A stretch of DNA of 64,000 nucleotides from NCBI GenBank assembly GCA_021904315.1, contig CM038916.1:1550001-1614000 (forward strand), written 5' to 3'. Under the pieces are notes generated by a model. That model made no database searches. It worked only from the letters and a program-made list of their open reading frames with translations, and was not told where the DNA came from. Position 1 is the first letter of the stretch. Every line of letters begins with the position of its first letter. Made by a program: the position numbers and the translations under genes. Origin of the DNA: Sphagnum magellanicum (Eukaryota; Streptophyta; Sphagnopsida; Sphagnales; Sphagnaceae). This document shows positions 1 through 64,000 of the stretch, piece after piece.

Positions 1-984
1 AAATTATTGAGTATTGCAAGAACTTTTCAAGGAGTAGTTATAATAACTCCCACCAAAACTAAATGCACCTCTTCACCCACACCTCATTACTATGTAAAAA
101 TGCCATACAGCCCTACCACCCCAATAACTAACCTTAAATTAATTGTGAATTTATAGGATCCTTGTCTTGAATCACATGACTTAAATATCTCGTACCAAAC
201 CCAACAAGTTCTTACATTAACAAACTTATTATCTTTGCCACAACTACCAACAAGGAGGACTCTTGGGAAAGAACCACTAATAGACTGCTCTAGTTCACAT
301 GTTGTGACATTTAACCAATACTTGACAGTGTTCAAGCAAAAAGCAATGTCCAGACAAAGAAGATGTAAACAAAGTTAGGGAATTCAAAACAAAAGAAAGG
401 GAGGAAAAAAGATCAAAAAAGTTTCAAGATACATTTACCCCAACCAAACAAGTAGTTCAAATGATTGTTGAAAAGGAACAGAAAACTAAATTTAATCAAG
501 CATGGTCTATTACTGTAATTAGGGTTGCTAGTGAATGTTTCCACAACAATTTCAGAGTAGGATTTCAAGCCCATCCTCTAGGCTATAGAGGGTGTGGCTT
601 AGGAATCACATTTGCCTAACAAAGATCTATTAGACAACAAAGAATGGCAAGGATGTGGCCTATTAAACATGTTTTAGCCAAGTTGTAATTCTTTTCTCAA
701 CAAGAATAAAAGAGGGGGTAAGGGTCTGGGGTTTAGGGTTTAAGGTTTTAGACTATGATCATGATGGGTTTAAAGTGCATCAGTGTATCTAGAAGGGGAA
801 ACACAAAAGAAACAAAAGTCAAATTATTTACAAATGGCAATGCAGGAAAAAAAAAAGTAAAAAAAAAGAGAATGTTTGTAGGTGGTAATGGGTTTAGAGC
901 TTAGAAAGTAGAGGCAAAGGGAAAAAAAATGCTTGTAGAATTAGGAGAGATAGAAGAGAATGAGGTGAAACTGAGTGGCAATGG

Positions 985-1400
985 AAACTTAAGGTGGCAA
1001 AAAAGAGGGTGCATTCAAAAAGAACTTTGATAAAGGAGGTTTAGGGTGGCAAAAAGGAAATGGAGGGTGCACTCAAGAGGATTTTGGCAGAAGAGGTTTA
1101 GAGTGGTAGAGTGGAAATGGAGGGTGCATTTTAGAAGACTATGGTAGAGGAGGTTTAGGGTGAGAGAATGGAAATGGCGGGTGCACTCTAGAGGACTTTG
1201 CCAAAGGAGGTTTGGGTGACAAGGTGGAAGGTGCATTTTGGAGGGTTCTAACAAAGAAGGTTTAGAGTGACAAAAAAAATCGAAAGTGCATTCAAGAGGA
1301 CTTTAACAAAAGAAGGTAATCATGGCAAACAAAAGAGCATGCATTCAAAAGGGATAAGGTGATGGAGGTTTAAGGTGGTAGAAAAGAATGAGAGGTGCAT
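985..1400. repeat. Degenerate 57-bp minisatellite with a TTTAGGG-like core
   Basis: About seven to eight head-to-tail units. The anchor GGTTTAGGG or a variant recurs at 1038, 1095, 1152, 1209, 1259, 1314 and 1367, giving periods of 57, 57, 57, 50, 55 and 53 bp. Each unit carries one telomere-like heptamer followed by GTGG(C/T), and then GGGTGCA(T/C)T. Later units are more diverged. No gene is supported in the surrounding 1-2983; its open frames are short and come from simple-sequence bias. Confidence 0.85.
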
Positions 1401-1419
1401 TGAAACCTTCTTAACTACT

Positions 1420-2240
1420 GCAGAGCTTGGGTGTTCTTGATTATTGTCAAGCTCAGGCCCCTTTGAGTGTTGTCAACCTTTGCGTGATGCACCTTCATAC
1501 TTAAATAACAACAACATTTATAGTGAAATGTTGATGGGGGATAGAACATTGGCATGGTGATCCATGAGTGATCAACATCACAAACATGGTAATAACACAA
1601 ATGAATAAAAAAAGATGGGAGATTTCAGGATCTCTTAATGTAGAACAATGGTGATGGCAATAGACATGCGAACATATAGACTAAGGTCACAAAAAAAAAG
1701 TTGAAAGAGCTTGGGCCTTCCTAATTGTAAAACAATGGCAATGGTGGTAAACATACAAACATACAAATTGGGGATGCAAAAAAAGAGTTAGGAGAGCTTG
1801 TGTTCTCTTGATGTTCTCCTAATTATTGTTAGCATGAACCTTTCATCTTCGTTCTTGCAACACAACACGAACATGGTGATGGCGACAACAAAAAAATTGG
1901 ACAAACCATAGATAGGATGAATACAAGGGGAAAGGAAAGAGGAGCCAAGAGAGCTCCAACCCTCTTGACTATTACCGACCTTCACATTTTGCCTTTGTTC
2001 TTGCAACAACATTTAGGCGATTATGATGGTAAGACAAATGGATAAACAAGCAAAATCGAAAACACAAAAATAAGGGGAAGGAAAGAGGAGTCGAGAGGGC
2101 TCGCACCTCTTGACTATTGAAAAACTTCATGTGTGTTGTTTCCCATGAACAAACACACCCAAAGAAATGTTGTTCTTGAGCCCTCTTTGCTTGTCCCAAT
2201 GTTGCAAACTCAAAGAGTTCCAACACTTTTGGCAATGATG
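1420..2240. repeat. Degenerate long tandem or dispersed repeat block
   Basis: Loosely repeated segments share the anchor CTTGA(T/C)TATTG or a relative near 1436, 1806, 1962 and 2108, usually followed by a segment containing GTTCTTGCAACA and AACATGGTGATGGC. Units are irregular (about 90-190 bp) and strongly diverged. No coding gene is apparent. Confidence 0.5.
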
Positions 2241-2983
2241 ATGAGATGACTATACAACAAAACAAGCTACACCAGAGGGAGGTAGGGAGAAAGAAAGAAG
2301 AGAAATATTGGTAGAGAAGCTAAACTATGGCAATTGTGAATTTCTGGCAACAACAAGCAACACAAAAGTGTTGAGGAAATAAAACACATATAGAAAAAGA
2401 GAAGTCTCAAATGTAGAAGTGTGGCCACCATCACTTCAACATCCCTCTTTGAAATTTTGGGGAGATGTTTGGGGGAGATTGTCTATTTTAGGGTTTAGGT
2501 TTGTTGTTCAAAAGAACTTTTATTTCAGAATCCTAAACATACCCATCATTGTGCAGCTGGCCTTGCAAAGCTTTTAACTTTTTTTGCCTTTTTGTAATTT
2601 TCAAATTTGAATAGCAATAAAAACTTATTCAAACCTACTTAAGTTATTATTTTTGTGTTCATAAGATGAATGGTATCCTTACATAGAAATTTAATGTGTT
2701 TGGTCATAGGTTGTAAATTGCATAGAAATAGTAGCATCACGTGTTTTGTCCAATTATTTTCAAACAATGTGACCACACTCACTTTGGGGTGTTAGAACTA
2801 TCTCATTTTTAATGGGAATTGAGTTCTGTAAATGGTCCCTTATGCTTAGACTAGTGCTTCACCTAAATTCTTTGAAGATCATTGTGAATAAATGCACAAT
2901 TACTAAACCCTAGATCACAAAACCCTTAAGTGATCGCTCATAGGCTGTTCTACCCTAGCCAAAGTATGATCCCTGGTTTAAAC

Positions 2984-3702
2984 CAGTGTTGAGCGGTTCT
3001 AACTATTTTGTGAGAACCAAACGGTTTTGGTTCTCTCACGCTGTTATGAGAACCTGATCAGCTCTCTAATATATATTTGTTAGGCTAGTGAGAATTGATC
3101 AGGTTATCAAAAAATTCAAACTCACCCAGTTCTCAGATAAGGCAATTCTCAAATATACAACAACAACCAGTTTTCACAACCTGATTATTAATTTTTTCAT
3201 TAATTAAATCAGTTTTAATAATTAAATAATTAATAATTTAATTACTTCATCAAGGGAAAAGAGCAACGCATGTGAGAAGAGTAATAGCAATAAAGAGAGA
3301 AAAGTAATAATGGGAGAAGAGTAATAGCAATAAAGAGAGAGAAATAATAATGGAAGAAGAGTAATAGAAGTAAGAGAAAAAAAAGTAATAACAAGAGGAG
3401 AAGAGTAGCAGCCCCAAGTGAGAGAAGAACAAGAGGAGCCAATACCAGCAGCCCCATGTGAGAATAAGAACAAGAGGAACCAAATTTGTTTAAGACCCTG
3501 AGAACCGGATTCGGGTTTTCATGTGAAAACCCATCCAGTTCTCTCTCTTTCAATTTTTTTAAAAACAAATCCGGTTCTCTTAGTTGGTTCTCACATGGGT
3601 GAGAACATTATAATCGGTTTTCACCCAAAATGAGAACAGTTGATTCTCAATGGGAGAACCGGACTGAAACCCGAGTCACCCAGTGAGAACCGCCCAACAC
3701 TG
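2984..3702. mobile_element. Complete non-autonomous hAT-type element (MITE) with 8-bp target duplication
   Basis: The left end reads CAGTGTTGAGCGGTTCT. The right end is its reverse complement with one mismatch (AGAACCGCCCAACACTG). The element is flanked exactly by the 8-bp direct repeat GTTTAAAC at 2976-2983 and 3703-3710. An 8-bp duplication and a CAGTGTTG terminus are hallmarks of the hAT superfamily. Many subterminal copies of GGTTCTC/GAGAACC lie on both sides, as expected for hAT transposase-binding repeats. The 719-bp body has no transposase; its centre is a purine-rich minisatellite. Confidence 0.93.
3240..3480. repeat. Purine-rich minisatellite inside the hAT element
   Basis: Repeats of the form GAGTAATAGCAATAAAGAGAG, about 48-60 bp per period, followed by two copies of a unit containing CAGCCCCA(A/T)GTGAGA. 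The overlapping minus-strand open frames (low-complexity Leu/Ser/Phe) come from this repeat and are not genes. Confidence 0.75.
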
Positions 3703-4000
3703 GTTTAAACCTCTTGGTGGGCATATAATAACCCTATTGTGTTCTCTGCCACTAGGCCTGACTCGAGGTACTGCCAACAACTTGTTAATTGGGTCTGCTG
3801 TTGTGTTCCAAAATTCAAATAAAAACTTACTTAATCCACTTTCACTAACTTGAATGCCCTTAGACTGAGCAGAAAATAATTTTGCTATAATAATTTGTGA
3901 GAATGTCTTCCTAACAAGCTGAATATCACCATCATTTTGGCAAAAGAAATATGAACATTACCGTGGGTCAGCAACGAAGATCTTTCTTGGACCATCCCAA

Positions 4001-4365
4001 GGGTTCTCAGTATGTGACCCTGCACATTACAATTGCATAAAAGAAACGCCAAAAGATGCGGTTTGGCTGAGCAAAATGGTGTTGTTCCTGCACATATGCA
4101 GAGAGTCTCCTGAGTACGTGCGAGTGAAGAGTGTAAAGGCGCAGCAAAGCTATGCACCTGCCCATGGAGAGTGTAAAAAATAGGATTTCACTGTTGCTCC
4201 CTGTTTCTGATTGGCCAATCTAATGATTCGTCCAGGTGGTTTGCTATTTGCAGTCTCCCCCACCTATTCGCAATCCCAGTTTAGTGTTATGGGTGGGGTT
4301 GGACAAAACTAAATAACTAAACTTGGATGTGAGAAATATTTTTGCAGGGTCACATACTGAGCACC
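4001..4365. mobile_element. Tourist/PIF-Harbinger-like MITE, copy 1
   Basis: Begins TCTCAGTATGTGACCCTGCA and ends with the inverted match TGCAGGGTCACATACTGAGC. The interior matches copies 2 and 3, including TGATTGGCCAAT and the segment reading CCAGGTGGTTTGCTATT. It ends about 170 bp before the beta-amylase start codon, so it lies in that gene's promoter or 5' leader. The outer GAGCATCTCC end is degraded in this copy and no clean target duplication remains. Confidence 0.85.
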
Positions 4366-4537
4366 ACTCTAACCTTGCTTACACCTGACACAGATGTCAA
4401 ACCCCGAGCGGTTGTAAAGATATCAGATACTTGGGGGGAGGGTGCGGGGGGAACTTTGGAGTAACCCTTTAGTTCTTGTGCAAGAACACTGGGTGATCCA
4501 TGTTCTTTTGTTTGTGTGCACTGTCTCTAAGTACTTG

Positions 4538-9290
<4,753 letters not shown>

Positions 9291-12200
9291 GTGGATGATT
9301 TGATGACTTTTGGACAGCGCATTGAAGAGATCAGTGCTTGAGATTTTGCTCAAAAGAAATCAGTTTCTGGCAAGGCTCTTGAAAAAGTAAGGATCCTGCA
9401 TTATGGCACCTGTGCAGCCTACCAGATCAGTACACTCTAATTGGAGGGGCATCAGCCACAAGGCTATAGCAAGCATCCCTACTTGAATGGTTCATCTCAT
9501 ATCAGCACATGTTGCTCACCTCTATGCTCTTGAGAGATCTGGGTAAGTGTATGTTCTGTCAATTGAGAAGACAATTTTATTCCAGCAGGTTTGGGGCACA
9601 GATGGTTTGGTTGGTGGGGTGGGGTGTGCACATATTGCCAATGACTGCACCACACATCTAAGTGAATGTGTTCACATGCATGTTCAGTATTGCCACACAA
9701 TTGCTGGATATTGGCAGAATAGTGTCTAGTTGACAGCTGTATGTGCCCATGGCTGCACGGTTTCTGGCTGGCCTTTTATATAACCTTGGTACTGGAGAAC
9801 TGTACTGTGGGCTCAATCCAGGACATTTGTGTGCCTGGTACCATTTGCGATGAGTATATCACCTAAAATTTCTGGTACCTAGTCATCTAAGCTTAGATAT
9901 AGCCTAAGGTTGCCTAAGGGCACTTACATGTGAATGGCTTGGTGTGATCATGTTTGTATGGCAAAATCACCTGGCAGGAGTATCCAACCATGGTGCAACA
10001 TTTTAGAATGACTATCACTTAGGTGAATATGGTTTCAGCAATGCGGGTTGCATGTGTGCTGTATGTGTTGGAATTTGGCTTGAGGTGATTTTCAAGTTTG
10101 GGTTTCATCTTGGTATCCAGTGTGATTATACAAATATGAAATTGCACTGATGCTTTTTCATTACAACTGATGGCAGATATGTTTTATTGACTGTGAATGT
10201 GTCAATGCAGGGCTGACTCAAAGACTTCTGGATAGATCTGAGTAATATTTGCCTTTTTGTATATGTACAAACAGCATTGGAGATGACTAGTCCTTTTTAT
10301 TCATGTGTGATGTAAGTAGTGCCTACTGTGATGGGAGCAAAGAGTGCACCACTCCAGTCCATTCCTTCTTCCCATGGCTTTGGGACTGGAATACTTTGGC
10401 TCAAGATCTTGTGTTGAGGAACTCTCAAGGGATATGTAATTGTGAATGGCGTCTTTCATTGTTACTCATCATGACCTTGCCCATGGAGGGAGGCGATGCT
10501 AAGAGTGGTAGTCTATGGTGGTGATGTTTCTTGATTGTGTGAAGGGACAAAAAGTAGTAGGACAATGGGTTTTGTCAGGTTTTTGTCATCTGTCGAAGAA
10601 CTCTCAAGTAACAGAAAATTCTATATCTGACAGCTACATAGTCCACAGCCTCTGGCCAGTGGCCATACACAGCTCACAATAGGAAGGCATTGATTTATGG
10701 AGAAAAGGGCCTCCAACACCACAATCTCCTTAGAGCAACAAACTTTAGAGCAAGAATGTGTAAATGAGCAACCACTGCACAGTACATTGAACAACAGTAG
10801 TCAGGTCAAAAAACCAGCAACACATGTCATGTTGGGACCCCACAAAGTGATTTACCACAATTTCCTTCAAGCAACAAACTTTGGAGCAAGACTCTGCAAA
10901 TGAGCAACCTCTTTGCAATACGTCCAACACATATAGAACATGCTATGTTGGGACCCCACAAACTGATTTATCAGAGAGCAAACCTAAGCTCTCCCTTGAG
11001 GGAACAAAGTATTTGCAGAACCAGCCGATAGGAGGCCTGTATAGGTAGGTATTCAGTAGCTATGCCTTCAACATCACCTCTAAAGCTACTGAATCCAGCT
11101 GACAAGTTGTTTGAGGACCTAGTGAATTTGGGTGTGAATGCAAAGTTTAAAGCTACAGGGATTGTGCATAGCCTTTTGAGTTCAAGTACAAGTAAGGCTG
11201 GCCCTTGATGTCCTAACAAATTCCTAGCAATCACCATGGTGAGTTAGGTGAATCTGAGCATGAGGGTTCTACCTGCTCTCAATGCCTTACCCTTCATAAT
11301 CATCAAATCTATGTGGTGAAGTCTCTGCTAAGGAACAAGTATGCTACCCTTATCATCTGTAGCAAAGGGAGGTCCATAAAAATATCTAAGGTCTTGATGG
11401 GATTGACCTGGAATATTCATATATTGTTTGGCAGCAAACTATCAACTGGTTTGTCCTTGACCATAAGGTCAAGCATGTCTTGTTTGACTATCTGTATAGC
11501 CATCTTGTATTCCACATCCTCACAATTTCTCCATCATGGATCTCTATTCCTTTGGATGAACATTTCAAAACACCCTAAAATAAAAATCAGTAGATGCGCG
11601 GGACGACAATGGCACTATTATACATGCAGTTTAACAGATGGGGTTTTGGCAAAAGCACTGGGCTTGACATGTTACATCAGACACCAATTTCTATGAGGTT
11701 GCATAGAAAACTTATCTATGAGCATGTAGGGACATTTCCACAACAATACTTTGAAGGTAGCACAACAATGAGTGCAATGATCCTTGTACAATCCCACCCT
11801 TGTATAATAAAGCATTGAAGCCTAACACATGAGAGGCCTCCATAGAGTATAATAGCTAGGATTCCTGCACCCAGTCACCACTGGTGACTGCTTGGATGCA
11901 CAACATCAACTAAAGCCATTGGACAATGTATCCTTGAGATTGCAAGGAACTTCCACAATAACACTTTGAAAGTAACCACTGTGCCATTCCAAAGAAACAA
12001 AATGAACCTGGAAAGAATGAGTACAGCCATAAATTTGTAAGTAATTCATCACAAAAATATTATACAATCCCCTTCATTTTGAATGACAGTTAGTAAAGGC
12101 CAATACTTCCCCTCTGACTGCATCAATTCCTGATGGTGGGTGTAGATAACTACATAAGAATCTAACCATATAACAAATATTCTCAAAATCTCAGAAAAAA

Positions 12201-12714
12201 ATTATAAAACAAACTGTGATCTGATTTTCTGCTAAATTTCCAGACTCAAGGAAGACTTGGTCATGATGTTGGCTAGCAAGAGATATAGCTAATAAATAAA
12301 GTCAATAATATCCTCATTCCAGCAGCAACAGGCAGCCAATAGCATACCCCACAACTCACTCACCTGCATCTGCTGCATAACATTAAAAAGGAGTCCTTAC
12401 ACATCAGTATGTTTACAAAACATGTTTTAGCCATGAGTAGAAATGAAACCCATTCAATTTTGCAATGCAACAGGTAATTTTGAAGCTTGACTAGATGGTG
12501 ATTACAATGCATCAATCAACACTTGCCTGTTGCAATAAGGCTACCTCAAATGACAAGAAATGGCTGAACTCTTGACATTTGGAATCTATGAGTGTGTCCC
12601 ATAAGAAATATGGATGAGACCAGAAAGGCCAAGAGGTTCCAAGGCAACCTTAGCAAACCCTGACTGACAAGACCTAACAAGTCTACAAGACTATGTCCAC
12701 AGGTCATTCACACT
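9291..12714. other. Intergenic region between BAM and the MDR gene
   Basis: This should hold the 3' UTR of the beta-amylase and of the converging reductase. I see no coding exons; the longest open frames are short and without recognisable motifs. The only structure noted is the tandem repeat at 10718-10985. Confidence 0.6.
10718..10985. repeat. Two-unit tandem repeat of about 120-136 bp
   Basis: The segment ACCACAAT(C/T)TCCTT...GCAACAAACTTT(A/G)GAGCAAGA occurs at about 10718 and 10853. GTTGGGACCCCACAAA(G/C)TGA occurs at about 10831 and 10948. Copies are about 80-85 percent alike by eye. Confidence 0.8.
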
Positions 12715-15147
12715 CTAACCTATTAGTAGCACTTTTCCCCCTCTAGCTTCCTTCAGTGATTCTTCAATGGCTGCATTGAAATCTGTAAGCTCATATTTCT
12801 TCCCTGCATAAGGAACTAACACTCCAGCATCCATGAATGCCATTATATCAGTCATGACTCTCTCCCTATTTCTCTTGTTCTCCACAAATTTGGTCAATCT
12901 GAAAAACTTGACATCGATGTCTCGGATGAGATCTGCAGAGCTCAAAACCACATCTGGTCCCCCAAGCGTTCCATACACAAAGAGCCTCCCTCCATTTCTC
13001 AGGCTGTTTCCAACACTCTGCATGCCACACACCCCTGATTCTCAGGCAAAAGGACTGCCTGACCAAAGACCATGTAGCTTCCCACCAGAAAATTGGAACC
13101 AATTGATCCCTTAGAATGACCCTGGAAATGTGTTCCTAGAAGTTCTTGTATACCTCAAAATATTACTAGGAAGATAAAGTGTGGCAAAACCCAGCAAAGG
13201 TTTTGTACAGAAAACCAAGTAGAAAAGAAACCGAGGTGAAAGGGGAAAGAGATGTCGACCTTGGTAAGGATACCACCCACAGCATCAATAGCAGCAAAAG
13301 CTCCTTCACCTCCTGTGAGCTCCTTCACTCTGCTGACCATATCTGGGAAACAACACACATCATCTCATAACTATCACAACCATGCAGACTAAAACAACAG
13401 CATCAATTTAATTGATAATTTCTGAACAACTCAATGTGAAGAAAAACCTGTACTACCTTCAGTACTCGAGTTGATCACCACATCTGCACCAATAGCCTTC
13501 AGTTCTGGGATCACATTGTCCCGCCGCACAACATTGATTGTCTTGATCTTTAAGTGCTTGCAAATCTGTATCACTTGCCTGTAGGCCAAAGCACAAAAAC
13601 TCAAATTTACAAGTATGGCCTGCTCATGAGAAGCACAAGTAGCTGTTGTGAGCATAGAAAACTTTCCCAGAATTGAAATCCTGCATTTGAAGTGGTACAT
13701 AATGATTTAATTCTAATACAGTTGCTATAAAGATACGAGATTGATGAAACCAGAATAGAATTGAGCTATGACCCAATAATAAGGTAATAGAGATTTCCTA
13801 TCTGACAAAATAACAGCAGCAAATCAGCAAGCACGAGAAACAGGAACCCAACCCTACAGAACAGAGGAAAAAAGCAACACAAAAACCCATTAACTAAGGG
13901 ACAGTTTGAATAGTAACCATGGTCATATTCAAAAGTTTCAACAGCAACATGTATGGTACTCTTTCAAGACAGTGAAGATATTGAAGGGCCAAGGGCTACC
14001 AATTTAAATACAGGCTAAGGACACGAGCATACAATTTGTCCATTGTTCAGGATTGAGTTATCAAGACTAAGAAACGGCAACTGGCATGGGTTTAGAGTGC
14101 TGTCCTAAGGTTTCAGGATACTGCAGCAATGAAGTGTGCAAAAAAATTCTCCATACAACCTTGATGAGAGAGAGATGGTCATGAAGAGATCACATGAATA
14201 GGCAAGAGTTTGTAGGATTCTCTACCGGCCTATCACAGAGGCTGCAGCAGTCTGAAGCAAGTACTCGCCCTCTTTAACACCTATCTCTGAAAGCAGACCA
14301 TACGCTGTCCATGGGTTAATCAAATACTGAGCTGCTGCATCATCAGAAACGCTGTCAGGGATATGGACCACATCTTCTTCAGCGACTTCAACATAATCTT
14401 GCCAGGCTCCCTCCCCTTTGCCGAGATAGTATTTCCAGTACAATATAGGCACTACACGTTGATTCACCTTAAATTTTGTCACCCCCTCACCAACCTGATC
14501 AGCCAGCCACAGGATTCAACGAAACTCTAAGTCATAACAGACATTGTTACTTCTTGTTCTTCTTTATATTTGCATGCAATTCCACCCAACTCTAAAGTGA
14601 AAAAACCCTCAAAAGTTTGACGATCACCAGTATACATTACAAGAGAAAGTGGCTTTCATCACACATCAGTGTCAAATTGCAATTTTTGTGTACTATATGC
14701 CACAATGAACGCCGCATATCGTACATTGTAATATATAAAACCACACAGTTTTACCTCACACAAGGGTCATGAGCCGCGACTTTTTGGGTGATAAAAGCCA
14801 CTGTCTCTTGTTGCGATAACCTGATATGTAGAAAACCTTCCAAAACTACACCGGTTGCATCAAATCCCAAAACCTAAACACAAAACAGTTGAGAAGAGAA
14901 AAAAGGTCCCGAATTAAACTACCTCAGTGATGTGGCCAAACCCTTCAGAGCCGATCACAGGGTGGTAATGATGCTCATCCGCGAGATTGCGAAGCCAGTT
15001 CTCGCGTATGATGAGACTATCTATGGGGTTCACAGCTCGCACTGTCAGACGAATAACCACATTCCCGGGCGACGCTATAGGCTTCGGCCTCACTACAATT
15101 TCCAATCCATTGCCGTCAAAGGTTTGCACAACCGCCCTATTAGACAT
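12715..15147 (-). CDS. MDR-superfamily reductase (quinone oxidoreductase / 2-enoyl-CoA reductase-like)
   Basis: Predicted NAD(P)H-dependent medium-chain reductase. Five exons on the minus strand are 15147-14923, 14494-14226, 13578-13457, 13342-13260 and 13017-12715 (333 aa). All phases close and all introns are GT-AG. The N-terminal GroES-like fold shows NPIDSLII and GEGVTKFK. The nucleotide-binding part shows LLQTAAASVIGRQVIQ, equivalent to the NGATSIVGQ turn of mitochondrial enoyl reductases, then LKAIGADVVINS and a C-terminal GGKVLLIG. The Cys/His ligands of zinc alcohol dehydrogenases and the four-Cys structural zinc site are absent, which points to the zinc-free QOR/MECR branch. No transit peptide is evident, so the cytosol is likely. 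Substrate is unknown. The exon 4 donor (AAG|GTCGAC) is weak. Confidence 0.87.
14755..14873 (-). pseudogene. Possible relic MDR exon in intron 1 of the reductase gene
   Basis: On the minus strand, between an AG (TTTAG) and a GT (GAG|GTAAAA), the frame reads VLGFDATGVVLE and continues open to HDPCVR. The first part resembles the segment after the GroES-like fold in quinone oxidoreductases and parallels this gene's own VIGSEGFGHITE. Its 119-bp length would shift the reading frame if inserted between exons 1 and 2, so it is probably not part of the normal mRNA. The similarity is short and could be chance. Confidence 0.35.
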
Positions 15148-16180
15148 GCGTAAGTACTTGCACCAGCTGAACTCCTTAATACTTAATAGCTGCTGCTGCT
15201 GACTGAGCCTCTCCTTAAAAAGTGGTCACGGTGCTTGCAGAAGCTGGACCACGCAACTCTGATGCTAGGCTGAACTGGGCGTGATCGAGAACTCCCTCAA
15301 CTCGTGGGTGAGTACTGGGATTCCAGAGGCTACACTAGACAACTCTCGTTTGATGCTAGCCGAAAGTCCGCGACACTGGAAGCCTTTCCCTTGCGCAATA
15401 TACTCCCTCGTTTACGAAGTGGGCTCTATTCCACTTCGGATACAGTTCAATATAACTTTCCCGATTCATGGCAGATATCGAGGATTAGGGTTTAGGGTTT
15501 TTGACATGGATGTGGTCTCCAATATGGTTCAGGTTTAGGGTTAAGATTTCATACATGGATCTTTGATTAACCTTTCATATTCATTGCATACTTTGCTCCA
15601 AAACTTATAGAAAGAAATAATGAATCAAACCACATATGTAATTCGTCATGTGTTTTGCTATAGTCTTCACAAAATGCACAACCAAAAAAATGTATTCAAG
15701 TGTGCTATGAACATCTATGGTGATCAATTTCTATTCAAAAGTTGGAGCTGAATTTACCTTTGCAATGACAAAAAATTTCCTTAGAAATGATTGTTGGTAT
15801 TGTACCACGGACATACAACATATTCTGCATTTCCCAACCATGTTTGAAAACCATTGAGATTGTTCAAAATCACACCCATTTCATCGCTGGAATATTGTAG
15901 CAACTTTCATTGATGAAAATAACTTGGAGTTGAATTCTCACCACCAACAATTCATGTGCCTTTGCCTTGGTTACAACCACAAACTCACCATAAAAAAATA
16001 TTGAACAAAAAGACCATGCACATGAAACAATCGAACATCCAAAATTGAATGAATAAAATTATCTACATAAAATTAGAATGATTGATAATCTTCTTCAAAA
16101 AGGCTTGCTCCTCAATGAGCTTATTGTTTTCCTTATCATATTAACTATAAGCTTGCAAGTCACATCACACCTAGCACGAG
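15148..16180. other. Upstream region of the MDR gene and spacer to the hAT relic
   Basis: A telo-box-like TTAGGGTTTAGGG lies at about 15485-15497. It reads as AAACCCTAA on the reductase strand, about 340 bp before its start codon; such boxes are common in plant promoters. From 15560 onward the DNA is AT-rich with no supported gene. Confidence 0.5.
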
Positions 16181-16184
16181 CATC

Positions 16185-17933
16185 ATCTGGCCAAATTTTG
16201 ATCACAAAAGAGTGAAACAATCCAAATTTTCAATTCTCAATAGTGATCATTGAAGATTTGTGATCACACCAATCACGTTGAAAATTTGTTCTGTCTCAAT
16301 TTGTGAACCTATGATGCCAAGCACCTAACAAGCCAAAAATGAAATATGTGGAAATTACACAACATGTGCTGCCCACCAAACCAAAAGGTTTTCATGTTCC
16401 ATTGATCACATCAATAATTTCCAAAACAATTACAACTCATTCTTCAAGCTAGTTGACATGATAACATCACAGGGTGACAAAACTTGCCTAAAGAAAACAT
16501 TTTCATCTTCAATTAATACAATCTTTTATTGTTCCTTGGTAGGGTTTAAATGTTGTACACTTGCAACAAAAGAGGACACACAATCTTAATATCATATTTT
16601 GCAACAATTTTAGCAATAATGGAATTACCCAAAATTCCCAAATACACCTATTGTTTTTGTAACAAAGGTCAAGCATGATCACCAACATGTTGTGGGCTTT
16701 AAAATGGCTATAAGCCATTGAAAAGCAAGAATGGTGTGAGTATTCCCACAACTTGCGCCATCACCTTCCGCTTGAATTCTTGCAATTTTAAATCAAAATT
16801 ACCATAAACCAATGATTGATTCAAAGCCTCAATGTTGGCCACACCAACTTTCATAGCAATGCACAAGGTGAATGTAAAAGCAAATATGTCTTATAACAAT
16901 TAATACCTTGGTGTTTGGTTTAAAACACATCATTTGACAATAGCAAATAATGTGTTGGTAATGGCTTGAACCATTGCCCAAGTTTGGCCAATTGGCACTT
17001 TAAAAACAAATGTAAAACTTGTTATCATCCATGACAAATGGAAATTGGATTTTGGTATTCAAGAGTTTTTTTAAACAAAATAATTCATGATGCAAAATGC
17101 ATCTTCATATGAGTTTTGAATATCCTTGTTAGCAAACCTATAATCACACAAGAAATTTTTCATTTTTGCCTTCTCTTCCTAGATTTTTTAGTCCATGTAA
17201 TAGTCTTTTGAAACGATGTTTGAACACATTTCAAGTTCACTTTTGAAAAACTATGACAGACTTTGGCATTATCAATGGCATACCACTTTGCATTTACATT
17301 GCATGACCAAAACACAACCCCACAAATGGGGTAGCACATTTAAAGCAAAGAACAACAAAACACATTAGTCATTGTATTGGTTAATGTGCTCAAATTAAAG
17401 CTTTCATCCTTAACATATGTAATTACTTTGTTAAGCAAACCAAAGGAATCAAGCAACATTTTTACCTAATTTGCCATGGATTTTCTTCTTGTATATTACA
17501 TTTCAAAAAATCTAATAGTCACATGAGCAAGTTCCCAAAACTTATTGATGAAGCTAACAACTATGACAAATATGTCGTACCTACCACATGACATCCAAAG
17601 ATCAAAAAAAGTAGTGCATGCAATACAAAAAATAAAAGATGAAAAAACACATTTTGGCCTAGTTTTTGTAAGGGGATTTAAAAACATTTCATTCACCAAC
17701 TATTGCCATGATGGAAATTGTACACTTTCACAATGATGGAAAATTAAAAATCACCATGGATTCTTAATAGATGACAAAAGGTGGTATCCTTTTGCAATGT
17801 ACAACATTAGGTCTTCCACTAGCTTATTGTGTTGGGTTAGATTTTCTATAAGGTCATTAGTTGCCAAAGAAGTTTGTAATATGAAAAGGAAAGAGAACTC
17901 TTCACTTTTTTGCAATTTGTTTTTTATTAACAC
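16185..17933 (-). pseudogene. Decayed hAT-family transposase
   Basis: Conceptual translation of the minus strand gives colinear but interrupted fragments of a plant hAT transposase. They are FDLWMS (about 17606-17589) followed by FVIVVSFINKFWE and HVTIRFFE, VKDESFNL near 17420, KTITWTKKSRKRRQ near 17200, and MLVIMLD near 16685. Last comes GSQIETEQIFNVIGVITNL near 16310, the hAT C-terminal dimerisation region. Many in-frame stops and frameshifts separate them, so no protein can be made. No terminal inverted repeats were located. Homology is recalled from family patterns, not from a search. Confidence 0.82.
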
Positions 17934-17984
17934 CTTCTATCATGGCATGCATCAAATACAATCCCCCCGTCATATACTCTTCTA

Positions 17985-20900
17985 AATATTAATGACATGT
18001 TTTTTCAGTAAACTCATGCCACAATTTTTGTTATAATTTTGAAGCCCCTTGTGTTTCCTTCCATCAATCAACACTATGGTAGGATGGCACAAAATACATT
18101 GCATCATTTGTTTATTACAACAATTAATTACATCACCATCATTGACAACCAAAAATGCTCAATAATAATGATAATGATGATGAAGATACCATGCATCCAC
18201 ATTCCCAATTAATTTGGAATTATGAAAGGAGAATCATCCGAACTAGCTCCATGTTAAGATTTTATGTTTCTTCTAATCTAATTTGGGGTTGTGGTAAAAT
18301 GACATGAAAAACCCCTCTTACTCATTTGATAAATTATCTTTTAAAATTGGTGTTGCACTTGTTGATGCCATTAGGCTTGCCAATATCTATATTTACTTCT
18401 ACATACATCAAACAAAAGAAAATCCATGAAATACAACAAAGCGACAATAAAAAGATAATTATTTTTTGAAGCAACACAAAGAGAATTTTAACGCAACAAT
18501 AATATTTTTGAAAAAAAAGGATTTAAAGTAGCAACTATGAAGAGTTAGATGTTCACAATTCATGGGGGATTTTTTTAAAACCAGCAAAATGACAAAGAAA
18601 TTTGAAAAAATAAAAATAAAATATGCTACGAATGGTATAGATTTCATTCAAATATGATGTTGATGCATTTTTTAAGCATATAGTTTTTGAAGAAAATTGA
18701 AAAAAAAAAAAAAAAAAAAGTAAGAAAGGACAAAATTAACTAACCAAATATTATTTGTTTAGAGTGATCTCCAACTTGTTGAGTTGATGCAAAAAACACA
18801 AGAATTTGAACATAGATGATTTGGTTTTCTGTTGAAGAAATATCACAATTAGAAGATTGCCACAATTAATAGTGGGCCACAAAAGGAAAGGAACATTGTT
18901 GGAAGGTGGAAAAGGGGAAGAACATAATTGAAAATAATAGCATTCACACACATGTGTTGCTATTTTGGTGGAATTTAATAGCAGTGTGCACACATGTTTT
19001 GGCAAAATTGGGTTAAAAAAAAGGGTGGCAAATCTTAACAATAGCGCACGCACACACATGTTGTGGTGAAATTAGGCAAGGAAAGTCAGAAAGAAGAAGG
19101 GAACACTAATGTTATGGTAAAACTAACAAAATTGAATAGCAATGTTGCACGCATGTGCACACACACACAATTATTCAAAAGAATGGCCCTTGCTATTGTT
19201 GTGTGCCCAAAGATGTTGCAACTTGCATTGTTGTTTTTGAAAAAGCACACATAGTCAATCATTCAAGAGAACACACAATTGACCAACGGGCTCTACATTT
19301 TGTTTTTATTGTTGTTGCATTTTGCCCTTATATATTGTTGTTACGTTTCACTTATATTACGTTTTGACCTTGCAACTTGCCTTACTATTGCTACTGAGAA
19401 GGCATTGCTATGGTTCAACATGCACACACACACAAGGGGAAAGGGGAAGGAATGTGCTACTCAGGGCACTACTATTGAAAACACATTCACACACACATAA
19501 GGGGAGGGGGGAGGAATGTTGTTATTATTGAAAGGACACTACTCCTCACTATTGTTGTTGTGTAACAAAAACCTTGCAATTTACAATTGGCCTTACGATT
19601 CTTTAATTATTCATTGTTATTGTTGAAGAAGGCACTACCATTGTTCATTTGGCACATTCATATATACAAGGAGAAGGTGGGAAATACACATATGTTGAAA
19701 CTTGAAAACACTACTATTGATAATCATGTTCACACACACATAGAAGGAGGGGGAGGGAGTGCTACTACTATTGAAAGGGCATTATTATTATTGAGAACCA
19801 CATTCATACAAATAAAGGGAGGGGCGGATGCTATTGCTACTACTCAGAGGCACATTCACAGACACAAAATTGAACATGAAAAGAGAGAATGGGGAGCCTT
19901 TTTATTGTTGAAACAAGGAAAAGGGGAGGAACTAAACTAAACATGAACATGTTTTTTTTCATACATAAAATTTAGCGTGAGACAATAACAACGAACATCG
20001 CCATGGAAAAAACAAATGTTGGAAAGGGAAACCTTGTGCCCATGGAGAATGGTGGCGATGCATAAATAAATAAATAAATATATATATATTTAAAACTTTA
20101 AACTTAACTTGAAATATCAACCAAAATTGTCACAAGAAAAAAAAACCCCTCATAGATCGAAGTCTTCATGTGTTTAGAATAATAACAATCTTAGGTTTGA
20201 GTTTACATCCATGTATTCGAATGAAGGTCACTTTAAACATTAATTTGATTTTTTTTCTTTTCAAGAACTATTGCAAAACATTGTCAATAGGCATTCTACC
20301 AATTCAAAATAATTATTCTTTGCCATAGCAAAATCCCACTACTTTTTAAAAGCATTCTTGAATGGTTAAAATAAGTCACACGTAATGGTTGAAGCATATG
20401 TGAAATATGGAAAGGTAAGGTAACCATATCTAACCCAAATGTGGTTACTTGTTTAATTGTTTTTATTACATACCATGTGACCCATGGTTGTCTATAATCA
20501 AAATATGACAATATGTCAAAATATTTTCTCAAGAAATCCCACACAATACAAATATGTTAAAAGAAAACAACATTGGCTGAAGAAGTATGTTGTCATCCAA
20601 GTTCTTTTTTGCATGGCCATGGATGTTTTTGGTCTACATAACTTCATGTAGTCATTTCATATCTTGGAACTTTTGAAAATGTGAAAAGTTATCCTTGTTA
20701 CATTAACAACACAATTGACAACTAACCATTTTCAAGACTTGGGGATGGTGTTATAAACATCATGGAAACCCCACTTAGCCAAAACCCAAAAACTAGATTG
20801 TCACCTCACTTGCACTTTGGTTTCATTTGAATTCTTGATGTGTTTTGGTGAGTACTTGTGTTGTTTGCACAACTTTTCCAAGTTGAGGTAAAAGGTATGG

Positions 20901-23250
20901 CACGTTTGGTTGGTTAGGCCATTTGCCTTATAAACTTTTAGCCCTTTTGCAAGACATATGTTAATTTATAGATAACATATTTTGAACCAATAATATTGAA
21001 TGGTGTGGGTTTTGTCGGTGTAACTTTAGCTTCTTTTTACATGTTCAAAGTCTAGGTGACTATTGCTCCATCTTCTATTTTTGTTAACACACCTTGTGGA
21101 CCCATTTTCCTTGATTTGGTTATTCCATTTAGGTGATTTGAAATGAGGTTAATGTGACCTAGTAGGTTTCTTCAAATATGTGTGCTTCCTCTTCACTACA
21201 TTCATTGCATTTGTTAATTGCTAATCTACCCATTTGCCAATCTACCAAATATCTATTAATCTTGGCTAAATTCTATGTTCTATTATGACAAGATCATATT
21301 GTTGGCACTTGTAGGACTACTAATTGTTGGACCGATGATAATATAGATACTTTGAATATTTAAATGTGTGCTATTGCACTAGTTTGGTGTGTCATTCAGA
21401 TCTCCCCTATTTTACACCATTCTTATTTCAACTACTTCATGTTTGACTTCAAATGTAATAAAATTACTCATACTACTTTTTTATTTCAAATGTAGTATGA
21501 AATACTTATATTTCCTTCTTGATCTCAAACGTAGTAAGAACTATGTCTTATACTTCCTTTTTAATAGCTCTACTAGATCACCCTTGCAATAGAGTTTCCT
21601 TCTATTCCTTTTTTTCAAAATTTTCTAATAAAGATGACATGTTTGAGAAAAATAGAAGTCTTAATATTTCATGAGCTCCAAATTTGTTTTTATTCTAGGA
21701 TTGTTAAACTATGTGAGAATTTATCTTTGCTTCATTGCTACCAAGTGAATTTCGATGGGAAAAATGCATTGATATGTATTGTGCTGGGAAATTCCTTAAT
21801 GAATTTTCTTAACTTTTGTGCCCATGGTATCCAAAGATGTGTTTAAGTGTTTCAATTGAGTGATCTGTTGAGTGATTTGTTGTTCTAATGTCTAGCCCAA
21901 AACTAAATATTTTTAAAAAAAAATGTGCACAATTGGTGAAATTTCCAATCACTTGTATGGTTTTTTTGCACAGAGAGACTAATTTCCAATTACATGTTTA
22001 CAATTTTATGTGCCCAAGGCCTCAAATTTGCAATCACTTCAATGTTGTTTGATGCACCTTGGACCTCATTACCCAAAAAAACACACACACACAAAATTAA
22101 CATAAATGGGTGCGCTTTGAAATGCCACATTTTAAAGGTTAGTTGTCTTGCCTCTATTCCCAACAATTTATCTCCCAAATCTATTGCTAAACCCTAAAAA
22201 AATTTAACCCAAAATTTTTGGTAGAATCCTTGTTCATGGGTGGCCTTTTGAGCTGTCATGGACATACAACAAATCTGACACTAGTGCTTTAATTCACTAA
22301 ACTTTTTTGATCACAATGGTTTTCTAGTTTTATTGTAGAGAGTTGAATTTTAACTTACATGGCTTTTCTCACACAAACTTACCGAAGTTACAATTCATTT
22401 AGGAGAGCACTATCAAGCCAACTATCAAGTAATGAAACAGACAGATGAGATCAAATCTGGTCAGCCACAGACAGCCAACATCATGCCGCAATAACTGTGC
22501 AAGAATTTCAAATAAAGGTCCTGAACAATATTCAAGTCATGTTTGCACAAAGACTTTAATGAAACTTTAATTAACAAAACGAAAGGCTAATCATTAATGT
22601 GATAGTGGAAGGTCAAACGAAAGCTTTTACATTAGCCTGAAAATTTTACAGTAATTGTGCAAATTATTAAATCAAGGGATCACACATAAGTGACCCAAAA
22701 AGCCATGTGGGCCTAGCTCAAGGCTTGTGCCATTTGGCAGAACATTTAGCAAAAAAATCTTGCCTACATACACAACAAAGGTTGATGCCTGCCTCAGGCA
22801 GTTAAGACAAAGAGGAGCACGCAATGTAGATGATGTTTAATAGCATTGCTGCCTGATCAATTGAAAGCTCAGGTCCTTGAATTGCACTGATCTATCTGCC
22901 TATGTGATCTAATGATACCCAGGGCTCGTGATCAATTTTAGGGGTTCAAATACTTGGAAGCTCTGAGTCACAAAAGTGGGTGCAGAACAACAAATCAATC
23001 AGCTAGAATATTCAACTATTCCAAATTGAGAGCTGGAAGTGTTACTAGGGAAGGACAGCTATAAGTAGACATACAAACTGGCAGATCCAAGCGCCAGCTA
23101 AAAACATAGCAAAAATTTAGACAACAGCTCAAATAAAGCTTTGTAGCACTGCTAATAACAGCCACTAAAAAAGTGTTCATAAACACTAAAACCCTCAAAG
23201 GCCTCAAGGTTGTGTACATTACCTGTGTTTAGTGCTGGAAACCTGATTGT
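17985..23250. other. Gene-poor AT-rich region
   Basis: No exon-like coding sequence was recognised. It contains an A19 run (about 18701-18719), an (AAAT)n/(TA)n tract near 20064-20090 and CA-rich repeats at 18940-19930. The open frames here are short, strongly biased and without motifs. Confidence 0.6.
18940..19930. repeat. Degenerate CACACA/GGGGAGG tandem repeat block
   Basis: Units of about 64-80 bp combine CATTCACACACACA, a G-rich stretch such as AGGGGAGGGGGGAGGAATG, and CTA(C/T)TATTGAAA. They begin near 19420, 19484, 19645, 19724 and 19799; more diverged pieces lie upstream from about 18940. This explains the His/Thr-rich open frames in all phases. Confidence 0.7.
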
Positions 23251-23258
23251 TTTCTTTC

Positions 23259-26200
23259 CTATGTCCATGAAAGTGGTACTTTAGTGCCCCCAGCATTGGA
23301 GAGTCCTGCCACAAGGCCTGCCATTGAAGCACTGGTATATGTTGCAGCTTCATTTTGTGCAGGGTTGTCACGGGCGTCAGTGTAAGTGTCATTCAGGAAA
23401 GGCCCCCCCACAACCCCTCCAACAGCCACATTGGGGTTGGGTGTGGTTGCATGGTACCAAACATAGCCACTGTCACAGGAGTAGACTGTTCCATCATTCG
23501 GTATCGACGCCCCTCGGTGGTGCAACATCTTTGGATAATTTGATCCATAGCCCACCAGAAAAATCTGATTCAATGGGTTTACACCCAACACATAATCCGC
23601 CTGCACCCACCCATTTTACTAAATATGGTTAGGCACGGATGTGTCTCACCTTGCAGTTAGCCCCTCAAGATATGTTAGTACAGTGGCACATTTATTGTTG
23701 TCTTTTGGTTGTATGGTGTGCATATGATGAGCTTGTGAGGATCACAATAAACATCAATTTCCACAACCAGAGGCACAAGACATCTGAGAGCTACAGGCAG
23801 AAAAACACAATCTGGAATGAATCATCTTTCAAGTGCGAAAAAAGCATCGGAAGTGCACACACCTGGATAGCAGCAAATGAGCGGATCTCTTGAGGGCTGA
23901 AAGTGTCCCCAGAACAGCTGATGGATGAGACCTTTGCTGTTGCCAAATAGTCACTATAGAATAGTGCTAGCAGCCCTGAGTTTACTCCAACTTGCAATCC
24001 ATCCCAGTCTTGGACCCAAATCAAGCCACCTGTGAAACAATCTTCATTGTCAAATGCGTGATCCACTTTCTCTCAAGTGCATTTCATTGCTCACTCAAAC
24101 CAAAATTCACCCATCGAATATTTGCAGAAGCAAAACTTACCTTGAATAAAAAACTACCAAGAAATGGATGGTGGAACACTCTGATACATCAAGAGGAATC
24201 AAACCAATTTGCATCTATCTTGTATGTATGAACTTCAGAGAGCTATGGTTGGACCACTTGAATGTCAAGTGCACAAATTATTCAGTCAAGCATGACCCTC
24301 AAACTTAAAATATTCCAATAGAAAAACAGTGAGTGTCCAATATGAATTGTGAAACTGACCCTTAATGCGTTCATTGAAGGCAGATGGTGACTGGGGAAGG
24401 AAATTGCACATGAGACCATCTGCAGTTGATTTATAGTTTTGCAGTCCACTCGTGACACCATTGTCTGTACTCTGTGGAGGCGACAGTAGTTGCAATCTGG
24501 CCAACAGCACCTGTTGCACACACCCAGTTTGTTAGAATCCATGTATACTATTACAGAATATCTAGATTAAGTGCACTCCACTGGTGCTCAGTATGTGACC
24601 CTGCAAATTAAAATTAGATGAATAAAAATCAAAACATGCTGGTTTGGCTTAGCAAAATGGTTTTGGCCCAGCATTTTTGCACAGTTTTCTGAGGGTAGTA
24701 AAAAGCACAACAAGCCTAACACCTGCCATAGAAGAGTGTAATAAATATGATCTGGTGTTGCTCCCTGTTTCCAATTGGCCAATCATAATGATTGGTCCAG
24801 GTGGTTTGCTATTAGTAGTCTCCCACCTATTTGCAGTCCCAAACTCCAGTTTTAGTTTCATGGGTAGGGTTGGAAAAAAAAAAAAAACTAGACTTGGATG
24901 TGAGAAATATTTTTTGCAGGTTCACATACTGAGCACTGCTGGAGATGCCCTAACACTACCATGCTGTTTCATTCACACTATACATATACAGGGGAAGCAG
25001 AACCCAAATGGTATGCAGGGAGTCGAACTGGCTTCCAGTATCTCCCAAAAGAATAACAATTCCAGACAGGAGTAAGGTGGTTTTCAGTCTTGGTTCTTTG
25101 TAGCAAAAACCCAAATGGTTTGGACAATGTTAGCTTGTGGCTGATTGCTTGCATAAAAACATAATATGCAAAACATGAGGAGAATCAGAAAGCCTTTTGG
25201 GTACTGTACTAACACTTCCTGCTACATGGATTTCTGAAGGCAATGTGCTCATCCAGCAAAACAGACATTTGCAAGGAAAAATTGATCCAAAAATTTCATT
25301 GTCAGATTCCTCAGATGTTGGGTCACACTAAGCTCTTGGATACATTCAACATCCAGGTGCTCAGATGACACTGCCCATGTGACCATCCTCAAAAATCATG
25401 GAAAGAATGCTGTCTTCATGTGACAGCAAGAAGATATGCAATCTTTTGACAAGTGCCATGACAGTAACAAAAGCTTCTGATCACACCAATGAAGATGCTA
25501 GCCAATCTTCAGCAAGAGAGATCATGTAAACCTAGAGAGGTTTTATGGTAAAGATGATGGTAGTCTTCAGCAAGAGAGCTCATGGGATCATTCTTTCACT
25601 GAGGAAACCCTAGAGAGGTCGATGGTAAAGATGATGGCTAGCCAGTCTTCAGCAAGAGAGAGATCAACACACATGGGGATCAAATTGTTTCATTGAGGAA
25701 TGCTAGAGAAGAAGTAAGTGATGGTAGGTATCACCACTGCAAGAAAAATGCCTAATTCAGAATGGCACCTATATAAAATGCAAAATAATTCAGAACGCAC
25801 CTGTACACCTGCGAGCTTGTCGTCCCAGCTGAACCAGGAAGGGTATTGTTGCCATTTGGCGAAAGCAGCACCATTTTCACTTGTCACATAATTCAAATAA
25901 GAAGAGTTTCCAGTCGCATAATACAACCATGAAGCACCCCACAGAAGCTCGTCTTCATATCCTGTGGAGTTGTAGAATGGTTGCACAAAGGGGTTTGTGA
26001 TACTGTAAGAAGCTCTGTATGTATCAGCAAACTGAAAGAGCTGCTTGGCATGTGTGAGTAGAGTGCTGGAATAAGCAGGATCCGTTGTTCGGAACACCAT
26101 AGCTGCTGCTGCCATTGCTGCTGCACTCTCTGCTGCCACTTCTGTTCCTGGATTTGTTGCATTGAGCTGATAAGACGGCCTTGGGATGTCATTGTTTTCT

Positions 26201-27270
26201 GGTCGCTCCCAACACTTGTGATCTGCTGCTGCATCTCCCACCTTTGCAAATGGCAGCAGATTCAAAGAAGTTCAGAGGATTTGCTCATAGTTGGAGACAA
26301 GAAGAAGAGCTCTGGAGAAAAGCAAGCTCTGATCCATTTCAGAAGAATGAAGAACAACAAGATTGATCAACAAGAGGTGAAGAAGAGCAGAACCTGGAAG
26401 TAGAAGACATCGCTAGAGACATGAGCTTTAATCAGGTAATCCGTGACCCAGCGGATCGCATCCGTGGCGACAGAAAGCTGCTGCGTTTGGCTCATGATGG
26501 AGCCGTATTCCAGCACACTCCAGGAAAGCACTGTGGCAGTAAAGGCCATGGGCAAGCCGAACTTGATATGGTCGCCCGCATCGAACAAGCCACCGGTCAG
26601 GTTCACGCCATTGTCGCTGCCATCGCTCAGACATGAGTCTCCTCTCCATGGGAACGGATTGCTGCTCGGTAGCTTTCCTGCTATGGATGCAGGATCCAGG
26701 GTTTCAACCTCTCAAGGACAGAAAGACTCACACCTCATCACACTCAACAAACAAACAAGCAAAAAACGATGATGGTAGCAGCAACACCAGCAGAAGCATC
26801 CCGAGAATGCAAGATCTGTGGCAACTTTGCGCTTGTTGTTAAGTCTTGGAAGCAGAAGCAAAAGAAACACAAACAGGAAGCAGCTCCGAAGCTACAAACG
26901 CACATTTCTGGACGTCGAAGAACTGAAGCGCAAGCTGCAGAGCCGTCGTGTAGTTGGCGACGCTCAGAGTCGACACAGTAGTCACTTCATGGTGCTTCTT
27001 GCGGGCGCGTTCAACGAACACTAGTGCTAGCGCAATGCCAGCAGCAATCAACAGCACCAGCAGACATCCGATCCTGCAGTTACGTGCACGACGCGCATTC
27101 CTCACCTCCTCCAACTCCTCGTACTCCGTTTCTCCTCCTCCTCTACCTCCTCTCTGCGCCCTCAGCGCCTTCTCATCGTATCCGCCCACTGCCATCCCAA
27201 AGCTGCCTACTCCTCCTCCTCCTCCTCCTCCTCCTGCCGCTCGGCCATCCCGTGAACCCCCTGTCATCAT
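23259..27270 (-). CDS. KOR-like: Membrane-anchored endo-1,4-beta-glucanase, GH9 (KORRIGAN/GH9A type)
   Basis: Type II membrane endoglucanase expected to act on cellulose at the plasma membrane or Golgi. Six minus-strand exons are 27270-26904, 26680-26394, 26241-25801, 24510-24360, 24029-23863 and 23600-23259 (584 aa), with all phases closed and GT-AG introns. Residues 1-66 are a Gly-rich cytosolic tail with a G8 run and the sorting-type motif YEEL (50-53). A hydrophobic anchor spans about 67-86. GH9 features follow: SGKLP after FFDVQK, DAGDHIKFG with the catalytic Asp pair about 156/159, HHRG about 498-501, and the C-terminal D546/E555 catalytic region. In the second GH9 signature an aromatic position is Pro (551). 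The protein ends soon after the catalytic domain, without the Pro-rich tail of Arabidopsis KOR1. Confidence 0.93.
24571..24950. mobile_element. Tourist/PIF-Harbinger-like MITE, copy 2, inside GH9 intron 3
   Basis: A 380-bp element flanked by TAA at 24568-24570 and 24951-24953. The right end read inward is GGGCATCTCCAGCAGTGCTC; the left end is GTGCACTCCACTGGTGCTC. Both then continue CAGTATGTGA(A/C)CCTGCA. A 3-bp TAA/TTA duplication and a GAGCATCTCC-type end are typical of Tourist elements. It is non-coding and sits in the 1.3-kb intron between GH9 exons 3 and 4. Confidence 0.9.
25500..25735. repeat. Three-unit tandem repeat in GH9 intron 3
   Basis: CTTCAGCAAGAGAG recurs at about 25507, 25565 and 25647, each followed by CTAGAGA(G/A)G and GGTAAAGATGATGG or a diverged form. 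Units are about 58-82 bp. Confidence 0.75.
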
Positions 27271-27775
27271 CGTTCTCCTATACTACCCCCCTCTTGCTAC
27301 AGACTTCCCCGCCCCCACTGCAAGCTCCTCGTTCTTCCTCACCCGCGAACTCTCACTGAGTCAGCTTCCAACACCAAAGAAAGAGCTTCACTTCCTCTCT
27401 TTCTCAAGTTTGGCAACTAACGAGGCTTCACAAGATCCTAGAGACTCAAATCGAGCTCTGTACTACTGCGAGAGAGCACACTCTACTCCTGCGACCGCTG
27501 ACTCCTCCTCCCCGACGACGATAACGCGTCGACGCAGATCGATCTTCTTCGCGCGACAACTGCGTGGGCGTTCCAGGGGAGCCGCGCCCGCAATGTGCGC
27601 GCGCGAGCGAGCGAGCGACCGCGCGAGCAAGAAGTCAAGCAAGAAGTGTAAAAGAGTAGAATGTAACTAAATAAGTTTTAGTAAAGTTAAATTAAAAGTA
27701 AAAGTAGATGGTGAGAAAAGTAAATTGTTGATTTCCTAGACTAGGTACCTACTTGGAATACCGTAGTAGGGTGGA

Positions 27776-27915
27776 GAAGTAAATTTTTTTGTAGGGTAAA
27801 GCTTGTGGCCGCAGGCTTTACTGGAATAAGTGCCTGGATGAGGCGGAGCCGCACATTCCAGTAAAACCCAAGGCCGACTATTTTTACCAAGCGTAAAGAT
27901 TTACTTCAATTTTTT
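27776..27915. repeat. GC-rich imperfect palindrome upstream of GH9
   Basis: Inner arms TTTACTGGAAT and ATTCCAGTAAA are perfect 11-bp inverted repeats around a GC-rich loop (GATGAGGCGGAGCCGC). Outer arms GAAGTAAAT...GCTTG and CAAGCG...ATTTACTTC extend the symmetry to about 140 bp. It lies about 0.5 kb upstream of the GH9 start codon. It may be a small foldback transposon; no target duplication was identified. Confidence 0.65.
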
Positions 27916-27919
27916 AAAA

Positions 27920-29440
27920 AAAATTATCGTAGTATCGCATGAGTATCATGGGAAATAAAAACAAAATAAAATAAAATGAGGCATATTTTAAATGTGCTAA
28001 CAACAACTAAAGAAAATGACCACATAGCAGGGTCATTGGTGTTGAAAGAAATATATATATATATTGGAAATTCAGGTTTTGTCCTCCGAAAAATTAATAT
28101 ATTGAAATTCGATTTTACTTTTTGGAATTTAAAAAGTCTTTTTTTTTTTTTTTTGGTTGAAGGAGACGTTTCCCATTTAAGGCAATTTCATCACCTTAAA
28201 CCTAATCTTCTAACTTGATCTTCTAACTTGATCTTACTTAGTGCGTCTTTAGATTATGGTGTGCTAGTGTCGCCTGTGCCATTGGCCCAAGTGTTACCAC
28301 GTCCTTAACTGATTTTTCCTTCCAAAACCTGGTTTTTTGGAATTTATTTGAATTTTCATCGGCAAAAATCACTTAAAAGTCAATATCTCCCACATTCTGA
28401 ATCCAAAACTTACCAAATATATTCCAGTAAATCCTACTCATCAAGATCTTTCCAACAACACCAAAGGCACATTCCAATTCCTCCGAAATTTTCAGCTACG
28501 ATTTGATTTAATTTAATTTTTAGGGAAGAAATCATTCAATATTCAAGAACTTTTGCACTGCAAGTCCAAATGCCATGGAACCAAGCCCATGCACCCCTCA
28601 CCCCTATTCATTGAGAGCTTTCCAAAGAGACCAAGATAGCAATCTGAAGCATCTTGGTCTTGGTTCCGTGGATCTCATCGGTGCAAAACAAAACAAACAA
28701 ACTACCTTACTTGCTTCATAGATAGATGTCTTTGTTGCCTCCCATGTGTGAAGAGGAGAGTGCACAATGGCTAAGCAAACAATGAACAGATTCTAGAAAA
28801 AGCCCTAGTCATGAGGGGTGTGAAACTTGCACATTGTTGAATTATTTCGTTTCTAAAATATAAAATTTCAACATTTCGCCTTTTTATCCTCACATTTTTC
28901 TAAAGTTTTGGTTTGTCTTTTTTTGAATTATTTTTTCACTGACCTGCTGTGCAGGTATGATATGCACCCATAGTTCATGGCCTTGCCATTAGCCTAGGCC
29001 AAAATTGGCAAAGTACACATGTAGGCAAAATAATATCTTATAGCCAATAAAGGGAGGTGGCATGCATCTAGGGGGCCCCAGGTTTTTTTTCCTTTTTGGG
29101 GCAGGGTGGGGGATGTTGGATTTTTGTTGTTCTCACTGTGTTCCCATCAAGTTCCCAAGTTCTCAATGAGTTTCTCAACATGTTCCCAATAGCTCCTCAG
29201 TACTAAAGCTTGAATTTAATTTTTTTCCGAGAAAACAATGGGCATTGTTGATTGATCATGTGGAACATGACCAACAATGCCCATCACAAAAGAAAAAAAA
29301 TTGAACTTAAGGGAGGGAGAGGGGGGGGGGGGGTTTCCCACAACTAGAAGTCACACTAGAAAAATCGGCACAAGTCTTTCTGTCTATTTTATTTTGTTTT
29401 GCTTGATGGACCCCACCAGTGAAGAGCCTCTCCACTCGGT
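27920..29440. other. Intergenic, no gene recognised
   Basis: AT-rich DNA with no exon-like sequence; a G14 run lies near 29320. Confidence 0.55.
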
Positions 29441-29442
29441 TA

Positions 29443-29821
29443 GAGCGTCTCCAGCGGTGCTCATTACGTGATCCTGCATACTACAAATAGATGAAGAAAA
29501 TCCAACATATGCCGGTTTGACTCAGGAAAATGATTTTGGCTCAGCATAATTGTGCATGTAGCCGTGGCTGGTAAAAGGCCTAGCAGCGCTTTGCACCTGC
29601 AAAAAAAAGAGTGTAATAAATATGATCTAACTGCTGCTCAGTGTTTCTGATTGTCCCATCATTATGATCGGTCCAGGTGGTTTGTTATTAGTAGTCCCCC
29701 CCACCTATTTGCTGTCCCAGTTTCAGTTTTATTGGTGGGGTTGCAAAAAAGTACATAACTAAACTTGGATGTGAAAAAATATTTTCTCAGGGTCACATAC
29801 TGAACACCGCTGGAGATGCTC
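29443..29821. mobile_element. Tourist/PIF-Harbinger-like MITE, copy 3 (best preserved ends)
   Basis: A 379-bp element flanked by TTA at 29440-29442 and 29822-29824. The ends are GAGCGTCTCCAGCGGTGCTC on the left and, read inward on the right, GAGCATCTCCAGCGGTGTTC. The terminal inverted repeat continues about 14 more bases. The interior is alignable with copies 1, 2 and 4. Confidence 0.93.
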
Positions 29822-29840
29822 TTAGGCTTTCAGTTGTTGA

Positions 29841-30237
29841 GAGCAGTTCCACTAGCAGCAAAAGGCTTGTACACTTTTATTGTGGATGAAGTATACAGAA
29901 CATATATAGTGTGTAAATGAGTTTACACTTTGGACTTCTAAAAACTTGTGCCCTTGTATGGAAAAAGGTTTGGAGTTTGGACCTGCAAATTTGCACATCT
30001 GGAATGCAGTAGTCATCACTTGGGTGAGTGAAAAATAATAATGACTGCTTTTGATTGGCTGGCCATAATAATTGGACCAATTGGTGGCATTTCAGTAGTG
30101 TCCTCACATTATTATAAGTCTTACTAACCAATTTTGTTATGTTGATAGGTGAAGGCTGGGGTAACAATTGAACACTCTTTGTTGGAAGTATTAAAAGCTG
30201 GAAGAGGCCCAAATTGGGGGTGTGAGTGGGCTTGCTC
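29841..30237. mobile_element. Possible related MITE abutting copy 3
   Basis: Starts GAGCAGTTCCACT and ends with the inverted relative AGTGGGCTTGCTC. The middle has TTGATTGGCTGGCCATAATA followed by ATTGGACCAATTGGTGGCAT, which resembles the centre of the neighbouring MITE family. It lies 20 bp from copy 3. No clean target duplication was found. Confidence 0.55.
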
Positions 30238-30239
30238 TA

Positions 30240-31370
30240 GTCAAAGTAAGCCTCTAAGGAACATCCCTAATCTTACCCACAATAAAGATAACCTGTAAAT
30301 TCATATTTTATTTCACCCCTTGTTTGATCCCCTCACCCTTGTTCCATGCCTAGTTAGTGGGGATGTTCATAAAGTCACCCAAAATGAGGGCGAAACTCAA
30401 AACTAGGGCTCAAAATTTAAAGAAAGCTAGGGGGCGGGATGGGTTGTTTAAGTTCACTTTTTGGATTGGAAAATGCTCACTAGGGTATCTTAAGGTGAGT
30501 TATATAATTGAGGCTTCATTTCATTTCATTTTATTTTTAAAATATCACCTCAATTGAGAAATATGGCTTCCTCTTCAAGCCATGACTATGCAACACGTTG
30601 TTTTGCACTTGGGATGACTTGATTTTTCTTCAAGTAACAACGAGGAGCTATTTGATGACATTTAGAGGGAAGACCAAATAGTGACACATGTTGCAATTGT
30701 TGTTGTCAACATATGAACTAAAAGAGGGCGATGCACAATCAATGGACCCAAATGTAACTGTGTGGGAATCTTGTCCATCACGTTGGCTACACCAAGTTTA
30801 TTCAAAACCTTCACCAATTTCACTTTGGCATAATTTGAGGAATTGATGTAACTAATGTTCCTCCTTGCATCAAGCACAAGAGTTCCACACTTGAACCCTA
30901 GTGAATTTTTAGGCAGCCGTTTAAATTGTTCCAAGAAAAGAATTGCTCAATTTCATTCTCTACCCTAGTATCTGGGCGGCTTCAGCAGTTCTCTGTCAAA
31001 TAATTAATTTAATCTAAAATTTCTAATTTTGGTACATACTTTTTTAATTCTGAAAATTTCAACATATATGGAATATATTTAACAAAAATTATTTTTATTT
31101 CAAAAATATTTTATTGCATTAGTTGTTAGATGGATATAAAATTATCAATTTGGTCAGGTAGGTCCCTTGGTTCAAAACTGGCTGGCAGCTTGAATGTGTT
31201 TTTGAAAATTTTGATAAAAAGAGTTGAATTTTTTTGAAATTTTCGGCTTGAGTGACCCAGCACCCACCAGTGCGTGCACCATCCAAAAAAACCCCGTTTT
31301 GGGATTTTTTAAATGGGATGAAACCCAACCCAACCCCAGGACACAGTTCTGGGTACATAGTTTTTTTTTC
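30240..31370. other. Intergenic, no gene recognised
   Basis: The 90-residue minus frame at 30662-30934 has no recognisable motif and lies in repeat-rich DNA. The stretch 31205-31300 is related in inverted orientation to 35440-35510. Confidence 0.5.
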
Positions 31371-31379
31371 TCACACACC

Positions 31380-32650
31380 CTAACCTTTAATGGTCAGTTT
31401 TTCTTTTTCCTCGCCCTCTCCCTACTTACCCCACCCTCCTGCTTTTCCCTTCCTTCCTCATTTCCCTACCCCCGCTCTTTTCCCACTCATAATTTTTTCT
31501 TCTTTCTTTGAGAACTCTTCATTCTTCGGTTTTCTTCTGTTTTCTTCTTTCTATTTTATGTTTTGTATAGCTTTGTTTAAGGTCTTTGTGATCTTTTTTT
31601 AAAAAATTTATCTTGTGTCTTTATTTGAAACTTTTGAGGTCTCTTTATTCTTCTTTCAGTTTTTTTTTTTTTTCCTTTGTCTTTGTGTGTGTGTGTTGAG
31701 GTGTGTGTGGAGCTATTGAAGAGGAGGACAGAAATAACAAAAAGGAAGGAGAGAGACAAAGAGGAAAACCAACATGAGGAGCAACTAGAAGAGGTGAGTC
31801 TCTTGCAGTCCAGCCCCTGCAAACCAACAATAGTAATAGAGGTTTGTTGCCATTGTTGGCATGAGCTCATGATTGCAATAAATGTTTGTTGCCTTTGCCA
31901 AGATTCTTTTTTTTTTTTAAAGAAAATTCTTTTATTTGTTTTTGTTTATATATTTTTCTTTTTTTTTGCTGGTTTTTTAAAACTTTTTTTTGGCATTTTT
32001 TTTTTTGAATTTTTTTCTTTCTTTCTCTTTTTTTTCCCCTTTTTTATATTTTATTACCATTGAGGACATAAAGTAGATGACTTTCAGCCAATCTTTATCA
32101 AGCCAAAAAATAGCTTTTCAGTAATTTTTTAAATTCTGATTTTATTTATCATTTTATTTGTCGTTTTCATTTTCTGTAACTAAAAAAATATTTCTATCTT
32201 TTTTTTTCTTTTTTTTTATGGTTTTCTTAATACTGGCCTTTTTGGAGTTTTAAAAAATCTGTTTTCCTGGAATTTTTTCCCTTGTTTTTCTTGTTTTTTA
32301 TTTTCTGTTTATTGCTTTTTGTACTTCTTGAAAATTTTGGTATTATATTTCTTGTTTTATTTATGGTTCTCATTTTCTGTATTTTTTAAAAAAAAAGTTC
32401 TTGTTTCTTTTTTCTTGTTATTTGAAATGGTTTTTTAATAATTTTTTGGGGGTTTGAAATTTTCTGTTTTTCTGGTTTCCTTCTCTTGTTTTTCAATTTT
32501 TGTTGTTTCACTTTTTTTTATGCTTTTTTTTTGTATTTTTGAAATTCTTATTTATCTTTTTTTTTCCGGGTTTTTTCCCCCTTCTTTTGGCTTCCTCAAT
32601 ACTGTTTTTGGGGTTCTTAATTTTAATTGTTCTTTTTGTTTATGTTTTGT
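31380..32650. repeat. T-rich, strongly strand-asymmetric tract
   Basis: About 1.3 kb dominated by T runs and TTTTCTT on the plus strand, with a short (GT)n at 31685-31710 and one purine-rich insert at 31718-31795. The Phe-rich open frames in all three forward phases are composition artefacts. Confidence 0.75.
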
Positions 32651-33599
32651 GTGTGTGGGAAAAGGTCAACCCCTCCTTTGTGTGTTGGGCAATTGCTTGA
32701 ATAAAGACCCATGCCACATGCAAGCGGGATCACTTTTGAAATGATGGCCTATGAATAAAACCAATGTTGGTGCCCACATTGGTAAGAGTCGCTTCTTTCA
32801 AGTTGTTCATTCTATTAGGCATTCCAACATGGGGTGTGGGGGTATCCTCCCCATGTAATGACCAAATTAAAGAGGGATGAGAATTTTGTCAATTTAATTT
32901 GGGCTAGTAAGGTCAATTATGCAACTTAGGGCTTTAAAAATGTTTGGGATAGCCAAAATTGGACAAGATTTTCATCCAAAAAGGAACGTGAAAAGGAGAT
33001 CATTTGACCTTTGAATCACCATGAATCAAAGATGATTCATGGCTAGTAAGTTCCATCACATTCAATTTTCATTTCAAATTTGCATTGTGCTTCAAACATG
33101 TGTTTCCAAAATTATACTCATTAGTTTGTATGTATATTCAGTTTAGGATTCGAAATACCACCAAGGAGGCCTTCATAGTTGATTTGGTGAAAATAATTTT
33201 GGCAAACTAGTAATTATACACCTAACAATATGTTCAATTTGCCCAAAATGTAGTGGTGCACTATTAGAGTGCAAATGGATTATTGTTGAAATCTATTAAT
33301 GAGATATCTAGTGAGAGTGAAGGTGAAAGCAATTAACTTGACATTCCATTTTTGGACTAATACACATTTTGTACTGTGCATATGGCATCCAAGAATTTTC
33401 CATGCCACATTTTTGTAGATTAATTAGCCTCCATGGATAATCCCATTGGCATTGGAAATGAATGTATGTAAAGATATCTACTTATAAAAAAAAATTATTT
33501 TATTTGTACAAAAACAAGGTTATTAAGATCCATATATAATGTATCTGCATCTTGCATTGAACAAAAAAATGATTGGATGTATTGCTAGTACATGAGGAT

Positions 33600-35020
33600 A
33601 TTGCAATTGTAGTCTAAACATTTGTGGAAGTTGCATTAAAGCTAAAGGCATGATTTTGTGCAATACCTTCATCATTAAAAAAATCCCCTATTTCGTAGTT
33701 AGAATTTTGAGATAGTTTATATATATATGATGAGGGTATTCCATTTACATTTTTGATGTGCAATACCTTCAAGACAAGACAAAACATATTCCATCAACCT
33801 TATCTTTAAATTTAATATACCCATAATGATATTGCATAGGCTTTGATTGTTTTTTGGTCCATGCAATACCTTAAACCCTAAACTTAACCTTAATACACCC
33901 AAAATGGTATTATATAACCCCAATAGGGATAGGGTAAACCAAATAAGGGTATTGCAATTGAATTAGATTTTTTTACCTTAATATTATGTGAGGCCACAAT
34001 TAAATATTGGTTGACACCCATATTAAGGTATTGCATATAGGGTCAACATTTCCAATATGTCTTTAGGCTATTACATTGTTGAAATAGATAAAATGAAATA
34101 ATTTCAATTGGCCTAAAGGTATTTTGAAACACCAAAATGATCTAAAGGATCTACATTACCTTAATGAAGGTAATGTAGATGTGAATATGGTTGGATATGA
34201 TATTGTCAATTTGTCCATAAGGTATTACATTGTTCAATCATATGATATGAAAAATATAACCTAGGCATGAAGGTATTGTGTAAAACCAAAATAATCCAAT
34301 AAATACATTTTTGAATCAAATGAAGTGAAATATATTATCTTGGGCATAAGTATTGCATAACAACAAAATAATCCATTACATTTGCATTATTTTGATGAGG
34401 GTAATGCATGTGTGAATTGGGTTGGATATTATATTGTTAATGTGTTTATAGGGTATTGCACAAATGAAATAAATGGGATAAAGTAGTTAAAATTAAACCT
34501 ATTTGTTTATTGCAAAACAATAAAATGATATAGTGGGCACTAAGTTGGATATGTTATTTCCAATGTGTCCTTGGGGTATTGCATTGTTGAATTAAATGAG
34601 ATGAAAGTAGTTTAATAGGATTGAAGGTATTACATCATAGTAAATTTGTTGTACACATGCAATAGTCTAATGAAGGTATTGAAAAAAAGAAATAATGTGC
34701 AATATGATATTTTCCATTTGCCCTAGCAATATTGCATTTCAATAAAATCATCTAGTAGGTGTGCATTGCCCTTATGAAAGCAATGTGACGATTAATTAAT
34801 TTTCCAAGTTGTGTTAAAGGTATGACATAGGTTCAAAATCTAATAATTGCAAGGAAGTTTAATAAGGGTATTGCAAGAATGGTTATATTAATGGATTGAT
34901 GTAAGCTTGAGTAAAGATATAAAATTCATTTGCAATATCTTCATATGTGATTTAATTGTTGATTTTTATATGGCTATAGAAAAGAAATCTAGTTTAGTTA
35001 TAATACATTCAATTGGGTCA
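33600..35020. repeat. Field of GGTATTGCA-like motifs
   Basis: The motif (A/G)GGTATTGCA or a one- or two-base variant recurs more than a dozen times at irregular spacing of about 50-150 bp, e.g. near 33945, 34025, 34450, 34575 and 34870. AATG(T/A)AATG-type words lie between them. This looks like an eroded satellite rather than genes. Confidence 0.6.
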
Positions 35021-35059
35021 TTATGACATTGTTTTATACAATCATAAAGTTACATGGTC

Positions 35060-35290
35060 TAGTAGGGAGGTAGGGAGGTAGGTAGGAAGGAGAACAAACC
35101 AACGTACCTAGTATATTGCAATAATTTCATAAACCTACATTGTCATTGCTTTGGTGGAGATTTAGTGCGTAGGTACATAAGTAGGTAGGTAGATGGGTGG
35201 GTAGGTAGGTAGGTTGGGGAGGGAGGAAGCCAAGGTGCACATGCAATAATCTAAATGTGGGTAGGTAGGTGAGACTTGGGTAGGTGTGGG
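35060..35290. repeat. (GGTA)n microsatellite clusters
   Basis: Three blocks of GGTAGGTAGG-type repeats at about 35062-35092, 35172-35225 and 35258-35290, interrupted by unique DNA. Confidence 0.85.
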
Positions 35291-35429
35291 GGTGAAGAAA
35301 AAAAAAATCCCAAAAAAAACCTAACCTAGGCTGAGGAAAAGGGAAAAAAAGGTCAATTTGAGTTCACCACTTTGGTTAGCCTAGGAACAAGGTGAGACGA
35401 AAAAGGTGCACCCATGAATCCACCATCCA

Positions 35430-36275
35430 TCCACATTGGTGCATTGGTGGGTGTTGGTTCATTTTAGCTGAAAATTTCAACAAAGTTGAAAATAATTTAA
35501 TTTATGTCAAAGCCACCCAATTACTACAATATTTGAAACACAATAATGTCACCATGTATGAAGTGTTCCTATGAAATTGGAACAAGACCACACTTGATGA
35601 TGATGGCACTTTTTATTCCATCATGCATTAATTTTGCCATTGTTGATGAAATCCAATGGCTTACTATTGAAAATGAACTAGGTTAACTAGAGAGATCTCC
35701 TAGTTCCAAGGTTGCAATGGATTCATCAATAAGATTTTGATCAAAATTTGTAAACCCTGGAACAATGACATTCACAAAATTGGTTAATGGGCACAAGAAG
35801 ATGTATTATATGAACAACACAACTTTAGTGGACCTTGAGTATCCAAGACCATTCCATGATGTGATTACCATGCCAATCCAACATCCATAAGAATTGGCAT
35901 TCATTCATTGTATGCACATAAACAAGTATTTCAAATACATGTTGGGAGACCCTAAATATATAGGTGATGAGATGTTTATGGCATGTCACATTGGCAAGTG
36001 CAAACTCACCCTTTTGCAAAAGTCAATGCAATTATGACCTACAATAAAATGCATGCAAGATAAAAGGTTAAGGCCAAATGGGGCATTGAAAGTTTCAAAT
36101 GCAAATGGAAAAGGGCCATGAAACAATTCGATTCCACAAAACTACAGTATATAGTCATTTGTTCAAGGCAATGTTTTTACTAACTATTTGCATATATGTC
36201 ATCAAGATTTCACATTTAAAATCATTAGTGTCCACCTTGATAACCCAATAGAACATGATTGGGATAGTGACTACT
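35430..36275 (+). pseudogene. Decayed PIF/Harbinger (DDE_Tnp_4) transposase
   Basis: Conceptual plus-strand translation gives colinear fragments of a plant Harbinger transposase. These are KKMYYMNNTTLVDL (from 35795) then RPFHDV, LGDPKYIGDEMF (35942), KWKRAMKQFDSTK (36103), TNYLH (36179) and a terminal HDWDSDY. The frame changes between the LGDP and KWKRAMKQ blocks and again before TNYLH, and several in-frame stops are present, so this is a dead copy. No terminal repeats were identified. Homology is recalled, not searched. Confidence 0.78.
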
Positions 36276-39200
36276 AACTACAAGTTTAACAATTTTAAAC
36301 TTTTGTTTTAAATTATGCATTTAAAGTCACTCCAATTCTTTAATTACTTTAAAATTATTTATTCTTTTCTATGTTAAGATCCACCTTCACTTTTAGCAAA
36401 GCTTTTGTATTGTCCATGTTAGTCTCCATTTTGATGGTAATAGTTATGAATTTTTTTTATTGTGATTACATCATATTAGCTTTTGTTGCAAATGTAAATT
36501 TTAGTGATGATGTAACTATTTGTATTATTATTGGGGACTCTTTTGTTTCATTAAAAATAGGATTAGGGTTAAGGCTAGGACATGAAACATGTGATGGACT
36601 TGTTGTACCATTTATCGGCGATTGTTGTTTTATAAACACATTTTATGTTGTATGTTCATTTGTGTTTTTCAATCATGGAACACTTCATTGCTTTGCAACA
36701 TTGCCGTATTTGCACTTTTTTCATTTGTTGTGTTGATCTTCAACTTTTTCAATGTATTTTGTAGTCTACCATTGAATGTCTTTTTTTGAAAATTTTATTA
36801 TGGGAATTGTCCTTCATAATTTTGGTACATGGCTTTCCATGTTGCATTAAGGATTAGTTGTTTCACATTTTTCTTATCTTGATTATACAACATGGAATGG
36901 TGATTATTGGAAGTTGCCATGCAACTCAAATGTAAGGACTCTATAATGCCCTTATGGGCTTTCTCTTTTTGAGGAACCTATGTCTAGTGTGCACTATGTC
37001 TAATGTGCATTGTTTCATTCTCATTCTCTTATGTTAAGAGCATTGTGGGTGCAATTTTGATAATGCATACACAAGTAGTTATAACCATTGTTCTTTTTGT
37101 ACATCTAACATTTTAGAAAAATAAAAGAATTAAAAATGGAAATTTAAAAATATAATGTTATTTTTAATATATTGATATACATATATTGAAAATTTGAAAT
37201 CAATGTAATGAATAAAAATATGCAAAAGATTTTTGAAACAATTGTAGTAGTGCCTTTAAATAGAATTTTTAAAAATTTCAACTCCTTTAAAAGATTTGAA
37301 AATGACAAATTTTGACAAATTTTTAACACAAACCTTAACATAATAGTGTAATCATTTTTTCAAAAAAAATTAAAAATTTTGTTTTAAAATATTTCAAAAT
37401 TAAGCATAGAATAAACTATCATCTAAAGGGATGAGTTTGGCTCCTAATAGTGTATGTTTGGACCCTTGTGTCATAATTAAGTTTTGTCATACTTATGAAC
37501 AAAAGTAAGACTATTCAAATATCATTAGAAACAAAGGTTTGAAAAATTAATGTTATTTTGGCCAAAGTGAAAGGAAGGAGAGTGAGGATAAAATGAGGGG
37601 TAAGGGGTCTTTAAGGGTTTGTAAATTTAAAAAGAGGATGAAAGAATGTCAAAGGGTGATTAGATTATGGAAATTGTAAACCCAAAAACAAGGTGAAAGA
37701 GGGAAAATATTCATGTTCATTCACTAAAACCCTATGTTAGCCCACATAAAAAACTGTAAATCCAATGGGTAATAAAATGTTTAAGCAGTTTTGGACGTTG
37801 ATGTGTTTTCCATTTGACGATTTGCTTCGCAAAAATCACGATGAACAAAATGCATCATTCAAGCTCCATCATCTACTACCTCATTTCACAAAATTTTTTT
37901 TGGGGGTTGTTTTTGCTTTTGTAAGTTGCTTCAACTATTTTACATAATGGATATTGATAACAATGTTATTATTTTTATGTGTCCAGGTCTTATGCATGGC
38001 GAATTGGATGAATCCAAAACCTTTTTCCCCATGAATTATCAATACCTCATGGACTCGGATTCACTATGAGTTTCTTTTATGGTGTGCAAGGTCCAAATTC
38101 TTTAGCAAATTGACCCCAGATTGAACTAGGTTGCGCCTTGGACCACATAGATGATACCCATACCTTTCATAACCTTAGATTTCATCATATACCCTTACAA
38201 AATAATTAATAGAGATTTTACATACACCATAATATCACCACATGATTGGCAATTCTCACAAACAGTTCTAAGTTTACCCACTTTCATAAATATGGAGAAT
38301 TGTCAATTCTAGTTTTTTTTTTTTTCAAAAATCAAAACCCATCAATTCCAAGGTCAGGTCATAAATTTTTGACTACTAGTTTGTGAATTTAATGTTAAGA
38401 TAAGACTTGTTGGTTTTGGGTCTAGGTCCAGTTCTTGGGTAAGACTATGGGAACCTGGTCCCATTGGGGTTAATTTGAAGAAAAAATAACAAGTGGGTCA
38501 AAGGCCATGGAGTGAGGGGTGCATTTAAAGAAAAAAATACAAGCATACCAAAGGTTAGAAAGTGGGGTTCATTTAATGAAAAAGAATCATGAGGTATGGG
38601 GTAGAACAGCCCATGTGCAATTGCTTAAGCACTCAGGGCAGACCAGATCCAGGGGGAGGGCTGCGTTGTTTCTGGTGTGCAAACAAAACTTGAACCCCTT
38701 CTCTTGATGCATTTGGTGCAATAAAAATTGTCAAAAAGACAGTTTAGAATTGAGAAAGTTACAGGCTCCAAAGTAAAGTGGGTCAAGAACTCAAAAAAAA
38801 AAACCATCAAACATTACAAAGCCAATTCTTAATCACCCAAAACATTCTTTTTATGTTGCTCTGTTGCTATTAAAGTTCAAAGATGATTGTAGAACTGAAG
38901 GTGGCGCTCCAATAACACTTTAAACTGTTTAAAATGAACAAGAATTGAGAAAAGTCAGAAGCTTTGAAAGTAGGAGGGGTCCAAACAGAAGAAATAAAAG
39001 GAAAAAAACATATTTTATTAGCTGAAAAAGATTATTTTTCTTCTTACTATTTCTTCATTGCTACTTTTCGCTTGCACTTCAAAGATGATTTCTAAAGCTT
39101 GAAGTAGTGCTCCCAAAACAATATAAATCACTCAAAATAAAGCACAAATGATGAAGATCCAAAGAAGTGATTGGTGAAAGGGTAGCATTCGATGATGGGC

Positions 39201-40391
39201 AGTTTTACCCTAGTAAGATTTAAAACAATTTAATGACGTTTCTTTCTCATACTTGTCAAGTTTAACAAAGTGTTCAAAGAAAATGTTCAAGTGGTTAAAA
39301 ACGTTTCGATCTTTTTCCTGGTCTATGTGACCTAGACCTTACCTCAGACCCAACAACCTAAACCATAAGATTTGACAGTCCACTTCTTGGGTGGGTCTTC
39401 ACCCCTAAAATTGCTGGACCGATTCTTTGGGCGAGTCTCTAACCCCTTGGAACCACTGAGGTGGTTCTTATGGTGTGTCTTGATCCACCTAAAATTGACA
39501 GGTCAAGTCTTATGACCAGGGCCAAAAAGAACCTGAACCTGGCCAAAAACCCACAACAGGCCAACACTGATACCTACTACCTAGCATTGTATTGTTAGTG
39601 GTATGAATCAATTTCACAAATATCCTACTGAGAGTTGTCCAAACTAATGCCCACTTTAGACGAGGGTTGAGGGTCCAATTTTCTAGGAACCAATTTGGAC
39701 TGATTTGAAGCAAATTGAATCCTTGAGTTAGATTGTACCTTGGTCCCTAGCCTGATTCTTGGTTCTCCAAAACAGGAGCTCTACTGTTTTTTGGGTCCGA
39801 ACCAATTGATTTTCCTTCCAAAACAGGTGCCATGTAGGTTTAGCCTGAATTTGCCATTTTTTGGTCTTGGGACCAATTGAATGCTTTCAACCAATAAGAT
39901 TTGCTTGAATTCATTAGTCCCTGGATGTTGGACCATTGTCTAAAGTTGCACTAAGTATTTTCTCATGGTCCAAAACAACCCTCAAGTAATAATTGTTTTT
40001 GCACAGAACATGATATTACCACACTTCCCTGAATGATGCTAATAACAATTTATCACCATTGTTAAACATTAATCGAAGAGGAGCTAAGGAGTGATTCACT
40101 AGAAGAAGACATTAGTATACCAATGGTGGTTGTTTGGGGATGTAGGGTTGTAACTTACCTCCTTCATGTGCTTTTGCTCTATGATCAAAGTTGGTGTCAG
40201 TTTGGATGGGGAGGTGGTAGGGGATGCAACCATGCAGGCACTACTGTCTTCTGGGAAACGCTCCCAAAAGCAAACATCGCAGTAAAACCTGCGCCTTACA
40301 GAACTCTCTGAGAATGAATCCAGCAGAAGGTTTTGTTTTGTTTCACAGCCTTACAGCTCTGTACTCAGTACTGGGCAGTGTTTCTTTCAAA

Positions 40392-40570
40392 GGAATTTTT
40401 GTTTGTAGCCAAAGTGGCAATCCTCCATAGGAAGATGCAGAAGAAATGGTGATCATCCCTAGGAAGATTTAGCCAAATCTGGCTAGAATCTAGAAATAAA
40501 GTACAAATCTTTAATTTTCCTCCAATATTTCTGGCTATAAAATGAAAACCAAATACCTGAATCTGGAAAT
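40392..40570 (+). repeat. Unclassified dispersed repeat, copy A
   Basis: Contains GATGATCATCC/GGTGATCATCCCTAGGAAG followed by GATTTAGCCAAATCTGGCTA, then ATTTCTGGCTATAAAATGAA. A related copy is at 40985-41240 in the same orientation, and another at 59780-59965 in reverse complement. Confidence 0.7.
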
Positions 40571-40984
40571 TTTAATATTTTTTTCCTTCACTTCTGATGA
40601 CTGAAAACCTCAAAATTCACTTTTATTTATTTATTTATTTATATTTTTAATTTCTCTTTTTGGCGATATTTCGCCAGTTTAAAAATGGCTGGTACTAGGT
40701 TAGTTTCTCCCCTAAGAAAGTCCAATAAAAGTTGCATTGCATGGAGGAATTTTTGTTGTCATGTTGTTGGTGACATGTGAGCCTGGTTGCTAGTGATGGC
40801 GTTGTCCTTGTGGGAGAGAGAACCTAAACATGGATCCGGATAATAAAAGAAAGTGAAAAAAATACATTTGGGGCATGTTGGTAGATCTTTTTGGCCCTCC
40901 GCGGGTCTCTTGCTTAATAGCATCAGACTTTATCCCATATCCTTAGGCCAACATTTACTCTTATAAATCAGCGTTTTCAAAAAG

Positions 40985-41240
40985 TATTTTGATATATAGC
41001 CAAAGTGATGATCATCCAAAAATAATTTAGCCAAATTTGGCTACATACTAGATATCATCCAAGTGAAAAAACAAAACAGGATCCTTCTATGCTCTTGGCT
41101 ACCTGCTGGGACTTATAATAAAAATCTGGCAATTTGGTATTTATCCTTGAAATCTGGCGAATTTGGGTCATTTTTTTTTTCATGAAATATTCTTGGCATA
41201 GGTCAAAATTATATTTTCCAGGTCCCAAATTTGGCTTACT
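40985..41240 (+). repeat. Unclassified dispersed repeat, copy B
   Basis: Shares TATAGCCAAAGTGATGATCATCC and the following TTTAGCCAAATTTGGCTA with copy A, and ends with two ATCTGGC(A/G)A(A/T)TT words. Confidence 0.6.
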
Positions 41241-43432
41241 AATGAATAAACACTATATTGGTATACCAAGGGGAAAAGTTACCCAATCTTTCTCATTTGT
41301 GATTGTTCATGCCACAAGTGCATTTTTTTAGTTACAGGCCAATCAAAGATCACCATACTTTGATTTTAAAAATCACTTTGGATGCACGCCCCCACAACTA
41401 ATTAACAAGCTCCACAACACATCACAACAGTGTTCACAAAGTTCAAAGTTGCTTTTTCCCTCATGGAAAACTTCACAAATTTTCCCTGTGGAAAAGTTCA
41501 TAGTTTCCGCATTTGCATCACTTCAAACACAAGAGCCACCGACATTCACGTACCCAAGTGAGAATGTGGAAGTGGCATTTTTGTCTCATACCCACCCATC
41601 AATGCCAGTTGCCTCACTCAATGCCATAGTTGCTGATAAGGAAGGGGGGGTCAAGTCCAAAGGGAGCATCAAAAGACAAGAGGAAATGAATCCAGGGAAA
41701 TCAATGAATCACTGGAGCCCTCTCTATTCCAGTTATTGATTTGTGGGCTATCAATGGGTAGGAAATGATGTCAAACACATGTTTGGTAGAGAATCACTCA
41801 CTCATAGAGCCACCCCAAAATAAAATAAAATAAAGCTTTCCCATTACCTACTACCTATCAATGCCCTAGCCTAGGGTCAGTTTGCAAATGGACAAAATAA
41901 ACAACAATTATTTTTTCAAAAATTAATTAGGTTTTATAAATTTGATTTTTTAATTTTTTTTTCATTGTCATATGAGGTGTGAAACTATTCAGATATAACT
42001 TGTACTTGTTGTGAGGAAGGTTCTTACACCTACTCCTCAAGAGTGGTAGGCCTACTTATGGGGGTAAGATCATTCCAACTCTTAGAGAGTAGGAATAAGA
42101 ACCCTCCCCCTCCCACACCTCATAATTTTTGTATCTTTAAGTTCATCATATTGTTTGCCTAATGCTTTAGGATGGGTAAAGAAAGCCCTTAGGAGGTGAA
42201 CATTCCCAAAATGTGGGGCCAGATGCACCTACCACCTCATCCTAGGCCCCTTATTTTTGGGAACAGCCCCACACTAGGGCTCTAAACTGCAAAAGAGCAC
42301 TTTGAAACTCTTTGTAGCATCATTCCTTCTAAAACAAAATACCTTGCTGCAATGTGAATCAAGCACACATGGTAAGTAACGTTGAACACAGAAACATGTA
42401 CAAACAATCTGAGACTCAACCAAATTCTCAGATATATGCACCTAAAGGCTTTCAAAATATTGAGCATTTACAACACTACAAAATGCACTGTCTTACCACT
42501 AAACCACAAGCTCCTCCAACGGGACTTTTCTATCAACAGTAGGTATGGCTCTCCCACTTAGCCCCATGGAATGTGATCAAGAGTTCCAAAAAATCTAGAA
42601 TGAAAACCGCACAGTTCAACCTACTCTTTTCTTCATCCTTAGGCTCCCACATGTGCAATTTAGATTGATTTCACATGCAACTGTGATTTCTATGGTGCAT
42701 TTGTATATGGCTTCAATTTTCAACATTTCTACGAATGTGTTTCGGATAACTGAAAAACACAAAAAGCTGCTACAGCACAACCAGTTAAAAAGTGGTGAGA
42801 TGGGTTGTTACTACACCTAGTGTATGCTGGTTTTGGCAAGAAGAACAAAGCGGAGAGGGCTCTTGAGAGACACTATCTATGTTTTAGAAGTTCTAGCAAC
42901 TAAAACTCCATACACTCTTTGACTATGTGACATAGTTATTGAAAAAGTTTACCAGATGCTGCAGAGAGCACCTTGATAGCTTGAGCTATATTTGACTACC
43001 TGCAATTGTAGATGATCTCAATTGGGTATCTTCACAATCTGTTGGGCTGTGGGATCAACCACGAAATCAAAAGATGACATTTTTTAGCTGAATATTCTCA
43101 CTTTTGTTGCCACCTGTACACTAGTTAAACTTTATCACAACTAATGCTCAAACCCAAGTCTGCATCACATGTGGTACAGACGTAGAAATGGTCCAGACAG
43201 TATTGCAATATGGATATCATGGTTGTGGAGGAACTGTTATCTCAAATGTAGAACTTTATCCCTTGTGTTTCACTCACCATCAGCAATTGAAACCTCTATA
43301 ATGCCAAGCTTCGATAGATTTCTGTATCTAACCATGAACAGTAAAAACAAAACCCTTGCTTTTTACTACAAATGAGCAAATTGTGGTATTGATGCAAAAT
43401 ACAGGAAAAGAAAAAAAGAAACATCTGCTTAC

Positions 43433-45555
43433 CTTTTTATGATATGGATGTTCCAAGTAACTGGGTAAAGCCTCAGCTGCAATGAAACTCAGATTCAGTA
43501 TGGGAGTAATTAACTTTCACACATGATGGCCTATACAACTCAATTAATCAACCCTCCCTGAAACAGCTCAAGAAAATGAAGAGTTTCCCTCACACTCACT
43601 TAGCAGATTGCTTCATCATGCCTTTGTAACAAGAGGTTCAGAGCCAAAAATTATCACCTCATGGCAAGCGAGCCACAAGCCCAACTTTGTCATGACAATT
43701 GTATGACTTGAAAATAAATCCTGTCAGAAAACCAACCAGATCCATGCTGCAATAATTATCTCAGGTCACAGAAGAAAAAAGAGTCTCCATTTGCTATTAT
43801 AATACACCACTGCAGTTTTTAACCAATGCTCTTTCAATCTGAAATAACAATAGAACACAACTAATAGAAATAGGGGTTTTTGTGCCAGTTCTAGTTTCGT
43901 GAAGGTCTTCTTAACTGATGCCAAAAACAAGTCTTTAGTCATCAAACCTGCCTTACCAAAAGATAACATATATGTTGAACAAGAATGCTGATCTCAATCA
44001 ACACTCAGGGATTATGACTGCACCTGGAATGAAGTGCAGAATAATGGATGGCCCGAACTAACTTGTCATTCTAAAAAGGGCATCCATGATTTCAGACAAC
44101 TGTACATCAGTTGCGCCTTCAATATGGTCCAGCCCGTGTTCAAAATTCTGGCAATCCCCAATTTTACATCAACAACCTGCTGAAGAAAAACAAAATTCTG
44201 GCATCTCCTCCAATTACCATTTCTATCAGTTTTTTCTTGAGGGTTCATTCTTGTACTTTGCATTTAAGACCATCTTCCTAATCATTCTGGCAGAAGAAGA
44301 AGAAGAAGATGGGCAGATGAACCTTTTGATTCAACCAAAGTAATTCCTTGTTGGCGTCCACCTTACCTTCAAGGTTGAATAAGAATACAGTCCATGGAAC
44401 AAACCAACACACTGTCTTTTCAACTGATAGGTTGTTTTGCCAAGCATGAACTGAACAAATCGTTGATGGTTCATTCCAATTATTGATCAATAGAGCATGC
44501 CCATGCAGTGAAGCAAATCTTCAAGTGAAGAAAGGACAGAAATGTCTTGTAATAACATCATCCCGTCAGTGAGGTATGAGAAACTCTTACTGGTAGTGAC
44601 CTCTTACAGTATGCTTCAACTGCTAGAAAGGCAGGGTGGCTTTCAAAAGCATCCAAAGCTTCTTTTGTTGAGAATTGGACAAGGTACGCATGAGTACAGC
44701 CTTCTTTCTCGTCAATCAACTTTCCTACACACAAACACACACGTACACAGAGGTTGCATATATATATATATATATACATACATATCTATGAGATTGCAGA
44801 CAAAATTCCCAAATCAATCAATCCTTTGAAGGCAATATGAGAATGTTGAGTGTGGTCATAAAACCTTATGAGAGAGTAGCTCACAAAGTGTCAGAGCTTC
44901 ATCACCTTCATCATAAATTGGCAGTGATAATGAGCTGCCATGACTACCCACTGACTTCATCAACTCCTCCTGACAGTGCTTGTTATTTGCTTGTCATGTG
45001 TTACAATGACGATAAGCAACCATCTCCAAACCGGAAAGATTGAAGATGCAGGGGTAAGGGGATGGATGGGGGGAGTGTGAAAGGGAAATCAAAAACTCAC
45101 CAACAGAAAGGGAGAGAATGGTATCAATGTGATACTTAAGAGACCAGATCACGTCAAGAAGCTCAGCCTCTTCTTCCTCCCTGACACCTTCCTTCAACTT
45201 CTTCATAACCACATGTTCGATCACATTACTGCAGCAAAGCAATTCCAACAAACAAAGAGGATCAAAACCCTCAACCCAACTTCAGGAACCACTGCCACCA
45301 CCCCATTGGTTCAAGCTCAACAGCAACAAACTCAGAGTGGGTTCTTTTGCCAATAGGTACTTAACAGAGCTTGCAACCTAGCCATAAACAAAACCCTAAA
45401 ACAACAACAAACCGTGTGTCCTAGAACTACCACGATGAGAACCAGCAATGGCATTCGCTCTCAAGACAAGACATGCATGAGGTATTATCTAAGACATAGA
45501 CAAACAGACAAAGCGAAGATGGAAGAAAAAAGGGTACGCACCATTCGGGATTCAT
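43433..45555 (-). CDS. Stress-response A/B barrel (Dabb) domain protein, UP3-like; model incomplete
   Basis: Dabb proteins are small dimeric alpha/beta barrels; the plant UP3 type has two tandem domains and unclear biochemistry. Supported minus-strand exons are 45555-45542 (MNPE plus a split codon), 45228-45101 (NVIEHVVMKKLKEG through ILSLSVG), 44724-44591 (KLIDEKEGCTHAYLVQF, then ALDAFESHPAF) and 43476-43433 (EALPSYLEHPYHKK). The exon 1-2-3 phases agree. A likely extra exon, 44147-44063, reads GLDHIEGATDVQLSEIMDAL, the helix of a second domain; a short one near 44437-44393 is possible. The 3' end is unresolved; a frame ending GIIEVSIADGE and a stop at 43271 is a candidate. The gene is divergent from the ASCH gene. 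The missing segments could also mean a damaged gene. Confidence 0.72.
44758..44800. repeat. (TA)n microsatellite in a Dabb-gene intron
   Basis: GCA(TA)n tract just upstream of Dabb exon 3. Its read-through explains the Tyr/Ile-rich start of the minus-strand frame there. Confidence 0.85.
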
Positions 45556-45692
45556 CTTGCACGAAAGAAGAAAGAAGATTGTGGCGCTGCAAAGACAAGA
45601 GAATATACAAGGCAACCCTAATGATATACATGAACAAATGTGAGAGTTTTGAGTGAAATCGAGGTTTGGTCGAGCTGCGTAGTGAAGGATCA
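45556..45692. promoter_or_regulatory. Compact bidirectional promoter between the Dabb and ASCH genes
   Basis: The inferred Dabb start codon (45555, minus) and the ASCH start codon (45693, plus) are 137 bp apart, so both promoters and 5' leaders must share this interval or the genes overlap at their 5' ends. I see no clear TATA box on either strand. Confidence 0.6.
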
Positions 45693-48600
45693 ATGGAGAA
45701 CGAAGCTGTCGCAACAAAACCGTTGTCTTTGGGAGGAGGAGGAACAGCAGGAGCAGGAAGAGGAGGAGGAGATGATCCGGAATCTCCTGTCCGTAGCATA
45801 CCTGCTGTGGATCCGCTCTCATGCATCACCTCGCTTCTTGCTTCAGTGTTGTCATCGCGCACCCAGGTTTCTGCACTTCCTTCTTCCTTCTGTGCGACGC
45901 TCTTGGATGCTGCTGTTGACGATTCCGGAGAGGAGGATCATCAGAGGATTGAAGAAGGCGTGCCTGGACATCCCTTGTATGCACACCTGGCCACAGCCTT
46001 ATACCAGTGGATCCAAAGCGGCGAGTTTCCTCGCAGCTTGCCTCCCATGCCTGGCATACATGAGGACGACTCCTGGAAGACCCACATGGGAGAATGGTCT
46101 GCAATTGTCACTAGCTTTGGCTCAGAGATGATTCAGGTAACAAAAGAATTTCTTCCAGCTGTGCAAGGAAACTAGATTGTCTGGAATTGTTTGCTTAGTT
46201 GTTTGTTTGTAGATCACAGGAACAATAGCTCCGATTTGGCTCCTGTTGTTGTTCTTGTTTGAGACTTCTGTCGAGAGATGGAGAATAGATCTGAAGTTGA
46301 ATGCTTTTGAGAAGCTCTGGGAGGGTTTAGGATTTGATGGCAGTAGGCATGGAAGACTTTCAGTCTATTTCAGTCTATGGAATCAGAGATGGCATACTGA
46401 TGTTGTTAGGGAAGGCTGGTTGTGTAGCAGTTGTGGAGCAAGGTGACTATGCAGCTCCATGTGCAAGAGCCTTATGCCAGTCTCCTGAAAGGTGATTTGA
46501 TTTCTTTCTCTCTGTTTCATTGCACAATCTGGTGTATGTATCTGGTGTCTCCAACAATCTTAAACCCTAAACTGAAACCATCTGTATCAATTATGGTGAT
46601 GATGACAGAAGGTCGTTGTAGATCCTGGAAGAACACATGTCTTGCTGATGTGTCTGGAGATTTTGAGGGTTTCGTTATGCATTTGTTTGTTTTGACAGAT
46701 GGATCAAAAACAGTTGAAGGGCGTTGTGCAACAGATGGATACAGGAGGTAAGAGTGTTTGGCTCCATGAGCAGCTCCAGTCAGAATGGTTTTTTTGAGTG
46801 TCGGAAGAGTGTCAGTCATTTGATTACAGGTCTCTGCAAGCCCACGTTGGTCCCAAATGAAAACTACTGTACTATTCCTGTTCCCTTTGAGGAAATTGAT
46901 CACTTCCATGTTGTGAAGATCACCATTGTTTGATTTTGATAATCAGTTGGGACAGTGTTTCATGCTGCAAAGTTCATCTCATGTATGGTGTGAAGTAAGA
47001 GAATGTCATTGGGTTTTTAGAGTGTATTTGCAGTTTAAGATTGATTTGGTGCCACACTGATTCTCCATCATATAATCTCAAGGCAGCTGTGTTATTACAT
47101 GAGTTCAGGTGGGTTTCGTTTGGTTGGCAGTCTGGTCAGTGGAGACATAATCTTGGTCAATGAGGAATTTCTGCTTCAAGTTGAGGTACCTCTGGATATT
47201 AAGTTTGGTAGTGAGCCTGGAAGGCAGGAGCCAATAGGTTGAACATCCAAGTTTCATCTCACCATATAAATCATGAATCAATGCAGATTTCAGAAGGCAA
47301 ACTTGTCTTGGTCACACATGATTGTTTCATGTTCAGGAGACAAAAGATACAAGCCTGACAACATAACCCCTAGGAAGAGATTTATCTTGTTGATGTAGCA
47401 ATGCTCTATTAATCCTTGGCCCTGTCCTTCCCATGAAAATTGGATTCATCCACTCACCTTGTGAGGGCAGAGTTGGAACTGATGGTTAAAAGTGTGCTTA
47501 CAGGGAACAGATTGGTACCCAACATTTCATGACATGCTGGAGACTGAAGGGCTTGCAAAAGCTCTCCCTGGAGTTGAGTCCATGACTGAAGGTAGAATCG
47601 ATTCCTTTATGTCTTTCTGCCCTCCATACAGTGAAGCCTTATGGTGACTAAGAAAAAGACTAACTTTAGTTTTGAAGGTGATCATGTGCTTAATTTTCTT
47701 TCTGCGTTGCAGGTGTTAAAGTATACCGGCAATTTTACACTGTGCAGAAAGAACAAGCAAAGGGGGTGCTAGGCATTCATGTATCACGACCAAATGGTGT
47801 AAAGGAACCACCTGAGCTGCTATCTAGCATCCTTAATGTGAGTCATGTCCTTCTCTACTGTTTTGCCTTAGAAGTGAAGAGAGATTCTTTTGACCAACTC
47901 TGAAGTGCATCCTTCAGTGCTGTATCAAAGGCAACATTAGGCTTCTGTAGTGGCTAATCTTGTTTGTCATAACAATTGCAGAGTCTTGGAGTTGAAGGTG
48001 TGAGGGCCTTGTTGGGCATGCGAAGTACTGTGGGGACTATCAAGGATTCACTACCACCCCCTAAGTCAGCACTCATGTCTTCATTCTCTATGTTGAATAA
48101 CCCAAATGTGAGTTATGGATATGGACCAGATCTGAGAGTTGTTTCAGTGTTGAACTGAGAATGAACTTTGCTGCTTGAGACTCTGAATGCTGGTCAGTAG
48201 CAGTTGTCTCGATGCTGATACATCAGTTGAAAACAACAATGCTATAAAGGAGGACACTTTGGGGCTGCATAATTGAACACAGACAGAGAGTTCCTGATTG
48301 TTTCTGGGAAGGGGGGAAGGGCCGGGTGATCTTTATGTCAGTAACAATAGGTTTCTTGTTTGGGATCAGCTGTGAAATCTTCTCTGTTTGTCTTGATGTT
48401 ACTTATGATTCATTGTGCAAATTGGGAGAATTGGAGGTGGCAGGCAGTCATATAACTGTTGGAGCTCGAGCGCTTGCAAAGCATGTACCTCGCAGCAGCA
48501 AGGGCTGGTGGGGGTCATTCTCAGGCACTGGTACATCTGTTTGCTTCTGCATTGTTCCTGCGTAAGGAAAGCAAATTTAAAGTGAATGAGTGCGTGCACA

Positions 48601-49376
48601 GATCTAGCTTGTAGTTGGTGCACAGTAATATAGTGATGTGGTCGCTAGCAGATTGATATGGTTTATTGCCTCTGGAGGTAGTTTCGTGGTATTGAGACAC
48701 CATTGCTGCAGTTGTAAGGTATATTCCCTGCAGCATTTGTCAGCTTGGTATTTGGGGAGCATTGTCCTGTATCAAGAGGTAGTGTGTTTAGATGAGGGAT
48801 GGTGTGGAGTGGGGCCAGAATCAGAGAAGAATGAACTTGCAAAGAGCACGCTTAAGCGCCTCATGAAGCATGCTATTTGGATGAACATCCACCTGGCTCC
48901 TTTCCCCACTTTTGAAATACGTGTCAGTGATGGATATGGTGCCCGCTGGGTTGCTGATGGGAGTCAGGTACCATTTGTTCTTTTATCTGCCTTGTCCTGA
49001 TCCTTGTCAATCTCCACCTAGAACTGGTAGTAGATTTTAGACTGTGGGACATGGTAGCCTACACCTAAGATGTAAAGTTCTGCATGATTCTAAAGTTGTT
49101 GCAGAGTTTTTGCTCATGATGTTACTTCTGCTGCAGTTATATGACATAGATTGAGGGAACTTCTATAATTCGATGGTATTTGCTTTGAGGAAGTTACAGG
49201 AATCTATAAATGATCTATGGTTCGAAGAATGTTGTCCATGATATTTTGTTCTGCTAAAGAATAGTTTGGTGAATAAGACATGTCATAACAGAGAAGCTGT
49301 GCTGGGCTGGTTGCAGTTTCAAGGCTTTTTGGAGCCTCCAATGGATGATGGATATCTGAAAAAGTGGAGGCACTGA
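45693..49376 (+). CDS. ASCH-domain protein of plant type
   Basis: ASCH domains are PUA-like folds thought to bind RNA; the plant proteins are poorly characterised. Ten exons are inferred: 45693-46136, 46443-46491, 46699-46747, 47131-47185, 47504-47591, 47713-47837, 47982-48107, 48437-48530, 48819-48967 and 49317-49376 (412 aa). All phases close with GT-AG introns. Residues 1-148 are a Gly/Ser-rich then helical N-terminal part (GHPLYAHLATALYQWI). The ASCH core begins at about 150 with LHVQEPYASLLKDGSKTVEGR, split over two exons, then SGDIILVNEEF. The C-terminal extension (VGARALAKH, FEIRVSDGYGARWVADG, GFLEPPMDDG) is characteristic of the plant group. ATG 45693 is the first in-frame Met. Exon 8's acceptor was chosen for phase and homology and is the weakest call. 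Confidence 0.85.
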
Positions 49377-50640
49377 ACTTCTCAACTCTCAAGAATAAAT
49401 AAATTGTTCCGAGTCTGCTGTACTGATCACTGCTGGAAATATCTGTTAAAAAAAGTGTGTTGGTTGAGATTGCTGTTCTTCATAACATTGCAACTTTTTT
49501 GAAATGTACCTTTCATGCACTTTAAAAACAAAGTTGCTATGTAGCTGCCTTGCTCATGTGTTATAAAACCTGCCAACCAGAGGATACCGTGTTAAACATC
49601 AATTCTACTAGGACAGTACAACCGTACAACAATGTTTTCAGGTGAACTGGATGCATCAAAGTTGCAAACTTAATTCAATACTAGTTGGAGCTGGTGTGAC
49701 CCAAGAGCCATTTCCCCTACATATACATGGCATAGGCACTGCATCTGTCTCCTCCAAAATGGGCTGAAGTTGGAAAAACACTATTTTGCATCTGTAGAAC
49801 AACAGCCACAAGTCTTCTAGCTACTCTTCTATATTTTCTGTAATGCAGTTTTTCTTGCTTGTATCTTCACATGAAATTGGGGTAGAGGAAACACAAAACA
49901 TACACACTCTCTCAAGACTCTTGCAAGAAGCAAATAGAAAGATGAGACAGCAATGGGTTTCCCCCCCCTAAAACTCACTTATTACAACCTGGAATAGTTT
50001 GCTTCAAGGTGCACATTACATACTGGAATAAGTCACTTTGATTCACCCATTATGAACCGAATGCTGACTTTCACCTACCCACCCACCTACCCACCATTTA
50101 TTATGCCTGTTCCATGTAACTCTTAGCTGTCAATATTGGACATATTCTGAATAATGCAAATAATAAGTGCGTGGGGTGAATTTGTTGGTGGAGGGAAACT
50201 TGTTAAGTACCCTAACCTATCCCCTCCCCCCCCCCTTTCAAAACCTTTTTTTCTTTTCTTTAACAACTGTAGTACTGTATAACTCTTTTAAATGGTTAGG
50301 TTGGGACTTGGGGAACGGGGAGTTTGGAGTTTTAAAAATCTGTTTTGGACCAATTTGAAAACCCATTCTTTGAAATATGAAGACTGTAAAATTCTGTGCA
50401 ATAACTATTTTCCATGGAAAAACTGGGAGAAGAGAGGAAATCTAAAATTGAAAAAAAATTATTATACACATAGCTTTTGTTTGTAGCATTCCCACTTTTT
50501 CTAGAAGCCTAAAAAATGTCTCAACAAAACTTGTTGTTTATTACTGTGGGTTTTACAACTAAAATAAGCATTTGGCAACAATAATAGTTTATATGTACAT
50601 TGTGTATATATATGCCTTGTCCTTCTCACCTAACTCCACA
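49377..50640. other. 3' flank of ASCH gene and intergenic DNA
   Basis: No gene recognised. It contains a C-run near 50222-50237. Confidence 0.55.
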
Positions 50641-50915
50641 GGTGCTCAGTATGTGACTCTGTAAATTAAAAATTAGATGAAGTAAAGTTAAAACATGCTG
50701 GTTTTAGATCAGCAGAATGGTTTTGGCCCAACATTTTTGTACAGTTTTGCTGAGGCAGGTAAAAGGCACATCAAAGCTTAACACTTGCTATTGATTGGCT
50801 AGGTACATTGATTGGTCCATGTGGGTTCCTACTAGGTAGGAGGTAGTCTCCGACCTATTTGCAATCCCAGTTTTAGTTTCATGGGTGGGGTTGGAAACAA
50901 GTAAATAACTAGTCT
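50641..50915. mobile_element. Tourist/PIF-Harbinger-like MITE, copy 4, truncated
   Basis: Starts GGTGCTCAGTATGTGACTCT and follows copy 2 through AAACATGCTGGTTT, TTTTGGCCCAACATTTTTG and TTTCATGGGTGGGGTTGGAA. It then breaks off near AAATAACTAG; the right inverted repeat is missing. It lies about 0.6 kb upstream of the Rab1 start codon. Confidence 0.85.
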
Positions 50916-51529
50916 ATTTGGAAACAAAATAAAATAATTTAGAACTAGGTACTGTAGGTAGGTACCCTCCCTCTGCCCTCATGGGAATGGAGTTGACTCT
51001 CTTGTATGGTTTAAATTAGCTTGCAAGTAGGGAAGTACGTATGTATTTATGTATGTAGCTAGTGGGGTTTGAACTCATAACTAGGTAGAATGAGTAGGTA
51101 GGTGCCTATGTTTGTACCTATTTCTTAGGGTTTGGTCCCACTTCGCTTTCTTTCCTACCTGCCTGCCCAGCCATTTTCCCCAGCGGCTTAGTGTTTTTTC
51201 ATAGCGCGAAACGACGTTGCGTTGCAAACCCTCGCTTCTTTGCTCCATCGCCTCGTCCTGTTGGTTTTTTTTCCCCTCTTCTTCTTCTGTTGTTCTTCCG
51301 CTGGTCTATTTCCCCGTATTTCGTCTCTCTGTGCTCTTGTCCACCATTTTTTTTTCTTTCTGTTTTTGGTGTGCCGTTCAAGAAAGATTGTTTGAACGAG
51401 GATCCGGCGGAGGAGAAGAGGAGAGGGGAGGTTCCGTGCTGTGGCCTTAGATCGGGGTCCTCTGTGAGTGGTGAGAAGCCCCGAGGAAGCGATCTCGTCT
51501 GTGGCGGCCTTCTTTCTTCTTCGTGCAAG

Positions 51530-54500
51530 ATGAATCCTGAATAGTGAGCACTCTTTTTTCTATCTGTTTCTGTCTGTCTTTGTGTTTTTGTTTTGTGTCC
51601 TATTTGCGAGACTTCACTTCTACGGTGGTTCAAGTTCCGGGGAGGTGGAATTTCCGTGGTTGCGGGAGGTGGCCATGGCATTCCATGTCATTACGGATGA
51701 ATTTGATTCGCACTTGCCTTTCCTTTTTCTGCAAGGAACTCAGTCAGGGCTTTCTGGGAGGCTTCCACGTTTCATGATTTAATTTGGGACTTCTCATAGC
51801 AGGGGATTGTTCCATATCTTGGAACATTTGAGACGGGAAACATTTGAACATCTGCATGGTGTGACTTTCCTTATGTGCTCTTTCTCTTAGCAAATGAAAT
51901 TTGTTTGTGCCTTCTTTCTGGTTTCTCTGGAACATTGTAGATTGGGCAAAGTGCGCAAGAATTTATGTGCACTTGGGATCCTTTCTAGAAGCTGTTGTCA
52001 TTGCCCTGTCTCCTTGGCTTTGTCTTCATCTGCTATAGCCAGATCTTTCCTAGGTCAAAGCACCATGTATTCTGGGCATAGGTGTACTGAGGTTTCTTTG
52101 TCCAATTTAGAGGATTCAGTCACAGATCTTCCACTTGCAAAGTCCTTCACCATACAGAAGGTGCTGGTGGACTTTTGATCATAAGCTATCTCTTTGTAAA
52201 TGATGAGTTGTAGGGACCTATCTTAGGGGCAGCACTAACAAAAGTGCAACATGTGAAAAAGCAATTGTTGTGAAGCTGAATGAACTCCCATTCTGAAATT
52301 TGGAATACAGTGGTCATCATGTAGCTTTATCTGTCATCCTATTTTATATGGTCATTAGCTTCATTGGATGGCCTTTTCAGGTTTATGTTGTACATTGAAT
52401 CCATTTGCATTTGCTAGATGGTCAGAAATGGTAGGAAGCTATCTAGCATATCTGCTAATGCTCCAAGTCAAACATGCTGACTCAGGACATGTGTGAAGTG
52501 TCGTGGTTTGTATTTGGCTTCTTTTGCTTGTGGTCTTGTCATTAGGGTAATCCTTTTGGGATTTTTTTCTAGGGTGCCATCTGAATGCCAGCCAATACTT
52601 GATCAGGGTCTTCCCAGTGATTGCAGAAGTGGAACATGAATTGAGGATGCAGATTTCTGTATAATTGTTTGCCCTAAGTTTTGAGCAGAAGAGTGTATAC
52701 TTATTATCTACATCCAGTGTTTGGAGGTGATGGGAGTAATTGATTGTTTGGTACTTTGTGAATGATACTCACAAGGATATTGATCATACTCTTTTTGTGT
52801 TTTCTGGTTTGACCAGAAAATGGTACAAGATTTGTTTTGTTACCTTATGTGATGTTTTTGTGGCTTTTTTCTCTCCAATGTTTGAGGGTCAGTGGATCTG
52901 CAGAGCATGTTCTCAGAGTCTGATCAATGCTTTATCACTTGGTTGTTTATGCAGTGATTATCTTTTCAAGCTGTTGTTGATTGGAGATTCGGGTGTTGGG
53001 AAGTCTTGCCTTCTTCTGCGGTTTGCAGTAAGATATATCCATTGTTCTTCAGAGTTTAATCATGCTTGTAGCAGGGCGTTTGCTGTTGCTTTCAAAAAAA
53101 TCATATGGTCTCTTACTGATGACCTTAGCTCATTTAGATTGTGGATTGTCCAACGAGTTATCCAGGATGGATTAGCATTTAGTCCTTTAAATACTGGAAT
53201 TATGTATTCAGTCTATCAGATGTAAAAGTCTTTAGTCAGTGTTCTAGCCTGCAGTCTGCTCCTAATTTAGTGTTTTAATGCAGGATGATTCTTACTTGGA
53301 GAGCTACATCAGCACAATTGGGGTTGACTTTGTAAGTACCTTTAGCTGCACCCCTATGTGTCAATATACAATTGTATTTCCACCAACCTAGTTTACTCCT
53401 ACAAATTTTGCCTATTATGGTAAGATCAGTCCTTTACGGTTGAATTGTGGCATTGCTATGGACATTCCTTACAAATCAGATGAACCCTCAATGCAACACA
53501 TTGTTGTCACAAACTCAAACCAAGCTGAGTTGTTGAACGTCTTGGAAGCCTCAAGTTTTCTTTTGGCTTTTATTTGGACAGAAAATCCGGACTGTCGAGC
53601 TGGATGGGAAGACAATCAAGTTGCAAATTGTGAGTGTTCCCATTTTTCTTATGTTCTGGACCATACTACCTGGTACTGCATTTGGCAGATTACATTGACA
53701 TGACTTGTTTCCTGTAAGTGATACATAAAGTGATTATGGTATCATCACTGTGTAGCTATGTCTCTTGAGTGCTAGCCAACATTATGACTGAGTCTTCCAG
53801 ATGCTTCCTGAAACGTGTCCGAAACTCAGGACATAGATTTTTGTACAATGATTTGCTGAAAAGCTTGGGTGGATTATTATATATACTTATCTACACCCAG
53901 CACTGGGAGCCTGATGAAGGCAGTGGGTAGTCATGGCAGTTCATCACTACTGTTCTTGATGAAGGTGATGGTCTGACACTTTGTGAGCATCTCTCATAAG
54001 GTTATGACCACACTCATCATCATGTTAGCTTCAAAATGTCAATGTGAAGATTTCTCTGCAGTGCCATATATATGATAGTTCTGTAGACACTGTTGGTGTC
54101 TGATTGCAATTCCTCCATATAACTGTGTGAAGGGCTCAGGAAGGTTGCCAATTATGGAAGGTATGATGAAAGAATCTTTCACAATGGTGTTTGCAGTGGG
54201 ACACAGCAGGGCAGGAGCGATTCAGAACAATCACCAGCAGCTACTACCGTGGTGCTCATGGAATCATTGTATGTGTGATTCCTTATATGTTTATCCCCTT
54301 GTGAAGATAGTGTTCACGAGTATGTAGGTGGGTATGTCAGTGTTGGTTCAATTGTTGAAATCACTGAAAACAATATGAGCACCCTAACTCTGTTCTTGCC
54401 ACCTGATCACATAAACTGCAGCTATAGCTTTCCTGTCTTATGCTGGATGTGATTTGTCTTATATTTGTTCTCTCAAAGTTCATGCAGATGTACTGAATGC

Positions 54501-55330
54501 TAGCATCATTTAGGCCAATGATATGTGCTCACCACTGAATTTTATTACACTGTTGCAGGTGGTCTATGATGTCACAGACCAGGAGAGTTTCAACAATGTG
54601 AAGCAATGGCTGAATGAGATTGACCGATATGCTAGTGAGAATGTGAACAAGTTGCTTGTGGGCAACAAGTCTGACCTGGCCTCCAAAAAGGTTGTTGACT
54701 ACCAGACTGCTAAGGTAAGGTTTATTGTGGATGCATGATTCCCAAGAAAGAATCATTTACTGTTGTCTTGTGTTGGGGTTCCTCTTTTCTGTGCTTGCTG
54801 TTTGGTTGCTCTTGTGTAGTCAGATCTGAAATATCCATAACCTTATTTTTGGGTATGCTCTTGATTCTTGTCACGAGAACATTCAAGTTCAAAAGGATTG
54901 ACAGAAATTTTAGTACTTACAAAGGTATATGTATATTGTCTGATGAACACAAGATATTGATTTGCAAGTCTTAATCAATGTTATTTTGCATTATGAATTT
55001 CAGGCTTTTGCTGATGAGATAGGCATCCCATTCTTGGAGACCAGTGCCAAAAATGCTACTAATGTAGAGCAGGCTTTCATGACCATGGCTGCAGAAATTA
55101 AGAACAGGTATTCTTTCCATTTCTTGTTTTATGTGTCAATGACTCTTCAATATATGTCGCATACATCTAACAACTTGTCTCCAGATTAGTTTGTTTTAAT
55201 GAGTGTTAAGGATATTTTTGCATTTTCCTGCAGGATGGCAAGTCAGCCTGCAATGACTAGTAGCAAGCCTAACACTGTCCAGATGAAAGCTGGACAGCCC
55301 ATTTCTCAGAAGAGTGGATGCTGCTCGTAG
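51530..55330 (+). CDS. RABD (Rab1-like): Rab1/RABD-family small GTPase
   Basis: Controls ER-to-Golgi vesicle traffic. Eight exons are 51530-51543, 52955-53027, 53284-53331, 53582-53629, 54197-54268, 54559-54714, 55004-55107 and 55234-55330. They total 612 bp, or 203 aa, the usual family length. All introns are GT-AG and phases close. The first coding exon is only 14 bp (MNPE plus TA of Tyr5), followed by a 1.4-kb intron. Diagnostic motifs are GDSGVGKS (15-22), ISTIGVDF (38-45), WDTAGQE (62-68), NKSD (121-124) and ETSAK (149-153). The C terminus is Cys-Cys-Ser, a double-cysteine geranylgeranylation site. All catalytic and nucleotide-binding residues are intact. No competing start upstream is in frame. 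Confidence 0.98.
52572..52800 (+). repeat. Repeat in Rab1 intron 1 shared with intron 4
   Basis: Aligns by eye with 53772-54026: GCCAGCCAATACT / GCTAGCCAACATT, TACTTAT(TAT)CTACA(T/C)CCAG, and ACTTTGTGA(A/G) followed by CTCACAAGG / CTCATAAGG and CATACTC / CACACTC. Divergence is high. Confidence 0.65.
53772..54026 (+). repeat. Repeat in Rab1 intron 4 shared with intron 1
   Basis: Partner of 52572-52800, same orientation, on either side of exons 2-4. It may be an old internal duplication or two insertions of one dispersed element. Confidence 0.65.
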
Positions 55331-58300
55331 GATGGCTTCATCGCTTGATCTGGCACTCTGCCACATTCTATTTGGGATATGTTTAAATTGGTAGGCATAT
55401 GGTTGTTTATTTCAGCAACATGCTCAGTGATGTAGGATTTGAGGTGGTAACCACTGTGAAGTCATCTCTTCACTATTTCTTGCAAGATGTGTTGGGCAGG
55501 CTGTGGCAGTTGGTGACTGTCTTTTATATCTTTGTTGTCTAGTTTGAGAACCTTGGTGCTAAACACTTGGACACTCTAGGTCCACCACAGCCAACGGGTT
55601 TAGATGTGGTTGGGACACACATGTGCCATTCAGGCCTACTTGAATCATCTATTTGTACGTCTGTAAAGGAGGGACCTGCATAGTGGGGTGTGTGAACCTT
55701 TTTGTATGTAAACCAGGATTAGGTGTCTGACTTGAAGAAAGATTAGCTTGTCAATGCCTTGGCAGGATGATTCTTTGTGGGTGGATGCTGTTGGTAAAGA
55801 GGGTATGTGCCCCAGTCTTCTTTTTCCCCATCATTGTGCAGGTGCCATTTCTGAAACTTTCTTTAGAGAAGTGCTGGCAAACTGTTTGACAATGCAACCC
55901 AATCTGGTGTGCAATTTCTGCTCATTGATAGAATCATTTGCAGTGTTTTAAGTTTTTTTGTGTGATGATTTTGTTAACTTATTGTGGCGGAGGTTCAAAG
56001 GTTGAGAGCTTAAAGGAGGAGTCTATATCAATGGATTTTTATCCTAGGATCTCAGACCTATTGCTCTCTGCTGAACCTTGTGGGGTGCCCTGAACCTCTC
56101 AGTTGATTGCTATAAGTGACAGCATTTGTTCAGCATGATGTGACATTGTAGCACCTCAGATTGGTCATGAGATTATGAAATTACCTACCAGGGTGAAAAT
56201 CTGTTATGCTAGGGTGAAATCGTCCTGTCAGGAGGGAAAACTCTTCAAGACATAATCAGGAGCAATCAACTGGAAGAAGTTATGTCCCCAATTAATTGCA
56301 ATCAATTGGAATCTCTGTCCCCATATTCCATACAACTGTTTCCAATAAGAAAACATCAATTGCTTATATCACTAGATTGAAACCAAAACTGTGAAATTTA
56401 ATAATCCTCATTATGTGGAACATGATTGGAGTTGCAATCTTGTGATACGTTACTCTGGTACTGGAAATGTCAATAAAACACACACACACACAGAATGTAG
56501 AACTGCTTTCAACCTCATATGGCATTACAATATCATGAAACTTGATGAGCATTTGCATCAGATAGGACTGACTATAGCAGGTAATATGCTTATCTGATCC
56601 AAAAAGCCAAGAGAAATATGCCAAACCGTTCCCTTCCTCAACTGAATGTTGTATATCGATATAGGGGAGAATTATTGTAGTGTTGATTTCCAACTATAGA
56701 GAATCTAGAGGATCTTATATTGTGAAATCATTAGGAATTCTTGGTGGCTGAAATGTATAATGGTCAACTAAACTCATTGATTATCACCTTGCATTCTTAT
56801 TTTTATTTTGCAAATTCTGGTTTTCATATGACATCTATCACCAAACCTTAAAGACATGCATTTTATCAGATCACCACCATATAAATAAATTTGTCTCGTG
56901 GGATAATATTTTTGTAGGAGAAGAAATTCACTGCTGCATTTCAAAGTTTTCAGCAAAAGAAACAAAAGTGGTGATGCTTAGTTTGTGGAATAAGCAGAAA
57001 TGCAGCTTTTCCTCAAATGCAGTATGTGGGACATTCAGCTTTCGTAAGGCTGCTGCATTTGTGTTGAATTGACAAACAATGGCAATTGGAGATGATTTTC
57101 AGACCCTTTTCCAGATGCAATCAAAGTGAATCATTAATTTAACTTGAGAGCCATCATGAATTTTTTATTGTTAAAAATTTTACAGGATTTCACCAATCAT
57201 TATTCATGAACAAGGATCCCAAGTCTAAGCACACCAAATCAAACAATGCAAAATGACCATCCAAATGTCCCAACCTCACACCCTCATTTGGTCAATGCTA
57301 GCTATTATTCCACCAAAGAATATTAGTGTAATCAGACTCTAACCAAAAATTACCAAGTCCATTGTTAAGCTTCTTTTTGTGCACACTTTCCCAACATAAG
57401 AAGTCACACACCCACCATTGCAAGAGAAAACATAACACAAAACTCTTCAACTGGTATAGAAAGCTAAAAAAGGTTGTTGATTTCAGTTGCATCAGCAAGG
57501 ATTTTAGCTACCAGGCACTTGTGCACGTCCGTTTCTGCAGAAAGCTTTACAATGTGAAAACATGTGTTCAGGGTTCAGGCTACCTCAACTTATGTTTAGG
57601 TCAAAGTTTTATTCATTTTGCTTTGTAAAGTGGAATCTTTTGGTTCCTCCAACTTGTCTATCACTTGCAAGAAAAAATTGGTGTGCAAATAGATTACAGT
57701 GCTGGATTGCACACAGCACTTTGTGTGTTTAAGTGTCTCCATGTGTCAAAGTTGTACTCCACTTTCCATGGTTGGATGATTTCACAATTTGGTCCTCCAA
57801 TCCCCAGTATTCCTAGGTTGAGAGCAATGGTTTCAAAATTTGACATACATTGGGTTGTAGTTGTCATGCCATTGAGTTGGGCCTGCCCTTGCAATGAGAG
57901 TTTCTTGTCTCTGGCTGCTTATTACTGATTTTTTTGTGAGCTGCCCATCACGATAAGAATTTTTGGGCGAGTCTGTGCAATAGTAATGTGAAAGTCAATA
58001 AGAAGTTTTGTTGCCCAATGCTCACATATTTTGAAAACAAGAGTTGAATCAAATGATGGAGCGTCTTGTTCTTGAAAATGAGTAGGTGCTGAGCCTAAAG
58101 GTACCTAAAAAGTGTTAAGATTTCTTTGTTTGTGTGTAGATGTGTAGATGCCCCTTGTATGTATGTGTGACTTCAATCACTCATTTCTCCTTCATCCTAA
58201 GTCCAAATGTCTCTTTTTTTTCCATCACACTCATATGAATGCATTATTCCTACCTTGCAAATTTTGAATTCAATGAAGAATGACAAGAGTCAAATTGTCA

Positions 58301-60650
58301 AAATTTTGAAAAAAATATTAGTATTACACCAATTGCACAGTTTGTTAACAGTAAGAAATTTCCATTTCTCAACTAAATTCCAATTAGTTTTTACCAAAGG
58401 ATTCAGCTTCAGTTGCCTACACACGCCTGAGACTAATTTTCAAAATAGATGGATATATGACATTTCTGTTGGGCAGTTGGGTGGCTGCACTTCCCTCCAT
58501 GCACTTGGGACAGTTTTCCTCTTATGACATTTAAGGATTAACTTTCATTCAATTTGATTGCTTGCAAAAGCACTCCCTAAACACCATCCCCAATCTAAAC
58601 TAGACTAAATTTTGTTCACAGCTGGAGTTGGGCGGTCAGTGCAAACCATGAACGATGGATGGTAAGTGGCCACGAAACAATTTTCTGTTGAGTTCCAGTT
58701 CCCTAGCTAACCATGGTGGTTAGCTTAGTTGCTTTTGTAAAAATAGCCCTTACCTATGCATAAACTATCTACTTACCTAGTAGTCACCTATTTTCCTACC
58801 TTTCTACATATATCTGGTTCCAGGTCTGATTCTTGAAAAATAAAAGTTCGGAATTCAGTTCAGGTTCCAATTCTAAAAATCAGACCTATTTCTGGTTTGG
58901 TTTTCGGTAACGTAGACAAAAACTGATGATTAATTGCTGGTTAACCTCTGATTATCACTTATGACATAGTTCTAATCCTTTTTTCAAAAATCCTGGTTTC
59001 AATTCTTAAAAACCAGGAACCTGATTCTGGTTTGGGATTTACTAACCAGAGAACCTGAACTGATAGTTCTCACCCTCCAAACTGGGTACTCACCCCAATT
59101 CTGGGTTCAGGTTCTCCAAACTTCGAACAGGTTCTAAATCAAGTCTGGTTTGGAAATTGGAGTCGTGTGTGTGTGTTCCACTGTCACAACACACGCTGCC
59201 CAAGATTGGAGATTCTGTAGATATCAACAATTGTACAATTTTTGACTAGTTGATTAAAAAGTATAGTTTTCTTGTGACCTTTTCTCAAAAGAAGTACTAC
59301 ATTGGATGAGTAGAAAACCAAAACTTGCAGGAAAGGAAAGAGACTGCAGCAACAAGCCTTTTGTTCTTATTTCAGCAACAGGTTGGTTGATTTCACAGTT
59401 CAGTTTACAATGCTCAGCTTAGATGTAAAATCTACAGTCAAGTTCTCGGAGCTGAAACAACAATAGCTCAAGTAGTTGGTAGCTTAATTAATGTCTCTGC
59501 ATTAGCATAGGGCTTTTTGGTCATGTGAACTCTATCTTGATTTTGCAAGAGAACTGATTGTTATCTTGCAAAATCGAGAATCATGGTTCCACCCAAAAGA
59601 TCCTTCCAAACCTGCAACAGTTCAAATAAGAAATGCTCATGAAAATGTGGGACCAAATGCACTTTCCATAAATCCCTTTTTTCTTATTGGCTAATTTTTT
59701 TTCAAAAAATGAAATTGAAAATTCGAACATGAAGTGGTTTTGAAGGTTTACAATTGCCGGAACTTAGAATGGGGGGAACAAAATAGTAGAAACCATCATA
59801 ATTTCTCTATTTGGTTTTCAGTCTGTAGCCAGAAATATAGAAGGATGATAAAGATTTGTACTTCATATCTGATTCTTACCCAGATTCGACTAAATCTTCC
59901 TAGGGATGATCATCACTTTTGGACATTTTCCTATGGATGATTGGAACTTCGGCTAACAACAAAAGTTCCTTAACAAGGGGTGTGGCATACTGTGGCCTTG
60001 CCATTTACATTAAAAAGTATCTTAAGGCAAAAGAAGAATTATGAAAACTCAAATATTTCATCTTGCCTGCAAAAATATAATGTTGAAAAAAATCCTCTAA
60101 AAGAAACCAAAATCCTTCAAGATATTATAAATCTATAACTAATCTCAAGTTACAAGAGAAGTCGAAATATCAATCTTTCAAAAATCCTCCTATCAAAATA
60201 GACCTATTAAACTAGGGGCCAAAATCCCTTCAGCTACTATACTCTATAATGAATCTAAACACAATATCCTTAAGGGCCTTGGGAGTAGGCAAGGCCAAAA
60301 AAACCACTGCTCCACACTGCACAGTCTCTCCCTTCTGAGAGAGGGACAGAGCCAATAAATGTGGGCACAAAATCCGGAACCTACGAACAATCGTTTATAG
60401 TTGATAGGTACCTACCAAGCATCTATCTGCTCATCAATGCAGCTCTGTCCGTATGTGTCTTCGAAGCAACACTATTATCTTGAGAAAGATCATCCCAATG
60501 TCTTCATCCATACATCTATACATCCACACATACACTCATCCACTATTTTTCAGCTGCCAAGATCATCCTTAATTTATAACCCATCATCTCTCTGTTCATG
60601 GATGACTAAAGCAGTGTACTGATTGTCTGAATTTCACAATGGACAGAGTT
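55331..60650. other. Intergenic region between Rab1 and the lectin gene
   Basis: It begins with the Rab1 3' UTR. No exon chain was recognised; the short frames lack motifs. Within it are a (CA)n at about 56478-56491, GGTTC(C/T)-rich DNA at 58810-59160 and a reverse-complement copy of the unclassified repeat at 59780-59965. Confidence 0.55.
59780..59965 (-). repeat. Unclassified dispersed repeat, copy C (reverse complement)
   Basis: The reverse complement matches copy A at 40392-40570 by eye: GATGATCATCCCTAGGAAG, then GATTTAGTCGAATCTG, AAGTACAAATCTTTA, and ATTTCTGGCTACAGACTGAA versus ATTTCTGGCTATAAAATGAA. Confidence 0.7.
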
Positions 60651-61488
60651 CGTTAGGGGGTGTTTAGTGTCCTTCACTTACACAATAGTGTTGATTGTGT
60701 CAGAGAGAAAGGCTGCCGTCCACACTCCAGAGTGAGTCCATGCTCTCCTTCTTCATCTCATTGTTGCTGTGCGGCGGCTGCTACTGCTGGCCCAGTGCTG
60801 TCCCCCCCCCAGCTCATCCCTTCCTGTTACAATGTACTTGTGCCCCTCCCTCGCTCGCCGCCCAAAAACCTGACACAAAAAAATTGTCCTTGTCAGTCTC
60901 TTTGTAGCAAGTAGTAAGCTCGCTGCTTTGCTCTACATACATGTCAGTCACATCCGAGTGAGATCACATCAGAGGTCGCCCGGTTGCTCATTCCTGTACT
61001 TCTTTGGAAACTTACTTCTTGAACCCTCCCCATTCCCCCCCCCCCCTCTTCTCTGTTTATCTGTTCCTGTTTCTCGGCCATCATTGAACGCATTTCAAGT
61101 TGACAAGCTGCTGTTGTCTTTAACTTCTCTGTGTTGGTGTGTGTGTGTGTGTGCGTGTGTTCTCAGGAGTGCTTCATTGCTGATTCCTTTTTTTCTTGGC
61201 CGAAAGTGCTTTCATTTCGCTGTTTTTTGTGCAAGCTTCGAGTTCTGGGGTGGTTGGAGAAAGGGCGGAAGAGGGACACATTGTTATGAGGCTGTCCTAG
61301 CTCGCAGGCTCTGGGAGCATTGGATTGACCTTCATACACTCCCCCCGGCGGCTTGTGTTTCGGTTATACTATCGGGATGTTGTGGAGGATGAGGGGGACT
61401 TAGAGTTAGAGTTTTGAGGCATATTACATTGCAGTTTTGTGTTGTCACCTTTGGACTTTTTCGAGATTGCGGTAGTTTCTCGTAGGCG
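60650..61488 (+). other. Probable promoter and 5' leader of the lectin gene
   Basis: GC content rises and the strand becomes pyrimidine-rich with C-runs (about 60807-60815 and 61035-61046) and a (GT)n (61137-61160). This fits a 5' leader leading into ATG 61489. No conserved peptide is seen in the upstream frames. Confidence 0.45.
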
Positions 61489-62523
61489 ATGGAAATGTCA
61501 GTGGAAAGGCGGCAGTGTGGCAGTAACGGCTTTAGGAAACGAACTGGCTGTCATGAGTACTGTTTTTCTGGAAATGCGACAGCGGTGATGTGGTTGATGT
61601 TCATAGCTTTTTCTGTAGTCATGAGAATTGCAGTGGCCCAAGGTACGATGTTCTCCTTCCTCCAATTTTCCAACTATGATAGCGGTTTAACGCTTCTTGG
61701 AGATGCGTCTATTGGACAGGAGGATCTAGTATTGCAGCTCACGCAGAATAGCTCTGGAAGAGCTCTGTACCGAACTCCAATCCTATTCACTGATACGAAC
61801 TCCCATGCAAGCATTTCTTTTCAGACGAGCTTCATATTCTCCGTGGACTCTTCGACTGATCCGTCGTCCACGGGAGAAGGACTCACATTTCTGATTGTTC
61901 CAGACAACACAACACTTGGCAGCGCGGGGCCATGGCTAGGGCTTTTCAATCCTATTAACGGTTCGAGCACAGCTACTCCAAACCCTCTTGCCCAAACCGT
62001 CGCTGTAGAGTTCGACATTCATAAGGACATAGAGTTCTGGGACATCAACGACAATCACGTCGGCATTGACATCAACAGCTTGGACTCAATTTTTGCGAAA
62101 GAGGCCTCCTCTGATATGCAGGTAGTCAATCTCACATCCGGTCATATCAAAGCTTGGATTGAGTATGACGGGCAAGCGCGGAAGATGAGTGTTTCCATCA
62201 CCCCGTTTGTTGCCACCAACGATTACCCGAAACCAGCTCAACCACTTCTCGTCGTCGATGTCGATCTTTCGTCTTACGTGAGCGAACACATGTTTGTAGG
62301 GTTCTCAGCAGCAACAGGAAGTGGAGTTGTTAATCACAAGGTTTACTCATGGAGTTTCGAAAGCACAGATTCTTCACTGTCAGACTTTGAAGACATCAGT
62401 CCTACTCCATCTCCTTCAGGGCCTGCTCAACCGGTTTCTCAAGCTTCCCTCTTCCGTGCACATGATTGTGGAAGACTTCTTGCACTTCTACTTGTCCTGG
62501 TCTTGTCTTGTTTGGCTTTTTGA
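61489..62523 (+). CDS. Secreted legume-lectin-domain protein, probably GPI-anchored; no kinase domain
   Basis: Predicted extracellular carbohydrate-binding protein of 344 aa, intronless. A hydrophobic segment (about 33-50, ending AVAQG) looks like a signal peptide. It is preceded by about 30 charged and Cys-containing residues, so translation may really start at Met34. The lectin_legB fold runs from FSFLQFSNYDSGLTLLGDA to VYSWSFES. GEGLTFLIVPD (129 on), VEFD (173-176) and NDNHVGID (187-194) carry the Ca/Mn-binding acidic and Asn residues. Several N-glycosylation sequons are present (NSS, NTT, NGSS, NLTS). After the domain come a Ser/Pro-rich spacer (SPTPSPSGPAQP) and a terminal hydrophobic tail following a basic residue, the layout of a GPI-attachment signal. 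Lectin receptor kinases have this ectodomain but continue into a kinase; this gene stops. Confidence 0.92.
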   Translation: MEMSVERRQCGSNGFRKRTGCHEYCFSGNATAVMWLMFIAFSVVMRIAVAQGTMFSFLQFSNYDSGLTLLGDASIGQEDLVLQLTQNSSGRALYRTPILFTDTNSHASISFQTSFIFSVDSSTDPSSTGEGLTFLIVPDNTTLGSAGPWLGLFNPINGSSTATPNPLAQTVAVEFDIHKDIEFWDINDNHVGIDINSLDSIFAKEASSDMQVVNLTSGHIKAWIEYDGQARKMSVSITPFVATNDYPKPAQPLLVVDVDLSSYVSEHMFVGFSAATGSGVVNHKVYSWSFESTDSSLSDFEDISPTPSPSGPAQPVSQASLFRAHDCGRLLALLLVLVLSCLAF

Positions 62524-64000
62524 AGCTTTGAATCGGTTTATGCCATTTGGGATGAGAGATACAATCCAACCTTGATGACGTCTAGAAGAAACCTGGAAGC
62601 CCCTACTGCAAAACCAGTGGTTTCTACAGGAATTTCTATCAGCAGTTGCTTCCACTTCCTGCTGCAATCTGAGAAGTACTTCTCACTGTCTTGTCAGTTT
62701 GTCCTGATGCAGTTGTTTCCAGGTGTGGTGATGTTTGGAGCTCTTGTGGATGTAGGACTTAAAATGTATGCATAGTCTCTGGATAAAGAGGTTTTTGCAG
62801 ATGTGTATCAAGTCTGCAGATTGTTGGCCCATCAGATAGCAAAAGCCAAGAAGTTTTGTGGAGGTTATTAGTCTGACCAAAGTTGAGTGAGAAATGGTAG
62901 AAATGAAGCTTTATGTTCTCTGTATCTGCTGTCCTAGAGGCTATTCTTCCTTTTGTACTGTCATTTAAAGCAACCCATTTTAAAGAGTATCATGCCATGT
63001 AGTATGATATCCGGTTTTAGGAGACATCTGACTCTTTCAAGAGCTCCTGGCACAATTTGATACTCTAGATTTGAGGACACTATTGAGCTTGTAAGTTGAT
63101 TGTGCTTGTGAGTGTAAAAATTGAGTTCATGACAAGCTTCTTGTTTTTTAGGTAGTTAGCTAGCAGTTTTGACACTGGAGTTGTAAGAATTGGTCTAATT
63201 TCTGACAGTCAAGTCCTCTACTAAACCTGAGTAGTTTATGCAAATTTGGGTCATCTATAGATGCTTGAAATTAGTTATTTTGTTGGCACTCACTCAACCT
63301 GTGCTTGTTCAGTTTCTTGAATCTTTGCTTTCAGTTCCGCTTCTTCAACAGAATTTATGAGGCCCCTTCGATGGAGCTTTAGCTATTTGAACTGTTTTAT
63401 TGACTTTTTTGTGACTCTTTAGTCATGTTCCAGCTTGAAAGTATGCATCAGACCTTTTCAATGGAGTGGAGCTGTTTGAACAGTTTCTTGCATCTTTGGA
63501 GAAGTATGCATTGGGTGTCTTCACTGAAGCAGAGCTGTTTGAAGAGGTTTTTGAATCTCTGCATTTAGTCTAGTGCCTTAAAAGTGTGGATTTGGCTTCT
63601 ACAGTGGAGCAGGGCTGTTTGAAGGTGAGATGGAAAGCTGAACTACCACATGATGTTAAAGAGAAATCCCTTTGAAGTACATCCTCCTTTTGTTTCATCA
63701 GACCTAGCAGTGCTTGAGAAGTACAAGAGATGAGGAAAAACAAAAAATCCTAAATCCAGATTAGCACACAAGTTGTCTCTGGAGTTTACTACAAAGCAGT
63801 TTGTAGTTCTTGGTCCAAGTCCTTGTTACAATCTTTAAGAAAAACAGAGTTGCACCAGAAGAATGACACCAGAATCATAGGGAGAGAACCTTTGAGCGCA
63901 GAAATCATAAGATGGAAATGACTACTTAGGTGTTGCCAAGCTCCAATTGTAGAAGTTCACCACTGACTCTTGAACAATGGGCCAACATAGCAAGTTCCAA
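62524..64000. other. 3' flank of the lectin gene and intergenic DNA
   Basis: No further gene recognised; it contains the tandem repeat listed at 63300-63630. Confidence 0.55.
63300..63630. repeat. Degenerate tandem repeat of about 60-90 bp
   Basis: GCT(G/A)TTTGAA recurs at 63382 (GCTATTTGAA), 63471, 63534 and 63614, preceded by ATGGAG(T/C)GGAG or a variant and followed by CAGTTTCTTG(C/A)ATCTTTG in the better units, with a first half-unit at about 63310. Confidence 0.65.

Follow-up and report, generated by a model that had tools for sequence, protein, structure and literature searches.

Does the Dabb gene in this part of the Sphagnum magellanicum genome begin with an exon that was taken from a Rab1 gene some 6 kb away? 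The window, meaning the whole 64,000-nucleotide stretch that was analyzed (positions 1,550,001 to 1,614,000 of contig CM038916.1, assembly GCA_021904315.1), contains a homologous exon in two otherwise unrelated genes, one encoding a Ras-family GTPase and the other a Dabb protein, which is a small stress protein. Its genes and introns are those expected of nuclear DNA from a land plant. All coordinates below are those of the window. The Dabb gene was modeled on the minus strand with the following parts:

45542..45555, minus strand: proposed coding start exon of the Dabb gene (MNPE plus 2 bases), with a GTGCGT donor at 45541 and an in-phase splice to 45228
45101..45228, minus strand: Dabb exon 2, with acceptor GCTTTGCTGCAG, donor GTGAGT, and a match to Pfam PF07876
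44558..44724, minus strand: Dabb exon 3 as modeled, with acceptor GTTTGTGTGTAG and ending with an in-frame TGA (44560-44558)

Exons 2 and 3 together scored 58.5 bits against PF07876 (cut-off, 25), covering positions 1-87 of the 96-position profile; exon 2 with its read-through alone scored 26.5 bits, and this value rose to 58.5 when exon 3 was joined. Judged by sequence, the Dabb exons are genuine. The last exon is uncertain, with a TGA soon after the candidate donor (CTACCA/GTAAGA), and a further 3′ exon following that donor is possible. A candidate extra exon at 43477-43433 (minus strand), reading AEALPSYLEHPYHKK, showed a Dabb-like motif by eye and splice-like flanks; it gave no Pfam Dabb match and was rejected.

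The beginning of the Dabb gene lies outside these exons. Exon 2 starts at the N-terminal edge of the Dabb domain, no in-frame ATG is present in the 18 open codons just upstream of it, and the first internal methionine is residue 8 (NVIEHVVM), which falls within the Pfam match. As modeled, the gene needs an upstream start. Joining the proposed start exon to 45228 yields MNPECNVIEH. Since this exon adds nothing to the Pfam score (58.5 bits with it; 58.7 bits without), the profile cannot choose among first exons. The Dabb model matched 13 PDB sequences (best E, 0.00029), and these matches begin at chain residue 5 to 10; with a start exon of five residues, the Dabb protein would therefore have a normal length. 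On the query side, they begin at residue 7 to 9, past MNPE.

The proposed start exon is part of a tract that recurs, in inverted orientation, at the start of the Rab1 gene:

45482..45577, minus strand: copied tract in the Dabb gene, defined by alignment to 51509-51603, with a sharp 5′ edge
45577-45556, minus strand: leader of the copied tract, part of the Dabb-side tract
about 60 bases of intron 1, minus strand: intron part of the copied tract, its 3′ limit uncertain and its presence firm for about 20 intron bases
51509..51603, plus strand: putative source of the copy, spanning the Rab1 leader, coding start exon, and intron start, from the alignment
51530..55330, plus strand: intact Rab1 gene with eight coding exons, encoding a 203-aa protein (MNPEYDYLF...SGCCS)

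Between 45577-45542 (minus strand) and 51509-51543 (plus strand), 33 of 35 aligned bases are identical, with one 1-base indel. The leader and exon together measure 36 bases on the Dabb side and 35 bases on the Rab1 side, the indel lying within a T run and substitutions amounting to 2/35. Aligned locally, the two 5′ regions reached a best score of 83, compared with a mean of 25 and a maximum of 36 in 300 dinucleotide shuffles, and the tract pair reached an E value of 4.7e-13 (72.9 bits) when the window was compared with itself. An earlier note on this DNA had quoted the two start sequences and reported one indel and about two mismatches between them; the sequences read as quoted, with the core starting at 45577 (minus strand) rather than 45582 and at 51509 (plus strand) rather than 51510, and the alignment agrees with the count. 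The same note had placed the donor GT after 14 coding bases in both genes, in phase 2. The exons (45555-45542 and 51530-51543) and donors (from 45541 and 51544) are consistent with this, and the phase 2 joins work in both genes, giving MNPEC-NVIEH and MNPEY-DYLF. A phase-compatible junction would be expected by chance in about one-third of cases. U1 pairing is also similar for the two start-exon donors (Dabb, -4.3; Rab1, -4.6), within a range of -1.1 to -10.0 for the seven Rab1 donors.

Within the window, the tract is confined to these two places. A 26-base core, made degenerate at both differing sites and allowing up to 3 mismatches, occurred at 2 places in the window and at none in 100 shuffles, and a 30-base pattern spanning the indel found the Dabb copy alone. 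Searches of the window for a third copy were negative: scored by alignment, the runner-up place reached just 27, and at E values of up to 1 only short weak matches were obtained, the best with 29.7 bits vs 72.9 bits for the pair. A 24-base tract pattern had 0 matches in viral and prokaryotic sequence collections, which, given the scope of those collections, is little informative.

The similarity continues beyond the splice donors, as the weaker intronic similarity described previously had indicated, with in-register identities of 15/18, 27/40, and 38/60 over the intron starts. The first 20 intron bases were more alike than shuffles (p = 0.002). After the six donor bases, 11 of the next 14 intron bases are identical between the genes; among 6944 GT sites on both strands of the window, just 2 resembled the Dabb intron this closely (11/14), necessarily the Dabb donor itself and its Rab1 counterpart. 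Beyond base 18, the tests disagree: intron bases 18-60 agreed in register at 23 of 42 positions (p = 0.0055 vs T-rich window controls), whereas gapped local scores for bases 18-50 and 18-80 were not significant (p = 0.068 and 0.126, respectively). In-register identity fell to chance level over bases 60-100 (p = 0.44), and the remaining parts of the two first introns were unalike (best local score, 15; null mean, 16; null maximum, 24). The upstream edge is sharp, with 4/20 bases agreeing in register, and the gapped test upstream of the core gave p values of 0.07 and 0.19 over 25 and 40 bases, respectively. A looser gapped alignment runs further upstream, but it was not significant against shuffles, and this extension of the tract was rejected. 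At the 5′ edge itself, 1/5 bases agree in register, with no clear microhomology, and the 3′ edge is too diverged to define. The evidence on the flanks consists of the register and shuffle tests; a MAFFT alignment of longer flanks was set aside. By these measures, the tract is at least about 55 bp long and probably extends to about 95 bp. The presence of intron sequence inside the copy means that the template was DNA or unspliced RNA, not mature mRNA.

The Rab1 gene is the likely donor. Rab1 is ancient and widespread, and the Rab1 product in the window showed full-length similarity to Rab-1A, its best PDB match (E, 1.7e-106, from residue 1), with both the MNPEYDYLF N terminus and the C-terminal cysteines in place. 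MNPEYDYLF was identical in the three PDB Rab-1 chains shown as alignments. Because this motif makes the start exon native to Rab1, and because the PDB matches to the Dabb model begin only after the MNPE residues, the copying likely ran from Rab1 to Dabb.

The spacer in which the copy lies is narrow and is bounded by a third gene, which sits between Dabb and Rab1:

45693..46136, plus strand: first coding exon of the neighbor gene, recognized by eye (open frame, 45657-46175; donor-like CAG/GTAACA)
45602..45607, minus strand: TATA-like TATATT, 25-30 bases upstream of where the copied tract starts

The ATG of the neighbor gene (45693) lies head-to-head with the proposed Dabb ATG, 137 bp apart. No Pfam match was found in its first exon (MENEAVATKPLSL...); the gene was placed at 45693-49376, its later exons, assigned by eye, running to about 49.4 kb. 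A second TATA-like element, TATAT, occurs from 45628. The usual spacing from a TATA element to the transcription start, measured from TATATT at 45607-45602, would put the start near the 5′ edge of the tract, making the copied leader the beginning of the Dabb mRNA.

Taken as a whole, the locus is probably best explained by a segment of about 95 bp, comprising a leader, a start exon, and a splice donor, having been copied from Rab1 and recruited as the first exon of Dabb. In this scenario, the segment would have carried the pyrimidine-rich leader, the 14-base ATG exon, the 5′ splice site, and the first part of intron 1; with DNA or unspliced RNA as template, it would have been copied in inverted orientation about 6 kb away, landing in the narrow spacer between the Dabb gene and its head-to-head neighbor, where it may have been retained as the Dabb leader and start exon. 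We infer that the likely mechanism was break-repair synthesis on an ectopic template, which is in keeping with a short, sharp-edged copy lying in inverted orientation 6 kb from its source. The exon would supply the start codon, initiation context, and donor in the Dabb mRNA, while the local TATA-like element would drive transcription. The model predicts that the Dabb mRNA contains this exon, and the Rab1 and Dabb mRNAs may share 5′ leader signals.

The pattern of change along the tract bears on whether the copy is used. Differences between the two copies amounted to 2/35 in the leader and coding part vs 22/60 in the intron (Fisher p = 0.0006), or vs 13/40 when 40 intron bases were counted (p = 0.004), a contrast that comes from one sequence pair, presumes that the tract reaches 40-60 bases into the intron, and was computed for several extents chosen once the alignment had been inspected. 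When the first 18 intron bases were counted, it was not significant (3/18 vs 2/35; p = 0.32). If homology extends along the entire tract, selection would have held the exonic part, as expected for a used exon and not for a relic. This contrast is the best evidence here for function.

A relic is nevertheless the alternative to be weighed most carefully, although we consider it unlikely. The copy would then be a short templated Rab1 insertion lying in the spacer, not or only rarely spliced in, and Dabb would start elsewhere. Other starts can indeed be drawn. A list of ATG-to-phase-2-donor combinations, compiled from 46600 down to near exon 2 with coding lengths of up to 400, contained 59 candidate starts including the MNPEC exon, which ranked tenth by U1 pairing (eight combinations pair better, and one with equal pairing is listed ahead). 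Among the eight, one starts from the MNPEC ATG and another reads through the MNPEC ATG (donor at 45431). An alternative start exon at 45385-45378 would give MASNVIEH, and its U1 pairing (-4.0) nearly equals that of the proposed donor. The lack of significance of the exon/intron contrast over 18 intron bases is also compatible with a relic. The greater conservation of the exonic part when 40-60 intron bases are counted, as well as the intact donor and phase of the copy, speaks against it, and the alternative starts have no independent support here. What sets the MNPEC exon apart among the 59 candidates is, as far as its sequence tells, homology to a working start exon. The earlier note had proposed a start exon that was copied, inverted, and recruited. 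Its inverted copy, placed in phase at the Dabb start, holds up and gains from the exonic conservation under the longer intron counts, whereas its recruitment into the mRNA is the less secure part in the face of so many candidate starts, some with better pairing.

Recruitment of a single exon by Dabb could also be one instance of something broader, in which the 95-bp unit (leader, initiation context, ATG exon, and donor) acts as a portable "start cassette" that is selected in both genes, giving Rab1 and Dabb shared translational or splicing control by way of their nearly identical leaders, and that further genes of this genome may carry. We regard this extension as speculative and rather improbable.

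The window also contains other repeats, one of which lies within introns of the same two genes:

44825..44962, minus strand: probable dispersed repeat in Dabb intron 2, matching 53912-54035 in Rab1 intron 4

The two stretches are 80% identical over 138 columns and are inverted relative to each other, like the start-exon pair. The Rab1 intron 4 repeat is similar to 12017-12291 as well (64% over 282 columns, a match that spans most of what Dabb and Rab1 have in common here), and the stretch adjoining it, 53766-53909, resembles 52582-52726. Stretches of this probable repeat are 53753-54035, 44825-44962, 12017-12291, and 52582-52726, and repeated TGATGAAG and CTGA motifs occur where it is best conserved. 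When the Dabb and Rab1 copies were searched against Rfam at a permissive threshold, 9/9 matches were below the gathering scores, and a small-RNA identity was rejected, no family being above the cut-off. Because the Rab1 stretch also resembles 12017-12291 and dispersed repeats are common in the window, the match between the Dabb and Rab1 introns is probably a dispersed repeat, apart from the start-exon copy, a reading that rests on one 64% match covering the shared part. A different dispersed repeat of about 370 bp is present in four copies (3997-4364, 24576-24951, 29449-29822, and 50633-50915) with about 67-86% identity, the copy at 50633-50915 being in pieces and a few hundred bases upstream of the Rab1 gene. 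An inverted pair at 40390-40595 and 59766-59971 (about 205 bp; 78% identity) lies 19 kb apart.

The arrangement of some of these matches could be read as what is left of an inverted duplication that spanned more of the Rab1 region, of which the leader, exon 1, and a piece of intron would survive on the Dabb side. Three inverted pairs are collinear (45491-45577/51509-51594, 44825-44962/53912-54035, and 40390-40595/59766-59971). This reading is very improbable: the Rab1 intron stretch is probably a dispersed repeat, as its likeness to 12017-12291 indicates, the rest of intron 1 is unalike (best score, 15 vs null mean, 16), and the supposed Rab1 remnants flank coding exon 2 of Dabb. Just as hard to credit is the idea that the tract belongs to a mobile or gene-capturing repeat with many copies and carries the Rab1 start exon by coincidence: the window does contain several dispersed repeat families (copies of about 63-86% identity) but just two copies of the tract, and there is little room for a carrier element between the first exon of the neighbor gene and Dabb exon 2.

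Recruitment of the Rab1 start exon, if the Dabb transcript uses it, would be a very small and clear case of a gene adopting another gene's beginning, a known way for genes to gain new beginnings, here at a very small scale. The moved unit would consist of a leader, a start codon, and a splice donor, with no targeting peptide and no sign of a copied promoter. A start exon with almost no coding content could then move between genes, and the neighboring gene pair would allow direct testing of the effect of the shared leader on translation.

In the literature searched, covering titles and the starts of abstracts, no Rab1/Dabb start-exon case was found. In Populus, rpl32 took the transit peptide of a duplicated SOD1 copy, an example of 5′-exon shuffling in a plant nuclear genome, a route that is established in plants for targeting peptides (PMC8018952). 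As in that case, the 5′ exon of one gene would have been duplicated and joined to another gene; unlike the rpl32 targeting peptide, the Dabb unit comprises a leader, a start codon with four residues, and a donor, in inverted orientation and from 6 kb away. For Arabidopsis AT2G29290, upstream open reading frames were proposed to have arisen from 5′-end duplication and exon shuffling (PMC6041940). The likeness lies in a short, intron-bordered 5′-end duplicate with a start codon, whereas the AT2G29290 duplicate lies upstream in the same gene and makes upstream open reading frames (PMC6041940), and the Dabb copy would start an unrelated protein. Repaired double-strand breaks in Arabidopsis contain templated insertions, some of them reverse-complementary (PMC5217109), and the Dabb copy resembles these in being a short, reverse-complementary copied stretch. 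The Arabidopsis insertions have a median length of a few bases, and many of them have a match within 100 bp (PMC5217109), in contrast to about 95 bp from 6 kb here; the Rab1/Dabb copy may nonetheless be linked to templated insertion during break repair. Exon and UTR shuffling through tandem duplication has been described in Drosophila yakuba, where duplications likewise join parts of different genes and often alter expression (PMC5460883). Those duplications are tandem and polymorphic, with many thought to be very young (PMC5460883), whereas the Rab1/Dabb copy is inverted, short, and diverged. The Rab1/Dabb case belongs with these examples of exon shuffling and 5′-exon recruitment, its special points being the minimal unit and the unrelated recipient.
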